Source: Chitinophagaceae bacterium
GTDB lineage: Bacteria; Bacteroidota; Bacteroidia; Chitinophagales; Chitinophagaceae
Reading direction: 5' to 3'
DNA length: 56,086 nucleotides
Assembly (NCBI GenBank): GCA_014879545.1
Contig: JACSRV010000100.1
Location: 1 to 56,086 of the forward strand
Part shown: positions 1 to 56,086 of the stretch, piece by piece
Layout of the letters: every line of letters begins with the position of its first letter
Numbering within the stretch: the first letter of the stretch is position 1
Notes under the pieces: generated by a model
Told to the model about the DNA's origin: nothing
Databases searched by the model: none
Seen by the model: only the letters and a program-made list of their open reading frames with translations
Program-made: the position numbers and the translations under genes

Positions 1-39
1 ATATGGGCTTATATCTTCAACCTTTAAAATCATCTATAA

Positions 40-1011
40 ATGCAGGCTAAGGTTATCCGTCTTTTATCGGTACTATGCGTTGCGGTAGTTATGAGTATTC
101 CCGCTACAGCGCAAAAATTCAGGCCGTCTCGCGTATACATCGAACCCGATGGCTGGTCTATCGGTACCAACATTGGTAAGACTGATATGTGGGGAGATGT
201 GGGCACAAAAGGTCCTATCGATCACTATACCAACAGCAAATATTTCGACAAAGTCTCCATGATGGGGGGGCTGTTCGGCAGGTATTCATTCCACCCGAGT
301 TTCGCCACCCGTTTCCAGCTCAATTTCGGTAGCCTGTTCGCAACTGACGAATGGAACTACGATGGCGTGAAAGGAAAAAACCTGCTCGAAGGAAAAGATT
401 ACGTTCAGCGCTACCTCCGTGCACAGAACGCAAAAGCGATCGTAGTCGAGGCATCAGCAATGTTCGAGTATACGCCGCGTCGCTTCAACCTGCGCGGCAA
501 AGCATACAAACGCCGCCAGCCATATCTGGCAGCCGGTCTTGCTGTGTTCCATTACACACCGTACAGCACTGTTGGCAAAAGCCCTACTTGGGTAAAAACC
601 TACGATCTGTCTCTCGAAGGTCAAGGTTGGGAGGGTGCTTCTTATCCTAAAAAGAACTCGCGCTGGCAACCGGCAGTACCCCTCGCATTCGGCTATCGTT
701 GGGATCTCGGCGACCACCTGAACCTCGGCATAGAATACATGTACCGCATGACCATGTTCGACTACCTGGATGGCGTAAGCGGCAAGTATGTTAGCGCGTT
801 CGAATTCAACCAGAACCTCGGACCAAAAGAAGCAGCAACTGCAATTCAGGTGGCCGATAAAACTCCTTACTACAACAACTCCTTGTCCAACAAACCTGGC
901 TCTCTGCGCGGCAACCCGGGAAACAACGATGGTTACTCAACCTTCACCATCACTTTCTCGTACAAGGTTCCATCAAGAAACCGCATCTGGTGGCAGCCTA
1001 AACAGTTCTGA
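40..1011 (+). CDS. outer-membrane beta-barrel protein (DUF6089-like)
   Basis: 323-aa ORF with N-terminal signal peptide (VLCVAVVMSIPATAQ), aromatic/glycine-rich beta-barrel pattern and terminal aromatic (WWQPKQF). Confidence 0.7.
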   Translation: MQAKVIRLLSVLCVAVVMSIPATAQKFRPSRVYIEPDGWSIGTNIGKTDMWGDVGTKGPIDHYTNSKYFDKVSMMGGLFGRYSFHPSFATRFQLNFGSLFATDEWNYDGVKGKNLLEGKDYVQRYLRAQNAKAIVVEASAMFEYTPRRFNLRGKAYKRRQPYLAAGLAVFHYTPYSTVGKSPTWVKTYDLSLEGQGWEGASYPKKNSRWQPAVPLAFGYRWDLGDHLNLGIEYMYRMTMFDYLDGVSGKYVSAFEFNQNLGPKEAATAIQVADKTPYYNNSLSNKPGSLRGNPGNNDGYSTFTITFSYKVPSRNRIWWQPKQF

Positions 1012-1073
1012 TCCGGAACACTCGCAACCGGAAACAGTGTGAACTTAGTTTGATAGCATTTCTTATGCTAGCA

Positions 1074-1631
1074 TTATACACGTGCCCGCCACGGTATCTC
1101 GCTGGCGTTATTGATATGGCTGATGTAGCGGGATAAAACAAAAAGGAAATCTGATAAGCGGTTCAGATACTGCAGCACTATCGGTGGTATCTCCTCGTTC
1201 TGTTCCTGCATGGCCACACAAATGCGTTCTGCCCTGCGGCACACGCAGCGGGCCACATGACAGGTTGAAGAAGCCAGATTTCCACCCGGCAATATAAAAG
1301 AGCGCATCTCCGGCAACACTTCATTCATGCTGTCAATCTGCTGCTCCAACCAGGTTACATCAGCGTCATGCAGATCTGGCAGTTTCATCTTCACCTCCTT
1401 CCCGGGGTCTGTAGCCAATACCGAACCTATGGTGAATAAACGGTCCTGGATCTCTCGCAACCATTCGCTGATCTTTTCATTGCCCGCCATGTCGTTTACC
1501 ATACCTATGTACGAATTCAATTCGTCCACAGTACCGTAACTCTCTATCCTGATATGGCTCTTCGGCACACGCACACCACCTATCAGGCTGGTACCCCCCT
1601 TATCTCCTGTCTTTGTATATATCCTGAACAC
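1074..1631 (-). CDS. cob(I)yrinic acid a,c-diamide adenosyltransferase, PduO type
   Basis: MFRIYTKTGDKGGTSLIGG...RRAER...YLNRLSDFLFVLSR motifs; GTG start. Confidence 0.9.
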   Translation of the reverse strand: MFRIYTKTGDKGGTSLIGGVRVPKSHIRIESYGTVDELNSYIGMVNDMAGNEKISEWLREIQDRLFTIGSVLATDPGKEVKMKLPDLHDADVTWLEQQIDSMNEVLPEMRSFILPGGNLASSTCHVARCVCRRAERICVAMQEQNEEIPPIVLQYLNRLSDFLFVLSRYISHINNASEIPWRARV

Positions 1632-1657
1632 TGCTTTCCTTTTTATTTGTGTAAAGA

Positions 1658-2362
1658 TCAGGCATGTACTGCCTGCTTGTTCTTTCTGATGTCTGTCTCC
1701 ACAACGCCGTCCCTTATCCTGATCACCCGTTGTGTATAGTTGGCAATATCTTCCTCATGGGTCACAAGTACCACCGTATTGCCATGGCAATGTATGTCGC
1801 CGAACAACTCCATTATTTCTACCGATGTCCTCGTATCAAGATTACCCGTCGGTTCATCAGCCAGCAAGATAGACGGGTTATTGATCAATGCCCGCGCTAT
1901 CGCCACACGCTGGCTCTGTCCACCCGATAGCTCATTGGGCTTGTGATGCGCTCGCTCACTCAGCCCCACCTTATCCAACATGGCCCGCGCGCGCTCTTCA
2001 CGTTCTTTGCGCGATGCGCCCGAATAAATAAGCGGCAACGCTACATTCTCCCAAGCGGTCAGGCGCGGCAACAGATTGAATTGCTGAAACACAAAGCCTA
2101 TCTCCACATTACGCACATCGGCAAGCTGATCGTCCTGCATATTGCTCACGTCCTTACCGTTCAGAATATACTGCCCGCCAGACGGGGTATCAAGGCATCC
2201 CAGAATGTTCATCAATGTCGATTTCCCCGACCCCGATGGCCCCATAAGCGCCACATACTCATTCTCCATTATCAGCAACGATATTCCCTTCAGTACTTGC
2301 AGTTCCTGCTTTCCCATAAAATAACTCTTGCGTATATCGTTCAGCCTGATTACTTCTTTCAT
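1658..2362 (-). CDS. ABC transporter ATP-binding protein (MacB/LolD-like)
   Basis: Walker [10 protein letters not shown], signature [15 protein letters not shown], Walker [13 protein letters not shown]. Confidence 0.9.
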
Positions 2363-2420
2363 CGGTCACGGCACATTAGCTCCGCTTAATTTCAAAAATA
2401 CGCATAATTTCACCCTCATA

Positions 2421-3218
2421 ATGATTTGCTTCCCAAATTGTAAGATCAACCTCGGGCTGTTCGTCACCGCCAAACGTGCAGACGGATACCATGATCTCGA
2501 AACTGTTTTTCTCCCCGTTTCAGACAATACTTCGGTTGCTGAACCATATCAGAGCATCTTGCACGATGTACTTGAAGTAGTACCCGCTGCAACCACCTCG
2601 CAAATGCACCTCAGCGGCCTGCCGGTTCAGGGCGAAACCAACAACAACCTGGTGTGGAAAGCATACCAACTACTCAACGATACTTACCCGGGAAAGATTC
2701 CCCCCGTAGATATCTATCTGCACAAGGTGATCCCCATGGGTGCCGGCCTGGGTGGTGGCTCAGCAAACGGAGCATGGATGTTGCGCCTCCTCAACGACAT
2801 GTTCTCATTGCAATGCACTCAGGAACAACTTGCAGCATTCGCATTGCAACTCGGGTCCGATTGCCCGTTCTTCATCTACAATACTCCTCAGTTCGCTGCA
2901 GGTCGTGGCGAAAAAATGTCTCCTGTCGCACTCTCACTTACCAACTATGAGATACGGGTCATCTGCCCCGGCATTCATGTATCTACCCGCGATGCATTCT
3001 CCATGATCGCACCTAGGCCTGCACCTTTCGATCTCCGCGCCATTGCAGACCTGCCGGTATCAGAATGGAAACACCACATCAGCAACGACTTTGAACAAAC
3101 GGTTTTCCCTATTCATCCGCATCTGGCCGGGCTTAAAAATAAGCTGTATGATGACGGCGCTTTGTACGCCTCTATGAGCGGCACAGGCTCTGCCGTTTAT
3201 GGCATTTTCAACAAATAA
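2421..3218 (+). CDS. ispE: 4-diphosphocytidyl-2-C-methyl-D-erythritol kinase
   Basis: GHMP kinase motif PMGAGLGGGSANGAW; KINLGL N-terminus; start trimmed to ATG 2421. Confidence 0.9.
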   Translation: MICFPNCKINLGLFVTAKRADGYHDLETVFLPVSDNTSVAEPYQSILHDVLEVVPAATTSQMHLSGLPVQGETNNNLVWKAYQLLNDTYPGKIPPVDIYLHKVIPMGAGLGGGSANGAWMLRLLNDMFSLQCTQEQLAAFALQLGSDCPFFIYNTPQFAAGRGEKMSPVALSLTNYEIRVICPGIHVSTRDAFSMIAPRPAPFDLRAIADLPVSEWKHHISNDFEQTVFPIHPHLAGLKNKLYDDGALYASMSGTGSAVYGIFNK

Positions 3219-3228
3219 CGTTTATTTA

Positions 3229-3328
3229 TATCTCGCCAAATCTACCATTTCTAAGCCACTTTTGGCGAGTTATACAAATTCTATATTTCGCCAGAACTCA
3301 CCGTTTTTTACTACTTTTGGCGAAATAT
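3229..3328. promoter_or_regulatory. two long inverted repeats upstream of the ATPase gene
   Basis: TATCTCGCCAAA..TTTGGCGAGTTATA (3229-3274) and TATATTTCGCCA..TGGCGAAATATA (3282-3328). Confidence 0.75.
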
Positions 3329-3341
3329 AATATCCCATAAT

Positions 3342-4778
3342 ATGGAAGTATTGGCTGGACGGCATGAAGAAAAGCTACTTCTGCAAAAGATCTCTGGCTC
3401 CGGCGAACCCGAGCTGGTTGTTGTTTATGGCCGCCGCAGGGTTGGCAAAACATATCTCGTTCGGCATGTGTTTGCAAAACAACTTGCTTTCGAAGTTTCC
3501 GGCATGCACAACGCCACGCTGAAACAACAGCTCCTCAATTTCAGTATGGCACTATCGGGCAAAAGAACCAAACTAAAATTGGCTCCTCCCGAAAACTGGA
3601 TGGAAGCTTTCAACCAACTCATCGCCCATCTTTCTCCTATCATACGGAAACAACGCAAAGTCATTTTTTTCGATGAGTTCCCCTGGCTTTGCTCTCCTCG
3701 CTCAGGCTTCATGCAGGCTTTCGAGCACTTCTGGAACACATGGGCCTCACGTCAGAAAAACCTTCTGGTGGTTATATGCGGATCGTCAGCAGCGTGGATG
3801 ATACAAAAGGTCATCAACAACAAAGGCGGACTTCACAACAGGGTCACACGCAGTATCCGGTTACAACCGTTTTCACTCAGTGAGACCGAAGAATTCCTCA
3901 AAGCAAGAAAAATCAACCTCGACCGCTATCAGATACTGCAGTTATACATGGTAATGGGCGGCGTCCCGCAATACCTGAAAGAAGTGGAAAAAGGCGAAAG
4001 TGCTGCACAGGCCATAGATCGCAACTGCTTTACAAAAGACGGACTGCTGCACAACGAGTTCAAAAATCTCTTCCTGTCGTTGTTTGGAGAGGCTACGGCA
4101 CACATAAACATCATCCGGGCTCTGGCAGCACATGGCTCCGGCCTCGACCGCACCGACATTATCAGAACATGCAAACTAACCTCAGGTGGCGGCACCTCAC
4201 TCATTCTCGATGAGCTTTCCCAGTCGGGTTTTATCACACCCTATATCCCATTTGGTAAAACAGCAAAAGACTATCTCTATAAACTTACTGATGAGTATTC
4301 CCGATTTTACATGAAATTCATCGACAACAACCGTATTTCAGGTGCCGGCTCATGGATACGCTTTTCCACTGGTCAGTCTTGGAAAAGCTGGAGCGGATTC
4401 GCGTTCGAAAGCATTTGCATGAAGCACACACAACAACTGAAAAACGCACTCGGCATCGGCGGTGTCTATACCGAAACTTCAGTCTGGCAGAGTAAAACCA
4501 CCGATAAAAAATCCGGCGCCCAGATCGATCTCGTCCTCGACCGCCAAGATCATTGTATCAATATATGCGAAATGAAATTCGCAAACTCCCGTTTCGAGAT
4601 CACTAAAGACTACGCGAAAACTCTTGAAAATAAATGCGCCGCTTTCCGTGAAGAGACCGGCACTTCAAAGTCGCTCCTTATCACAATGGTAACAACCTTC
4701 GGGCTTAAAAATTCAGACAAATATTCCGGGCTCATTCAAAGAGAAGTCAGTATGGACGGCCTTTTCAATCCATTATAA
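3342..4778 (+). CDS. AAA-family ATPase with C-terminal DUF234-like domain
   Basis: P-loop VVYGRRRVGKTYLVRHVF, FFDEFPWL, central wHTH-like segment, C-terminal QIDLVLDR...ICEMKF (PD-(D/E)XK-like). Confidence 0.85.
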   Translation: MEVLAGRHEEKLLLQKISGSGEPELVVVYGRRRVGKTYLVRHVFAKQLAFEVSGMHNATLKQQLLNFSMALSGKRTKLKLAPPENWMEAFNQLIAHLSPIIRKQRKVIFFDEFPWLCSPRSGFMQAFEHFWNTWASRQKNLLVVICGSSAAWMIQKVINNKGGLHNRVTRSIRLQPFSLSETEEFLKARKINLDRYQILQLYMVMGGVPQYLKEVEKGESAAQAIDRNCFTKDGLLHNEFKNLFLSLFGEATAHINIIRALAAHGSGLDRTDIIRTCKLTSGGGTSLILDELSQSGFITPYIPFGKTAKDYLYKLTDEYSRFYMKFIDNNRISGAGSWIRFSTGQSWKSWSGFAFESICMKHTQQLKNALGIGGVYTETSVWQSKTTDKKSGAQIDLVLDRQDHCINICEMKFANSRFEITKDYAKTLENKCAAFREETGTSKSLLITMVTTFGLKNSDKYSGLIQREVSMDGLFNPL

Positions 4779-4783
4779 TATAT

Positions 4784-4831
4784 TATATCTCGCCAAAACT
4801 ACCTTTTCCAACCCACTTTTGGCGAGTTATA
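4784..4831. repeat. third copy of the TCTCGCCAAA/TTTGGCGAGT repeat, 3' of the ATPase gene
   Basis: near-identical over about 48 bp to 3229-3274. Confidence 0.8.
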
Positions 4832-4870
4832 AAACTTATCTTACCTGCTTTCGTTGAGTGTAAAACCTTA

Positions 4871-7006
4871 TCAGCTTATCTTTCCCCAATGCGATTGTTT
4901 GCCCTGCTGAGACAATACATACCGCAGCGGCTGGTGCTGTGCTGACGTGAGGCCGGGGTCATTCGTCAGCATGTTCAGTGCCGCAACCCTTGTCTCTTCC
5001 AGTATTCCGCTATCCTGCACTATGTCTGCCAGCTTGAACTTTATGAGACCACTCTGCTTGGTGCCATACATATCGCCGGGGCCGCGCATAGCCAGGTCTT
5101 CTTCCGCTATCTTGAATCCGTCATTGGTCGACACCATTATCTGCAGGCGTTTGTAACTCTCGTCCGATACCTTTGACCCGGCCAGCAATATACAATACGA
5201 CTGTTCCGCACCCCTGCCCACGCGGCCGCGCAGCTGGTGCATCTGAGATAACCCGAACCTTTCCGCACTCTCTATCAGCATCACCGATGCGTTCGGCACA
5301 TTCACACCCACTTCTATCACAGTTGTTGCCACCAGCACATTCGCCTCTCCCTTCGCAAATCGCTGCATATTGCGCTCACGCTCTGCTGCTTCCTGCCGGC
5401 CGTGTACCATCGCTATCCGGTATTTATTCTCATCAAACCATATCTTCACCTGCTCATATCCGGCCATCAGACTTTCATAGTCCATCTTCTCCGACTCCTC
5501 TATCAGCGGATACACGATATATGCCTGCCGTCCCTTGTCCACTTCACTTCTCATGAACTGCATCACCCTCGCACGCTCCATATCGCGCGCCAGTATTGTC
5601 TTTATCGGCTGGCGGCCCGGCGGCAACTCATCTATCACCGACACATCCAGATCGCCATACATGGTCATGGCCAGCGTTCGGGGTATGGGTGTTGCCGTCA
5701 TTACCAATATGTGTGGCGGCATCTCATTCTTCTTCCAAAGACGCGCCCGCTGGCCCACACCAAACCGGTGCTGCTCATCTATCACAGCAAGTCCCAGATT
5801 TTTGAACTGCACGTTATCTTCAAGCAGCGCATGCGTGCCCACCACTATCCGCAGCGACCCGTCTGCAAGCTGCTCCAGTATCTCTTTTCTTGGTTTTCCT
5901 TTTACGTTTCCTGTAAGCAGCCTAACCTCTATACCCATATCGCGCAGCATACCCGATATGCTGAAATAATGCTGCTGTGCCAAAATCTCTGTCGGTGCCA
6001 TGATACAGGCCTGAAATCCGTTGTCCAGCGCCAGCAACATAGACATCAGTGCCACTATCGTCTTTCCGCTGCCCACATCTCCCTGCAGCAGGCGGTTCAT
6101 CTGCTTGCCGGTACCTGTATCCTGCCTTATCTCCTTCAGCACGCGCTTCTGTGCATTGGTAAGTGGAAACGGAAGATGTTTGCTGAAAAACTCATTGAAC
6201 GTATCTCCTACCTTTCCAAAATGCCATCCCTGCTGTGCCGTATGCTGCAGCCTCAGTCTACCTATTTTCAACTGAGAAAGGAACAGCTCCTCCCACTTCA
6301 TCCGGTGCCTTGCTGCCTGCTCGTGTTCTTCAGTATCCGGAAAATGTATCCACCTCAGCGCCTGAAACCGACCACACAATTTGTATTGGTTACGTAATTC
6401 TTGCGGCAATATCTCCATCACATCACCCGGTTGCAGCTTCTCAAACAATGCCTGCGTCAGCTTTGCAAACGAACGGTTGGTCACTCCTCTGACTTTCAAC
6501 TTCTCCGTTGTCGGGTACACCGGTTGCCTGCCGGGTATGGAAGTCTCCGCATTCAGCAGCTCTATCTCCGGATGTGCTATGTTGACCACTCCGTTGAAGT
6601 AATTCAACTTGCCATATACAATGTACCGGACATTCTCCTTCAGTGACTTCTTCATCCACTGCGCACCCTGAAACCACAACAGATCTATCCGGCCGGTGTC
6701 ATCATACAGTGTTGCTATAAGTCGCTTCTTCCTCCCCTCTCCTTCCTCAGAAATATTCACCAATGTACCCACCAGTTGCACATATTCTGTCTTAGGGTCT
6801 ATGAACCCTATCCGCGTCACCTGCGACCTGTCGGCATACCGGTAGGGATAATGATACAGCAGGTCCTCAAACGTGCTTATCTCCAGTTCTGTACGCAGCA
6901 ATTCACCGCGTTGCGGACCAACTCCCTTCAGGAATTCTATGGGCGACTCTAATATGGACTGATTGCTGCTGATTCCACAAAAATAACTGTTTGTAGCATA
7001 GAACAT
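4871..7006 (-). CDS. recG: ATP-dependent DNA helicase RecG
   Basis: LLQGDVGSGKTIVALM, VIDEQHRFGVGQR, LRGRVGRG; FLKGVGPQR N-terminal wedge region. Start codon uncertain (see findings). Confidence 0.95.
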   Translation of the reverse strand: MFYATNSYFCGISSNQSILESPIEFLKGVGPQRGELLRTELEISTFEDLLYHYPYRYADRSQVTRIGFIDPKTEYVQLVGTLVNISEEGEGRKKRLIATLYDDTGRIDLLWFQGAQWMKKSLKENVRYIVYGKLNYFNGVVNIAHPEIELLNAETSIPGRQPVYPTTEKLKVRGVTNRSFAKLTQALFEKLQPGDVMEILPQELRNQYKLCGRFQALRWIHFPDTEEHEQAARHRMKWEELFLSQLKIGRLRLQHTAQQGWHFGKVGDTFNEFFSKHLPFPLTNAQKRVLKEIRQDTGTGKQMNRLLQGDVGSGKTIVALMSMLLALDNGFQACIMAPTEILAQQHYFSISGMLRDMGIEVRLLTGNVKGKPRKEILEQLADGSLRIVVGTHALLEDNVQFKNLGLAVIDEQHRFGVGQRARLWKKNEMPPHILVMTATPIPRTLAMTMYGDLDVSVIDELPPGRQPIKTILARDMERARVMQFMRSEVDKGRQAYIVYPLIEESEKMDYESLMAGYEQVKIWFDENKYRIAMVHGRQEAAERERNMQRFAKGEANVLVATTVIEVGVNVPNASVMLIESAERFGLSQMHQLRGRVGRGAEQSYCILLAGSKVSDESYKRLQIMVSTNDGFKIAEEDLAMRGPGDMYGTKQSGLIKFKLADIVQDSGILEETRVAALNMLTNDPGLTSAQHQPLRYVLSQQGKQSHWGKIS

Positions 7007-7028
7007 CCGCTACCTGCGCACAACAAAA

Positions 7029-7050
7029 AAGCTCCCCGTTCGGAGAGCTT
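7029..7050 (-). terminator. intrinsic terminator-like hairpin for the leftward SGNH/FadL unit
   Basis: minus strand AAGCTCTCCGAACGGGGAGCTTTTTTG. Confidence 0.7.
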
Positions 7051-7074
7051 CTCTGCTTGGAAAATATCTTGCCA

Positions 7075-8451
7075 TTACGGATACTTTACGCCCGGATATT
7101 TGTTGGCGTCAGTAAGCGGAACGGTTGAGTGGTAGTAGGTATTGATCGTGTTTAGCACATAATTCGCTATCAGCGCATTACCCCTTGCGTTCATATGAAC
7201 ACCGTCAAGCGAGAATGCACCACCCGAAATATATTCTGCTGAATATTTGATGCCGTTGTATGGCATACCTGTAGCCAATGTCTTCATGAACGCATTGATG
7301 TCCACATATGCCAGCTTACGGCGGATACACTGCTGACGGATGTTCTCGTTGTACTTGTCCACCATAGTACGGATGTTCTGCAACTCATCTGTTGTAAGCA
7401 CGTACTCTTTAGGAATTGGCTTTACACTTCCCCAACCTGCACAAATGATCGAATCGCGTGGTATCGTCATCAGGATCAACTCACCCGGCACCGATTGACG
7501 TGTTTTGTCATCATTGTCCTTGATCACGTACTGATTCTTACCCTCCTGGAAAACGATGTCAAAACCCCTGCTCTTGTACAACGCCTGCAGACTGTCTGCC
7601 TGCGACTGACGCGTGATCACCAATCCGTTCGATGGTACTGCAGTGAAGTATGGAAGTGCAGTAATGTCCGGAACATTCAGCAATGCGCCCGATGCCGATG
7701 TGCTCGATACTGCCGTAACTACGCTATCGTAGTAGTCGGCAAATACCTGGAAAGGCGTAATGTCATTTTGGTTGTAGTAGTTGCCCAGTACAGGTGTTGC
7801 TGTGCCGGTTCCATTACCCTGGCCACCTGCAAGCGCATAACCCAATACATCTGTTGCTCCCAGCCATACGGTGAAGAACGTAGGATGCAAGTTGAACACA
7901 CGTGAATACAGTTCATCCAACGGACGCTTATTAGCATCGTAGTAGAACCTTTTAGCCAACATGTTATTGTTGTTCGCATAGCCTGCAACAGCATAGTCAG
8001 CAACGCGAATGAACGGTACCGCTATATTATTGATCTGACCATTATTCACAGGGCTTGTATAATGCCAACTTCCATTAGAATCAAGCGGCAGTGTGCTCAC
8101 CACCGGACCTATCGAAGAGGTACCGTCACAGTAATATTTAGTACCTGCAACAAGCTTTGGAGTGGGGTAACCATTGTCACCTGTCACCAGCGGCTGTATG
8201 AACGGACCTGTTGCTCCGTTACCCGACTTGATGGTCTCCATCTGCTCAAACAAACGCTGAGGATATGAGTTCAACTGACCCGATACTGTAAGTGCGTCAT
8301 CAGCATAACCCGAGGTGAACGAACAACCCACAGCCAGATAGTTGGTGAACACCGCCTCTCCCGATGTTGGCGGGGTAGTAACGTTGGCACTTGGTCTGCA
8401 TGCCGAGAACAATACTGTAGCGAGCGCACCTATGGTATATAATTTTTTCAT
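7075..8451 (-). CDS. SGNH/GDSL-type hydrolase, lipoprotein
   Basis: LFSAC lipobox; YLAVGCSFTSGYADD; DGVHMNARGNALIANYVL catalytic D-x-x-H. Confidence 0.8.
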   Translation of the reverse strand: MKKLYTIGALATVLFSACRPSANVTTPPTSGEAVFTNYLAVGCSFTSGYADDALTVSGQLNSYPQRLFEQMETIKSGNGATGPFIQPLVTGDNGYPTPKLVAGTKYYCDGTSSIGPVVSTLPLDSNGSWHYTSPVNNGQINNIAVPFIRVADYAVAGYANNNNMLAKRFYYDANKRPLDELYSRVFNLHPTFFTVWLGATDVLGYALAGGQGNGTGTATPVLGNYYNQNDITPFQVFADYYDSVVTAVSSTSASGALLNVPDITALPYFTAVPSNGLVITRQSQADSLQALYKSRGFDIVFQEGKNQYVIKDNDDKTRQSVPGELILMTIPRDSIICAGWGSVKPIPKEYVLTTDELQNIRTMVDKYNENIRQQCIRRKLAYVDINAFMKTLATGMPYNGIKYSAEYISGGAFSLDGVHMNARGNALIANYVLNTINTYYHSTVPLTDANKYPGVKYP

Positions 8452-8472
8452 TTTTCGCTTTTTATTCAATTT

Positions 8473-9717
8473 TTAGAAACTATAGTACAGACCTATTGCC
8501 GGTGTGGCAGCTGCTGTTTTGTAAACACCATTAAAGCCTGCATATACATACTCCCCGTTACGCTTCACAGAGTTTACACCCTCAAACGCGCCCATGATGG
8601 TAAGACCCGGCAATGGCTTTACTGTGATACCACATGAAAGCACAATGCGGTCTGCATCCGGAAGGTCAGGAGAAACGATGTCGTTCACAACAGGAGTAGG
8701 ATCGTAAGCACCACCTGCCATCAGCGCCACTACGCGACTGATCTTGTAGTGCATACCCAGCCTTGGTGTGAATGTGTTGCGATACAACCTTGGCGCACGC
8801 ATGTTGGTGAGCGATGTTGTTGTCTGCTTGAAGTCTATGCGCAGCGAATCATACGCACTCCATGCTGTGTAGCTGAAATCCATCTGCAACGTGAAGTCGC
8901 CACGGCGCCAGCCGAAACCTGCTGTAGCTACTGCAGGCATTGGTAGCCTTGCGCTGAATGTAGTGCCGGGGAAAGAATCTTTCAACGAAGTTGGCACCCT
9001 GAACTTAGCAGCTCCGCCATCTATGTCCATGTTCACCTGCGAACGGTAAGTAAGACCCAATTGCAGGTTCTCGCTCATCTTTATCTGTGCACCTACATTG
9101 AAACCAACGCCGGCTGCATTGCCGTGCAGGCTTGCTTTTCCGTCGTCAAGACCCGGTCCTTGTGCACCATGTACAGGCAGTGCGCGCTGCATATCCAATG
9201 ATCCGGTACCTACAACAAATCCTGCTCCCACCGATAACCATTCAGTTGCACGGTAGCTCACGGTAGGTTGGAAGAATACTGTCTTCAACTCCACTGACTG
9301 AACAATGTATTTACCCATCCAGTTGTCATTCCATTTCATGCCGGTTCCAAACGGACTATATATGCCCAGACCAACACCTATCCTGCTATCTTCATGCACC
9401 GGACCACCTATGTAAAGGTTGAACGGCATAAACGTTTGTTTTGCAGTCTGCTCGTTCGACGATACCACACCGGAATTATCCCTGTTGCCATATGCTGTTG
9501 TCGGCATGATCATCGCTGTGCCGGCATATATCTGGATTCCCTTCAGGCGCGTAAGTCCGCCCGGGTTGTAAAATATAGTCGAAGCATCCCATGGCCAGGC
9601 AGTTCCCGAACCACCCATTGCCATTTGCCTCAACCCCTGAAGGTTGAGTTGGTAACCGCCACCAAATGTCGTCATCGCTGACAGTAACAATGATGCCGTA
9701 ATTACGTGTTTCTTCAT
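8473..9717 (-). CDS. OmpP1/FadL family outer-membrane transporter
   Basis: GGYQLNLQGLRQMAMGGSGTAWPWDASTIFYNPGGLTRL typical FadL N-terminus. Confidence 0.85.
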   Translation of the reverse strand: MKKHVITASLLLSAMTTFGGGYQLNLQGLRQMAMGGSGTAWPWDASTIFYNPGGLTRLKGIQIYAGTAMIMPTTAYGNRDNSGVVSSNEQTAKQTFMPFNLYIGGPVHEDSRIGVGLGIYSPFGTGMKWNDNWMGKYIVQSVELKTVFFQPTVSYRATEWLSVGAGFVVGTGSLDMQRALPVHGAQGPGLDDGKASLHGNAAGVGFNVGAQIKMSENLQLGLTYRSQVNMDIDGGAAKFRVPTSLKDSFPGTTFSARLPMPAVATAGFGWRRGDFTLQMDFSYTAWSAYDSLRIDFKQTTTSLTNMRAPRLYRNTFTPRLGMHYKISRVVALMAGGAYDPTPVVNDIVSPDLPDADRIVLSCGITVKPLPGLTIMGAFEGVNSVKRNGEYVYAGFNGVYKTAAATPAIGLYYSF

Positions 9718-9939
9718 AATTGGTCTGTTAAATATTCAATGAATCCTTCTCAGGTTTTCAATAATCGGGTATTAAGGTATAGTGAAATAACTATAAAAAC
9801 AAATACCAGAGCCAAAAACCTCCGCAAATATAAGTGTTACCCAACGAGGATAAAAGCATCTGCTACACTATGTATAAGTTTTTTTAGGGGCTTTGAATTC
9901 TTTCATATGCACGATAATCCACATGTGCTGGCGCGCCCG

Positions 9940-10644
9940 CTACACCGTTATCCCTATCGTGGCAATGCTCACCCGGGCCCCCGCAGCTTCCAAAACTGCC
10001 AATGCGCAGGCTTCTATGGTAGCTCCCGTCGTCAACACATCGTCAACTATCAAAATGTGTTTGCCTTCCATTCCCTTTTTATCTTTCAACCCGAACGCGC
10101 CGGCCATATTTTCGGTTCGCTCGGCCCGGTTCTTATTGGTTTGGCTCTCTGTGGCCCGCACACGCACCAGGTTCCCCTCACTGACGGGTTTATGCAATAC
10201 CGCTCCCATTGTCAGACACAGAAGGTGACTTTGATTATATCCTCTTGCCGCCTCCTTATCAGGGTGCAGGGGCACGGCTATTATTTCATCAACCGTTGAT
10301 ATCCAATCAGTTACAGCCAGCTGCTGCGCGAAACGCTTGCCCAGAAAATCAGCTATGTCTTTTTTGGTGGTGTATTTCAACCCATGCAGCAAGTGCTGCA
10401 ACAATCCGTCTTCAGTAAAATAACAGTAAGAGGTCGCTCGCACAAACGGGAACCTACCTGCAAATCGCTGCTCGGTCTCATTTCCGGCTATAGCATGGTA
10501 CCCGGTTTCGGGCAACTCGGTGGCGCAGCCTATACACAGCACTTCCTCCCCTTCCAACAATTGACGGTTGCACCCCTCGCAAAGGCGGGGATACAACAGA
10601 TGCATGATGCCCTGCTTCAGTTCGTTCAGTGTCAGCACTCCCAA
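9940..10644 (-). CDS. ComF family phosphoribosyltransferase-like protein
   Basis: C-x2-C zinc-like motifs (LCEGCNRQLL, LCIGCATEL) and PRPP loop ILIVDDVLTTGATIEACA; start codon uncertain. Confidence 0.9.
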   Translation of the reverse strand: MGVLTLNELKQGIMHLLYPRLCEGCNRQLLEGEEVLCIGCATELPETGYHAIAGNETEQRFAGRFPFVRATSYCYFTEDGLLQHLLHGLKYTTKKDIADFLGKRFAQQLAVTDWISTVDEIIAVPLHPDKEAARGYNQSHLLCLTMGAVLHKPVSEGNLVRVRATESQTNKNRAERTENMAGAFGLKDKKGMEGKHILIVDDVLTTGATIEACALAVLEAAGARVSIATIGITV

Positions 10645-10705
10645 TTACAAGAAAATTATATGCGTCAAGCGCCAATGATCTATTAAACTTTAAAAACTGC
10701 AATCC

Positions 10706-11422
10706 CTACTTAGGCTGCTTCAGAAAGTACTTCACACCACTCTCCTCCAGTATCATTTCTCCGTCCTGGCAGCGTAGCACCTTAAACGTCCTTGGTCTGC
10801 GACCCTCACATACCAGCGATTGTCCTCCTCCCAGTTCCCGCACCGTCCACGATGGGGCATTGTCTGCATCTGCACCGCTATACACAAAACCCTGCTTCCC
10901 ATCTGTCGATGGGCCGGTTATATATACCGATCTTATGTTATCAGCCGCATCCAACGTTCCGGGACCTTCGGTTTTTCTCTTATACACCGACCAACGCCCT
11001 ATCATCTCTTCCAGGCTGTTCACCGGGCGGGCAGAATCTTCTTTCTTTATCACAATGGCCGCGGCTGTGTCGCTCAGATCCGGCCCGAAATGGTGGATAC
11101 CTTTCTGGTTCATCAGCACCATTTGTTCCCCTTTGCGCAGCAGCACCTTGAATCGCACAGTTCCCATGTCCAGAATGCTGTCTTCGCTTAATCCGTAAAC
11201 ACCCTCATATATAAATCCCTTTCGGTAATGATAGGAAAATGAGTCTTTGGGAAGAAATGCCACATAAAGCGTATCGTCATATTCCTGCACCGTACTGTCG
11301 GGTGTCATTCGCTTCACTTCCTTCCACCGTCCCGGTATGATCAGCTTTTTCTTTTTGTCAATGCCGTGCACCACCGCCGGCAACAGCAGTAGCAACAGAA
11401 TGACTATTTTTGATCGGTGCAT
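10706..11422 (-). CDS. hypothetical secreted protein
   Basis: 238-aa ORF with signal peptide and a TACATTTG box just upstream. Confidence 0.6.
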   Translation of the reverse strand: MHRSKIVILLLLLLPAVVHGIDKKKKLIIPGRWKEVKRMTPDSTVQEYDDTLYVAFLPKDSFSYHYRKGFIYEGVYGLSEDSILDMGTVRFKVLLRKGEQMVLMNQKGIHHFGPDLSDTAAAIVIKKEDSARPVNSLEEMIGRWSVYKRKTEGPGTLDAADNIRSVYITGPSTDGKQGFVYSGADADNAPSWTVRELGGGQSLVCEGRRPRTFKVLRCQDGEMILEESGVKYFLKQPK

Positions 11423-11491
11423 TGTTACAAATGTAAGGAAACCAACTAATTGCCTGTTAGCCTTTGCTTTTGTTCATTTTTAAGTTTACGC

Positions 11492-12271
11492 ATGTCCTCA
11501 CAGCTACATATAACGCTCATTCAGCCCCATATAGTATGGGAAGACAAAACCGCCAACCTGGCTCATTACGAAACTTTGCTTCATTCCATCACCGGACCTC
11601 GTCATGTGGTAGTGCTGCCCGAGATGTTTAGCACCGGTTTCAGTATGGCTCCCGAACGCCTTGCCGAACCCATGACCGGAAACACGGTGCAATGGATGAA
11701 AGACATGGCACTGAAACACCGCTGCATACTGGCAGGTAGCCTCATTATCGAAGACGATAACAACCACTACAACAGATTCCTTTGGGTACAGCCCGACGGC
11801 GCCATAATACATTACGATAAACGCCACCTTTTCGCCTATGCCGGCGAAGACGAACATTATGCCGCCGGCAGCCACCGCGTTATAGCACAGGTGAACGGCT
11901 GGCGCATCAACCTCATGGTATGTTACGATCTCCGCTTCCCGGTATGGGCGCGCAACAAAGATGCGGAATATGATGTGGCCATCTATGTAGCCAACTGGCC
12001 TCGTGTACGCAGCCTTGCATGGCGCACACTACTGCAGGCACGCGCCATAGAAAATCAGTGTTATGTAGTGGGGGTAAACCGGGTGGGCACTGATGCCAAA
12101 GGAAATGACTACAGCGGCGACAGCAGTGTCTTCGGCCCCCTCGGCGATCTCATCTGGCAACACACCGAAACAGAGGCCGTGCGCACCGTAACACTCGAAA
12201 AGGACAACCTCTCACAGATTCGCGAGAAGTTGCCCTTCTTGAAAGATGCCGATAAGTTTATGTTACTGTAA
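11492..12271 (+). CDS. nitrilase/carbon-nitrogen hydrolase family (omega-amidase-like)
   Basis: VVLPEMFSTGFS (E), YDKRHLF (K), MVCYDLRFPVWAR (C). Confidence 0.9.
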   Translation: MSSQLHITLIQPHIVWEDKTANLAHYETLLHSITGPRHVVVLPEMFSTGFSMAPERLAEPMTGNTVQWMKDMALKHRCILAGSLIIEDDNNHYNRFLWVQPDGAIIHYDKRHLFAYAGEDEHYAAGSHRVIAQVNGWRINLMVCYDLRFPVWARNKDAEYDVAIYVANWPRVRSLAWRTLLQARAIENQCYVVGVNRVGTDAKGNDYSGDSSVFGPLGDLIWQHTETEAVRTVTLEKDNLSQIREKLPFLKDADKFMLL

Positions 12272-12307
12272 CGATACGCCGGTCAAATCCCCGGACATAC
12301 CTACTGT

Positions 12308-13039
12308 TTACTTGATGTTGATCGTGTACACCGTGCTGCCAATGGCAGTCTCTCCCGTGGCGTCCTTTACAATTACTTTGAACTTGATGGTTTTGCCCGC
12401 GGCACTGCTCATGATGGTTCCACGCACAATACCGGCCGATTCATCTACCGTCAATCCCGCGCCTGTCAGAGCAGAGCTACCTGCATAACTCGCATCCAGC
12501 AACCAAGAGTAGGGTGGTGTACCGCCGGTAACATACAACGATGCTCCGTAAGACTTGCCCGCCACTCCATCTACCAGCGTAAATGGCGCTCCTATTTGCT
12601 GCAACAATGCTGCCGGGCCAGGGGTATATCCTGTTATCTTCAGGTCTATCGATCCTGTAGCGGTGCTCGTACCGTCACTTACTTTCACTTTAAACGTCTT
12701 TGTGCCGGTGCTCAAACCGGTTGCAGCATGACCCGCTCGGTTCACAACTCCGGTAAGTGGCGTTATCGTAACGCCTGACGGCGGAGTAGGGCTCAACTCC
12801 AAAGACCACGTATAAGAATGCAACGGATTTCCGCCATCAGCCATCAACTGCTGCGCATTGAAATTCACATAACCGTCAGCATCAATGTTGGCACTCATGG
12901 TCTGGTTCTGTCCTGTCGGGCTTTTTAATACCCTCAGGGTGCTGCCTGCGGTAGAACTTGATGAACTATTATCTTTCTTCTTACATGATACGCCAAACAG
13001 CGTTGCACCAAGCATAACTACCACTAACGTCTTCTTCAT
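12308..13039 (-). CDS. putative Ig-domain lipoprotein
   Basis: lipobox FGVSCKKK; He_PIG-like TGGTPPYSWLLD. Confidence 0.65.
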   Translation of the reverse strand: MKKTLVVVMLGATLFGVSCKKKDNSSSSSTAGSTLRVLKSPTGQNQTMSANIDADGYVNFNAQQLMADGGNPLHSYTWSLELSPTPPSGVTITPLTGVVNRAGHAATGLSTGTKTFKVKVSDGTSTATGSIDLKITGYTPGPAALLQQIGAPFTLVDGVAGKSYGASLYVTGGTPPYSWLLDASYAGSSALTGAGLTVDESAGIVRGTIMSSAAGKTIKFKVIVKDATGETAIGSTVYTINIK

Positions 13040-13117
13040 ATTCCGGGATTTTGCACAAAATTAGCCCCGCATATCCTTAGACTCCGTGATGGCTGTCATT
13101 GCCCCTAATGACGCTTA

Positions 13118-14428
13118 TCACCCCTTACCCAACCCCTCTTTATACACTTTCAGGCATCTGTCCCTTGCCATATCATGTGCCACTATCGGGCGCGCATAGG
13201 TCAGTTGGTCATACTCAGGCACCCATTTCCGCACATACCTCAACTGTGGATCGAATTTCTGTGTCTGCAACTCCGGATTGAACACCCTGAAGTAGGGTGC
13301 CGCATCACAGCCGCAACCGGCCGCCCACTGCCAGTTACCATTGTTGGCCGACAGATCATAATCCAATAGCTTCTGTGCAAAATATGCCTCTCCCCACCTC
13401 CAGTCCACCAGCAGGTCCTTCGTCAGGAAACTGGCTACTATCATACGCACCCTGTTATGCATGAAACCTGTTTCATTCAGCTCCTTCATGCCCGCATCCA
13501 CTATCGGATAACCTGTTTGCCCCTCACACCATTTCCTGAATTCATTTTCATTGTTGCGCCATACTATGTTGTCATACTCCTTCTTGAACGCACCGTGCAC
13601 CACATGCGGGAAGTGCCACAAGATGCACATAAAGAACTCCCTCCATATCAGCTCGCTCAGGTACACAGGGTTCAATGCCATCGCTCTTGCAGCAAGGTAG
13701 CGCACACTCACCGTCCCAAATCGCAGGTGAATGCCCATTTTTGTAGTGCCGTTTATCGCAGGCACATCGCGCGTCTTGTCATAATCTCCGGCAATGCGTT
13801 CATCCAGCACCATTGGCAACATGCCGTGCGGTGCCGGTTCAAAACCTATTTCTGCAAGCGAGGGCATCTGCTGCCGCTCCATCTTCAGAAAATGATCAAA
13901 GTAATTCTCGGTAGGGTAGGGCTTCAGATAAAAACTATTCAGTTTGTCTTTCCACTTCTTGCTGTAGGGCGTGTACACCGTATAGGGTGTACCATTGTCC
14001 TTCATCACTTCCTCCTTTTCAAATATCACCTGGTCTTTGTACGTATTGAATCCCACACCCCTGCTTGTCAGCAATTGTCGCACCGCCTCATCTCTATTTT
14101 GGGCATACGGTTCGTAATCATGGTTGGTATATACACCCTTCACATCATACGCCTGCGTCAATTGTAGGAATGACTCTTCAGGCGTACTGTAAAGAACTGT
14201 CAGGGTGCTGCCCATCTGCACCAGCTGCTCCTGTATGCCGGCAAGCGCGTCATGTATGAATTGTACCCGCTTGTCTTTTTTGTCTGTAAGGTCATTGAGA
14301 ATGTTCTTGTCAAAAATGAAGATAGGTACCACCGGCACTCCGCTCTTCAGCGCATGATACAATCCCGCATTATCACTCAGGCGCAGATCGCGCCTGAACC
14401 AGAAGATATTCACACTCTTTTGCTGCAT
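13118..14428 (-). CDS. deoxyribodipyrimidine photolyase/cryptochrome family
   Basis: IFWFRRDLRLSDNAGL; ELIWREFFM; GYPIVDAGMKELNETGFMHNRVRMIVASFLTKDLLVDWRWGE; NNGNWQWAAGCGCDAAPYFRVFNP. Confidence 0.95.
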   Translation of the reverse strand: MQQKSVNIFWFRRDLRLSDNAGLYHALKSGVPVVPIFIFDKNILNDLTDKKDKRVQFIHDALAGIQEQLVQMGSTLTVLYSTPEESFLQLTQAYDVKGVYTNHDYEPYAQNRDEAVRQLLTSRGVGFNTYKDQVIFEKEEVMKDNGTPYTVYTPYSKKWKDKLNSFYLKPYPTENYFDHFLKMERQQMPSLAEIGFEPAPHGMLPMVLDERIAGDYDKTRDVPAINGTTKMGIHLRFGTVSVRYLAARAMALNPVYLSELIWREFFMCILWHFPHVVHGAFKKEYDNIVWRNNENEFRKWCEGQTGYPIVDAGMKELNETGFMHNRVRMIVASFLTKDLLVDWRWGEAYFAQKLLDYDLSANNGNWQWAAGCGCDAAPYFRVFNPELQTQKFDPQLRYVRKWVPEYDQLTYARPIVAHDMARDRCLKVYKEGLGKG

Positions 14429-14515
14429 AAGGTAAAACTATGGAAGATTTCCTTTCGCCAACTTTAACAATTTCAAATACACCTATCATCCCTATCTTTA
14501 CTGTAATACCTTCTT

Positions 14516-15037
14516 ATGCGTAAACTGACTTTGGCAACCGCTATGTTATGCACCCTGCTTTTTGTAGAGTGTACCAACGCGCAAAACAAGAAAACAATGA
14601 GCACTAACAACAACAATCCATACTACTCCCGCACCGACACCAACAAGCTGCGGGTATCAAATAGCGAATGGCGCAAGATCCTCTCTGCCGGCGTTTACAG
14701 TATAGCCCGCGAAAAAGGCACCGAATATGCCTTCTCCGGAAAATACTGGAAAACCGATGTGAAGGGGATGTACTACTGCGCGGTATGCGGCAATCCGTTG
14801 TTCAGGTCGGGCTCCAAGTTTGCCAGCTCATGTGGCTGGCCCAGCTTCTACGAGGCCATCCGCCCCAACAGTGTCATCTACCTGCCCGATGACTCCCATG
14901 GCATGGAGCGTATTGAGGTACAGTGCGGACGGTGCGAATCTCATCTCGGCCACATCTTCGACGACGGGCCACCACCCACCGGCAAACGCTTCTGCATGAA
15001 CTCAGCGGTACTCGACTTCGAACCGGACTCGCAATAG
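14516..15037 (+). CDS. msrB: peptide-methionine (R)-S-oxide reductase
   Basis: YYCAVCGNPLF, FASSCGWPSFYEAI, RCESHLGHIFDDGPPPTGKRFCMNSAVLDF. Confidence 0.95.
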   Translation: MRKLTLATAMLCTLLFVECTNAQNKKTMSTNNNNPYYSRTDTNKLRVSNSEWRKILSAGVYSIAREKGTEYAFSGKYWKTDVKGMYYCAVCGNPLFRSGSKFASSCGWPSFYEAIRPNSVIYLPDDSHGMERIEVQCGRCESHLGHIFDDGPPPTGKRFCMNSAVLDFEPDSQ

Positions 15038-15046
15038 ACAAAAACA

Positions 15047-15079
15047 AAAACAGGAAGCCCGAACCGGACTTCCTGTTTT
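15047..15079. terminator. bidirectional terminator-like hairpin
   Basis: AAAACAGGAAG...CTTCCTGTTTT between convergent genes. Confidence 0.75.
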
Positions 15080-15102
15080 CACTTTTATGAATATGGTATC
15101 TG

Positions 15103-15300
15103 CTACCAGTATCCTCCGTTGTGGTTACGCGGACGGGCACCATGACTATGCCAGAAATGATAGCGTTGTTTCGCCTTCACGTACTTGTTGCTCTTATACA
15201 CCTTGCCCCGGTATATGGTACGACCGCAGCCCGATGCAATGATCAACACCGCCAATGCTGCCAATAAAACGATCCTGTTTTTCATACTTATGCTATGCAA
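15103..15300 (-). CDS. small lipoprotein
   Basis: 65 aa, lipobox IIASGC, basic/aromatic tail. Confidence 0.55.
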   Translation of the reverse strand: MHSISMKNRIVLLAALAVLIIASGCGRTIYRGKVYKSNKYVKAKQRYHFWHSHGARPRNHNGGYW

Positions 15301-15346
15301 AATACTTTATTATTTAATATTCAGGTAGTGTCGCGCCTTTTTTCTT

Positions 15347-15895
15347 TTATCGCCGGGCCTGTTTCCATTCCTGCCGCAGCAGTCCCGTCACTACCACGTC
15401 TTCCGCCACGCCATTGCGCATAGCACTCTGTCTTATCAGACCCTCTGTCAGAAATCCCAGCCGGTTAGCCAGCGCTCCGCTGCGTTTATTCGCTGTTACA
15501 TAGTGGATCTCTATCTTGTTCAATCCCACCGTCGAAAACAAATAACCTAAAAATCCCTCCAGCGATCGGGTAACTATACCTCGCCCCTCATGATCCTTAC
15601 TTATCCAGTAACCAACCTGAGCACGTTTTGTATCATGCTGCCACTCGTGCATGCCCACGCCGCCTACCAGCTCACCATCATAAAACACACCCATCACCAG
15701 CGATTGTTGGTCGTGCAGCTCCTGCATAGATCGCTGAATAAACTCCATCGAATGCTCCGGTCTTGTGGTCGCGGCCACCCATGGCAGCCACTTGCCCAGA
15801 TGTTGGCGCGAGCGGTCCACTGTTGCAAACAATGCTTCAAAATCTGCCACCTCATAGGGCCGCAGTATCAGATGTTCATCAATAGCGATCATCAA
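15347..15895 (-). CDS. GNAT N-acetyltransferase (RimJ/RimL-like)
   Basis: LILRPYEVADFEALF; VGYWISKDHEGRGIVTRSLEGFLGYLF. Confidence 0.9.
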   Translation of the reverse strand: MMIAIDEHLILRPYEVADFEALFATVDRSRQHLGKWLPWVAATTRPEHSMEFIQRSMQELHDQQSLVMGVFYDGELVGGVGMHEWQHDTKRAQVGYWISKDHEGRGIVTRSLEGFLGYLFSTVGLNKIEIHYVTANKRSGALANRLGFLTEGLIRQSAMRNGVAEDVVVTGLLRQEWKQARR

Positions 15896-15910
15896 CGGGC
15901 TTATAGGGTG

Positions 15911-16864
15911 TTAAATGTCTTTGTTTCCATACACCTTCTCCCACAATTCCGGTATCCGTTTGATCCATGCCAGTTCTTTCATCTTTGGCCGCGCCTCTCC
16001 TACCGGAGACCCAAAATAAGACCTTCCTCCTTCTATGCTTGCCGGCACACCGCTTTGTGCCATTACCACAGCACCCTTACCCACTACCAGGTCTTTGCTC
16101 ACACCCACCTGTCCCCACAATATCACTTCATCTTCTATAATAGCCTTTCCGCCAATGCCCACCTGTGCGGCAAACAGACAGTTCTTACCTATCACGGCTC
16201 CATGACCCACATGTATGTGGTTATCCAGCTTGGTACCGGCACCTATTATCGTATCTCCGCTCACACCCTTGTCGATAGTGCAGCCTGCACCTATCTCCAC
16301 ATTGTCCTGAATGATCACCCTTCCGCAGCTTTCCATCTTATCATACTGCATCTCCCTATCCTTCCTGCGCTTGAAGTAGAATGCGTCAGCACCAAGCACG
16401 GTCCCGGCATGAATGATAACATTGTCACCGATTACCGTATGGTCATAGATCGTCACATTCGGGTGGATAAGGCAATTCCTCCCTATACGCACTTTATTGC
16501 CCACAAACACCCCCGGTTGCAGATGCGTTCCCTCACCGATAACCGCTGTGTCGCTTATCATCTTATTGGCCGGCTCAAACGGGCGGAAATGCTTCACCAG
16601 TTTCACATACGCGCTAAAGGGGTCTGCCGTTACCAGCAACGTCTTACCCTCCGGACAATCAACCTCTTTATTGATTATTATAATGGTCGCCGCCGAGTTC
16701 AGACAGGCGTTATAATATTTCTCAAAGTCAACGAACGAAATATCTCCGTTTGTCACCTTATGTATCTCATTGATGCCGGTAGCCATTTGGGTGGCATTTC
16801 CCACTAACTTGGCTCCGGTAAATTCAGCCACCCACTGCACGGGCACCGCTTGTTCAAACTTCAT
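15911..16864 (-). CDS. UDP-3-O-acylglucosamine N-acyltransferase-like (LpxD family) hexapeptide protein
   Basis: left-handed beta-helix hexapeptide repeats; LpxD-like N-terminal domain. Confidence 0.8.
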   Translation of the reverse strand: MKFEQAVPVQWVAEFTGAKLVGNATQMATGINEIHKVTNGDISFVDFEKYYNACLNSAATIIIINKEVDCPEGKTLLVTADPFSAYVKLVKHFRPFEPANKMISDTAVIGEGTHLQPGVFVGNKVRIGRNCLIHPNVTIYDHTVIGDNVIIHAGTVLGADAFYFKRRKDREMQYDKMESCGRVIIQDNVEIGAGCTIDKGVSGDTIIGAGTKLDNHIHVGHGAVIGKNCLFAAQVGIGGKAIIEDEVILWGQVGVSKDLVVGKGAVVMAQSGVPASIEGGRSYFGSPVGEARPKMKELAWIKRIPELWEKVYGNKDI

Positions 16865-16959
16865 ATCCCTTCTATTTGAAACAAAAATACAGTATCTGTT
16901 TTGTATAATTTTTTTGATTGTCTACATTCGTTTTACCATCAAACTTATCCTCACCTGCC

Positions 16960-17481
16960 ATGAAAATGATCTCTGCCATCGAAAACAAGATATATGAGCT
17001 CAGGAGCGTACGTGTCATGCTCGATTATGATCTCGCAGACCTGTATGAAGTGCCCACTAAAGCATTGAATCAGGCAGTCAAACGTAACATTAAAAGGTTT
17101 CCCGACGATTTTATGTTCAGGCTCTCCATTGAAGAATGGAACCTGATGCGGTCACAGATTGTTACCGCATCGCAAACCAAAAGAAATACCGGTGTTACTC
17201 CTTTTGCCTTTACAGAGCAGGGGGTCGCAATGCTTAGCGGAATCCTGAACTCCGACAAAGCAATTAACATGAATATCGCCATAATGCGCGCCTTTGTTGC
17301 CATAAAGCGGGCAACCATCCTTCACATGGACATTCATGAGCAATTGAAGGAAATAAAACAGCGTATCAGCGAACACGATTCGCAACTCTCCGGCATATAC
17401 GATGCCATTGAAAATCTGCTTGACGAAAAGGCAGAACAGAAAACCTGGGAAAACAGAAAGAGGATCGGCTTCAAACCATAG
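16960..17481 (+). CDS. ORF6N domain-containing protein
   Basis: ENKIYELRSVRVMLDYDLADLYEVPTKALNQAVKRNIKRFPDDFMFRLS; start trimmed to ATG 16960. Confidence 0.85.
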   Translation: MKMISAIENKIYELRSVRVMLDYDLADLYEVPTKALNQAVKRNIKRFPDDFMFRLSIEEWNLMRSQIVTASQTKRNTGVTPFAFTEQGVAMLSGILNSDKAINMNIAIMRAFVAIKRATILHMDIHEQLKEIKQRISEHDSQLSGIYDAIENLLDEKAEQKTWENRKRIGFKP

Positions 17482-17515
17482 TAACTTACCGTGGGCATCG
17501 GCATACCCGTAACTA

Positions 17516-19321
17516 TTACTTCACTTGCTGCATCTCCACAAGGCGTTTGTAGATACCACCTGCCTCCAGAAGATTGTAGTGTGTGCCTCGCTCCACTATC
17601 CTGCCCTTCTCCATCACTATGATCTCATCAGCATGCTGCACGGTCGACAGGCGGTGCGCTATCACTACACACGTCCTGTTTTTCATCAACGTATGGATAG
17701 CATCCTGCACAATACGCTCGCTTTCCGTATCCAGCGATGAAGTGGCCTCATCCAGTATCAGGATCGGCGGATTTTTCAAAACCGCACGTGCTATAGTTAT
17801 CCTCTGTCGCTCACCACCACTCAACCTCGCGCCACGGTCACCGGCATAGGTCTGATATCCCTCAGGCTTTTGCTGAATGAATTTGTCGGCATGCGCAATC
17901 TTTGCCGCTTCCTCTACTCGTTCCTGTGTAGCGCCGCCTGTACCCAATGTGATGTTGTTATACAGCGTATCGTTGAACAATATTGGGTCCTGACTCACCA
18001 CGCCTGTCAGCCTGCGCAGATCTTCTATCTTGCACTGCTTCACATTCACACCATCTATCAATATCTCTCCTCCGCTCACATCATGAAAGCGCGGTATAAG
18101 ATCCACTAGTGTCGACTTACCCGCACCCGAAGCACCCACCAGTGCCACAGTCTTTCCCTTGGGTATCGTCAGGTCTATTCCTTCCAACACCTTGCGCTCG
18201 CCATAAGAAAAGCTCACATTCCTGAAGGTTATCTCACGCTCAAACGAATGTATCGGTTTCGCATCCGGTGCATCGGTAATAGCGTTCTCTACCGCCAGCA
18301 GTCCTTCTATCCTGTCCAGCGCCGCCGTACCTTTCTGCACATTAGAGAATGCGGACGACAGGTTCTTAAATGGCGCTATGATCATCCAGAACATGCCGAT
18401 GTAGGTAATGAATGCAGGTCCCGAAAAACCTGTGCCCGAAAACACGATGCGACCGCCAAACCACAATATGATGCTCGCAACAATTATTCCCATTGTCTCA
18501 GACAGTGGCGAGGCAAGTTCGCGACGGGCCGCTATCTGATTCCGGGTACGGAATAGATTATTGTTCAGCTTCATGAACTTCAGCTTCTGATGCGTTTCCG
18601 CACCAAACGCCTTCAGCACGCGCATACCCACCAGCGACTCATCTATCACTTCCATAATGGAACTGAGATGCTGCTGCGCCTCATTCGACGATTTGCGCAG
18701 CGACTTACTGATCCTACCGATTATGAGTCCTGCCACCGGCAGAAATACGAATAGGAACAACGTAAGCTGATAGTTCGTCACCAGCATCATGGTGATATAA
18801 ACGATGATGGTAAGCGGTTCTCTGATGAACACCTCCAGCACACTCATTATAGACAGCTCCACTTCGTTGATGTCATTTGTCATCTTCGAAATAAGGTCTC
18901 CCTTGCGCTCCTCTGTAAAAAAACCTATCGGCAGCGACAGTGTCTTAGTGAACAGGTCATTGCGCAACCTGCGCAGCACGGCGTTGCGCAACGGGTTCAG
19001 GATATACACCGCTATATACAGGAACAAGTTCTTCAGCACAGTAAACACCACCACAGCAACACACACATAGGCAAGAGCGGTCATCTTGTCTTGCTTCATG
19101 ATGATTTCATTGATGTATGCGGTCACCTGCTGCTGCACTCCTGTCGATGCGCCCGGCTTCACATTAGGTACACTGGCATTGAACAGTACCTGCAATACCG
19201 GACCTATCATTATGATAGTGAGCAGACCAAAAAGTATGCCCAGCAAGTTTGCCGCGAAGTACAATAATATCTTCCCCTTATACTCCGAGAGATATTGAAG
19301 AAGCCTTGATATTTTTTTCAT
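17516..19321 (-). CDS. ABC transporter permease/ATP-binding protein, MsbA-like
   Basis: TM domain, GASGAGKSTLVDLIPRF, LSGGERQRITIARAVLKNPPILILDEATSSLD. Confidence 0.93.
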   Translation of the reverse strand: MKKISRLLQYLSEYKGKILLYFAANLLGILFGLLTIIMIGPVLQVLFNASVPNVKPGASTGVQQQVTAYINEIIMKQDKMTALAYVCVAVVVFTVLKNLFLYIAVYILNPLRNAVLRRLRNDLFTKTLSLPIGFFTEERKGDLISKMTNDINEVELSIMSVLEVFIREPLTIIVYITMMLVTNYQLTLFLFVFLPVAGLIIGRISKSLRKSSNEAQQHLSSIMEVIDESLVGMRVLKAFGAETHQKLKFMKLNNNLFRTRNQIAARRELASPLSETMGIIVASIILWFGGRIVFSGTGFSGPAFITYIGMFWMIIAPFKNLSSAFSNVQKGTAALDRIEGLLAVENAITDAPDAKPIHSFEREITFRNVSFSYGERKVLEGIDLTIPKGKTVALVGASGAGKSTLVDLIPRFHDVSGGEILIDGVNVKQCKIEDLRRLTGVVSQDPILFNDTLYNNITLGTGGATQERVEEAAKIAHADKFIQQKPEGYQTYAGDRGARLSGGERQRITIARAVLKNPPILILDEATSSLDTESERIVQDAIHTLMKNRTCVVIAHRLSTVQHADEIIVMEKGRIVERGTHYNLLEAGGIYKRLVEMQQVK

Positions 19322-19396
19322 GTATTACGCGGCAAAATTACAGTTAATCAGCATAGCGATATGTTAGAATTATCACGATTCCACATATTTCGACAT

Positions 19397-20506
19397 TCAC
19401 ACGTCAAGGTTCAACGTATAGCTGGTGCTGCGGCCCCCTCCTGTAACCGTTATAGCGCCTATTTCCGCCAGATATTGCAGGTCCCTCGTCGCCGTTGCCT
19501 TCGAAACTTTTGTTATCGACATGTACTTGGTGGCATTCATCCCCCCTTCAAACGGCTCCACACCATCGCCCGTCATCTTTTTCACCACTTTTATCTGCCG
19601 TTCATTCAGCAGTGTACTGTACTTGTCAAAAAACCGGGTCTTCCTTAATACCTGGTCCACAGTCTGCTGCGTCTGCCGCTGAGCCTCCAGCAACACGCCC
19701 GAAAAGTACTTTACCCACTTCGTCACATCATTGCTCAGCGAGGCTTCCTTCAGTGCCGCATAGTATTTCTTCTTGTCCGCCTCTATGGTCCGCGACAGGC
19801 TCAGCAGCAGCGGCCGACCCAGTGTCTGTGCCAGCGCCTTTTCGGCTATAGCCCGGCCTATCCGCCCGTTGCCGTCTTCAAACGGGTGTATCGACTCAAA
19901 ATACAGATGCGCTATCGCTGCCCGCACCGGTCCTTTCTTTATCTCTTTTTTGCCTCCGGGGGCCGTATCGTTGAACCAATGCACAAATGCCGTCATCTCT
20001 TTCGCCACCTGCATCGAGGGCGGAGCCTCAAACTGCACCTTCTCTTTTCCCAGCGAACCCGATACCACCTGCATCGGGTCTTTGTGCGACCGCCATTTGC
20101 CCACCTGGATATTCCTCGAATCTGCCATCAGCAGCTCATGCCAGCTCCACAGTATCTCTTTGGTCAGTGGCTCGGCATACGTGGCCCGCACTTCTACCAT
20201 CAGCTTTCCCACGCCTTGTGCCATCTTACTTTTCACAGGCACCGGCTTTTTGTTCAGCCCCAATCCATTCCTTATCGAAGACATCACATCTACACGGCTG
20301 AAATGTTCCCCCTCTATTTCCGATGTCTTTATCGCCTCAGCAACCATCAGATCCACCACAGTATCCAGTTTCAGATGCTCCGGCAGCGTCTTTATTATAC
20401 CCGACACATGACCGGTCTCCTCCGCAAAAGCGAAGAGAACATCCTCAATTTCATTGCTGTCATAGCTGAAATGTGGCCAGTCCGGTAGCTGCCAGTTATA
20501 CTTCAT
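19397..20506 (-). CDS. Fic family protein with N-terminal inhibitory motif and C-terminal wHTH
   Basis: HPFEDGNGRIGRAIAE; TSEIEG inhibitory motif; C-terminal wHTH; start trimmed from TTG to ATG 20506. Confidence 0.92.
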   Translation of the reverse strand: MKYNWQLPDWPHFSYDSNEIEDVLFAFAEETGHVSGIIKTLPEHLKLDTVVDLMVAEAIKTSEIEGEHFSRVDVMSSIRNGLGLNKKPVPVKSKMAQGVGKLMVEVRATYAEPLTKEILWSWHELLMADSRNIQVGKWRSHKDPMQVVSGSLGKEKVQFEAPPSMQVAKEMTAFVHWFNDTAPGGKKEIKKGPVRAAIAHLYFESIHPFEDGNGRIGRAIAEKALAQTLGRPLLLSLSRTIEADKKKYYAALKEASLSNDVTKWVKYFSGVLLEAQRQTQQTVDQVLRKTRFFDKYSTLLNERQIKVVKKMTGDGVEPFEGGMNATKYMSITKVSKATATRDLQYLAEIGAITVTGGGRSTSYTLNLDV

Positions 20507-20580
20507 GAGCCAAATGTACAACTTATTCGGCTCACATTCTCCAATTTTATGAGCCGAATAACCACTCTATTCGGCTCACA
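20504..20580. promoter_or_regulatory. two inverted repeats (TGAGCCGAATA units) at the Fic start
   Basis: minus strand TGAGCCGAATAgagtggTTATTCGGCTCA and TGAGCCGAATAagttgtacaTTTGGCTCATG, the last half-site touching the ATG. Confidence 0.85.
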
Positions 20581-20584
20581 CCAC

Positions 20585-21451
20585 CTAACTCCGGGCCCCC
20601 TTCAGTGCCAGCCACACACGTTTAAAGTAGTCTTTGGCCCGCTTCAGAAAGGGTACATTGTTGTCCATGCCATTGCCACCCATATTCAGGGTATATTTCA
20701 TGAACGTAGAATTGGACATACCCCACTTGAACAGGAAGGTCACCGCCCCATTGTTGCGCTTCACCCTGCTGGTGGTCTTCGACATGAAGTGGTATGCCCT
20801 TGCCTTCGACACCCCCTTGAAGGTGCGCACACCATAATGCCACAACTTCATCATAAAGTCAGGGTCCGAGTACATACCGGGGCTGAACTCCACACTCAGA
20901 CCGCCCACGGCACACCACAGTTGCCGTGGCAACACCATAGGATACCAGTTCGATCCCTGCCAATCGGCAAACGATATCTTGTCAAATTCGCGCAGCAGCC
21001 CCTCCTCATCAAAATTGGCCTGGTCGGAACCAAAGTTGTACGGTGCGATCACGCAGGTGTTCTTGGTCACTTCGCGCTCTATGAGCGTGCCCGATACGCA
21101 CCACTTGATACCTTTCTGCTTTTGCACCTCTTCATACAAGTACTTGTCCCAGCCGGGGCAGAAGTAGTTATCGTCATCCGAAAGCACCAAATGGTCACAG
21201 GTGGCCAGCGATGACGGCAGATTGAATCCGTAGCATACCCCCACATTACCCTCAGAATGGGTGTGCAGGATGTTATTTGCCCTAACCCACTCCAGCGTGC
21301 CATCTGTTCCTTCGTTCACATGCACGATCACCTGATGCGGATAGACCGAGTTCTTCCGGATGCTTCCAAGGGTGATTTTCAGTATTTCCAGATTATTCCA
21401 CGATGGGATCAGGATGCTGAATAGGGGTAAACCGGTAGTTGGTGCGTTCAT
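20585..21451 (-). CDS. glycosyltransferase family 2
   Basis: FSILIPSWNNLEILKITLGSI; LVLSDDDNYFCPGWDKYL. Confidence 0.88.
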   Translation of the reverse strand: MNAPTTGLPLFSILIPSWNNLEILKITLGSIRKNSVYPHQVIVHVNEGTDGTLEWVRANNILHTHSEGNVGVCYGFNLPSSLATCDHLVLSDDDNYFCPGWDKYLYEEVQKQKGIKWCVSGTLIEREVTKNTCVIAPYNFGSDQANFDEEGLLREFDKISFADWQGSNWYPMVLPRQLWCAVGGLSVEFSPGMYSDPDFMMKLWHYGVRTFKGVSKARAYHFMSKTTSRVKRNNGAVTFLFKWGMSNSTFMKYTLNMGGNGMDNNVPFLKRAKDYFKRVWLALKGARS

Positions 21452-21526
21452 TTAACAAATGGTTTCTCTTAACAGATGGCAAAAGTCATAAATTTGCCGT
21501 TACTAAAAAACGATATTAGTTTTTTC

Positions 21527-22678
21527 ATGAACAAAATTAACCCGGCCAATGATCTGCCACTTATGGCCACCGGCGACGGTATTGTGCTCTTTCATCCGCA
21601 CATGCCCAAAAATGCCAAACAATATGTTTGCGACGTACTCGACACCCGCTGGATCGGTCAGGGTCCCCGCGTGGAACAGTTCGAGAACGAATTTGCGCAA
21701 CAGTTTGGCGGTGGTTGTGCGCCGCTGGCCGTAGGTTCCGGTACCGATGCCCTGCACCTTGCCTACCTTCTGGCCGATGTGAAGGAAGGTGACGAGGTCA
21801 TAGCGCCTGTCTTCACCTGCACCGCCACCAACATTCCCTTCCTCTACATGGGCGCAAAGATCCGCTTTGCTGATGTGGAGAAAGACACCTTCAATATTGA
21901 TACCGACCACGTAAGGTCACTCATCACACCCAAAACAAAGGCTATAGTTTGTGTGCACTATGGTGGCCTGCCCTGCAATATGGACGAGCTGCACCAGATG
22001 GGTCGCGAACACGGTATTCAGATCATTGAAGATGCCGCGCATGCGCTGGGTGCCACCTACAAAGGCAAAAAAGTAGGCGAGATGTCCGACTTCACCATGT
22101 TCTCTTTCCAGGCCATCAAGCATATCACTACGGCCGATGGGGGCATGCTCCTCATCAAAGACCGCGAGCTGCTTGAGAAGGCAAAACGCCTCCGTTGGTT
22201 CGGCATTGATCGCTCTGCCAAACAAATGGGTATCTGGGAGAACGACATTCGCGAAATAGGCTATAAATACCAGATGAACGATGTGGCCGCCGCCATGGGT
22301 ATTGCCGCGCTCGAAGAGTTTGAAGAGACCCTCGCGCTGCGCAAACGCCTGCTGCAACGTTACTTCGACAACCTGAAAGGTTTTGATGGCGTGCACTGTG
22401 TAGGTGCCGGCTATACCGACCGCGAACACGCCGCATGGATGATGACGGTGCTCGTTGAAGACCGCGCCCGCTTCCAGACCTATCTGCGCAGCCACCGCAT
22501 AGAAAGCGGACAGGTGCATTACCGCAACGACCGGTATTCCATATTCGGTGGTCGTCAGGAAGGTGCGTTCCCCAATATGGATAAGATAGAGAACAACTAC
22601 CTGGTCTTGCCACTACATACTAAAATGAATGAGGCCGATGTTGACTACATCTGCGAAAAGATAAAGATGGGCTGGTAA
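21527..22678 (+). CDS. DegT/DnrJ/EryC1/StrS family aminotransferase
   Basis: VGSGTDALHLAY; VHYGGLPCNMDEL; IIEDAAHALGATYKGKKVGEMSDFTMFSFQAIKHITTADGG. Confidence 0.92.
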   Translation: MNKINPANDLPLMATGDGIVLFHPHMPKNAKQYVCDVLDTRWIGQGPRVEQFENEFAQQFGGGCAPLAVGSGTDALHLAYLLADVKEGDEVIAPVFTCTATNIPFLYMGAKIRFADVEKDTFNIDTDHVRSLITPKTKAIVCVHYGGLPCNMDELHQMGREHGIQIIEDAAHALGATYKGKKVGEMSDFTMFSFQAIKHITTADGGMLLIKDRELLEKAKRLRWFGIDRSAKQMGIWENDIREIGYKYQMNDVAAAMGIAALEEFEETLALRKRLLQRYFDNLKGFDGVHCVGAGYTDREHAAWMMTVLVEDRARFQTYLRSHRIESGQVHYRNDRYSIFGGRQEGAFPNMDKIENNYLVLPLHTKMNEADVDYICEKIKMGW

Positions 22679-22696
22679 CAGCCCTTTTTTATTGGG

Positions 22697-24412
22697 CTAC
22701 GCGCACGGCTTCACGTCCACCACCCGCACTTGTAGTCGGGTAGTGCCGTTATATTCGTTCTCTTCTATGTTGTACAACATATCGAACGGACCACCACGCA
22801 CGATGTCTATTTTTTCGCCCAAACCAAAACCAATGCCATCCACAATAGAGCCGTTGCGCTGATGCGCCACCAGCCTCAGGTGTTGGTCCTTTACCACCGA
22901 CGATGAACCCTGATAGTCATACATGCGACGGGTAAGGAACACAGGTTTCATATTGGCCGGACCAAACGGCTCAAACTGCTTCACAATGTTGTAGAATGAC
23001 GGCTTCACCAGCGACAGCGGTATCTCTGCGTCAATCTCTATTTCGGGCACTTGCTGGTCAGCAGTGATGCGCTCGGCCACTATCTCTTCAAACTTGTCTA
23101 TGAACTCGCCTACACGCTTTTCGTCAAGGGTCATACCTGCGGCAAAGCAGTGTCCGCCGTAGTTCTCCAATATGTCGCGGCACTCGTGTATGGCTTCATA
23201 AATATTGAAACCCGATACCGACCTCGCCGATCCCGTAGCCTTGCCGTTGGCCGATGTAAGCACTATCGTGGGCCGGTAATAATGATCTATAAGGCGAGAG
23301 GCCACAATACCCACCACTCCCTTGTGCCAGTGCGATCTGAACAACACGGTCGACTTCTTCAGTCGTTCGTCTTTGTGGTCATTCAGTATGGCCAGCGCCT
23401 CTTCTGTTATATTCTTGTCTATCTCTTTGCGGTCATCGTTGTCCGAGTGTAGTGCGGCTGCCAGTGCAGGTATCTTCTCGGGGTCGCACTCTATAAAGAA
23501 CTCCACTGCCTTCTTGGCATCGTCCATACGGCCGGCTGCATTCACGCGCGGACCTATCACAAACACCAGGTCTGAAATAGACAATGCCTTCTGCACACCA
23601 CCCAGGTCCTTCAGCGTGGCAATGGCCAGGCAAGGCGATTCGTTGATCTGCTTCACACCATAGTGCGCCAGTATCCTGTTCTCACCGTCTATCGGCACTA
23701 TGTCGGCGGCAATACTCGTGGCCACAAGATCCAGGTATTGATATACCTTTTCCATCGGCAGTTTCCACTTTATTGCCAGTCCGCTTATCAGCTTAAAACC
23801 TATGCCACATCCGCTCAGCTCCTTATAAGGATACGGACAGTCGCTTTGTTTGGGGTTCAGTATCGCATAGGCCGGCGGCAGGGTGGCATCGGGTAAGTGG
23901 TGATCGCACACGATCACTTCTATACCCAGCGACTGCGCATAGGCTATCATCTCCACCGACTTGATCCCGCAGTCCAGCGTTATCATCAGTGTGTAACCGT
24001 TGCGGTGCGCATGGTCTATGCCGGCTTTAGAGATACCATATCCTTCGCGGTACCTGTGCGGTATGTAATAAGAAAGTTCGCCCTTGTAGTTATTCTTAAG
24101 GAAGCTGTACACCAGCGATACAGCGGTAGTGCCATCCACATCGTAGTCGCCATAAACAAGTATACGCTCATGCCACTCTATAGCCTCGCTGATGCGGTCC
24201 ACCGCCTTCTTCATCCCCTTCATCAGAAACGGATCGTGCAGGTGCGATAACTCGGGGCGAAAGAACAGTCTTGCGCTTTCGTAGTCCTTTATACCACGCA
24301 CAGCAAGCAACCTGCAGAGTGCGGGCTGCACCTGCAGGGCATTATACAGTTCGTTCACCACTGCCTCATCGGCCGGCTTTATCGTCCATCTCTTATCGGG
24401 CTTCATTCCCAA
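22697..24412 (-). CDS. recJ: single-stranded-DNA-specific exonuclease RecJ
   Basis: ILVYGDYDVDGTTAVSLVY; VIVCDHHLPD; VNAAGRMDDAKKAVEF; GGHCFAAGMT. Confidence 0.95.
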   Translation of the reverse strand: MGMKPDKRWTIKPADEAVVNELYNALQVQPALCRLLAVRGIKDYESARLFFRPELSHLHDPFLMKGMKKAVDRISEAIEWHERILVYGDYDVDGTTAVSLVYSFLKNNYKGELSYYIPHRYREGYGISKAGIDHAHRNGYTLMITLDCGIKSVEMIAYAQSLGIEVIVCDHHLPDATLPPAYAILNPKQSDCPYPYKELSGCGIGFKLISGLAIKWKLPMEKVYQYLDLVATSIAADIVPIDGENRILAHYGVKQINESPCLAIATLKDLGGVQKALSISDLVFVIGPRVNAAGRMDDAKKAVEFFIECDPEKIPALAAALHSDNDDRKEIDKNITEEALAILNDHKDERLKKSTVLFRSHWHKGVVGIVASRLIDHYYRPTIVLTSANGKATGSARSVSGFNIYEAIHECRDILENYGGHCFAAGMTLDEKRVGEFIDKFEEIVAERITADQQVPEIEIDAEIPLSLVKPSFYNIVKQFEPFGPANMKPVFLTRRMYDYQGSSSVVKDQHLRLVAHQRNGSIVDGIGFGLGEKIDIVRGGPFDMLYNIEENEYNGTTRLQVRVVDVKPCA

Positions 24413-25772
24413 AATCCAGTTGTTGCACCTCTGCGTGATATGCTGTTATCCATTGTCCCAGCGACTCGCAGAAACTGCTGTTCTCTATATTCACAAAATA
24501 ATCACCCTGCTTCATTATCTGTTCCAGCAGCTTGTCTTGTGCCTGAATGCACTGTATAGCGGTATTATACGGTATGTGGCTGAACGACACCATCTCATAC
24601 ACCGATATGAATCGGTCGGGATAACGGTTGCCCAGCTCTTTTTCTATCTTCTTGCGCTCCAGGAATTTCGGATCGGCCACCTTGTCGCGCATCTCTGTAA
24701 AATTGTTCAGTGCGAGGTTGGCAACAGCGTCTCCGTTGGGTTTCCGCTTGCGTTCATATTCTTTCAATATTGTGGCCCAGTCGTCGCCATATGTTTCCAT
24801 AAGAGAGGCCAGCACCGTGCAGTCCTCAAAACCCGCGTTCATACCCTGGCCGTAGAAAGGCACTATGGCATGTGCCGCATCGCCTATCAGCGCGCTCTTG
24901 TCTTTATAGTGCCACGGGAAGATGTGCGTGGTGATGAGCGATGATGTAGGATTGGTGAAGAAGTCTTCTATCAGTCCCGGCATCAGCGCTTTCGCGTCGG
25001 CAAACTGTGTGTCGAACAGTTGATGCACATCCGCTTCGGTCTTTAGCTTTTCAAAAGACACTTCTCCTTCAAACGGCATGAACATCGTACACGTAAATGT
25101 GCCGTCTGTGTTAGGCAGCGCTATCATCATGTACTTGCCGCGCGGCCAAATGTGCAGCGCCTCTTTCTCCATCATCCACTCGCCGTTGTTGCCCGGCAAT
25201 ATGGCCAGTTCTTTGTAGCCATACTCCAGGTAGTGCTGCGAACTGTTCACACGGTCCATGTGGCTATAGCTGTTGCGCAGCGCCGAGAACGCGCCGTCTG
25301 CACCAAACAGCAGATCGGCATGTACTGTCTTTTCTTCTCCGTTGTGGTTGAAGCGCAGCGTATTGGTTGCTACATCCACATGCGCACACCTGTGCTCAAA
25401 ATGGATCTTCGCACCATGTTCCTCCGCCAGCGTCATCAGCTTGCGGTTCAGTTCGCCGCGGCTCACCGAGTAGATGGCCTCATTGTTTCGGCTATATGGC
25501 TGAAACGCGGTCTGCCCGTCGGGCTGATGCAGGTAGCGACCATACATCGGTATGGCCAGTGGCTCCATTTCCTGCCTCAGTCCGGCAAGGTCCAGTGCTT
25601 TCCATCCGCGGGCACTCATGGCCAGATTGATGGAGCGACCTGCCGAGATCGACGCCTTGCGCATATCGGTGCGGCGTTCATACACCGACACCTCATAGCC
25701 TTTCTTCCTCAGTATTATTGCAAGCAGCGACCCCACGAGTCCTGCACCAAGTATTGTTACGTTGCGTGACAT
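24393..25772 (-). CDS. kmo: kynurenine 3-monooxygenase family FAD-dependent enzyme
   Basis: GAGLVGSLLAIILRKKGYEVSVYERRTDMR...SINLAMSARGWKAL; LIGDAAHAIVPFYGQGMNAGFEDC. Confidence 0.9.
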   Translation of the reverse strand: MSRNVTILGAGLVGSLLAIILRKKGYEVSVYERRTDMRKASISAGRSINLAMSARGWKALDLAGLRQEMEPLAIPMYGRYLHQPDGQTAFQPYSRNNEAIYSVSRGELNRKLMTLAEEHGAKIHFEHRCAHVDVATNTLRFNHNGEEKTVHADLLFGADGAFSALRNSYSHMDRVNSSQHYLEYGYKELAILPGNNGEWMMEKEALHIWPRGKYMMIALPNTDGTFTCTMFMPFEGEVSFEKLKTEADVHQLFDTQFADAKALMPGLIEDFFTNPTSSLITTHIFPWHYKDKSALIGDAAHAIVPFYGQGMNAGFEDCTVLASLMETYGDDWATILKEYERKRKPNGDAVANLALNNFTEMRDKVADPKFLERKKIEKELGNRYPDRFISVYEMVSFSHIPYNTAIQCIQAQDKLLEQIMKQGDYFVNIENSSFCESLGQWITAYHAEVQQLDFGNEAR

Positions 25773-25871
25773 ATTATCAGTTGGTAAAAGTATAAAAAAT
25801 CAAGGCACGGCACGCATGACATCTGTCACCACACACATATATACTGCGTCTATACAGTTGATGTGTCTGTT

Positions 25872-26777
25872 TTACGGCACATAACTATACGTTGCATAGA
25901 TCATGGGGTTCAGAAAGTAGCCGCCCTTGCGGGGTGCGGCAGCATCGTCAAACCATTCCCACTCTTTGGAAAAGGGCTTGCGGCTATACGTGCGCGATGG
26001 TTTGCCATAGCCTGTTGTAAGGCCCGGCACCTGGCCGTTATAGGCCGTCACCTCAGGGTGCTTCTCCGATCCCAGCACCTGCTGTGTATTGCCATGACCC
26101 GATATCCACTCCATAGATATGAACAGACCTTCGTTCACCGGTATGCGCAGTGCCGACAGGTCCACACGCACCCACGAATCCGGCCTGGTGGCGGCAACAA
26201 TTATGTTGCTGTCGGTCAGCTCACGGCCCGGCAGCGAGTCCCACTCATACACATGCACCCTGAAGCGGGTGCGCCAGTCGCCATCGCCGGTTATGTATAC
26301 AAACACCTCTTTCAGCACACCATCGTGCGCGGTATCGGCTTTCAGTTTTATGGCCGTCTCGGCGCCATAGTTGCGGTAGCACTCGCCATCGTGGTGCAGT
26401 TGCCTGCGGCTGTTGCCCAGCGTGGCGGTGCGTGCTTTTCCCTTGCGGCCCGTTATCGCTACTTCGCGCAGTGCGGTTGCCTGGCTGTTCAGCGTCACCA
26501 TTATCGAATCTGCCGGCAGACCGGCAACCGGCAGCTCTTTCTTTTCATAGCCCATGCAGAAGAACACCAGCGTCTGCACCTCTGCCGCATCGGCGGTGAA
26601 TGCAAAGGCGCCGTTCTCATCGGTATATACGCCCTGCGCCTTGTCCTTTACCTGCACTATGGCAAAGGGTATGCCCCGGTGCTGCCGGTCGGTGATGCGG
26701 CCCACAAACACCCTGGGCTGCGCAGCGGCAGTAAGGGCAAGCACCCACAGACTGATAATGAGGATCGTACGCATCAT
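25872..26777 (-). CDS. carboxypeptidase-like regulatory domain protein, secreted
   Basis: FVGRITDRQHRGIPFAIVQVKDKAQGVYTDENGAFAFTAD. Confidence 0.65.
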   Translation of the reverse strand: MMRTILIISLWVLALTAAAQPRVFVGRITDRQHRGIPFAIVQVKDKAQGVYTDENGAFAFTADAAEVQTLVFFCMGYEKKELPVAGLPADSIMVTLNSQATALREVAITGRKGKARTATLGNSRRQLHHDGECYRNYGAETAIKLKADTAHDGVLKEVFVYITGDGDWRTRFRVHVYEWDSLPGRELTDSNIIVAATRPDSWVRVDLSALRIPVNEGLFISMEWISGHGNTQQVLGSEKHPEVTAYNGQVPGLTTGYGKPSRTYSRKPFSKEWEWFDDAAAPRKGGYFLNPMIYATYSYVP

Positions 26778-26801
26778 AAATTATTTGGGTTCACGGCCGC
26801 A

Positions 26802-28625
26802 TCACAACTGTGTGCGCATCTCGGCCAGTCGGTGGCGGGCTACCTGCACAAATGTGCTGCCCGGATAGTCTATCACCAATTGTTCGTAATAGGTTTTTGC
26901 TTCCTGCGGTTGGTGCAGTTCTGTGTCATAGATCTCTGCCATCTTAAAGACAGCATCATCGCCCAGCACATCCTTGCCATGCTTGTTCACCACTTCCCTC
27001 AGGTAGGTAATGGCCGTGGGGAAGTCGCGGTGTTTTATGGCCAGTCGGGCATGCATCATCACTATATCATCGGCCAGCGGATGTTTGGGCCATGCCTTGG
27101 CTATGCTGTCTATCAGCGCCGCGGCCTGTGTATCCTTGTTCTGGAACATCAGCAGTCCGGCGGTGGCAAACCGTTGCAGCGGCGCGGTATTGCTGTCTTC
27201 CACATTCTCGGTTATCAGCACCGACAGGTCTATCGCGTCATTGGCTATCAGGTTCGATGTGCCCGACTTCAGTATGCCCAGCAGCTTCTGTGCCAGATCG
27301 AAGTCGCCGCGATAAAACGCCAGCCGCGCATTGCGGAAGCGGGCATCCTCGGCTGCTACGTCCTGCTTGTAGTCTTTTTCCACCTGACTATACGTGAGCG
27401 ATGCGTCCCATATCTTGCCGTCCAGCAAGTAGTAGTCGCCCAGTTGCAGTTTGAAGACAGACATCATGTTGCGGCGGGTATCCGGCTCGGCCACACTGCG
27501 CTTCAATGCCTCTATGGCTTTTTTCACATTATGTCCATACAGTGCCAGCAGCTTCGCGTAGTCCGATGCCGTCTTCATCGTGTAGTGCTTCGGATAGTCG
27601 GTCAGGAAGGTATCATACATGGCCGTCAGTGCGGCAACATCCTCGGCCGTGCGTGCCTCGTTCAGCTCCAGGCGGTTCAGTGCCGCAGCCAACTTCTCGC
27701 TGCGTGCCATTATGAAATAAGGCGCCTCGGTGCCCTTGGCAATGATGCCGTCGAACGCGCGTGTAGCAATATCAAACTGGCGGGCGGCAATAGCGGTGCG
27801 TGCAAAATCCATCACCCTGCGGCCTCCCTCCTGGTTACGTTCGTCTATGGCCTCTATCTGCATCAGCGCGCCATCCCAGTCGTCTTTCTGTGTATATACC
27901 CAGGTCAGTATCTCGCCATAGTAGCTGTTGGATGGCTCCTTGTTGATCTTCGCCACAATGGCTTTCTGCACCTGCTGCAGCTTTTTTTGGTCGGTGCCCA
28001 CTATCTCCAGCAGCATTTCCTTGGCCTGGTCGGCGGTCATAAACACACTGGGACCACCACGCAGCAACGACTCCACTGTCTTTTCCATGTTGCCGGTCTT
28101 GGCATACAGCATGGCCAGCGGCCTGCCATACATCGGCGGATTGCCCAGCAACTGCAACGCCCGCTCGTAGGTGAGAATGGCGTAATCATCGCGGCCTATG
28201 TCAGTGAACATCTTCGCTATGTTACCCGTGAAGATATCATCACCATTCAGCATATTGATGACGCTGTCATACTGCACTTTCGACTTTTCGGGTTTGCCCG
28301 CCTTGTCATATACCTGCCCCAGTTCCAGGTTCATCTCCGGACTGCGAATACCCCTCGGGTACATGGCGGCCTTCTTTTCCACCAGCTTTTCGGCCTGTTT
28401 GAATTTACTTGCCTCCAGCAGCGTATTCAGGTAGTCGTGATATACCGAATCGGGTTTGGTCTTATACAACTCGGCAAAAATGCCGATGGCCTCATCATAT
28501 TTCTTTTCCGCGGCATAGCGGCGGGCCGTTTCAGCGTCCTGCTGCGCCCACGCACTGCCGCCCGAAAGCAGCAGCACCCACACACATATCCCTATCCATT
28601 TTGCTATGTTTCCCCTGGTTGTCAT
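26802..28625 (-). CDS. tetratricopeptide-repeat protein
   Basis: 607 aa, signal peptide, multiple TPR-like helices. Confidence 0.8.
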   Translation of the reverse strand: MTTRGNIAKWIGICVWVLLLSGGSAWAQQDAETARRYAAEKKYDEAIGIFAELYKTKPDSVYHDYLNTLLEASKFKQAEKLVEKKAAMYPRGIRSPEMNLELGQVYDKAGKPEKSKVQYDSVINMLNGDDIFTGNIAKMFTDIGRDDYAILTYERALQLLGNPPMYGRPLAMLYAKTGNMEKTVESLLRGGPSVFMTADQAKEMLLEIVGTDQKKLQQVQKAIVAKINKEPSNSYYGEILTWVYTQKDDWDGALMQIEAIDERNQEGGRRVMDFARTAIAARQFDIATRAFDGIIAKGTEAPYFIMARSEKLAAALNRLELNEARTAEDVAALTAMYDTFLTDYPKHYTMKTASDYAKLLALYGHNVKKAIEALKRSVAEPDTRRNMMSVFKLQLGDYYLLDGKIWDASLTYSQVEKDYKQDVAAEDARFRNARLAFYRGDFDLAQKLLGILKSGTSNLIANDAIDLSVLITENVEDSNTAPLQRFATAGLLMFQNKDTQAAALIDSIAKAWPKHPLADDIVMMHARLAIKHRDFPTAITYLREVVNKHGKDVLGDDAVFKMAEIYDTELHQPQEAKTYYEQLVIDYPGSTFVQVARHRLAEMRTQL

Positions 28626-28999
28626 ACCTCGTTCTCAAATGTAGCATTTATTGCCATTGGTGTCTCTTAGCGAATTTATAAATATGGTCGCCCAACCGGC
28701 GGGGCTACCTCAAAAACTCCCGTTTTTAAAAAAGTTGTTGCGGGTAAAATATGCCAAACCAGCGCTGAAGATCAATGCCTTACACAACTCCCGCCGGTAC
28801 AAAAACTCTCAAAAAACTCCCACGCTATCAGCGGTGTACTGTATGCGGCCCCGGGCCACAAACGGCATACACCATGCCTGCGCGCGCTAAAGGTAACTCC
28901 ATGCCTCAAAACAGGCAATTCAAATATCTGTGATACTACGAAAAGTGCCATGTCATAAAAACGGCGGTTTGTCTGTTGTTCAGCCACCCCTATCCCCTC

Positions 29000-29122
29000 C
29001 CTGCCTACCGGTCAGGCAGGCTTCGCAGCAGGGGGAGTGGGAGAATGAGCGCGGTTGTGACCTGAAACATCCTGCCTTCGGCAGGCAAGGCGACCTGCGG
29101 CAGACGGGTCTATCTGCGGCAG
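29000..29122. repeat. cluster of short GC-rich palindromes (REP-like)
   Basis: CCTGCCTaccggtcAGGCAGG (29000-29020), CCTGCCttcGGCAGG (29071-29085), CTGCGGCAG twice (29095-29103, 29114-29122). Confidence 0.65.
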
Positions 29123-29142
29123 GCAAGTTGCGCTAAAAATAA

Positions 29143-30522
29143 TTGTCCGTTACTACGCCTTTGTGTAAATTTATATTTGTGCGCATCCTTCAAAAACTCT
29201 ACCTCACTATTTTGCCGGCCATATTTGCCGTCATGGCGCATGCACAAGTGAATATTATTACCACAATTGCAGGGAAGACTCCTTATGGGTTTAGTGGCGA
29301 TGGCGGACCGGCAACTAATGCACAGTTGAAAGCGCCATATAGGATTTGCCCAGACCAATTAGGGAATATACATATTGCTGACGCATTAAATCATAGAATA
29401 CGGTCAGTATCAGCATCCGGTGTTATCGCAACTACTGTGGGCAAAGGCTCTGCGGGGTTCTCTGGTGATGGTGGTGATGCGATAAGCGCTGAAATAGAAG
29501 TTCCTCAAGGAGTATTTGTTGACAAAAACAATAATCTGCTCATTTGCGATGGAGTAAATAACAGGATACGGAAAGTCGATTTGTCAACTGGCATAATCAG
29601 CACAATAGTTGGCACTGGCATTGGAGGAAACGGGGGAGATGGAGGAGCGGCAACGAGTGCGGAGTTAAACGGACCCGTTGGCATATGTACGGATAAGGAT
29701 GGAAATATTTTTATTGCTGATTGGAGAAATAAGAAAGTGAGAGTAGTGAAATCTCTAACGAATGAAATCACAACTTTTGCCGGAACAGGTGGTGGTGGTT
29801 TCTCGGGAGATGGTGGGCCAGCTAATAACGCTACAATCGATGGGCCAGAGCAAGTATTTGCTGACACAAATGGAAACATACTTATTGCAGACCAATACAA
29901 TCATCGCATCAGAAAGGTCGATCGCGTTACTCAAATTATCACAACCATAGCAGGAAACGGAACCGCAGGATATTCAGGAGACGGAGGACTTGCGGTAAAT
30001 GCCAAACTGAATCAGCCGACTGGACTATTTGTAGATAAGCAAAACAATATTTACGTAGCAGAATATGGCAATGGAACTGTCCGAAAAATAGATGGATCAA
30101 CAGGCATCATAACAACCGTTGCCGGTACCGGTGTTACCGGATTCTCCGGCGATGGTGGGCCCGCAACTAATGCGAAACTATTTTGCAGTGATGTATTTGT
30201 AGATAGTTTTGGCAACCTCATCATAGCAGACTATGAGAATAACAGAATAAGGAAAGTTAGTAGCGGTGTTGCCGTGACAGATATAGATAAAGCGGTTGAG
30301 GCGAAGTTGTTTCCCAACCCTACAACCTGTATGTTTTCGGTGCAGGTACCAGCTGGTCTTGCACTGCTTACTATTTACAATATCGGAGGGGTGGCCGTTC
30401 TCTCACAAACCATAACTACAGGCACTGCTGAGGTAGATCTTTCGGGTTTTCCATCCGGCATTTACCTGGTGTATGTGCGGAGTGGTGATAAGCTTTATGC
30501 AAATAAGGTATTGAAACAATGA
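29143..30522 (+). CDS. NHL-repeat protein 1 with T9SS type A sorting domain
   Basis: repeats ITTIAGxGxxGxSGDGGPATNAxL...VDxxGNxxIADxxNxRIRKV; C-terminal AKLFPNPTT...GIYLVYVRSGDKLYANKVLKQ; start uncertain (TTG 29143 or GTG 29179). Confidence 0.88.
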   Translation: MSVTTPLCKFIFVRILQKLYLTILPAIFAVMAHAQVNIITTIAGKTPYGFSGDGGPATNAQLKAPYRICPDQLGNIHIADALNHRIRSVSASGVIATTVGKGSAGFSGDGGDAISAEIEVPQGVFVDKNNNLLICDGVNNRIRKVDLSTGIISTIVGTGIGGNGGDGGAATSAELNGPVGICTDKDGNIFIADWRNKKVRVVKSLTNEITTFAGTGGGGFSGDGGPANNATIDGPEQVFADTNGNILIADQYNHRIRKVDRVTQIITTIAGNGTAGYSGDGGLAVNAKLNQPTGLFVDKQNNIYVAEYGNGTVRKIDGSTGIITTVAGTGVTGFSGDGGPATNAKLFCSDVFVDSFGNLIIADYENNRIRKVSSGVAVTDIDKAVEAKLFPNPTTCMFSVQVPAGLALLTIYNIGGVAVLSQTITTGTAEVDLSGFPSGIYLVYVRSGDKLYANKVLKQ

Positions 30523-31850
30523 TAAGGACTATCCTGATATTGATATTTTCCTGTACCTGCTTCATAAGCCAGGCACAGGTGAATATTATTACGACCATAG
30601 CGGGAAATGGAAATGCTGCATATAGTGGTGATGGAGGACCGGCAACGAGTGCGGAGTTTAACAGGCCGAGTGCGGTGTGTTTCGACAAGTTCGACAATGC
30701 TTATGTGACCGATGCTTTTAATCATAGGGTCAGGAAGATAACCTTAACAACAGGTATAGTGACGACATATGCAGGCAACGGAGTTGCCTCATTTTCGGGA
30801 GATGGAGGAAATGCAATAGATGCAGAATTTTATGTTCCTCAAGGTGTTCTAGTTGATGATGACGGCAATGTATATATCTCAGATGGCGGTAACTATAGAA
30901 TTCGTAAAGTGAATGTTGCAACAAATATAGTAACTACGATTGCGGGAAATGGTTTTTCGGGACTCGCAGGTGACGGCGGTATCGCGATAAATGCTGAACT
31001 GGGGCAACCTATTGGACTTGCAATTAAAAACAACGAGTTGCTAATTGGCGACTACGATAATGGAGTTGTCAGGAAATTGAACCTAACAACGGGCGTTATT
31101 ACTAGAGTGGCAGGAAATGGCATTCCCGGATATTCGGGAGATGGTGGTGCTGCAGTATTGGCACAGCTAAATGGTGTGTCAGATATCTTCGTTGATCAAT
31201 CCGGGAACATATTAGTAGTGGAGCAGTGGAATGGTGTAGTGAGAAAAATAGACGCCGCAAATGGTGCTATCACAACCGTCGTAGGTAAAGGGACTTTGGG
31301 GTATTCGGGCGATGGCGGTGCTGCCATCAACGCGGAACTAAATGAACCTACAGGAATTTTTGTAGATAAGCACAATAATCTATACATATCCGACTACCGC
31401 AATGGTGCCATAAGAAAAGTAGATGCAGCAACAGGTATTATTACTACGTTGGCAGGTGGTATTTCTGGATATGGAGGCGACGGTGGCCCGGCTACTAACG
31501 CAAAACTAAAATGTACTGATGTTTGGGTAGATGACAATGGGAATATTTATATAGCAGACTATGTAAACAACAGAATAAGAAAAGTCAGCAGCGGTGTAGC
31601 TGTAACTGATGTAGACAAAGGTGTTGAGGCGAAGTTGTTTCCAAATCCTACTACCGGTGTGTTTTCGGTGAAGGTACCGGCAGGTATTTCGTTGCTTACT
31701 ATTTACAATATAGGAGGCGTGGAGGTTCTCTCTCAAACGATAACGACCGGAACGGCTGAAGTAGATCTCTCAAGTTTTCCTTCCGGCATCTACCTGGTGT
31801 ATGTGCGGAGTGGCGATAAGCTTTATGTGAATAAGGTGATGAAGAATTGA
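30519..31850 (+). CDS. NHL-repeat protein 2 with T9SS type A sorting domain
   Basis: same architecture; ATGA overlap with the previous gene. Confidence 0.9.
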   Translation: MIRTILILIFSCTCFISQAQVNIITTIAGNGNAAYSGDGGPATSAEFNRPSAVCFDKFDNAYVTDAFNHRVRKITLTTGIVTTYAGNGVASFSGDGGNAIDAEFYVPQGVLVDDDGNVYISDGGNYRIRKVNVATNIVTTIAGNGFSGLAGDGGIAINAELGQPIGLAIKNNELLIGDYDNGVVRKLNLTTGVITRVAGNGIPGYSGDGGAAVLAQLNGVSDIFVDQSGNILVVEQWNGVVRKIDAANGAITTVVGKGTLGYSGDGGAAINAELNEPTGIFVDKHNNLYISDYRNGAIRKVDAATGIITTLAGGISGYGGDGGPATNAKLKCTDVWVDDNGNIYIADYVNNRIRKVSSGVAVTDVDKGVEAKLFPNPTTGVFSVKVPAGISLLTIYNIGGVEVLSQTITTGTAEVDLSSFPSGIYLVYVRSGDKLYVNKVMKN

Positions 31851-32149
31851 GGGTAAGCGAACAAAGACCAACTATTAAACCAACTACTACAGATTGGCAG
31901 GGACAAATTTATTCTTTGTACCCCAATCCTAACGATGGTAATCTGACTCTGGTGCAGTTGATCCAAGATACATCAGTTATTTCAATCGACATTTCAGATG
32001 TTTTGGGAAGAAGTGTACTTAAGGAACAAGTAGTATTCAGAGAAAAAAGTCATGATTTACATCTTGAAAATATTACTGCCGGACTGTATGTGGTCAGTAC
32101 AATAGACTCAAAAGGCAGGACGTTTATCTTTAAATTTGTAAAACAATGA
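31847..32149 (+). pseudogene. orphan T9SS C-terminal sorting domain (possible gene remnant)
   Basis: IYSLYPNPNDGNLTLVQL...LENITAGLYVVSTIDSKGRTFIFKFVKQ; no passenger domain; TTG start in a TTGA overlap. Confidence 0.6.
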
Positions 32150-33483
32150 TTAGATGTATTTTATTAGTAATTTTCACTTGCTCTTGCATATTCGCGCAGG
32201 CGCAGGTGAATATTATTACCACAATTGCCGGAAAATCTATTTATGGGTTTAGTGGCGATGGAGGACCTGCAACTGATGCACAGTTAAAAGCCCCTTACAA
32301 GATATGTACCGATCAGGCAGGGGATATTTACATCGCAGACGCCTACAATCATAGAATTAGAAGAATCATCTGTGCAACAGGTACTATTACAACCATTGCG
32401 GGTAATGGTGTTGGAGGTTTTTCTGGCGATGGAGGACCTGCAACAAACGCCCAGTTTGCAGTCCCTCAAGCAGTGACAATAGACGCTCAAAATAATATAT
32501 ATATATGTGACGGTCTTAACCACAGAGTTAGGAAAATATTTGCTGCAACTGGTATAGTGATAACCATTGCAGGCACAGGCATTGGCGGAGGTAATGGAGA
32601 CGGAGGTCCAGCGACAAATGCAGAATTAAATCAGCCTGGTGGAGTTTTTGTTGATAAAAACGGAGATGTTTACATCGCAGACTGGGGGAACAATAAAGTA
32701 AGGAAGATTACATATTCTACCGGAATAATTAAAACAATTGCAGGTACGGGAGTTGGTGGATATTCTGGTGACGGAGGAATTGCTACGAACGCAAAAATAT
32801 CGAGACCAGTAGATGTTTTCTGTGACACTTCCGGCAATATTTTGATTGCAGAGTTGGATAATAATTTGATAAGAAAAGTCAATTTTATCACAAATATTAT
32901 CACCACAATTTCCGGCGATGGATCTGTAGGTTACTCTGGCGACGGAGGACTTGCGATAAATGCTAAACTGAATCAACCGACAGGGCTATTTGTAGACAAG
33001 CAAAACAATATTTACGTTGCGGAATATGGCAATGGAACTGTCCGAAGAATAGATGGATCAACAGGCATCATAACAACCGTTGCCGGGACAGGCGTTACCG
33101 GTTTTTCCGGAGATGGTGGGCCTGCTACTAATGCAAAACTATTTTGCAGTGACGTATTTGTAGATAGTTATGGCAATCTGATCATAGCAGATTATGAGAA
33201 TAACAGAATCAGAAAAGTGAGTAGCGGTGTAGCTGTAACTGATGTAGATAAAGGTGTTGAGGCGAAGTTGTTTCCAAATCCTACAACCGGTGTATTTTCT
33301 GTGCAGGTTCCTGTCGGCATTTCGCTGCTTACTATTTACAATATCGGAGGAGTGGCCGTTCTATCACAAACCATTACGACCGGAACGGCTGAAGTAGATC
33401 TTTCGGGTTTTCCTTCCGGCATCTACCTGGTGTATGTACGGAGTGGTGATAAGCTCTACGTGAATAAGGTGATGAAACAATGA
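32146..33483 (+). CDS. NHL-repeat protein 3 with T9SS type A sorting domain
   Basis: same architecture; ATGA overlap with the orphan ORF. Confidence 0.9.
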   Translation: MIRCILLVIFTCSCIFAQAQVNIITTIAGKSIYGFSGDGGPATDAQLKAPYKICTDQAGDIYIADAYNHRIRRIICATGTITTIAGNGVGGFSGDGGPATNAQFAVPQAVTIDAQNNIYICDGLNHRVRKIFAATGIVITIAGTGIGGGNGDGGPATNAELNQPGGVFVDKNGDVYIADWGNNKVRKITYSTGIIKTIAGTGVGGYSGDGGIATNAKISRPVDVFCDTSGNILIAELDNNLIRKVNFITNIITTISGDGSVGYSGDGGLAINAKLNQPTGLFVDKQNNIYVAEYGNGTVRRIDGSTGIITTVAGTGVTGFSGDGGPATNAKLFCSDVFVDSYGNLIIADYENNRIRKVSSGVAVTDVDKGVEAKLFPNPTTGVFSVQVPVGISLLTIYNIGGVAVLSQTITTGTAEVDLSGFPSGIYLVYVRSGDKLYVNKVMKQ

Positions 33484-34817
33484 TAAGGACTATCCTGATA
33501 TTGATATTTTCCTGTTCCTGCTTTTTAAGCCAGGCACAGGTGAATATTATTACAACGATTGCGGGAAAAGACACCTATGGGTTTAGTGGCGACGGAGGCC
33601 CGGCAACTAATGCAAAACTGAAAGCACCTTACAGAATTTGTCTTGATAAAGGTGACAATATATTTATTGCTGATGCACTTAATCACAGAATACGCAGAAT
33701 TTCAAAAGCTGACGGATATATTTCCACGATTGTTGGCACTGGTTCTCCTGGTTTCAATGGTGACGGTGGGACAGCCACTGATGCAAAGCTGGAAGTTCCA
33801 CAGGGGATATTCATCGATGATAATGGCAATTTGTTTATTTGCGATGCAATAAGCGAGCGAATTAGAAAGGTTGAATTGTCTACCGGTATCATTACTTCAA
33901 TTGCAGGAACCGGTTCAATTGGAAACGGTGGCGACGGTGGGGCGGCGACCAATGCCGAATTTTACTATCCTGTGGGTTTGTTCGTAAATAAGACAGGAGA
34001 GATCTTTATTGCAGACTGGGGCAACAAAAAGATAAGAGTCATAAATCCCACTTCAGGCGTCATAACTACATTCGCGGGAACAGGGACTGGGGGGTATTCG
34101 GGTGATGGAGGTCCCGCAATTAATGCAACACTAGATGCACCGTTAGATGTGTATGCGGACACCAATGGCAATATATTGGTTTCAGAACAATATAATCATA
34201 GAGTAAGGAAGGTAGACGCGGTCACAGGTATTATCACAACGATTGCCGGGAATGGAACTGCGGGATATTCGGGTGACGGTGGTTTGGCAATAAACGCTAA
34301 ACTAAACGAACCAGATGGTCTTTTTGTTGACAAGCACAACAACGTATTTATTACGGATTATTACAACGGATCGATACGAAAAATAGATGGATCAACTGGC
34401 ATCATAACCACCGTTGCCGGAACGGGCGTAACGGGATTCTCGGGTGATGGTGGGCCTGCTACTAATGCGAAACTATTTTGTAGTGATGTATTTGTAGATA
34501 GTTATGGAAATCTGATCATAGCAGATTATGAGAATAACAGAATAAGAAAAGTGAGTAGCGGTGTAGCTGTGACTGATATAGATAAGTCTGTTGAGGCGAA
34601 GTTGTTTTCCAATCCTACTACCGGTGTGTTTTCGGTGCAGGTACCAGCTGGTATTTCGTTGCTTACTATTTACAATATTGGAGGTGTGGCCGTTCTCTCT
34701 CAAACCATTACTACCGGAACGGCTGAAGTAGACCTTTCGGGTTTCCCTTCCGGCATCTACCTGGTGTATGTGCGGAGTGGTGATAAGTTGTATGTGAATA
34801 AGGTGGTGAAGCAATGA
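33480..34817 (+). CDS. NHL-repeat protein 4 with T9SS type A sorting domain
   Basis: same architecture; ATGA overlap; signal peptide region nearly identical to protein 2. Confidence 0.9.
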   Translation: MIRTILILIFSCSCFLSQAQVNIITTIAGKDTYGFSGDGGPATNAKLKAPYRICLDKGDNIFIADALNHRIRRISKADGYISTIVGTGSPGFNGDGGTATDAKLEVPQGIFIDDNGNLFICDAISERIRKVELSTGIITSIAGTGSIGNGGDGGAATNAEFYYPVGLFVNKTGEIFIADWGNKKIRVINPTSGVITTFAGTGTGGYSGDGGPAINATLDAPLDVYADTNGNILVSEQYNHRVRKVDAVTGIITTIAGNGTAGYSGDGGLAINAKLNEPDGLFVDKHNNVFITDYYNGSIRKIDGSTGIITTVAGTGVTGFSGDGGPATNAKLFCSDVFVDSYGNLIIADYENNRIRKVSSGVAVTDIDKSVEAKLFSNPTTGVFSVQVPAGISLLTIYNIGGVAVLSQTITTGTAEVDLSGFPSGIYLVYVRSGDKLYVNKVVKQ

Positions 34818-34867
34818 GCACCCTAAATTCGTTTTAATTCCCCCTTTTGCGGCGATTACCACCCAAA

Positions 34868-34946
34868 TTCACCGCACAATGTGCGGTGAAAAGACGCGCA
34901 TGCGGTGAATAATCCGTATATTCGCCGCACAATCTGCGGAGAATGT
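34868..34946. promoter_or_regulatory. overlapping inverted repeats (TTCACCGCA/TGCGGTGAA units) at the Fic start
   Basis: TTCACCGCAcaatgTGCGGTGAA, TGCGGTGAATaatccgtatATTCGCCGCA, ATTCGCCGCAcaatcTGCGGAGAATG; the last half-site contains the ATG at 34943. Confidence 0.85.
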
Positions 34947-36043
34947 TTATCCATGAGCTAAAAGGCTGGCCGGCTTTTGAATGGGACGACCATCACATCA
35001 CCACGCTGCTGGCACGCGTGCGGCACCGGCAGGGACTGCTGTGCGGCCGCATGAGCGCGCTTGGCTTCGACCTCAGGCAAGAAGCAGCACTGCGCTCGCT
35101 GACCCTGGAGGTGGTAAAATCGAACGAGATAGAAGGCGAACTGCTCGATAAAGCACTGGTGCGGTCGTCTATAGCGCGCCGCCTGGGCATGGATATAGCA
35201 GGGCTGCTGCCCGCCGACAGAACGGTGGAAGGAATTGTAGAAATGATGCTGGACGCCACCCGACACTATGACCAAACCCTTACCGATGACAGACTCTTTG
35301 CCTGGCACGCCACCCTTTTCCCCACAGGTCGCAGCGGACTGTACAAAATAACCACCGGCCAATGGCGCGACGGGCACAACGGGGCCATGCAGGTAGTATC
35401 GGGGCCTATGGGCCGAGAGCAGGTACACTTTACCGCACCCGACGCCCACCGACTTGCCGCCGAGATGAGCGCATTTCTGCATTGGTTCAACACCCCGTCT
35501 TCTCATGACCCGGTGCTGCGTGCGGCCGTGGCCCATCTGTGGTTCATCACCATCCACCCGTTCGATGACGGCAATGGCCGCATAGCACGCGCCATAACGG
35601 ACATGCAGCTGGCACGTGCCGATGGCGACCCGCAACGCTTCTACAGCATGTCCGTTCAGATAGAAAAAGAGAAACAAGCCTACTACAACATTCTGGAGCG
35701 CACACAACGCGGCACACTTAACATAACCGATTGGATGGTATGGTTTCTTGAGTGCCTGGAAGGTGCCCTGCAACAGGCCGAGGTGACTTTGGCATCGGTG
35801 CTGAAACGTGCCGCATTTATGGACCGCATAGCCGGCATAGTGCTCAACGAGCGCCAGCAACACATGATCTTGCGTCTCACCGACGATTTCTTCGGCCGAC
35901 TGACATCATCAAAATGGGCCAAACTGACAAAGTGCTCACAAGACACCGCGCTGAGGGATATTCAAGACCTGATGCAAAAAGGCATTGTGACAAAAGACGA
36001 CATGGGCGGCAGAAGCACCGGATATGTGCTGAAAGATTTTTAG
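34943..36043 (+). CDS. Fic family protein with N-terminal inhibitory motif and C-terminal wHTH
   Basis: HPFDDGNGRIARAI; SNEIEG; C-terminal wHTH ALRDIQDLMQKGIVTKDDMGGRSTGYVL. Confidence 0.93.
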   Translation: MFIHELKGWPAFEWDDHHITTLLARVRHRQGLLCGRMSALGFDLRQEAALRSLTLEVVKSNEIEGELLDKALVRSSIARRLGMDIAGLLPADRTVEGIVEMMLDATRHYDQTLTDDRLFAWHATLFPTGRSGLYKITTGQWRDGHNGAMQVVSGPMGREQVHFTAPDAHRLAAEMSAFLHWFNTPSSHDPVLRAAVAHLWFITIHPFDDGNGRIARAITDMQLARADGDPQRFYSMSVQIEKEKQAYYNILERTQRGTLNITDWMVWFLECLEGALQQAEVTLASVLKRAAFMDRIAGIVLNERQQHMILRLTDDFFGRLTSSKWAKLTKCSQDTALRDIQDLMQKGIVTKDDMGGRSTGYVLKDF

Positions 36044-36072
36044 ATCCTTCTACCGCTTGCGCTCAAAAATAA

Positions 36073-37656
36073 TTGCTAGTCAATACCCGTTTGTGTAAAT
36101 TTATATTTGTGCGCATCCTTCTAAAACTCTACCTCACTATTCTGCCGGCCATCTTTGCCTGCATGGCGCATGCACAGGTGCCACAGCCAGAACTTTTATG
36201 GATGAGGAGCATTGGTGGTAGCGCATCAGAGTCCATTTCATCGTGGGTGCACCCCACACCTGACGGAGGGTTTATTACGCGAATCGAATCAACCTCACCT
36301 GCGGGTACCGGTAATATTGACTCTTTTTGTTCGCCGGTTGAAAGGCGAATGATTTTTACCAAATTTAATAACGATGCAACAGTAGCAGAATGGAGCAATT
36401 GCTTCGGGACGCAAGGTGATAGTTTTTTACTTTTTTTATATTCACAGGCCGATGGGTCTTACATATTGTTAGGGGATTTTAAAGGAAGCGGTGCGCTGAT
36501 AAAAAAGTATAATCCTGCCGGCGGGGAGGTGTGGCAAAAGAACTACAGCAAGGGTAATGCTGGCAAGCTGTATTCTGCCTTGCCAGTAGCTGACGGAGGG
36601 TATATTTTGTTATGTTCACGCCATTATACTGATACAAATGTTCTGGTACATTATGGGTCTTGGGAAACGGGAGACTATTGGCTGGCGAAGCTGGATAGCA
36701 ACGGGAATAAAGTATGGAGTAAAGTGATAGGTGGAGCGGATGAGGAAGACAGAGGCATGCTGGTTCAGGGGGAAGGAAGAAATTATTATATTGTAGGGAT
36801 TACGTCATCAAATGATAATGATTGTATTGGTAATCATGGCGGTGCCGACATATTTGTTGCCCGTTGCAACGATACAGGAGGGGTGATTTGGAAGAAATGT
36901 TTGGGCGGGTCTGACAATGAAACGGCAGTGGTGGGATGCCGCAATGCTAATGGCGGGATAATTATTTGCGGAAGCACGAAATCTACTGATGGCGATGTCC
37001 ATCACCATATTGGCGGGGAAGATTACTGGTTATGCGCTCTGGATTCTAATGGCGTGTTTGAATGGGACAACTGCTTTGGAACCACGGAGAATAATGAACA
37101 ACCACAGGCTGTATGTTTGGGATCCGATGGTACTATCTGGGCCAATGGGCAGAGCTTTACACCGAACCGTGATGTATATTTAGTACACACAAGCAGCAGC
37201 GGGGGGCTATTGCATCAAAGAGTTTTACAAAGTACCTACGAAGACGAGGGCCAAATGCTTTTCCCTATCTCTGGTGGCAAAACCCTGGTTGGGGGCTATT
37301 CTGTTAATTTAAATGGCGACTTTTCAGCTATTCCCTACAGGGGGGCGTGGGATGTATTTCTTGCGGTGTTCGCGCCGTGGGATGCAGGAATAGATGACAT
37401 GGCTACTAAGGAACTTTATCACATTTTTCCCAATCCGACGCGCGGGGAATTGACAATAGAAACAAAAGAGACAAGTGTCTCGCATCGGGTAACGCTAACG
37501 GACGTTTTTGGCAGGGTGGTTATGCGTGGGTTCATTCAAAAGGGCGTATCAAAAACATCTCTATACACCGGTTCATTGCCACAAGGCATTTACAACGTCT
37601 CTGTGGTTACCGAACAAGGAAACGTATTCCACAAAATGATAGTGGCGGGAAATTAA
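36073..37656 (+). CDS. secreted T9SS type A sorting domain protein
   Basis: signal peptide LYLTILPAIFACMAHAQ; W/G-rich repeats; C-terminal YHIFPNPTRGELTIE...GIYNVSVVTEQGNVFHKMIV. Confidence 0.85.
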   Translation: MLVNTRLCKFIFVRILLKLYLTILPAIFACMAHAQVPQPELLWMRSIGGSASESISSWVHPTPDGGFITRIESTSPAGTGNIDSFCSPVERRMIFTKFNNDATVAEWSNCFGTQGDSFLLFLYSQADGSYILLGDFKGSGALIKKYNPAGGEVWQKNYSKGNAGKLYSALPVADGGYILLCSRHYTDTNVLVHYGSWETGDYWLAKLDSNGNKVWSKVIGGADEEDRGMLVQGEGRNYYIVGITSSNDNDCIGNHGGADIFVARCNDTGGVIWKKCLGGSDNETAVVGCRNANGGIIICGSTKSTDGDVHHHIGGEDYWLCALDSNGVFEWDNCFGTTENNEQPQAVCLGSDGTIWANGQSFTPNRDVYLVHTSSSGGLLHQRVLQSTYEDEGQMLFPISGGKTLVGGYSVNLNGDFSAIPYRGAWDVFLAVFAPWDAGIDDMATKELYHIFPNPTRGELTIETKETSVSHRVTLTDVFGRVVMRGFIQKGVSKTSLYTGSLPQGIYNVSVVTEQGNVFHKMIVAGN

Positions 37657-37670
37657 TACAACAATAGCGC

Positions 37671-38168
37671 TCATTTCCCCCTCAACACAAAGTGTTGTTT
37701 TTCTCTGAAGGCGGGGCTATTGAAGATAAGGCCGATGCCGTAAATATCAATACTCATATATACCTGCGGCAGTTCGCAGATGGCGCGCCATGATGCCGAT
37801 GCCTGTGCCTTGCTGTGTATGTGTGGTATCACTATCATGCCGCCATCGCTCAGGGCGTACAGGGCATCTTGCACAAGCTGTGTGGTGCAGTCTTTCGCAT
37901 CGGGCAGCACCAGTACATCAAAAGTCCCTTCAAACAACTCATATGCCTCTACCCGCAACACCGAGTTGTAGTGCCTCCATGCGGCTATGCGCTGCAGCAG
38001 GTGTGCATAACGCGAGCCCGGCAACGGGTCTATGGTGGCCGATGCGTAAGTGGCGCGGCCCTCTATCACATCCTCCACCAACTCATACACAAACGGCGAG
38101 TGGGTGCCATGCCTTCCCCGGGCCTTCCATCGGTAGGCTATCCAGGCAGCTATGGAGTGTAGTGTCAT
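37671..38168 (-). CDS. short SAM-methyltransferase-like protein lacking an obvious motif I
   Basis: GRHGTHSPFVYELVEDVI N-terminus, DVLVLPDAKDCTTQLVQDALYALSDGGMIVIPHIHS C-terminal half. Confidence 0.55.
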   Translation of the reverse strand: MTLHSIAAWIAYRWKARGRHGTHSPFVYELVEDVIEGRATYASATIDPLPGSRYAHLLQRIAAWRHYNSVLRVEAYELFEGTFDVLVLPDAKDCTTQLVQDALYALSDGGMIVIPHIHSKAQASASWRAICELPQVYMSIDIYGIGLIFNSPAFREKQHFVLRGK

Positions 38169-38178
38169 GTGGCGGCAA

Positions 38179-38679
38179 TTACATTTCTACACGTTCGTAG
38201 GTCTCGAACGTATAATCGAATTTGTTCTTCTCGTCGGCCTTGTGTTCTTCCTGAAACTTCAGCGTCCAGTGTGTGTGGTCTATGGCGGGGAAGAAAGTAT
38301 CGGCACCTTCTATGCGGGTATGCACGCGGGTGATGTACATCCTGTCTACCAGCGACGCGGCCTGTCGGAATATCTCGCCACCGCCCAGCACCATGGCCTC
38401 TTCGGCGTTCAGTGCTTCGGCATGTGCAATGGCGGTCTCCAGTGTGCGGCACAGCACCACGCCTTCCGGCAGTTCCATATTGCCCCTCGACAGCACTATA
38501 TTGGTGCGCCCCGGCAGCGGCTTGCCCAGCGACTCATACGTCTTACGCCCCATGATCACCGGCTTGCCCAGCGTGGTGCGCTTGAAGAATTTCAGGTCTT
38601 CGGGCAGGTGCCACGGCAACGTATTGTTCACGCCAATGGCATTGTTTTCGTCGGCTGCAACTATGAGAGACAGTATCAT
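38179..38679 (-). CDS. folA: dihydrofolate reductase
   Basis: ILSLIVAADENNAIGVNNTLPWHLPEDLKFFKRTTLGKPVIMGRKTYESLGKPLPGR. Confidence 0.95.
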   Translation of the reverse strand: MILSLIVAADENNAIGVNNTLPWHLPEDLKFFKRTTLGKPVIMGRKTYESLGKPLPGRTNIVLSRGNMELPEGVVLCRTLETAIAHAEALNAEEAMVLGGGEIFRQAASLVDRMYITRVHTRIEGADTFFPAIDHTHWTLKFQEEHKADEKNKFDYTFETYERVEM

Positions 38680-38770
38680 GCGCCAAAGGTAGAAAGTTAC
38701 AGCTACAAAACAGGTAACCCCCGTCAGCCGCATTTGTTGCGCATGCGGCAGAATGCCGTTACTTTGCAGC

Positions 38771-41212
38771 ATGTTCGCCGACATCATCCTCCCGCTCAAT
38801 CTGCCCCAGGTGCTCACCTATGGTGTGCCTGTAGATATGCAGGACCGCCTGCGGCCGGGCATGCGTGTGGAGGTGGCACTGGGCAAGAACAAACAATATG
38901 CCGGCATCGTAGAGCGCCTGCACAATCACCGCCCGGATGGCTATCAGGTAAAACCCGTGCGCAACATCATAGACGAAGAACCTGTGGTGAGCGAACGGCA
39001 ACTGCAGTTCTGGCGCTGGGTGGCCGGTTACTACATGGCATCGCCCGGCGAGGTGATGCAGGCCGCACTGCCCGCCCACCTGAAACTGATGGGCGAGACC
39101 CGCCTCGAGTGGGCCGGCGACGAAAGTGTGGTGTATGACTGGACCGATGCCGCCTGGCATGCCGCCGATGCGCTGCAACTGCGCAAAGAGATAACCATAA
39201 GCGAGCTGCGCGCCCTCACCGGTGCCGACCATTTTGCCGCCGTACTCAACGAGCTGCTGGAAAAGGAAGCCGTCATCATCAACGAAACGCTGGAGACCGC
39301 CTACCGGCCCCGCCGCGAAAAGGTGGTCACCATGGCAGCCCGCTACAAAGAAGAAAAGGAACTCATAGCCCTGTTCGATCAGCTGGGGCGTGCACCCCGC
39401 CAGTTGCAACTGGTGATGGCCTATACCGAACTGAAAATGAAGAACGGCATCGTGCGCCAGACCGATCTGCTGGAACGTGCACAGGCGACCGCTTCGCAAG
39501 TGAGCTCGCTGGTAGACAAAGGTGTCTTTGTCATCTCTGAGCAGCAGGTAGACCGACTGCCCTATACCGGCTCAGAAGATGTGCGCGACATCCGCTTCAC
39601 ACCTGCGCAGCAAACCGCTTTCGAAGAACTGAACAAAGGCCTTGCCGAAAAGAAAGTAGCACTGCTGCATGGGGTCACCGGCAGTGGTAAGACACTCCTT
39701 TACATTCAAAAGATACGCGAGTGCCTGGCACAGGGCAGGCAGGCCATTCTGCTGCTACCCGAGATAGGCCTCACCACACAACTGGTGAGCCGCCTCAATG
39801 CCTACTTCGGTGCCGAGCTGGGAGTGTATCATTCGCACTTCAGCAACAACGAGCGGGTGGAGATATGGGAGAAGGTGCGCAAGGGCACCTACAAGGTAGT
39901 GGCCGGTCCGCGGTCGGCACTGTGGCTGCCCTACAACGACATTGGCCTCATCATTGCCGATGAGGAACATGATTCTTCCTACAAACAAAAAGACCCCGCG
40001 CCCCGCTTCCATGCCCGCGATGCCGCCATCTACATGGCCCGCCTGCACGATGCCGGGATCATACTCGGTTCGGCAACACCCGCTGTGGAAACACTCTACA
40101 ACGTGCAGCAGGGCAAGTATGCCTATGCCGCGCTCAAAGACCGCTACCAGGGCGTGAAGATGCCCGAGATAAGGATCATAGACGCCCGCTCGCTGAACGC
40201 TGCCGGAAAGGGATCGCAACAGATGCTGACACCCGAACTGCAGCAGGCCATCACCGAGGCACTGTCTGAAAAGAAACAGGCCATCCTCTTCCAGAACCGC
40301 CGTGGTTATTCACCTTTCCAGTTGTGTACCACCTGTGGCTGGTCGCCCCGCTGCAAGAACTGCGATGTGTCGCTCACCTACCACAAAAGCACCGACAAGC
40401 TGCACTGCCACTACTGCGGCTACAAGGCACCCGTCATGAGCGCCTGCCCGCAATGCGGCAGCCAGAGTGTCACCAGCAAAAGTTTCGGCACCGAGCGCAT
40501 TGAAGAAGAGGTGCAGCAAATGTATCCCGATGCCCGCGTGGCCCGCATGGATGTGGACAGCATGAAGGGCCGCAACAGCATCTCCGAACTGCTCACCAAG
40601 CTGGAGAAACGAAAAATAGATATCCTCACCGGCACACAAATGGTGGTGAAGGGGCTGGACCTGGAAGCCGTGGCGCTGGTGGGCATCATCAGTGCCGATA
40701 GCCTGCTCACCTTCCCCGACTTCCGCGTGAATGAACGCGCCTTCCAGCTCATGGAGCAGGTGAGCGGACGGGCCGGACGGGCCGACGGGGTGGGCCATGT
40801 GCTCATTCAGGCATTCAACATTCAGCACCCGGTGCTGCAATGGGTGAAACAGCACGATGTGCAGGCCTTCTACCGCCACGAGATCGCCTACCGCGAACAT
40901 TTCTTTTATCCGCCCTTCAGCCGCATCATCAAGATCATCTTCCGCCATGCCGACGAAGACAAGACCATAGCCGCAGCGCAGCTCATGGCCGATGCGCTCA
41001 CTACCATCACCAACATTTCAGTGCAGGGGCCCGGCCCGGCCATTGTGCCACGCGTACGCAATCAGTACATCCGCGAGATATGGATCAAGTGCCCCCGCGA
41101 CCAGCGCCTTATCGAGTCGGTCAAGCAGTTCCTGCGCGCGCAGCGCCAGCACATCCTGAGCCTCAAGGGCAATACAAGTGTACAGGTGGTCTTCGACGTA
41201 GACCCCATGTAA
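38771..41212 (+). CDS. priA: primosomal protein N' (PriA helicase)
   Basis: LLHGVTGSGKTLLYIQKI; IIADEEHDSSYKQ; zinc cysteines CTTCGWSPRCKNCDVSLTYHKSTDKLHCHYCG...CPQCGS. Confidence 0.95.
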   Translation: MFADIILPLNLPQVLTYGVPVDMQDRLRPGMRVEVALGKNKQYAGIVERLHNHRPDGYQVKPVRNIIDEEPVVSERQLQFWRWVAGYYMASPGEVMQAALPAHLKLMGETRLEWAGDESVVYDWTDAAWHAADALQLRKEITISELRALTGADHFAAVLNELLEKEAVIINETLETAYRPRREKVVTMAARYKEEKELIALFDQLGRAPRQLQLVMAYTELKMKNGIVRQTDLLERAQATASQVSSLVDKGVFVISEQQVDRLPYTGSEDVRDIRFTPAQQTAFEELNKGLAEKKVALLHGVTGSGKTLLYIQKIRECLAQGRQAILLLPEIGLTTQLVSRLNAYFGAELGVYHSHFSNNERVEIWEKVRKGTYKVVAGPRSALWLPYNDIGLIIADEEHDSSYKQKDPAPRFHARDAAIYMARLHDAGIILGSATPAVETLYNVQQGKYAYAALKDRYQGVKMPEIRIIDARSLNAAGKGSQQMLTPELQQAITEALSEKKQAILFQNRRGYSPFQLCTTCGWSPRCKNCDVSLTYHKSTDKLHCHYCGYKAPVMSACPQCGSQSVTSKSFGTERIEEEVQQMYPDARVARMDVDSMKGRNSISELLTKLEKRKIDILTGTQMVVKGLDLEAVALVGIISADSLLTFPDFRVNERAFQLMEQVSGRAGRADGVGHVLIQAFNIQHPVLQWVKQHDVQAFYRHEIAYREHFFYPPFSRIIKIIFRHADEDKTIAAAQLMADALTTITNISVQGPGPAIVPRVRNQYIREIWIKCPRDQRLIESVKQFLRAQRQHILSLKGNTSVQVVFDVDPM

Positions 41213-41220
41213 CAACAAAA

Positions 41221-41240
41221 CAGCCGGCGGTTGCCGGCTG
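41221..41240. terminator. CAGCCGGC-ggtt-GCCGGCTG hairpin between convergent genes
   Basis: perfect 8-bp stem, T-rich on the minus strand. Confidence 0.7.
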
Positions 41241-41265
41241 CTGAAAATATGATCTGTTATTGTGC

Positions 41266-41496
41266 TTACTGACGGTGCCAGCCACGGTGGCCGTGTGGCC
41301 TTGGCCCGAAACGCTTCTTACCCCACAACGCCTTACGCTGCCATATGCTCCTTTTGGCACCATAGCTCCTGTTGTTCCTTACAGGTGTACTCATCTTCTT
41401 GTAAGACGGCGCCTTGGCATATCGCATACGACATCCTGTTTCGGTCAACAGTATGATGCCCAAAAATGCGAACAGGAGGAATAATTTTCTTTTCAT
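41266..41496 (-). CDS. small basic lipoprotein
   Basis: LTETGC lipobox; start trimmed to MKRKL. Confidence 0.5.
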   Translation of the reverse strand: MKRKLFLLFAFLGIILLTETGCRMRYAKAPSYKKMSTPVRNNRSYGAKRSIWQRKALWGKKRFGPRPHGHRGWHRQ

Positions 41497-41597
41497 CAGC
41501 GTTTCGTTTCCTAAGAGCACTAAAGATATAAAAGTATTTCTTTAAAATAAAAGCCCTATGACCGTCACTGCAATGCATCGGCCATACTGCCGGGCAC

Positions 41598-42164
41598 TTA
41601 TTCTTCAGTTTTCTTTTTGCGGGCTGTCTTTTTCGCAGGCTTTTCTTCTGCTGCCGCTTCAGTACCCTCCTCGGCTACTTCAGCTTTTTTCTTCTTTGCT
41701 GCTGCTTTCTTTGGCTTTTCCGCAGGCTCTTCTGCCGGTGCTTCTTCAGCTGCTACTTCTTCAACCGCTTCCTCTTCAAAGTTCAGCAGGTCGTTGCCGT
41801 TCAGTATCTCGAACCACTTGAGCATTTTTTTCATGTCGCTCACGTACACGCGCTCTTCGTCAAACTCAGGGAAGATGTTCTTAAAGTATGCCTTGATCGC
41901 TTTAGCGTCGTTGGCGTTCACTGCCGATGGGGCGTGAGCGCCGGCATTGTCTTTCATTTTCTGAAAAACCACCTGAAGGCGCACATTATCGCCTGTTGTA
42001 TATACTTCAATGCTCTCCAGCGGGGTCACATTGTGCTGACGCGCCGAAATGAACTTTGTTGTTTTGTCTGAAACACTGCGCACTATAGCGCCGTCGCTTT
42101 TTGTGCTCAATAACTGGAACAATCCGCTGAGACCTGTTACCGCTACTATTTCTCTATATTGCAT
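41598..42164 (-). CDS. DUF5606-like protein with Ala/Lys/Glu-rich tail
   Basis: MQYREIVAVTGLSGLFQLLSTKSDGAIVRS...FPEFDEERVYVSDMKKMLKWFEIL. Confidence 0.75.
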   Translation of the reverse strand: MQYREIVAVTGLSGLFQLLSTKSDGAIVRSVSDKTTKFISARQHNVTPLESIEVYTTGDNVRLQVVFQKMKDNAGAHAPSAVNANDAKAIKAYFKNIFPEFDEERVYVSDMKKMLKWFEILNGNDLLNFEEEAVEEVAAEEAPAEEPAEKPKKAAAKKKKAEVAEEGTEAAAEEKPAKKTARKKKTEE

Positions 42165-42277
42165 AATATGTTTTGAAAGGGCGACAAAAATATCATTTTT
42201 ATGCAGAATCGCCCCACTTTCATCAAAAAACTTGCAAGTATGCCGCCCGAGGCAAGGGAAAATTATATATTTGCCCT

Positions 42278-42814
42278 ATGATACTGTCAGACTCCCGGAT
42301 ACTGGAAGAAATAGAAAAAGGCACCATCGTTATTGAACCGTTCGACCGCAAAAATCTCGGTTCCAATTCCTACGACGTGCACCTGGGCAAATACCTGGCT
42401 GTGTATAACGACACCACCCTCGACGCCAAAAAACACAATAAGATCACCCATTTCGAGATACCGGAAGAAGGTTATGTGCTGCAACCGCACATGCTGTACC
42501 TGGGTGTTACGCTTGAATATACCGAGACGCACGCACATGTACCGTTTCTGGAAGGGAAGTCCTCTACCGGTCGCCTGGGTATAGACATACACGCCACTGC
42601 CGGCAAGGGCGATGTGGGCTTCTGCAACGCCTGGACGCTCGAGATATCTTGTGTGCAGCCCGTGCGTGTTTACGCGGGTATGCCCATCGGTCAGCTCATC
42701 TACTTCCCGGTGGACGGCGAGGTGCTGAACGCATACAACAGCAAGGACAATGCCAAGTACACAGGCCGAACCGACAAGCCCGTGGAAAGCATGATGTGGA
42801 AGAACAAATTCTGA
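42278..42814 (+). CDS. dcd: dCTP deaminase
   Basis: GSNSYDVHLGKYL; FLEGKSSTGRLGIDIHATAGKGDVGFCNAWTLEI; start trimmed to ATG 42278. Confidence 0.93.
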   Translation: MILSDSRILEEIEKGTIVIEPFDRKNLGSNSYDVHLGKYLAVYNDTTLDAKKHNKITHFEIPEEGYVLQPHMLYLGVTLEYTETHAHVPFLEGKSSTGRLGIDIHATAGKGDVGFCNAWTLEISCVQPVRVYAGMPIGQLIYFPVDGEVLNAYNSKDNAKYTGRTDKPVESMMWKNKF

Positions 42815-42836
42815 TATTTCCTCTTTATACGTACGT

Positions 42837-43685
42837 ATGGCACTGAACATGCCCACATTTTACAAGCGCACAGGCAGCGCCATCGTGTTTGCCGCAGTGA
42901 TGCTTACCGGTCTGCTGTGGGATAGCCCCTGGCCGTTCCTGGCGCTTATATGCATCATTAACGTGCTGTGTATCAAGGAGTTTTTTACCCTGCTCGAGAA
43001 AATGGCCGGCGACGAACCATGGCCGGTATGGTTGCATGCCACCATGCAGCTGCTCAGTCTGTTCCTGCTGGTAGCACTGTCGCTGCCATCAGGTGTCAAT
43101 CCGGTGCAGCAGCCCACCAATCTGGTTTTCGCGCTGCTGCCGCTTGCTGCACCCTTGCTGCTTTTGGCGGCCACACTTCCCGTAAAAAATGTGCTACCAC
43201 AGCTCCTAAAGGCCACCGGGGCGCTGTTCTACATCACATTACCGCTGATACTGCTGGCAAAAATGCGCCAGTTCGACATACTACTGCCCATGGCCATCAT
43301 CGCCCTCATCTGGATCAACGATACCATGGCCTATATAGTGGGGTCCTTCATCGGCAAAACCCCGTTTTCGCCCATATCACCCAAAAAGACGTGGGAGGGA
43401 ACCGGCGGCGGTGTCTTGCTCACCATCATCGCGGCAGGCATTTATGGTTATCTGCCCGTGCTCTACACCATTCACAACAGCTCGCTTACCGACTGGATGG
43501 CCATTGCCCTGTGTGTGGCTGTAGCAGGTACCCTCGGCGATCTGCTTGAATCGAAACTGAAACGCCTGGCCGATGTAAAAGACTCGGGTGCCATCATGCC
43601 CGGGCACGGTGGTGCACTCGACCGGTTCGACTCCCTGCTCATCGCCATTCCGGTGGTGTATGTCTATTTTACTTTTTTCATGTAG
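42837..43685 (+). CDS. cdsA: phosphatidate cytidylyltransferase
   Basis: SPKKTWEGTGGG; GDLLESKLKRLADVKDSGAIMPGHGGALDRFDSLL. Confidence 0.95.
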   Translation: MALNMPTFYKRTGSAIVFAAVMLTGLLWDSPWPFLALICIINVLCIKEFFTLLEKMAGDEPWPVWLHATMQLLSLFLLVALSLPSGVNPVQQPTNLVFALLPLAAPLLLLAATLPVKNVLPQLLKATGALFYITLPLILLAKMRQFDILLPMAIIALIWINDTMAYIVGSFIGKTPFSPISPKKTWEGTGGGVLLTIIAAGIYGYLPVLYTIHNSSLTDWMAIALCVAVAGTLGDLLESKLKRLADVKDSGAIMPGHGGALDRFDSLLIAIPVVYVYFTFFM

Positions 43686-43750
43686 GTTGTACCTATCCAC
43701 ATTTTTTGCGTTCGTATTGGTGTTTGATTGCTTATGTCTACCTTTGTGGT

Positions 43751-44296
43751 ATGAATTTTAAAGTAAATATTGATGCCGCTATCGAAGCCTCTGTTTATGT
43801 ATTGAACAGAGTGCCGTCGTGCGATATCCATAAGCTGTTTAAGATTCTCTACTTTGCCGAAAAGGCTCATCTGGCAAAATATGGCCGTCCCATAACTGGA
43901 GACTACTTCGTGGCCATGAAAAACGGACCTGTGCCGTCTTTTGTTTACGATCTCGTCAAATTCGTCAGAGGCGACAAGGCCTACTTTAATATTGGAAAAG
44001 ACGTAGCTAAAGATTTCCAGATAGTTAATGGCATTTACATCGGAACCAACAGAGCCGCCGACACCGACTATCTGGCGGCATCTTCCATTGAATGTCTGGA
44101 AGAGTCTATTGAAATCTGTGCCTCTCTGAACTTTGACGAGCTGACAGAATTATCGCATGATGATGCGTGGATGAAATCTGACACAAACAGTGAAATGAAT
44201 GTGTTGGATATTGCAAGTGCTGCCGGTGCCAATATCGGCATGCTTAGTTACATCCAGAGCAATATGGAAAATCAAAACTCTTTCTCATGGCGATAG
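43751..44296 (+). CDS. Panacea (SocA-like) domain protein, candidate antitoxin
   Basis: HKLFKILYFAEKAHLAKYGRPITGDYFVAMKNGPVPSFVYDLVKF. Confidence 0.8.
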   Translation: MNFKVNIDAAIEASVYVLNRVPSCDIHKLFKILYFAEKAHLAKYGRPITGDYFVAMKNGPVPSFVYDLVKFVRGDKAYFNIGKDVAKDFQIVNGIYIGTNRAADTDYLAASSIECLEESIEICASLNFDELTELSHDDAWMKSDTNSEMNVLDIASAAGANIGMLSYIQSNMENQNSFSWR

Positions 44297-44709
44297 ATGA
44301 CCGCCTTGCAGTAGGTTCTGTACTTTTTGAGTTTGTTACTACCACCATCCCTCCAAAGAACAAATATTACATTGTGGTAGGTATTTCAGGAAATGAAGTG
44401 GCGTTGGGAACCGTTTACATCAATAGTGAGATCAACCCCAATATTTTCAACACCCCCCAATTACGTGGTTATCATATTCCGATAAGCGCTGAAGAGTACC
44501 CTTTCCTGAAATATGACTCGTTTATTGATTGTTCTCACATCGAAGAGCGGTCAGTGTCCGATGTGTTGCAATGTCTTAATAACGACAATAAGAGATACGG
44601 CTACTATGCCTCGATCTCTGCAATAGAATTGGATACCGTTCTTCAAACCCTCGACAATGCGCATACCATTGCACCCGTTGTGAAAAGGAAATTCGGAATC
44701 AGGAAGTAA
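44287..44709 (+). CDS. hypothetical protein overlapping the Panacea gene, candidate toxin
   Basis: 10-bp overlap with the upstream gene; 140 aa; compact, possibly PemK/MazF-like barrel (inference only). Confidence 0.6.
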   Translation: MAIDDRLAVGSVLFEFVTTTIPPKNKYYIVVGISGNEVALGTVYINSEINPNIFNTPQLRGYHIPISAEEYPFLKYDSFIDCSHIEERSVSDVLQCLNNDNKRYGYYASISAIELDTVLQTLDNAHTIAPVVKRKFGIRK

Positions 44710-44715
44710 CGGCTT

Positions 44716-45114
44716 TTACTCTGCCGATGGTCTGCGGCGCCATTGTTTCTTGGCAGCTTCATGTCTTTTGCTTTCCAACCTTGCTTCCTTCGCCGCCCTG
44801 TTAGGTTTTGTAGCCTTGCGCACCTTGGGTATCACCAGCGCCCGCTCCACCAGCTGCAGCATATTGGCAGTGGCTATTTGTTTGTTCTCCAACTGCGAAC
44901 GGGTCTCGCTGCAGCGCACATGCAAAAAGCCTTCTTTGTTCATGCGGTGCGCCAGTTTCAGCGCTATCCGCTCCTTTTGCGCGTCAGTAAATAGTGTCGA
45001 GGTCGCCACGTGCCACAGCGCCTCCACAAGGGTTTCCACCTTGTTCACATTCTGTCCGCCCTTGCCACCACTGCGTGCGGTGCGGTAAATGATCTCGGTT
45101 GTAAAATCGGTCAT
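44716..45114 (-). CDS. arfB: alternative ribosome-rescue factor ArfB / peptidyl-tRNA hydrolase
   Basis: RTARSGGKGGQNVNKVETLVEALWHV GGQ domain and basic C-terminus. Confidence 0.9.
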   Translation of the reverse strand: MTDFTTEIIYRTARSGGKGGQNVNKVETLVEALWHVATSTLFTDAQKERIALKLAHRMNKEGFLHVRCSETRSQLENKQIATANMLQLVERALVIPKVRKATKPNRAAKEARLESKRHEAAKKQWRRRPSAE

Positions 45115-45126
45115 GGCGGGCGCTTA

Positions 45127-46497
45127 TCAGATGCCGAGCATGATAGCGGCAATAGTGAAATAAATGACCAGACCTGTAACATCCACCAGCGTGGCCACAA
45201 ACGGTGCCGATGACGTGGCCGGGTCCAGGCGGAAACGTTTCAGTATCATAGGTATCATAGATCCCGTCAGGGTTCCCCATAACACTATCCCTATCACCGA
45301 CAACGATACCGTCACACCCACCATCACCCAGTTGAAGTGGGTACCGTAGTTATACCAGCCCAGGTATTGCCAAATAGCTATCCTTATAAAACCTATGATG
45401 CCGAGAATAGCACCCAACGTGAGGCCCGACAATACTTCGCGGCGCATTACATACCACCAGTCTCGGTAAGAAAGCTCCTTAAGTGCCATCGCGCGGATGA
45501 TCAGCGTTGCTGCCTGCGATCCCGAGTTGCCCCCGCTTGAAATGATAAGCGGTATGAACAGTTGCAAAACTATGGCCTTAGACAGCTCCATCTCAAAGAA
45601 AGCCATGGCTGTTGCTGTGAACAGCTCGCCTATGAACAGTACGATCAGCCAGCCGGCACGTTTCTGTATCATGGTAAAGAAACCCGTCTTCACATACGGA
45701 AGGTCCAGCGATTCCACACCACCAAACTGTTGCATGTCCTTGGTGTCCTTTTCTTCCGCCTCATCTATCACGTCGTCAATGGTCACAACCCCCATCACCA
45801 CATTGTTGCTGTTGGTAACAGGTATGGCCACACGGTCATATTCCTTAAACTTCTGGATGGCGTCGTCTATCGAATCCTGTATTTCCAGTTTCACATAGAA
45901 ACCATCCATTATGTCCTCTATCTTTTTGTTCTGGTCGTTCAGTACCAGCCTGCGTATCGGCAGATCGTCCACCAGCTTCCCGTTGTTGTCCACCACAAAT
46001 ATCACGTTGGCATCGGGCGTGTCCGAGTAAAACCTGCGGATGTGTTCCACGGCCTGCCCCAGCGTCCATTCTTTGCGTACTGTTGTAAAACGGGTATTTA
46101 TCAGTCGGGCCACACTCTGCTCCGGATACCCCAGCAGGTCATAGGTAGCCAGGCGGTTCTTATCGCTCAGCAGGGCCAGGTATTCGGTCACCTCCACCCC
46201 GTCCAGCGAGTCGAAGAAAGACACCCGATCATTCGATTCCAGATTGTTCAGGATGTTCGACCGCTGCGGACCCGGCAATTCCTCCATGATACCCAGTTGT
46301 ATCACGTGGTCAAAAAAGGAAAACGTCTTTACTTTGAGATCATCGGGCAGGGCTACAAACACATTGATAGCCTCCTCGTTGGTGAACGATTGCAATAAAC
46401 GGGCTACCTCAGCCGGAAAATCTTCATCTCCGCTGTGGCGCAGCAACTCGGTAAGGTCGCCCTCCAGAATATTCTCCCTCAGTTCCTCTGCCAGCAT
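45127..46497 (-). CDS. mgtE: magnesium transporter MgtE
   Basis: MgtE N domain, CBS pair (VAIPVTNSNNVVMGVVTIDDVID), C-terminal TM domain SSGGNSGSQAATLIIRA. Confidence 0.95.
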   Translation of the reverse strand: MLAEELRENILEGDLTELLRHSGDEDFPAEVARLLQSFTNEEAINVFVALPDDLKVKTFSFFDHVIQLGIMEELPGPQRSNILNNLESNDRVSFFDSLDGVEVTEYLALLSDKNRLATYDLLGYPEQSVARLINTRFTTVRKEWTLGQAVEHIRRFYSDTPDANVIFVVDNNGKLVDDLPIRRLVLNDQNKKIEDIMDGFYVKLEIQDSIDDAIQKFKEYDRVAIPVTNSNNVVMGVVTIDDVIDEAEEKDTKDMQQFGGVESLDLPYVKTGFFTMIQKRAGWLIVLFIGELFTATAMAFFEMELSKAIVLQLFIPLIISSGGNSGSQAATLIIRAMALKELSYRDWWYVMRREVLSGLTLGAILGIIGFIRIAIWQYLGWYNYGTHFNWVMVGVTVSLSVIGIVLWGTLTGSMIPMILKRFRLDPATSSAPFVATLVDVTGLVIYFTIAAIMLGI

Positions 46498-46647
46498 TGC
46501 CGCTCATGTGTTTTAGATTTAGACCCCGAAGCCGCATTTTCAGGTATGCGCGCTCCTGCAAAAAAGCACGCAAAGGTACTTCAATTATGCCAAGATGCAC
46601 CTACTAACGGCCACCCGGCATTAAATTTATGTGAAGAACCCTTAGGT

Positions 46648-47058
46648 CTACTTACGCTGTGCGCGCCATGCGGTCAGGTCCATCAGGCTATCCTTCACCA
46701 CATCGTAGTACATTATTTCATACGAAGTCTGCTTCAGGAAGAAGTTGTACAGCTCGGCATACTCGCCGCCAACAGGCTCATGCACCTTCACCCAGTAATA
46801 CGGTATCGACTCATCGGGTTTTCGGTGTAGTTCAAAACGCACCTTCTGTTTGCCGCGGGTGCGTGCGTTCACTTCCTGCATCTTGGCTTGCACCTCCGGC
46901 AGATCGGTCACCCGCTTCACTATATTGTTCTCGCGCGATGATATGTCCGCTCGTTCACCATTATCCCTGCGCGACTGGGCCATCGCTTCGGTAGTGCAGC
47001 AACAGACTGCCAGAACCAATGCCGCCAAACCTGTTTTTATAGTCAAAAGGTGTTTCAT
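46648..47058 (-). CDS. hypothetical secreted protein
   Basis: signal peptide MKHLLTIKTGLAALVLAVCCCTTEAMAQ; start trimmed. Confidence 0.6.
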   Translation of the reverse strand: MKHLLTIKTGLAALVLAVCCCTTEAMAQSRRDNGERADISSRENNIVKRVTDLPEVQAKMQEVNARTRGKQKVRFELHRKPDESIPYYWVKVHEPVGGEYAELYNFFLKQTSYEIMYYDVVKDSLMDLTAWRAQRK

Positions 47059-47157
47059 GAAAATGGTATTAATGGCAGAAAGATAGTGTTTATTGTAGTA
47101 AAACAAACCCAAACACATGAAGATTGATTGTCAATTGTTTCGTAACTTTCAACTCTT

Positions 47158-47874
47158 ATGAAAAGATCCGCCCTGTTTGTCTTTTTCCTTCTTGTCGTTT
47201 TAGCATCTTCCTCATGCCGGCGCAAACCTGTCGCAGAGGTTTTGCCTCCCATCGATACCGTGGTCGCGGTGCCACCCGATAGCTCGTTGAAAGATTTTAG
47301 ATTCATTCCGGCCACCAATGCCCGATGGGTCGTCAAGATGCGAGGCATTTCCTACTACGACAACACACTCGGTTGGTACATATACGATTCCGCCTATTTC
47401 AAGACCACCACCATTGTTGCAACCACCGAAACCACGATACACCAATCGCGCAACTATCAGGTGTTCAAATTCAGCACCCTCTATTACGGCCAATGGTGGC
47501 CACACACCGATACCGGCTTCATCTACCTGCGCGATGACCCCGCCAGCCAACGGGTATACGCCTGGGTGCAGACAATGAATGTTACCTACCCCAACGAAAC
47601 AATACTGGTTGACTACAGCCTGAAAACGGGAGACACCACCGGTTACAGCGGCGGTGCTGTGGTTTCCATAGTTGCTATCGACAGTTTCCCGGTTGCCGGC
47701 CAATACCTCAAACGCTGGCTCGAAAGTAAAACCGGAGGCAAGAGTTATTTCAAACAATCTTTCGGCGTCGGCAACCGCACAGGCATCCTTCCGTGGGTGC
47801 TGTCCGCCTCCTCCGGAGAGAGATTAGTCTCCACCGATTTCTACTACAAGAACGATAGTGTGCATATTGAGTAG
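47158..47874 (+). CDS. hypothetical lipoprotein
   Basis: lipobox LASSSC, 238 aa. Confidence 0.65.
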   Translation: MKRSALFVFFLLVVLASSSCRRKPVAEVLPPIDTVVAVPPDSSLKDFRFIPATNARWVVKMRGISYYDNTLGWYIYDSAYFKTTTIVATTETTIHQSRNYQVFKFSTLYYGQWWPHTDTGFIYLRDDPASQRVYAWVQTMNVTYPNETILVDYSLKTGDTTGYSGGAVVSIVAIDSFPVAGQYLKRWLESKTGGKSYFKQSFGVGNRTGILPWVLSASSGERLVSTDFYYKNDSVHIE

Positions 47875-47901
47875 GGAGTTTCTTACTGTTGTAATTGGGT
47901 T

Positions 47902-49224
47902 TTATCTATCGGTGTTCACCGATCTCACCAGCTCTTCAAATTTCTCAGACCTTATAAAACCATTTTTCTTTTTGTCAAGATCTATCAACGATAAGTATCC
48001 CATTTCCACAAGATGCATCAGGTTCTTTCTGGCTGCTACAGTGGATACTGCCAATCTGTTCTCCGCTTCTTTTGATGTAAGCATCAAAGCCGGCTCTTTA
48101 TAGAACCATTCCAGAATAAGTGCCTGCTTGTACGTTATGCTGTCTATTTTCATGAAGTTAGACAGTTTCATTTTTTCCTCGTTCTTCCGCTGTATGTAAG
48201 ACCGCAACTCTTCAAACGAAAGTTTCATCGTTTTAAGGTTGAACAATATGAAGTAGGTGAGGTCGTGATCGTCTATCTCCGTGTATTGGTATGCCCTTGC
48301 ATACTGCGCTTTGGCGCGCAATATCAGCCTGGATATGGAAAGATATTCTGTCAGCCAATATCCTTTGCGCAGCAGATACCAATAAAACAGCGCTCTCGCC
48401 GTTCTTCCGTTTCCATCGGCAAATGGGTGAATGTATCCTATCATAAAATGAATGATACAACCCTTTATCAGCGGATGAATGAATTGATCGTCATTGTCCT
48501 CATTAAAGAACACATACAGGTCATTCAGCAGCGCGTCTATCTCCACCACGTCCGGCGGATGGTGTACCACTTCTCCTGTTGCCGCGTCTATCACGTCTAT
48601 ATCATTATCGGCTCTGAAAGCCCCTTCCTCCGATGCCGCAACCATGGTGTTGGCGGTGACCAGTTTATGAAGGGCCAGCAGATTTTCTTTGTTCAACGGC
48701 TCCGCTTTTATCTCTAAGATCTTCTGGATGGTCACGTAATTATTCATGATCATCTGCTCAGACTTGTTAGTGGGTTTGGCATTTTTTCGCAGCATCTCCT
48801 TGGCTTTCTGCCGGGTAGTTGCCGCCCCCTCTATCTGGCTCGATGCGATAGCCTCTTCCATTATGGAGCTGATGAGGTACCGGTTCTTATCCTCTCTCGA
48901 TACTATTGAAGTAGATTCAAGACTACCCCCTATATTCAGATCAAGGAAATGCAGGTATCCCTGCAGCATATCATTCACCGTCCACCTGAACTGATAACCG
49001 CCAAACTTCAAATGGGTGTAGCCCCCCATTCTTTTCAGTTTGGCCATCATCCATATATCTTCTGCCGGTATGTCTCCAACGGGCTTGTGTTTTACCTTAT
49101 CCCAGAAATTATACTGCTCATGTATCTCCGATAAAACCTTTTGCGCGGCTTCATTCCCGGCTATAGAAGCATACTTGCTTAATATGGCCGGGTTAAATAC
49201 AGGAGCTCTTTCCAACTTTCTCAT
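47902..49224 (-). CDS. Fic family protein with N-terminal inhibitory motif and C-terminal wHTH
   Basis: HPFADGNGRTARALF; SSQIEG; C-terminal wHTH; start trimmed to ATG 49224 (MRKLERAPVF). Confidence 0.92.
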   Translation of the reverse strand: MRKLERAPVFNPAILSKYASIAGNEAAQKVLSEIHEQYNFWDKVKHKPVGDIPAEDIWMMAKLKRMGGYTHLKFGGYQFRWTVNDMLQGYLHFLDLNIGGSLESTSIVSREDKNRYLISSIMEEAIASSQIEGAATTRQKAKEMLRKNAKPTNKSEQMIMNNYVTIQKILEIKAEPLNKENLLALHKLVTANTMVAASEEGAFRADNDIDVIDAATGEVVHHPPDVVEIDALLNDLYVFFNEDNDDQFIHPLIKGCIIHFMIGYIHPFADGNGRTARALFYWYLLRKGYWLTEYLSISRLILRAKAQYARAYQYTEIDDHDLTYFILFNLKTMKLSFEELRSYIQRKNEEKMKLSNFMKIDSITYKQALILEWFYKEPALMLTSKEAENRLAVSTVAARKNLMHLVEMGYLSLIDLDKKKNGFIRSEKFEELVRSVNTDR

Positions 49225-49232
49225 TTCACCAC

Positions 49233-49329
49233 TTTTGGAAATTATTGGAAACTTTGACAAAAAGTTTCTCATTTTTCAACACGAAAATAGCAAACTATTG
49301 GAAACTTTGACAAAAAGTTTCTCATTTTT
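49233..49329. promoter_or_regulatory. duplicated 30+ bp element with internal inverted repeat upstream of the Fic gene
   Basis: TGGAAACTTTGACAAAAAGTTTCTCATTTTT occurs twice; internal GAAACTTT/AAAGTTTC palindrome. Confidence 0.85.
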
Positions 49330-49711
49330 TCGCAAACCGGGGGCAACGATTGTTGCGGAGTAAAAAGTACCATATACCGCAGGTTACATATCATACCTAC
49401 AAAACGTACTACCATAAAACTATCTTTTGCCGGTTTTGGCGCACGGTTGTAACTTGTATAGTGGATCAGGAAAATGGAGCAATTTGGCTTGTATGATAAT
49501 TTTATTTCACTTCTCACTTGGGAAGCGGATGAGAAGAAGTGCGCAATTTTTGCGCAGTTTTGGGAAGTACAATTGCACGGATCACGGCCATTTTCATTGA
49601 TTATCAATAAAAACCTTCGCAGAAGAAAAATTGCTGCGCAGTGAGAAGTTCCCTGACCATCTATACTCTTTTTAACCTTTACTCAATTGCCCTATTCACT
49701 ACCTTTGTTGC

Positions 49712-50737
49712 ATGAATACAGATAGTAAACTGAGGAAACTGCTGAACGAGCGTATTTTGATCATCGATGGCGCCATGGGTACCATGATACAACGCTACAA
49801 ACTGAACGAGGCCGATTACCGCGGCGACCGTTTCAAAGATTGGCATACCGATGTGAAAGGAAATAACGACCTGCTCTGTATCACCCGCCCCGACATCATC
49901 AAGGCGATCCATAAAGAATACCTTGCCGCCGGGGCCAACATCATCGAGACCAACACCTTCAACGGTCAGCGTGTATCCATGGCAGATTATGACATGCAAC
50001 ACCTGTCTGCCGAAATTAATGCCGCTGCTGCTCGCGTAGCTCGCGAGGCCATTGAAGAATATGGCCGCGAGACCGGCACCGATGTGAGCGACCGCTTTGT
50101 AGCCGGCGCCATAGGGCCTATGAATAAAACACTGTCGCTGTCGCCCGATGTGAACAACCCGGGTTACCGCGCCATCACCTTCGACGAAGTTGCCGATGCC
50201 TACTACGAACAGATACAGGCGCTGGTAGAGAACGGCACCGACATATTGCTTATCGAAACGATCTTCGATACGCTGAATGCCAAAGCCGCTATCTATGCGG
50301 TGAACAAATACTTCCGCGATACCAACCGCGAAAAACTTCCGGTAATGATCTCCGGCACCATCACCGATGCCTCCGGTCGCACCCTCAGCGGACAAACATT
50401 GGAAGCGTTCTATATTTCTGTCATGCACGCCAACCCCATCAGCATCGGTCTGAACTGCGCGCTGGGAGCTGCCGAGATGCGCCCGCACGTGGAAGAACTG
50501 TCTGACCTGGCAGCTTGCTATGTAAGTGCATATCCTAACGCCGGCCTGCCAAACGCCATGGGCGAATATGACGAAACGCCGGAACAGACCGCCGCCATTG
50601 TGGCCGAGTGGGCTAAGGAAGGTTGGGTGAACATGCTGGGTGGCTGCTGCGGCACCACTCCGCCACACATTGCTGCCATCGCAAAAGCTGTAAAGGGTAT
50701 TGCACCTCGTCCGCTTCCGGTACTTGCCGAAATGTAA
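49712..50737 (+). CDS. homocysteine S-methyltransferase domain protein (stand-alone MetH N-terminal module)
   Basis: [33 protein letters not shown] zinc-binding motif; ends after this domain. Confidence 0.92.
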
Positions 50738-50750
50738 TAATGTTGCCGTC

Positions 50751-52184
50751 ATGCTGCTCCGCCTCTCAACCCTGTTCTCTTTGTGCGTCGCTCTTTTGGG
50801 TGCGCCCCGCAACACTTGGGCAACGGTGAAACTCAGCGGCATCGTTACGAATAAGGTCAGCGACAGTATTTCAGTATCGTTCAGCAACAACAAACTGGCA
50901 TACTATCCGCAAGACCATTTTGCACACCCCGATGGGCAGGGACGGTTCACAATGGAATTTGCTTTTCCGGCGGGGATGTTTGTTCAGGCCGAGATAAAGC
51001 ACGGCCGCCACATTTGCGAGGTCATGCTGCAAGATGGTGACAGCCTGGTATTGCAGGTAGATACCAAACGCTTCGATAGCAGTATACGCTTCTCGGGTCG
51101 TGGGGCTGCCATTCAGAATTTTGTGGCACAGCATACACTGGCGCGGGGCCGCATCAACCAATACAATACGCGCCTGCGCAACCATGTGGGTCTCGCCCCC
51201 GATGCCTACGTTGCCGCGATAGAAAAAGAGAAAAAAGATGAGTTCGACTTCACCAACGCGCATCGCAAGGGTCTGCCTGAGAATTTCGTCTCCTTCTGGA
51301 ATGCGCACTTCACGTATTTCAATTATTTCTTCCTGCAGCAATACCCGCAGATGCACGAGATATTTGTGAAGAACCGCTACACCGACACAATACCCGATGC
51401 GAACTACGCGGTGATAAAAGAGCTGCCCGTCCGCTTCGATGACAAGCTCATTCATGTGCCGGCATATCTTCTATATCTGTCGGGCATATTCGAAAGTAAA
51501 CTGAAGGCTGCCGGATATGCACAACCACTGAGCACCGGCAACAACGCAACGCTCTTTCTCGATAGTGTGAACAGCCTTGCAGCACAACAGATGCCGCCAA
51601 AGAGTGCCGAGTATTTTTTCGCGCAGAGCCTCTATGGAAGGGCCCGCAACCAGCCAATAGAACGCACACGCGCACAACACGCCGATTTCAAAAAACGGTG
51701 GCCCGTAAGTGAGTATGCTGAAATGGTTGATAAGCAGGTGGCCCTTGCAGAGCGGCTTTCGCCGGGGCAGCCCGCACCCGATCTCGATATCACCATGGCC
51801 AATGGCGCTCACAAAAAACTCAGCGACCTCAAGGGCAAGGTTGTTTACCTCAGCTTCTGGTCGGCAAAGGTGAAACAAACGGTTGGCCTCATGCGCGCCG
51901 ACAAAAAGATACGCGAGGTGTTCGTGAACAAACCGGTTGAGTTTGTGTACGTATGTATAGACGATGACTCGGCCGGTGCCAAGGGCGTTCTGGAACAACT
52001 GAAGCTGGAAGGCAATTTTGTTTGGACAACAGGTAACTGGTATGCACCCGAAGCGCTGGCCTATGGCGTGCAGGGGTTGCCGGCACATTACCTCATAGAT
52101 ACCAACGGCAACTTTGCGGTGCAGAACCCACCCAACGCCATGCAGAAGACGGAGCTCATCGTGGCCATCTCAAAACTGTACTGA
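50751..52184 (+). CDS. TlpA/AhpC-TSA-like thioredoxin-fold protein
   Basis: PAPDLDITMANGAHKKLSDLKGKVVYLSFWSAKVKQTVGLM...GVQGLPAHYLIDTNGNF; catalytic CxxC replaced. Confidence 0.75.
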   Translation: MLLRLSTLFSLCVALLGAPRNTWATVKLSGIVTNKVSDSISVSFSNNKLAYYPQDHFAHPDGQGRFTMEFAFPAGMFVQAEIKHGRHICEVMLQDGDSLVLQVDTKRFDSSIRFSGRGAAIQNFVAQHTLARGRINQYNTRLRNHVGLAPDAYVAAIEKEKKDEFDFTNAHRKGLPENFVSFWNAHFTYFNYFFLQQYPQMHEIFVKNRYTDTIPDANYAVIKELPVRFDDKLIHVPAYLLYLSGIFESKLKAAGYAQPLSTGNNATLFLDSVNSLAAQQMPPKSAEYFFAQSLYGRARNQPIERTRAQHADFKKRWPVSEYAEMVDKQVALAERLSPGQPAPDLDITMANGAHKKLSDLKGKVVYLSFWSAKVKQTVGLMRADKKIREVFVNKPVEFVYVCIDDDSAGAKGVLEQLKLEGNFVWTTGNWYAPEALAYGVQGLPAHYLIDTNGNFAVQNPPNAMQKTELIVAISKLY

Positions 52185-52192
52185 TCCTTTTA

Positions 52193-53215
52193 TCAGGCCA
52201 GTTTTTTCACAGCGTTCAGAAAAGCTTCAATGTCTTTTTCGGCTGTGTCCCAGGCACACATCAGGCGTACCTCGTGAGTGCTTTCTTTCCACACATAAAA
52301 CGGAAAGTGCTCTTGCAGCGGTTCGTACCAATGGCGCGGAATCTCAGCAAATACGGCATTGGCCTGCGTCGGTTTGGTGATAGTCACACCGGGAATTGCG
52401 CCCAGCCCAGCATGCAGTTTTTGTGCCATCGCGTTGGCATGACCCGCTGTTGTCTTCCAAAGTTCCGTGCGCAGCATGGCGTCAAACTGTGCTGCTATGA
52501 AACGTGTTTTGGAGGCGAGCTGCATCACCTGCTTGTGTTTGAAGGCTATGTGTTTTGCCAGGTCTTTATTGAAGACCACAACCGCCTCGCCAAACATCAT
52601 ACCGGCCTTGGTACCGCCCAGCGAAAGTATGTCCACACCGGCCGCCGAGCTGATATCGGCCAGACTGCAACCCAAAGAAGCGGCGGCATTAAAGAACCGC
52701 GAGCCGTCCATGTGCAAGTACAGTCCATGCTCGCGACACAGTGCCGAGATCGCTTTGATCTCTTCGGGTGTGTAGATGGTGCCGTATTCGGTGGCCTGTG
52801 TTATGGATAGCAGTGTGGCTTGTGCATAGTGCACATCGCCCTTGCGAATGAGGCGTGTTTTTATTGTCTCCACATCCAGCTTGCCGTGGTCGTTGGCGGT
52901 GAGCGGGAAGAAGCGACAACCGGTGAAGGTTTCAGGTGCTGAAGATTCATCGCAGTATATATGAGATGTGTCGGCACAGAGTATGGCATTATATGATTGA
53001 GTGGCACTGCTGATGCTCAGTACGTTGGCACCGGTGCCGTTGAACACAAAGAACACCTGAGCCTCTGCACCAAAGATCTCTTGGAATAGTTGTGTGGCGC
53101 GTGCGGTTACTTCATCGGCACCGTAAGAACGGGCGTGAGCGGTGTTGGCTGCTGCCAATGCTTCCATGATCTGTGGCAATACACCTGCGTAATTATCGCT
53201 TGCGAAACTCTTCAT
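52193..53215 (-). CDS. low-specificity L-threonine aldolase
   Basis: FASDNYAGVLPQIMEALAAAN; VFNGTGANVLSI; LHMDGSRFFNAAASLG; SLGGTKAGMMFGEAVV. Confidence 0.92.
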   Translation of the reverse strand: MKSFASDNYAGVLPQIMEALAAANTAHARSYGADEVTARATQLFQEIFGAEAQVFFVFNGTGANVLSISSATQSYNAILCADTSHIYCDESSAPETFTGCRFFPLTANDHGKLDVETIKTRLIRKGDVHYAQATLLSITQATEYGTIYTPEEIKAISALCREHGLYLHMDGSRFFNAAASLGCSLADISSAAGVDILSLGGTKAGMMFGEAVVVFNKDLAKHIAFKHKQVMQLASKTRFIAAQFDAMLRTELWKTTAGHANAMAQKLHAGLGAIPGVTITKPTQANAVFAEIPRHWYEPLQEHFPFYVWKESTHEVRLMCAWDTAEKDIEAFLNAVKKLA

Positions 53216-53286
53216 CGGTTGGTTATTTGCGGCTAAAATTAGTTGATTTCCTTACTTTAGTGTGGATAACAAAAATAAGCCACAAT

Positions 53287-53790
53287 ATGACCCGGATACT
53301 GTTGCCTGTATTGTTATTATTATCTGTCTGCTGCTGCGGACAGCGCACCGTTACTATGAACAGGTTGTGGGAAGAACCTCAGGTACATGTAGCATTCCAG
53401 GGATATGTGATCTCCTTCCGCATAAAGGATATTGACAAAGCGCTGCTGTTACTTGCCGAGACCGGTGACTCTACCTACGGACTCAGTTCGCGCCTCGATA
53501 CCTTGGGCAGATATGAACTGGAACTGTATCCTGCCATAAGGAACCAATACCGCACCCGGCTGGAACCGTTGCTACAACGGGGTGTAGGTGCATTTCTTAT
53601 TTTGTCGGGCAGGGCCGAGATAAGGAATCCCAAACATAAAAATGTACCATCCGTTACCGCCGACATCACCGATGGCACACGCGATGAACCGACCATGTTA
53701 GTTAACTTCTACGACCCTAAAAACAACCGCCTGCTATTTATGGGTCACATGGCCACAGAGATGTATAACAAAGACCCGGGGTTGGATTGA
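53287..53790 (+). CDS. hypothetical lipoprotein
   Basis: signal peptide LLLLSVCCCGQ; start trimmed. Confidence 0.6.
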   Translation: MTRILLPVLLLLSVCCCGQRTVTMNRLWEEPQVHVAFQGYVISFRIKDIDKALLLLAETGDSTYGLSSRLDTLGRYELELYPAIRNQYRTRLEPLLQRGVGAFLILSGRAEIRNPKHKNVPSVTADITDGTRDEPTMLVNFYDPKNNRLLFMGHMATEMYNKDPGLD

Positions 53791-53881
53791 GTTAACTTGT
53801 CAAGTCACAATCGAGTGTAACAGTTCGTGTCTCGATAATAATATATCTGAACGTTTATTAGAGCGAGAGCAACGTGTAAAT

Positions 53882-53912
53882 AAAAACGGAGAGGCCGTTG
53901 CTCTCCGTTTTT
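53882..53912. terminator. 12-bp intrinsic terminator-like hairpin
   Basis: AAAAACGGAGAG-gccgttg-CTCTCCGTTTTT. Confidence 0.85.
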
Positions 53913-53967
53913 ATTTGAGTGCGGCTGTGTTGTTAATGTGCGAAATGTTTTATTGAGGATTTTACGG

Positions 53968-54327
53968 CTATTGAGATTTTTCTTCAAGGTTTTTGATCAT
54001 TGTGTACAACATCTTTGACTGTTCCTCATAACTGGCTCTCAATTCCCGATATTGCTCTTCGGAAATTTCTCTTTCAACAAATAGAAATTCGATTAGCGAG
54101 GCACATTCGAGTGCGGAACTTCTAGCTGTTACAAAAAAATTTCTGCGGTCTTTTTTAGCAAATCGCCCCGAACCCTCCGCAATATTCAACTGAATACTCA
54201 AACTCGCTCTGCCAAGCTGATCTTTGAAATATCGTGGAATTGCAATATCGGTCTTAAGTAGTCGGTATATCTTTTGATTTTGAGCAAAAGCCCTTTTGTA
54301 AACTTCAAGGTTTTCAAATGTGAACAT
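53968..54327 (-). CDS. four-helix-bundle protein (23S rRNA intervening-sequence-protein family)
   Basis: MFTFENLEVYKRAFAQNQKIY...ASLSIQLNIAEGSGR...ECASLIEFL. Confidence 0.88.
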   Translation of the reverse strand: MFTFENLEVYKRAFAQNQKIYRLLKTDIAIPRYFKDQLGRASLSIQLNIAEGSGRFAKKDRRNFFVTARSSALECASLIEFLFVEREISEEQYRELRASYEEQSKMLYTMIKNLEEKSQ

Positions 54328-54463
54328 TGTATAAAAGTAATATCAGTAGGGAAAAAGGAAAAGCCGTAAAACAGAAAGGAAAAAGGAAACAGAAACAGTG
54401 CGAGTGAACAGGAAAGAACAGAAACAGGCTACGCACTGTTGCTTCGCACTGTTTCTGTTCTTG

Positions 54464-54545
54464 TGCGGGTGGAGGGACTCGAACCCCCAAGCCTCGCAGC
54501 ACCAGATCCTAAGTCTGGCGTGTCTACCAATTTCACCACACCCGC
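54464..54545 (-). tRNA. tRNA-Leu (anticodon TAG)
   Basis: GCGGGTGTGGTGAAATTGGTAGACACGCCAGACTTAGGATCTGG...GGGGGTTCGAGTCCCTCCACCCGCA; closed acceptor stem, long variable arm, CTTAGGA anticodon loop, no encoded CCA. Confidence 0.95.
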
Positions 54546-54556
54546 ATTTGGGACTG

Positions 54557-54564
54557 CAAATGTA
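54557..54564 (-). promoter_or_regulatory. TAnnTTTG -7 box (TACATTTG) for tRNA-Leu
   Basis: exact match, about 11 nt upstream of the tRNA 5' end. Confidence 0.6.
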
Positions 54565-54628
54565 GTCAAATGAACGAGAAAACCCCGTTTTTTTGGGTTT
54601 TGTGAGTTACTGCGGGTTTGCCAACGTG

Positions 54629-55083
54629 TTATTCACAATTAACTGCTTCATTTTCAACAAACTGGTGGAATGCGCCGTAAAAGTTACATTACCATTATCT
54701 TATTGTTAGATAACACTTAATTGCTGTTGGTAAGTGCATACTTAGGCGTAAGTAACTAACACACAAACGGCAGAAAGTACTTTTCAGATAATGAGGGCGG
54801 GAAAATTTTTTCGGTTGTTAGACCTAATCCACACCGTGCTACGATATTAACCTACTCTTATTTGCCAACATCAATGTTTATTCACAATCCACATCAATGC
54901 TGTGAGATAGGCTATTTTACTACATTCTACGGTGTTGATAACCATAGAGCGCTATGTGTATAAAGTCAACTTCTGATAATAGCAATAGGGATAACCCTAA
55001 TTATTCCCCTAATCCACCACCGTAATAGTAATAGTCCTTTTTTTAAAAAAATTTTGATTTACTATTATTACAGATGTGGAAAT
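54629..55083. other. candidate chromosomal replication origin (oriC)
   Basis: three exact TTATNCACA DnaA boxes, several one-mismatch boxes, two mirrored box/trio units, AT-rich core. Confidence 0.6.
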
Positions 55084-55145
55084 TGTGAAGTGGTACGGAA
55101 TTTGTGTTCTAATTTTGTTGTTATTTCATTCTTTAGAACTGTATC

Positions 55146-56071
55146 ATGAGTCAGACGTTGGAAGAATTGGGTTATCTGGATATTGAAGTAGATCCTACCT
55201 TGGATCTTTTTGCTGAGATAGAAAAACTAAAGAAGGAAAAGAACGCTGTTATCCTGGCGCACTATTATCAGGAGCCTGACATACAGGACATTGCAGATTA
55301 TATTGGTGACAGTCTGGGTTTGGCCAGAAATGCGGCTAAGACCGATGCTGACATTATAGTTTTTGCCGGTGTTCATTTTATGGCTGAAACAGCCAAAATT
55401 CTCAATCCAACAAAAAAGGTATTGATACCTGATCTGAAGGCAGGTTGTTCTTTAAGCGATAGTTGTCCACCAGATCTGTTCAGGAAGTTTAAGGAACAAC
55501 ATCCGGAACATACTGTAATTTCTTATATCAACTGTTCAGCAGGAATAAAGGCTCTAAGTGATATTATTTGTACTTCTTCTAATGCGAAAGCAATAGTTGA
55601 TAGTTTGCCTATTGACGAGAAGATAATATTTGCTCCAGATAAGAACCTGGGTGCTTATATTAACAAGGTTACCGGGCGTGATATGTTGTTGTGGAACGGC
55701 ACTTGTATGGTACATGAGCTGTTTTCGTTAGAGAAGATAACAAAGTTGAAGACGAGACATCCAGAGGCGAAACTTATTGCTCATCCTGAATGTGAAGAGG
55801 CTGTATTGAGGATAGCAGATTTTGTGGGTAGTACTACTGCATTGCTGGAGTATTCGCAGAATGATAGTTGTGATACGTTTATTGTAGCTACTGAATCCGG
55901 TATATTACATAAAATGATACAGGGTTCTCCTACGAAGACGTTTATTGCCGCTCCTCCTGACAATGCTTGTGCTTGCAATGATTGTCCTCACATGAAACGA
56001 AATACTTTAGAGAAGATCTACGTTTGTCTGAAGTATGAGCAACCTGAGATACTGATGGATGAGTCTTTGAG
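55146..56071 (+). CDS. nadA: quinolinate synthase, 3'-truncated by contig end
   Basis: translated by eye: [88 protein letters not shown]...[20 protein letters not shown]; not in the ORF track because it runs off the end. Confidence 0.95.
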
Positions 56072-56086
56072 CTGTCTCTTATACAC
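56072..56086 (+). other. Nextera/Tn5 transposase mosaic-end adapter residue
   Basis: terminal CTGTCTCTTATACAC equals the first 15 nt of CTGTCTCTTATACACATCT. Confidence 0.9.

Follow-up and report, generated by a model that had tools for sequence, protein, structure and literature searches.

A candidate chromosomal origin with two facing DnaA-box/DnaA-trio modules across an AT core in a Chitinophagaceae bacterium

The tRNA-Leu to nadA interval

The window analyzed in this study, a stretch of 56,086 nucleotides, is the whole of contig C139, which belongs to a 3.48-Mb draft genome of 250 contigs from a Chitinophagaceae bacterium. The nadA gene at its right end is closest to the nadA genes of Chitinophagaceae/Chitinophagales. 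Between the tRNA-Leu gene and nadA lies a candidate origin interval in which no recognizable protein-coding gene was found (Table 1). The contig ends at 56072-56086 with CTGTCTCTTATACAC, and nadA is truncated there. We take CTGTCTCTTATACAC to be the Nextera transposon-end adapter, so these last bases are presumably an artefact.

Several other genes of the window were recorded. A protein of the 23S rRNA intervening-sequence family (PF05635) is encoded at 53968-54327, between the candidate origin and the genes to its left, and priA, encoding the primosomal helicase, occupies 38753-41212, approximately 14 kb from the origin core. Four paralogues, each about 445 aa long and carrying NHL-repeat propellers plus a Por secretion tail, are encoded at 29143-34817, a block of lower G+C content and of skew opposite to that of its surroundings. 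This block is followed by a Fic/DUF4172 protein at 34943-36043.

Table 1. Features of the candidate origin interval and its flanks (window coordinates)
Feature	Position	Strand	Remarks
tRNA-Leu	54463-54545	-	left boundary of intergenic region
DnaA box TTATTCACA, exact	54629-54637	+	motif match in window
DnaA-box-like TAATCCACA, 1 mismatch	54825-54833	+	left part of box cluster; CCACA kept in genus alignment
Conserved stretch, not a box	54838-54852	+	genus consensus CTACGATATTaAggt; window GCTACGATATTAACC
Conserved tandem boxes	54877-54893	+	genus consensus TTTATCCACAATCCACA; window TTTATTCACAATCCACA; exact TTATTCACA at 54878-54886
DnaA-box-like TTATCAACA	54933-54941	-	conserved as TGTTGATAAC on + strand
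DnaA box TTATACACA	54955-54963	-	conserved in genus
Conserved 14-mer GCAATAGGGATAAC, not a box	54982-54995	+	genus consensus GCAATAGGAATAAC
Left unit box 1 TTATTCCCC, degenerate	55001-55009	+	TTATCCAC in many relatives
Left unit box 2 TAATCCACC	55010-55018	+	consensus AATCCACA
Left DnaA-trio tract	55022-55036	-	+ strand GTA ATA GTA ATA GTC; canonical - strand 3'-CAT TAT CAT TAT CAG-5'
AT core TTTTTTTAAAAAAATTTT (T7A7)	55038-55055		presumed melting center; mirror axis ~55046
Right DnaA-trio tract, mirror image	55057-55071	+	- strand GTA ATA ATA GTA AAT
Right unit DnaA box ATTTCCACA	55075-55083	-	perfect TTATNCACA in many congeners
nadA (quinolinate synthase)	55146-56071	+	cut by contig end

As at bacterial oriCs, the boxes of the interval are clustered in non-coding, AT-rich DNA. 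Exact copies of TTATNCACA number nine in the window as against 2.4 expected from shuffles, and three of the nine fall within 335 bp. Across the genus, the motif TTWTNCACA has a density of 2.69 per 400 bp around the unit and of 0.091 in flanking DNA, an enrichment of approximately 30-fold. To the left of the AT core, boxes 1 and 2 are arranged in tandem. The first-pass annotation had listed exact boxes, one-mismatch boxes and trios and had described two inward-facing units of identical spacing. Indeed, a motif check in the window located every element where it had been placed, and the spacing is equal on both sides: a box, 3 nt, then GTAATA. In the window, 65 bp, or approximately six helical turns, separate the centers of the outer boxes.

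Trio strand and published rules for unwinding modules

In the first-pass annotation, the trios had been assigned to the same strand as the boxes and read as (T/A)A(G/A). This assignment was revised, as the trios of published origins lie on the opposite strand (PMC8235120, PMC7561715). In Helicobacter pylori, a perfect trio (3'-GAT-5') is seen downstream of the box as 5'-CTA-3', and reversing its polarity blocks opening (PMC8235120). The box-trio sequence of Clostridioides difficile is CACC-TACTACTATTACTACTA (PMC7561715). Based on this geometry, the trios belong opposite the TTATCCACA strand, and the canonical reading of the left trios of the window is 3'-CAT-TAT-CAT-TAT-5'. Because TAR repeats allow a reading on each of the two strands, trio register and strand are both ambiguous. 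Thus, TAATAGTAATAG is readable either way, and conservation alone leaves the strand undecided, as the invariant TA-R steps suit both readings. Only the ATC/ATG repeats of L052 (ATCATCATC) and L006 (ATGATGATA) discriminate; in these, the central base is preserved under the canonical reading but not under the other. The mirror argument made below is independent of the choice of strand.

We compared both sides with the published search rules for a basal unwinding system (BUS), which allow a box up to two mismatches to TTATCCACA, and a tandem pair up to two and up to four (PMC8287927). The left boxes TAATCCACC and TTATTCCCC have two and three mismatches, respectively, and the right box ATTTCCACA has two; the boxes of congeners are nearer the consensus. 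The same rules place the trios within 16 bp of the box and call for at least three 3'-NAN-5' motifs (PMC8287927). Here, the distance is 3 nt on each side, and the motifs on the presumed canonical strands are 3'-CAT TAT CAT TAT CAG-5' on the left and 3'-CAT TAT TAT CAT-5' on the right.

Conservation in the genus, the family and beyond

The regions upstream of nadA in relatives align across the whole unit. On the left, the genus alignment (n = 32) contains the tandem boxes TTATTCCCC-NATCCACAC, separated by a short spacer from TAATAGTAATAG; the AT core, which includes TTTTTAAAAA, is followed on the right by TATTATTA and, after another short spacer, by TGTGGATAA. A sequence-only profile, R1, identified one strong locus in 34 of 35 congeneric genomes. 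This locus was always upstream of nadA and was matched on both strands, the signature of an inverted repeat. Secondary matches of R1 in congeners were far weaker, with E values of 9e-4 or worse, and in the sole congener that had no R1 match, nadA was not found either. Similarly, a profile of the left half, R2, gave a single match in the window genome, in which no second unwinding module was found at E ≤ 0.01. One locus per chromosome, conserved among relatives, is the pattern of a bacterial oriC. The origin proposal had been staked on boxes and trios being conserved in close relatives, and both were.

In profile searches, the tandem-box module was present in 257 of the 299 family genomes sampled and in 163 of 299 order genomes; with the sequence profile, a candidate oriC can thus be located in draft genomes of the Chitinophagaceae. 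When the scans were extended to the class, the two models matched few genomes, 17 and 29 of 295. Among matches in other families, the mirrored box was present in some (L271/L329, L275/L326) and clearly absent in others. Two-sided units of similar spacing occur in at least 11 further genera (g2, g30, g36, g45, g58, g67, g87, g94, g104, g115 and g120), a count that is not a prevalence, as the genera were chosen by profile score. Many other genera, including Chitinophaga, have the left unit only, the right box being absent, and some carry a mirrored trio tract with no box. Since so many relatives do without the right box, a two-sided unit is not needed for function in the family.

Mirror symmetry of the two units

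The genus profile, of whose 32 sequences the window itself is one, matched the window on both strands, with E values of 1.5e-17 and 1.5e-7. For the mirror test, the training set of the matrix consisted exclusively of left halves from other genera, which avoids circularity, and the DNA downstream of the left unit was scanned on its reverse strand. The right half of the window scored 20.2 with this matrix, above all 100 shuffles. Compared directly, the left and right halves of the window agree at 20 of 37 positions (permutation p = 0.003); the window alone therefore provides modest evidence for the mirror, and its relatives carry the case.

Using the same test, a mirrored right half was found in all 32 genus sequences, with the end of the best match 59-61 bp away from the first trio on the left. 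The score exceeded that of each of 100 dinucleotide shuffles in 31 of the 32 sequences; for the remaining sequence, p was 0.04. A control scan of the forward strand was negative. In congeners, the right box was often a better match to the consensus than were the left boxes. Judged from these alignments and scores, the mirror is not a product of chance, and the symmetric double unit is real and conserved.

Relation to nadA

The right end of the unit is only 62 bp upstream of nadA in the window genome, and the arms of the unit are inverted repeats. Both properties are consistent with the palindrome being a nadA control element, such as the operator of a regulator, an attenuator hairpin or a terminator, with no relation to replication. 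However, RNAalifold predicted neither a consensus hairpin nor any base pairs at the unit, and an Rfam search yielded only the tRNA, with no riboswitch or other RNA family. Scans for terminators and sigma-70 sites gave nothing convincing at the unit. Moreover, in the g2 genome G035, the unit is 383 kb from nadA on one contig and is still two-sided; it is flanked there by a PHA-synthase-like (phaC-like) gene and an ABC transporter gene, both named from their translations. Based on the lack of predicted pairs and the retention of the unit away from nadA in g2, the RNA-hairpin and nadA-leader readings were disfavored. The wide conservation of the left half alone, the approximately 30-fold enrichment of DnaA boxes and the change of skew sign that two relatives show at the unit, described below, also speak against nadA control, which we consider very improbable.

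In other genera (L157, L160, L163, L167, L171, L176, L181 and others), the right box overlaps the first nadA codons, ATG-NNT-GTG. At these starts, the third base of codon 2 is T although residue 2 itself varies. GTG is used as codon 3 in 15 of 17 cases, whereas it accounts for 61 of 220 (28%) valine codons elsewhere in nadA; the difference corresponds to p = 3e-7 when kinship is ignored. Although the sequences are related, the bias points to selection on the DNA and not on the protein. In some genera, a replication element thus appears to occupy the first codons of nadA.

Assignment as the probable chromosomal origin

GC skew was evaluated in two complete genomes of the family using sampled windows that amounted to approximately 12% of each genome. 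In G229 (3.32 Mb, unit at 147.9 kb), the 20-kb windows beside the unit had skews of -0.023 and +0.035; in G277 (3.72 Mb, unit at 949.5 kb), the corresponding values were -0.043 and +0.054. The arms mostly hold their sign, and the skew reverts at approximately 1.7-1.8 Mb in G229 and 2.9-3.2 Mb in G277, near the antipodes. The strand-composition switch of an oriC is therefore present in both genomes and, as the skew flips at the unit and reverts about half a genome away, the unit marks oriC in these family members.

Within the genus of the window genome, the skew signal was weak but significant. Specifically, in 10 congeners analyzed over 20 kb per side, the skew was higher on the nadA side in nine, with a mean difference of +0.057 (Wilcoxon p = 0.0098), part of which may stem from gene direction. 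In G002, the best congener assembly, the skew over ±200 kb was noisy, with only a local minimum at the unit. In G035, it steps from approximately zero to positive at the unit, the left side being near zero rather than negative; the skew is positive on both sides of nadA, with no switch at that gene. For the window, the skew reported in the first-pass annotation (C>G to the left, G>C at nadA) is correct, with only about 1 kb lying to the right of the core.

An origin beside dnaA was also considered and was rejected, as the 3.5 kb around dnaA contained no TTWTNCACA. Both DnaA and DciA, the helicase loader, are encoded in the window genome.

Clustered DnaA boxes of opposite orientations might instead represent a site of DnaA titration or reactivation, of the datA or DARS type, and inverted boxes do occur at DARS (PMC10316083). 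Such a site would be a box cluster with no unwinding element, away from the skew switch. By contrast, the locus described here contains an AT core with trios, is the one strong locus per genome and coincides with the skew switch in relatives, and no second unwinding module was found in the window genome at E ≤ 0.01. We regard a datA or DARS function as extremely improbable.

The proposal of an origin is supported by the single locus per genome, the family-wide unwinding module and the change of skew sign in two complete relatives. By homology, this locus is very probably where the bacterium starts to copy its chromosome, that is, the oriC of the window genome. As to its extent and make-up, the region from approximately 54825 to 55083 is probably the chromosomal oriC, consisting of a left DnaA-box cluster and two facing unwinding modules across an AT core.

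Comparison with known origins

The unit shares with the B. subtilis BUS the tandem DnaA boxes, a short spacer, at least three central-A trinucleotides opposite TTATCCACA and an AT-rich stretch. The BUS publications describe one BUS per origin, and the search program keeps a single best candidate (PMC6669920, PMC8287927, PMC10721633), whereas here a second, inverted BUS closes the far side of the AT core. The oriC2 regions of H. pylori (PMC8235120) and C. difficile (PMC7561715) contain a box, a spacer, 5'-CTA-type trios and a DUE, in the order and polarity of the left unit. As described, they are one-sided and their trios are mostly CTA; the present trios are ATA/GTA and are accompanied by a mirrored unit. 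In the E. coli oriC, which also has oppositely oriented box clusters, a DUE and two helicases for the two strands (review PMC13220808), the DUE is at one side of the box cluster, whereas here boxes and trios flank the AT core on both sides. The Thermotoga maritima oriC similarly has TAG/TAA trio elements in its DUE and inverted DnaA boxes, but the latter lie within one DnaA-oligomerizing region with no facing second trio tract (PMC10316083). No mirrored or double BUS was found in the literature searched, which covers few subscription papers or preprints.

Proposed opening of the AT core from two ends

In the mechanism we propose, the left DnaA-box cluster would gather DnaA, and DnaA at each outer box would nucleate a filament that runs inward across the trios. 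In the canonical geometry, the left filament would lie on the minus strand and the right filament on the plus strand. With filaments advancing from both outer boxes, the duplex between the boxes would be opened at the AT core from two ends, each strand carrying a DnaA filament. Each filament would then direct one DnaB helicase to one strand, probably via DciA, giving rise to two oppositely moving forks. We infer DnaA binding, melting, the use of both halves and the guided loading of two helicases from the arrangement of the module. Facing opening signals of this kind could account for the bidirectional launch of replication.

Alternatively, the locus may be oriC with only the left tandem-box unit unwinding, as in B. 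subtilis. The right half might then, for example, anchor or limit the open region, or regulate transcription of nadA; DnaA is a known transcription regulator. Consistent with this alternative, the part conserved throughout the family is the left half, many genera lack the right box, and the right box, where present, overlaps the nadA start or sits immediately before it. However, the right half comprises a box, a spacer and trios rather than a box alone, at 59-61 bp in 32 of 32 congeners; its box is frequently the better match, and it persists where nadA is not a neighbor. Unwinding from the left unit alone seems unlikely to us, although it deserves to be taken seriously.

The two-ended opening proposed above leads to a broader reading: in a clade of the Chitinophagaceae, the origin DNA itself would encode bidirectionality, through two opposed modules, DnaA filaments on opposite strands and one helicase for each, unlike one-sided origins. 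We hold this reading tentatively; it is plausible, but we lean slightly against it. How two helicases are loaded in opposite orientations at one bacterial origin is a stated open question (PMC10721633, PMC10201434). Origins with a symmetric pair, beside relatives with one module, constitute matched natural variants for this question.

Finally, ORFs of approximately 150-190 aa matching the C-terminal, box-binding domain of DnaA were observed in most congeners; in about ten of these genomes, they lie on the contig that carries the origin. Examples include G029:C31:69077, G018:C6:75177, G020:C39:41773, G009:C33:34277 and G019:C98:50472. The neighbors of two such ORFs, at L314 and L315, look phage- or element-like.
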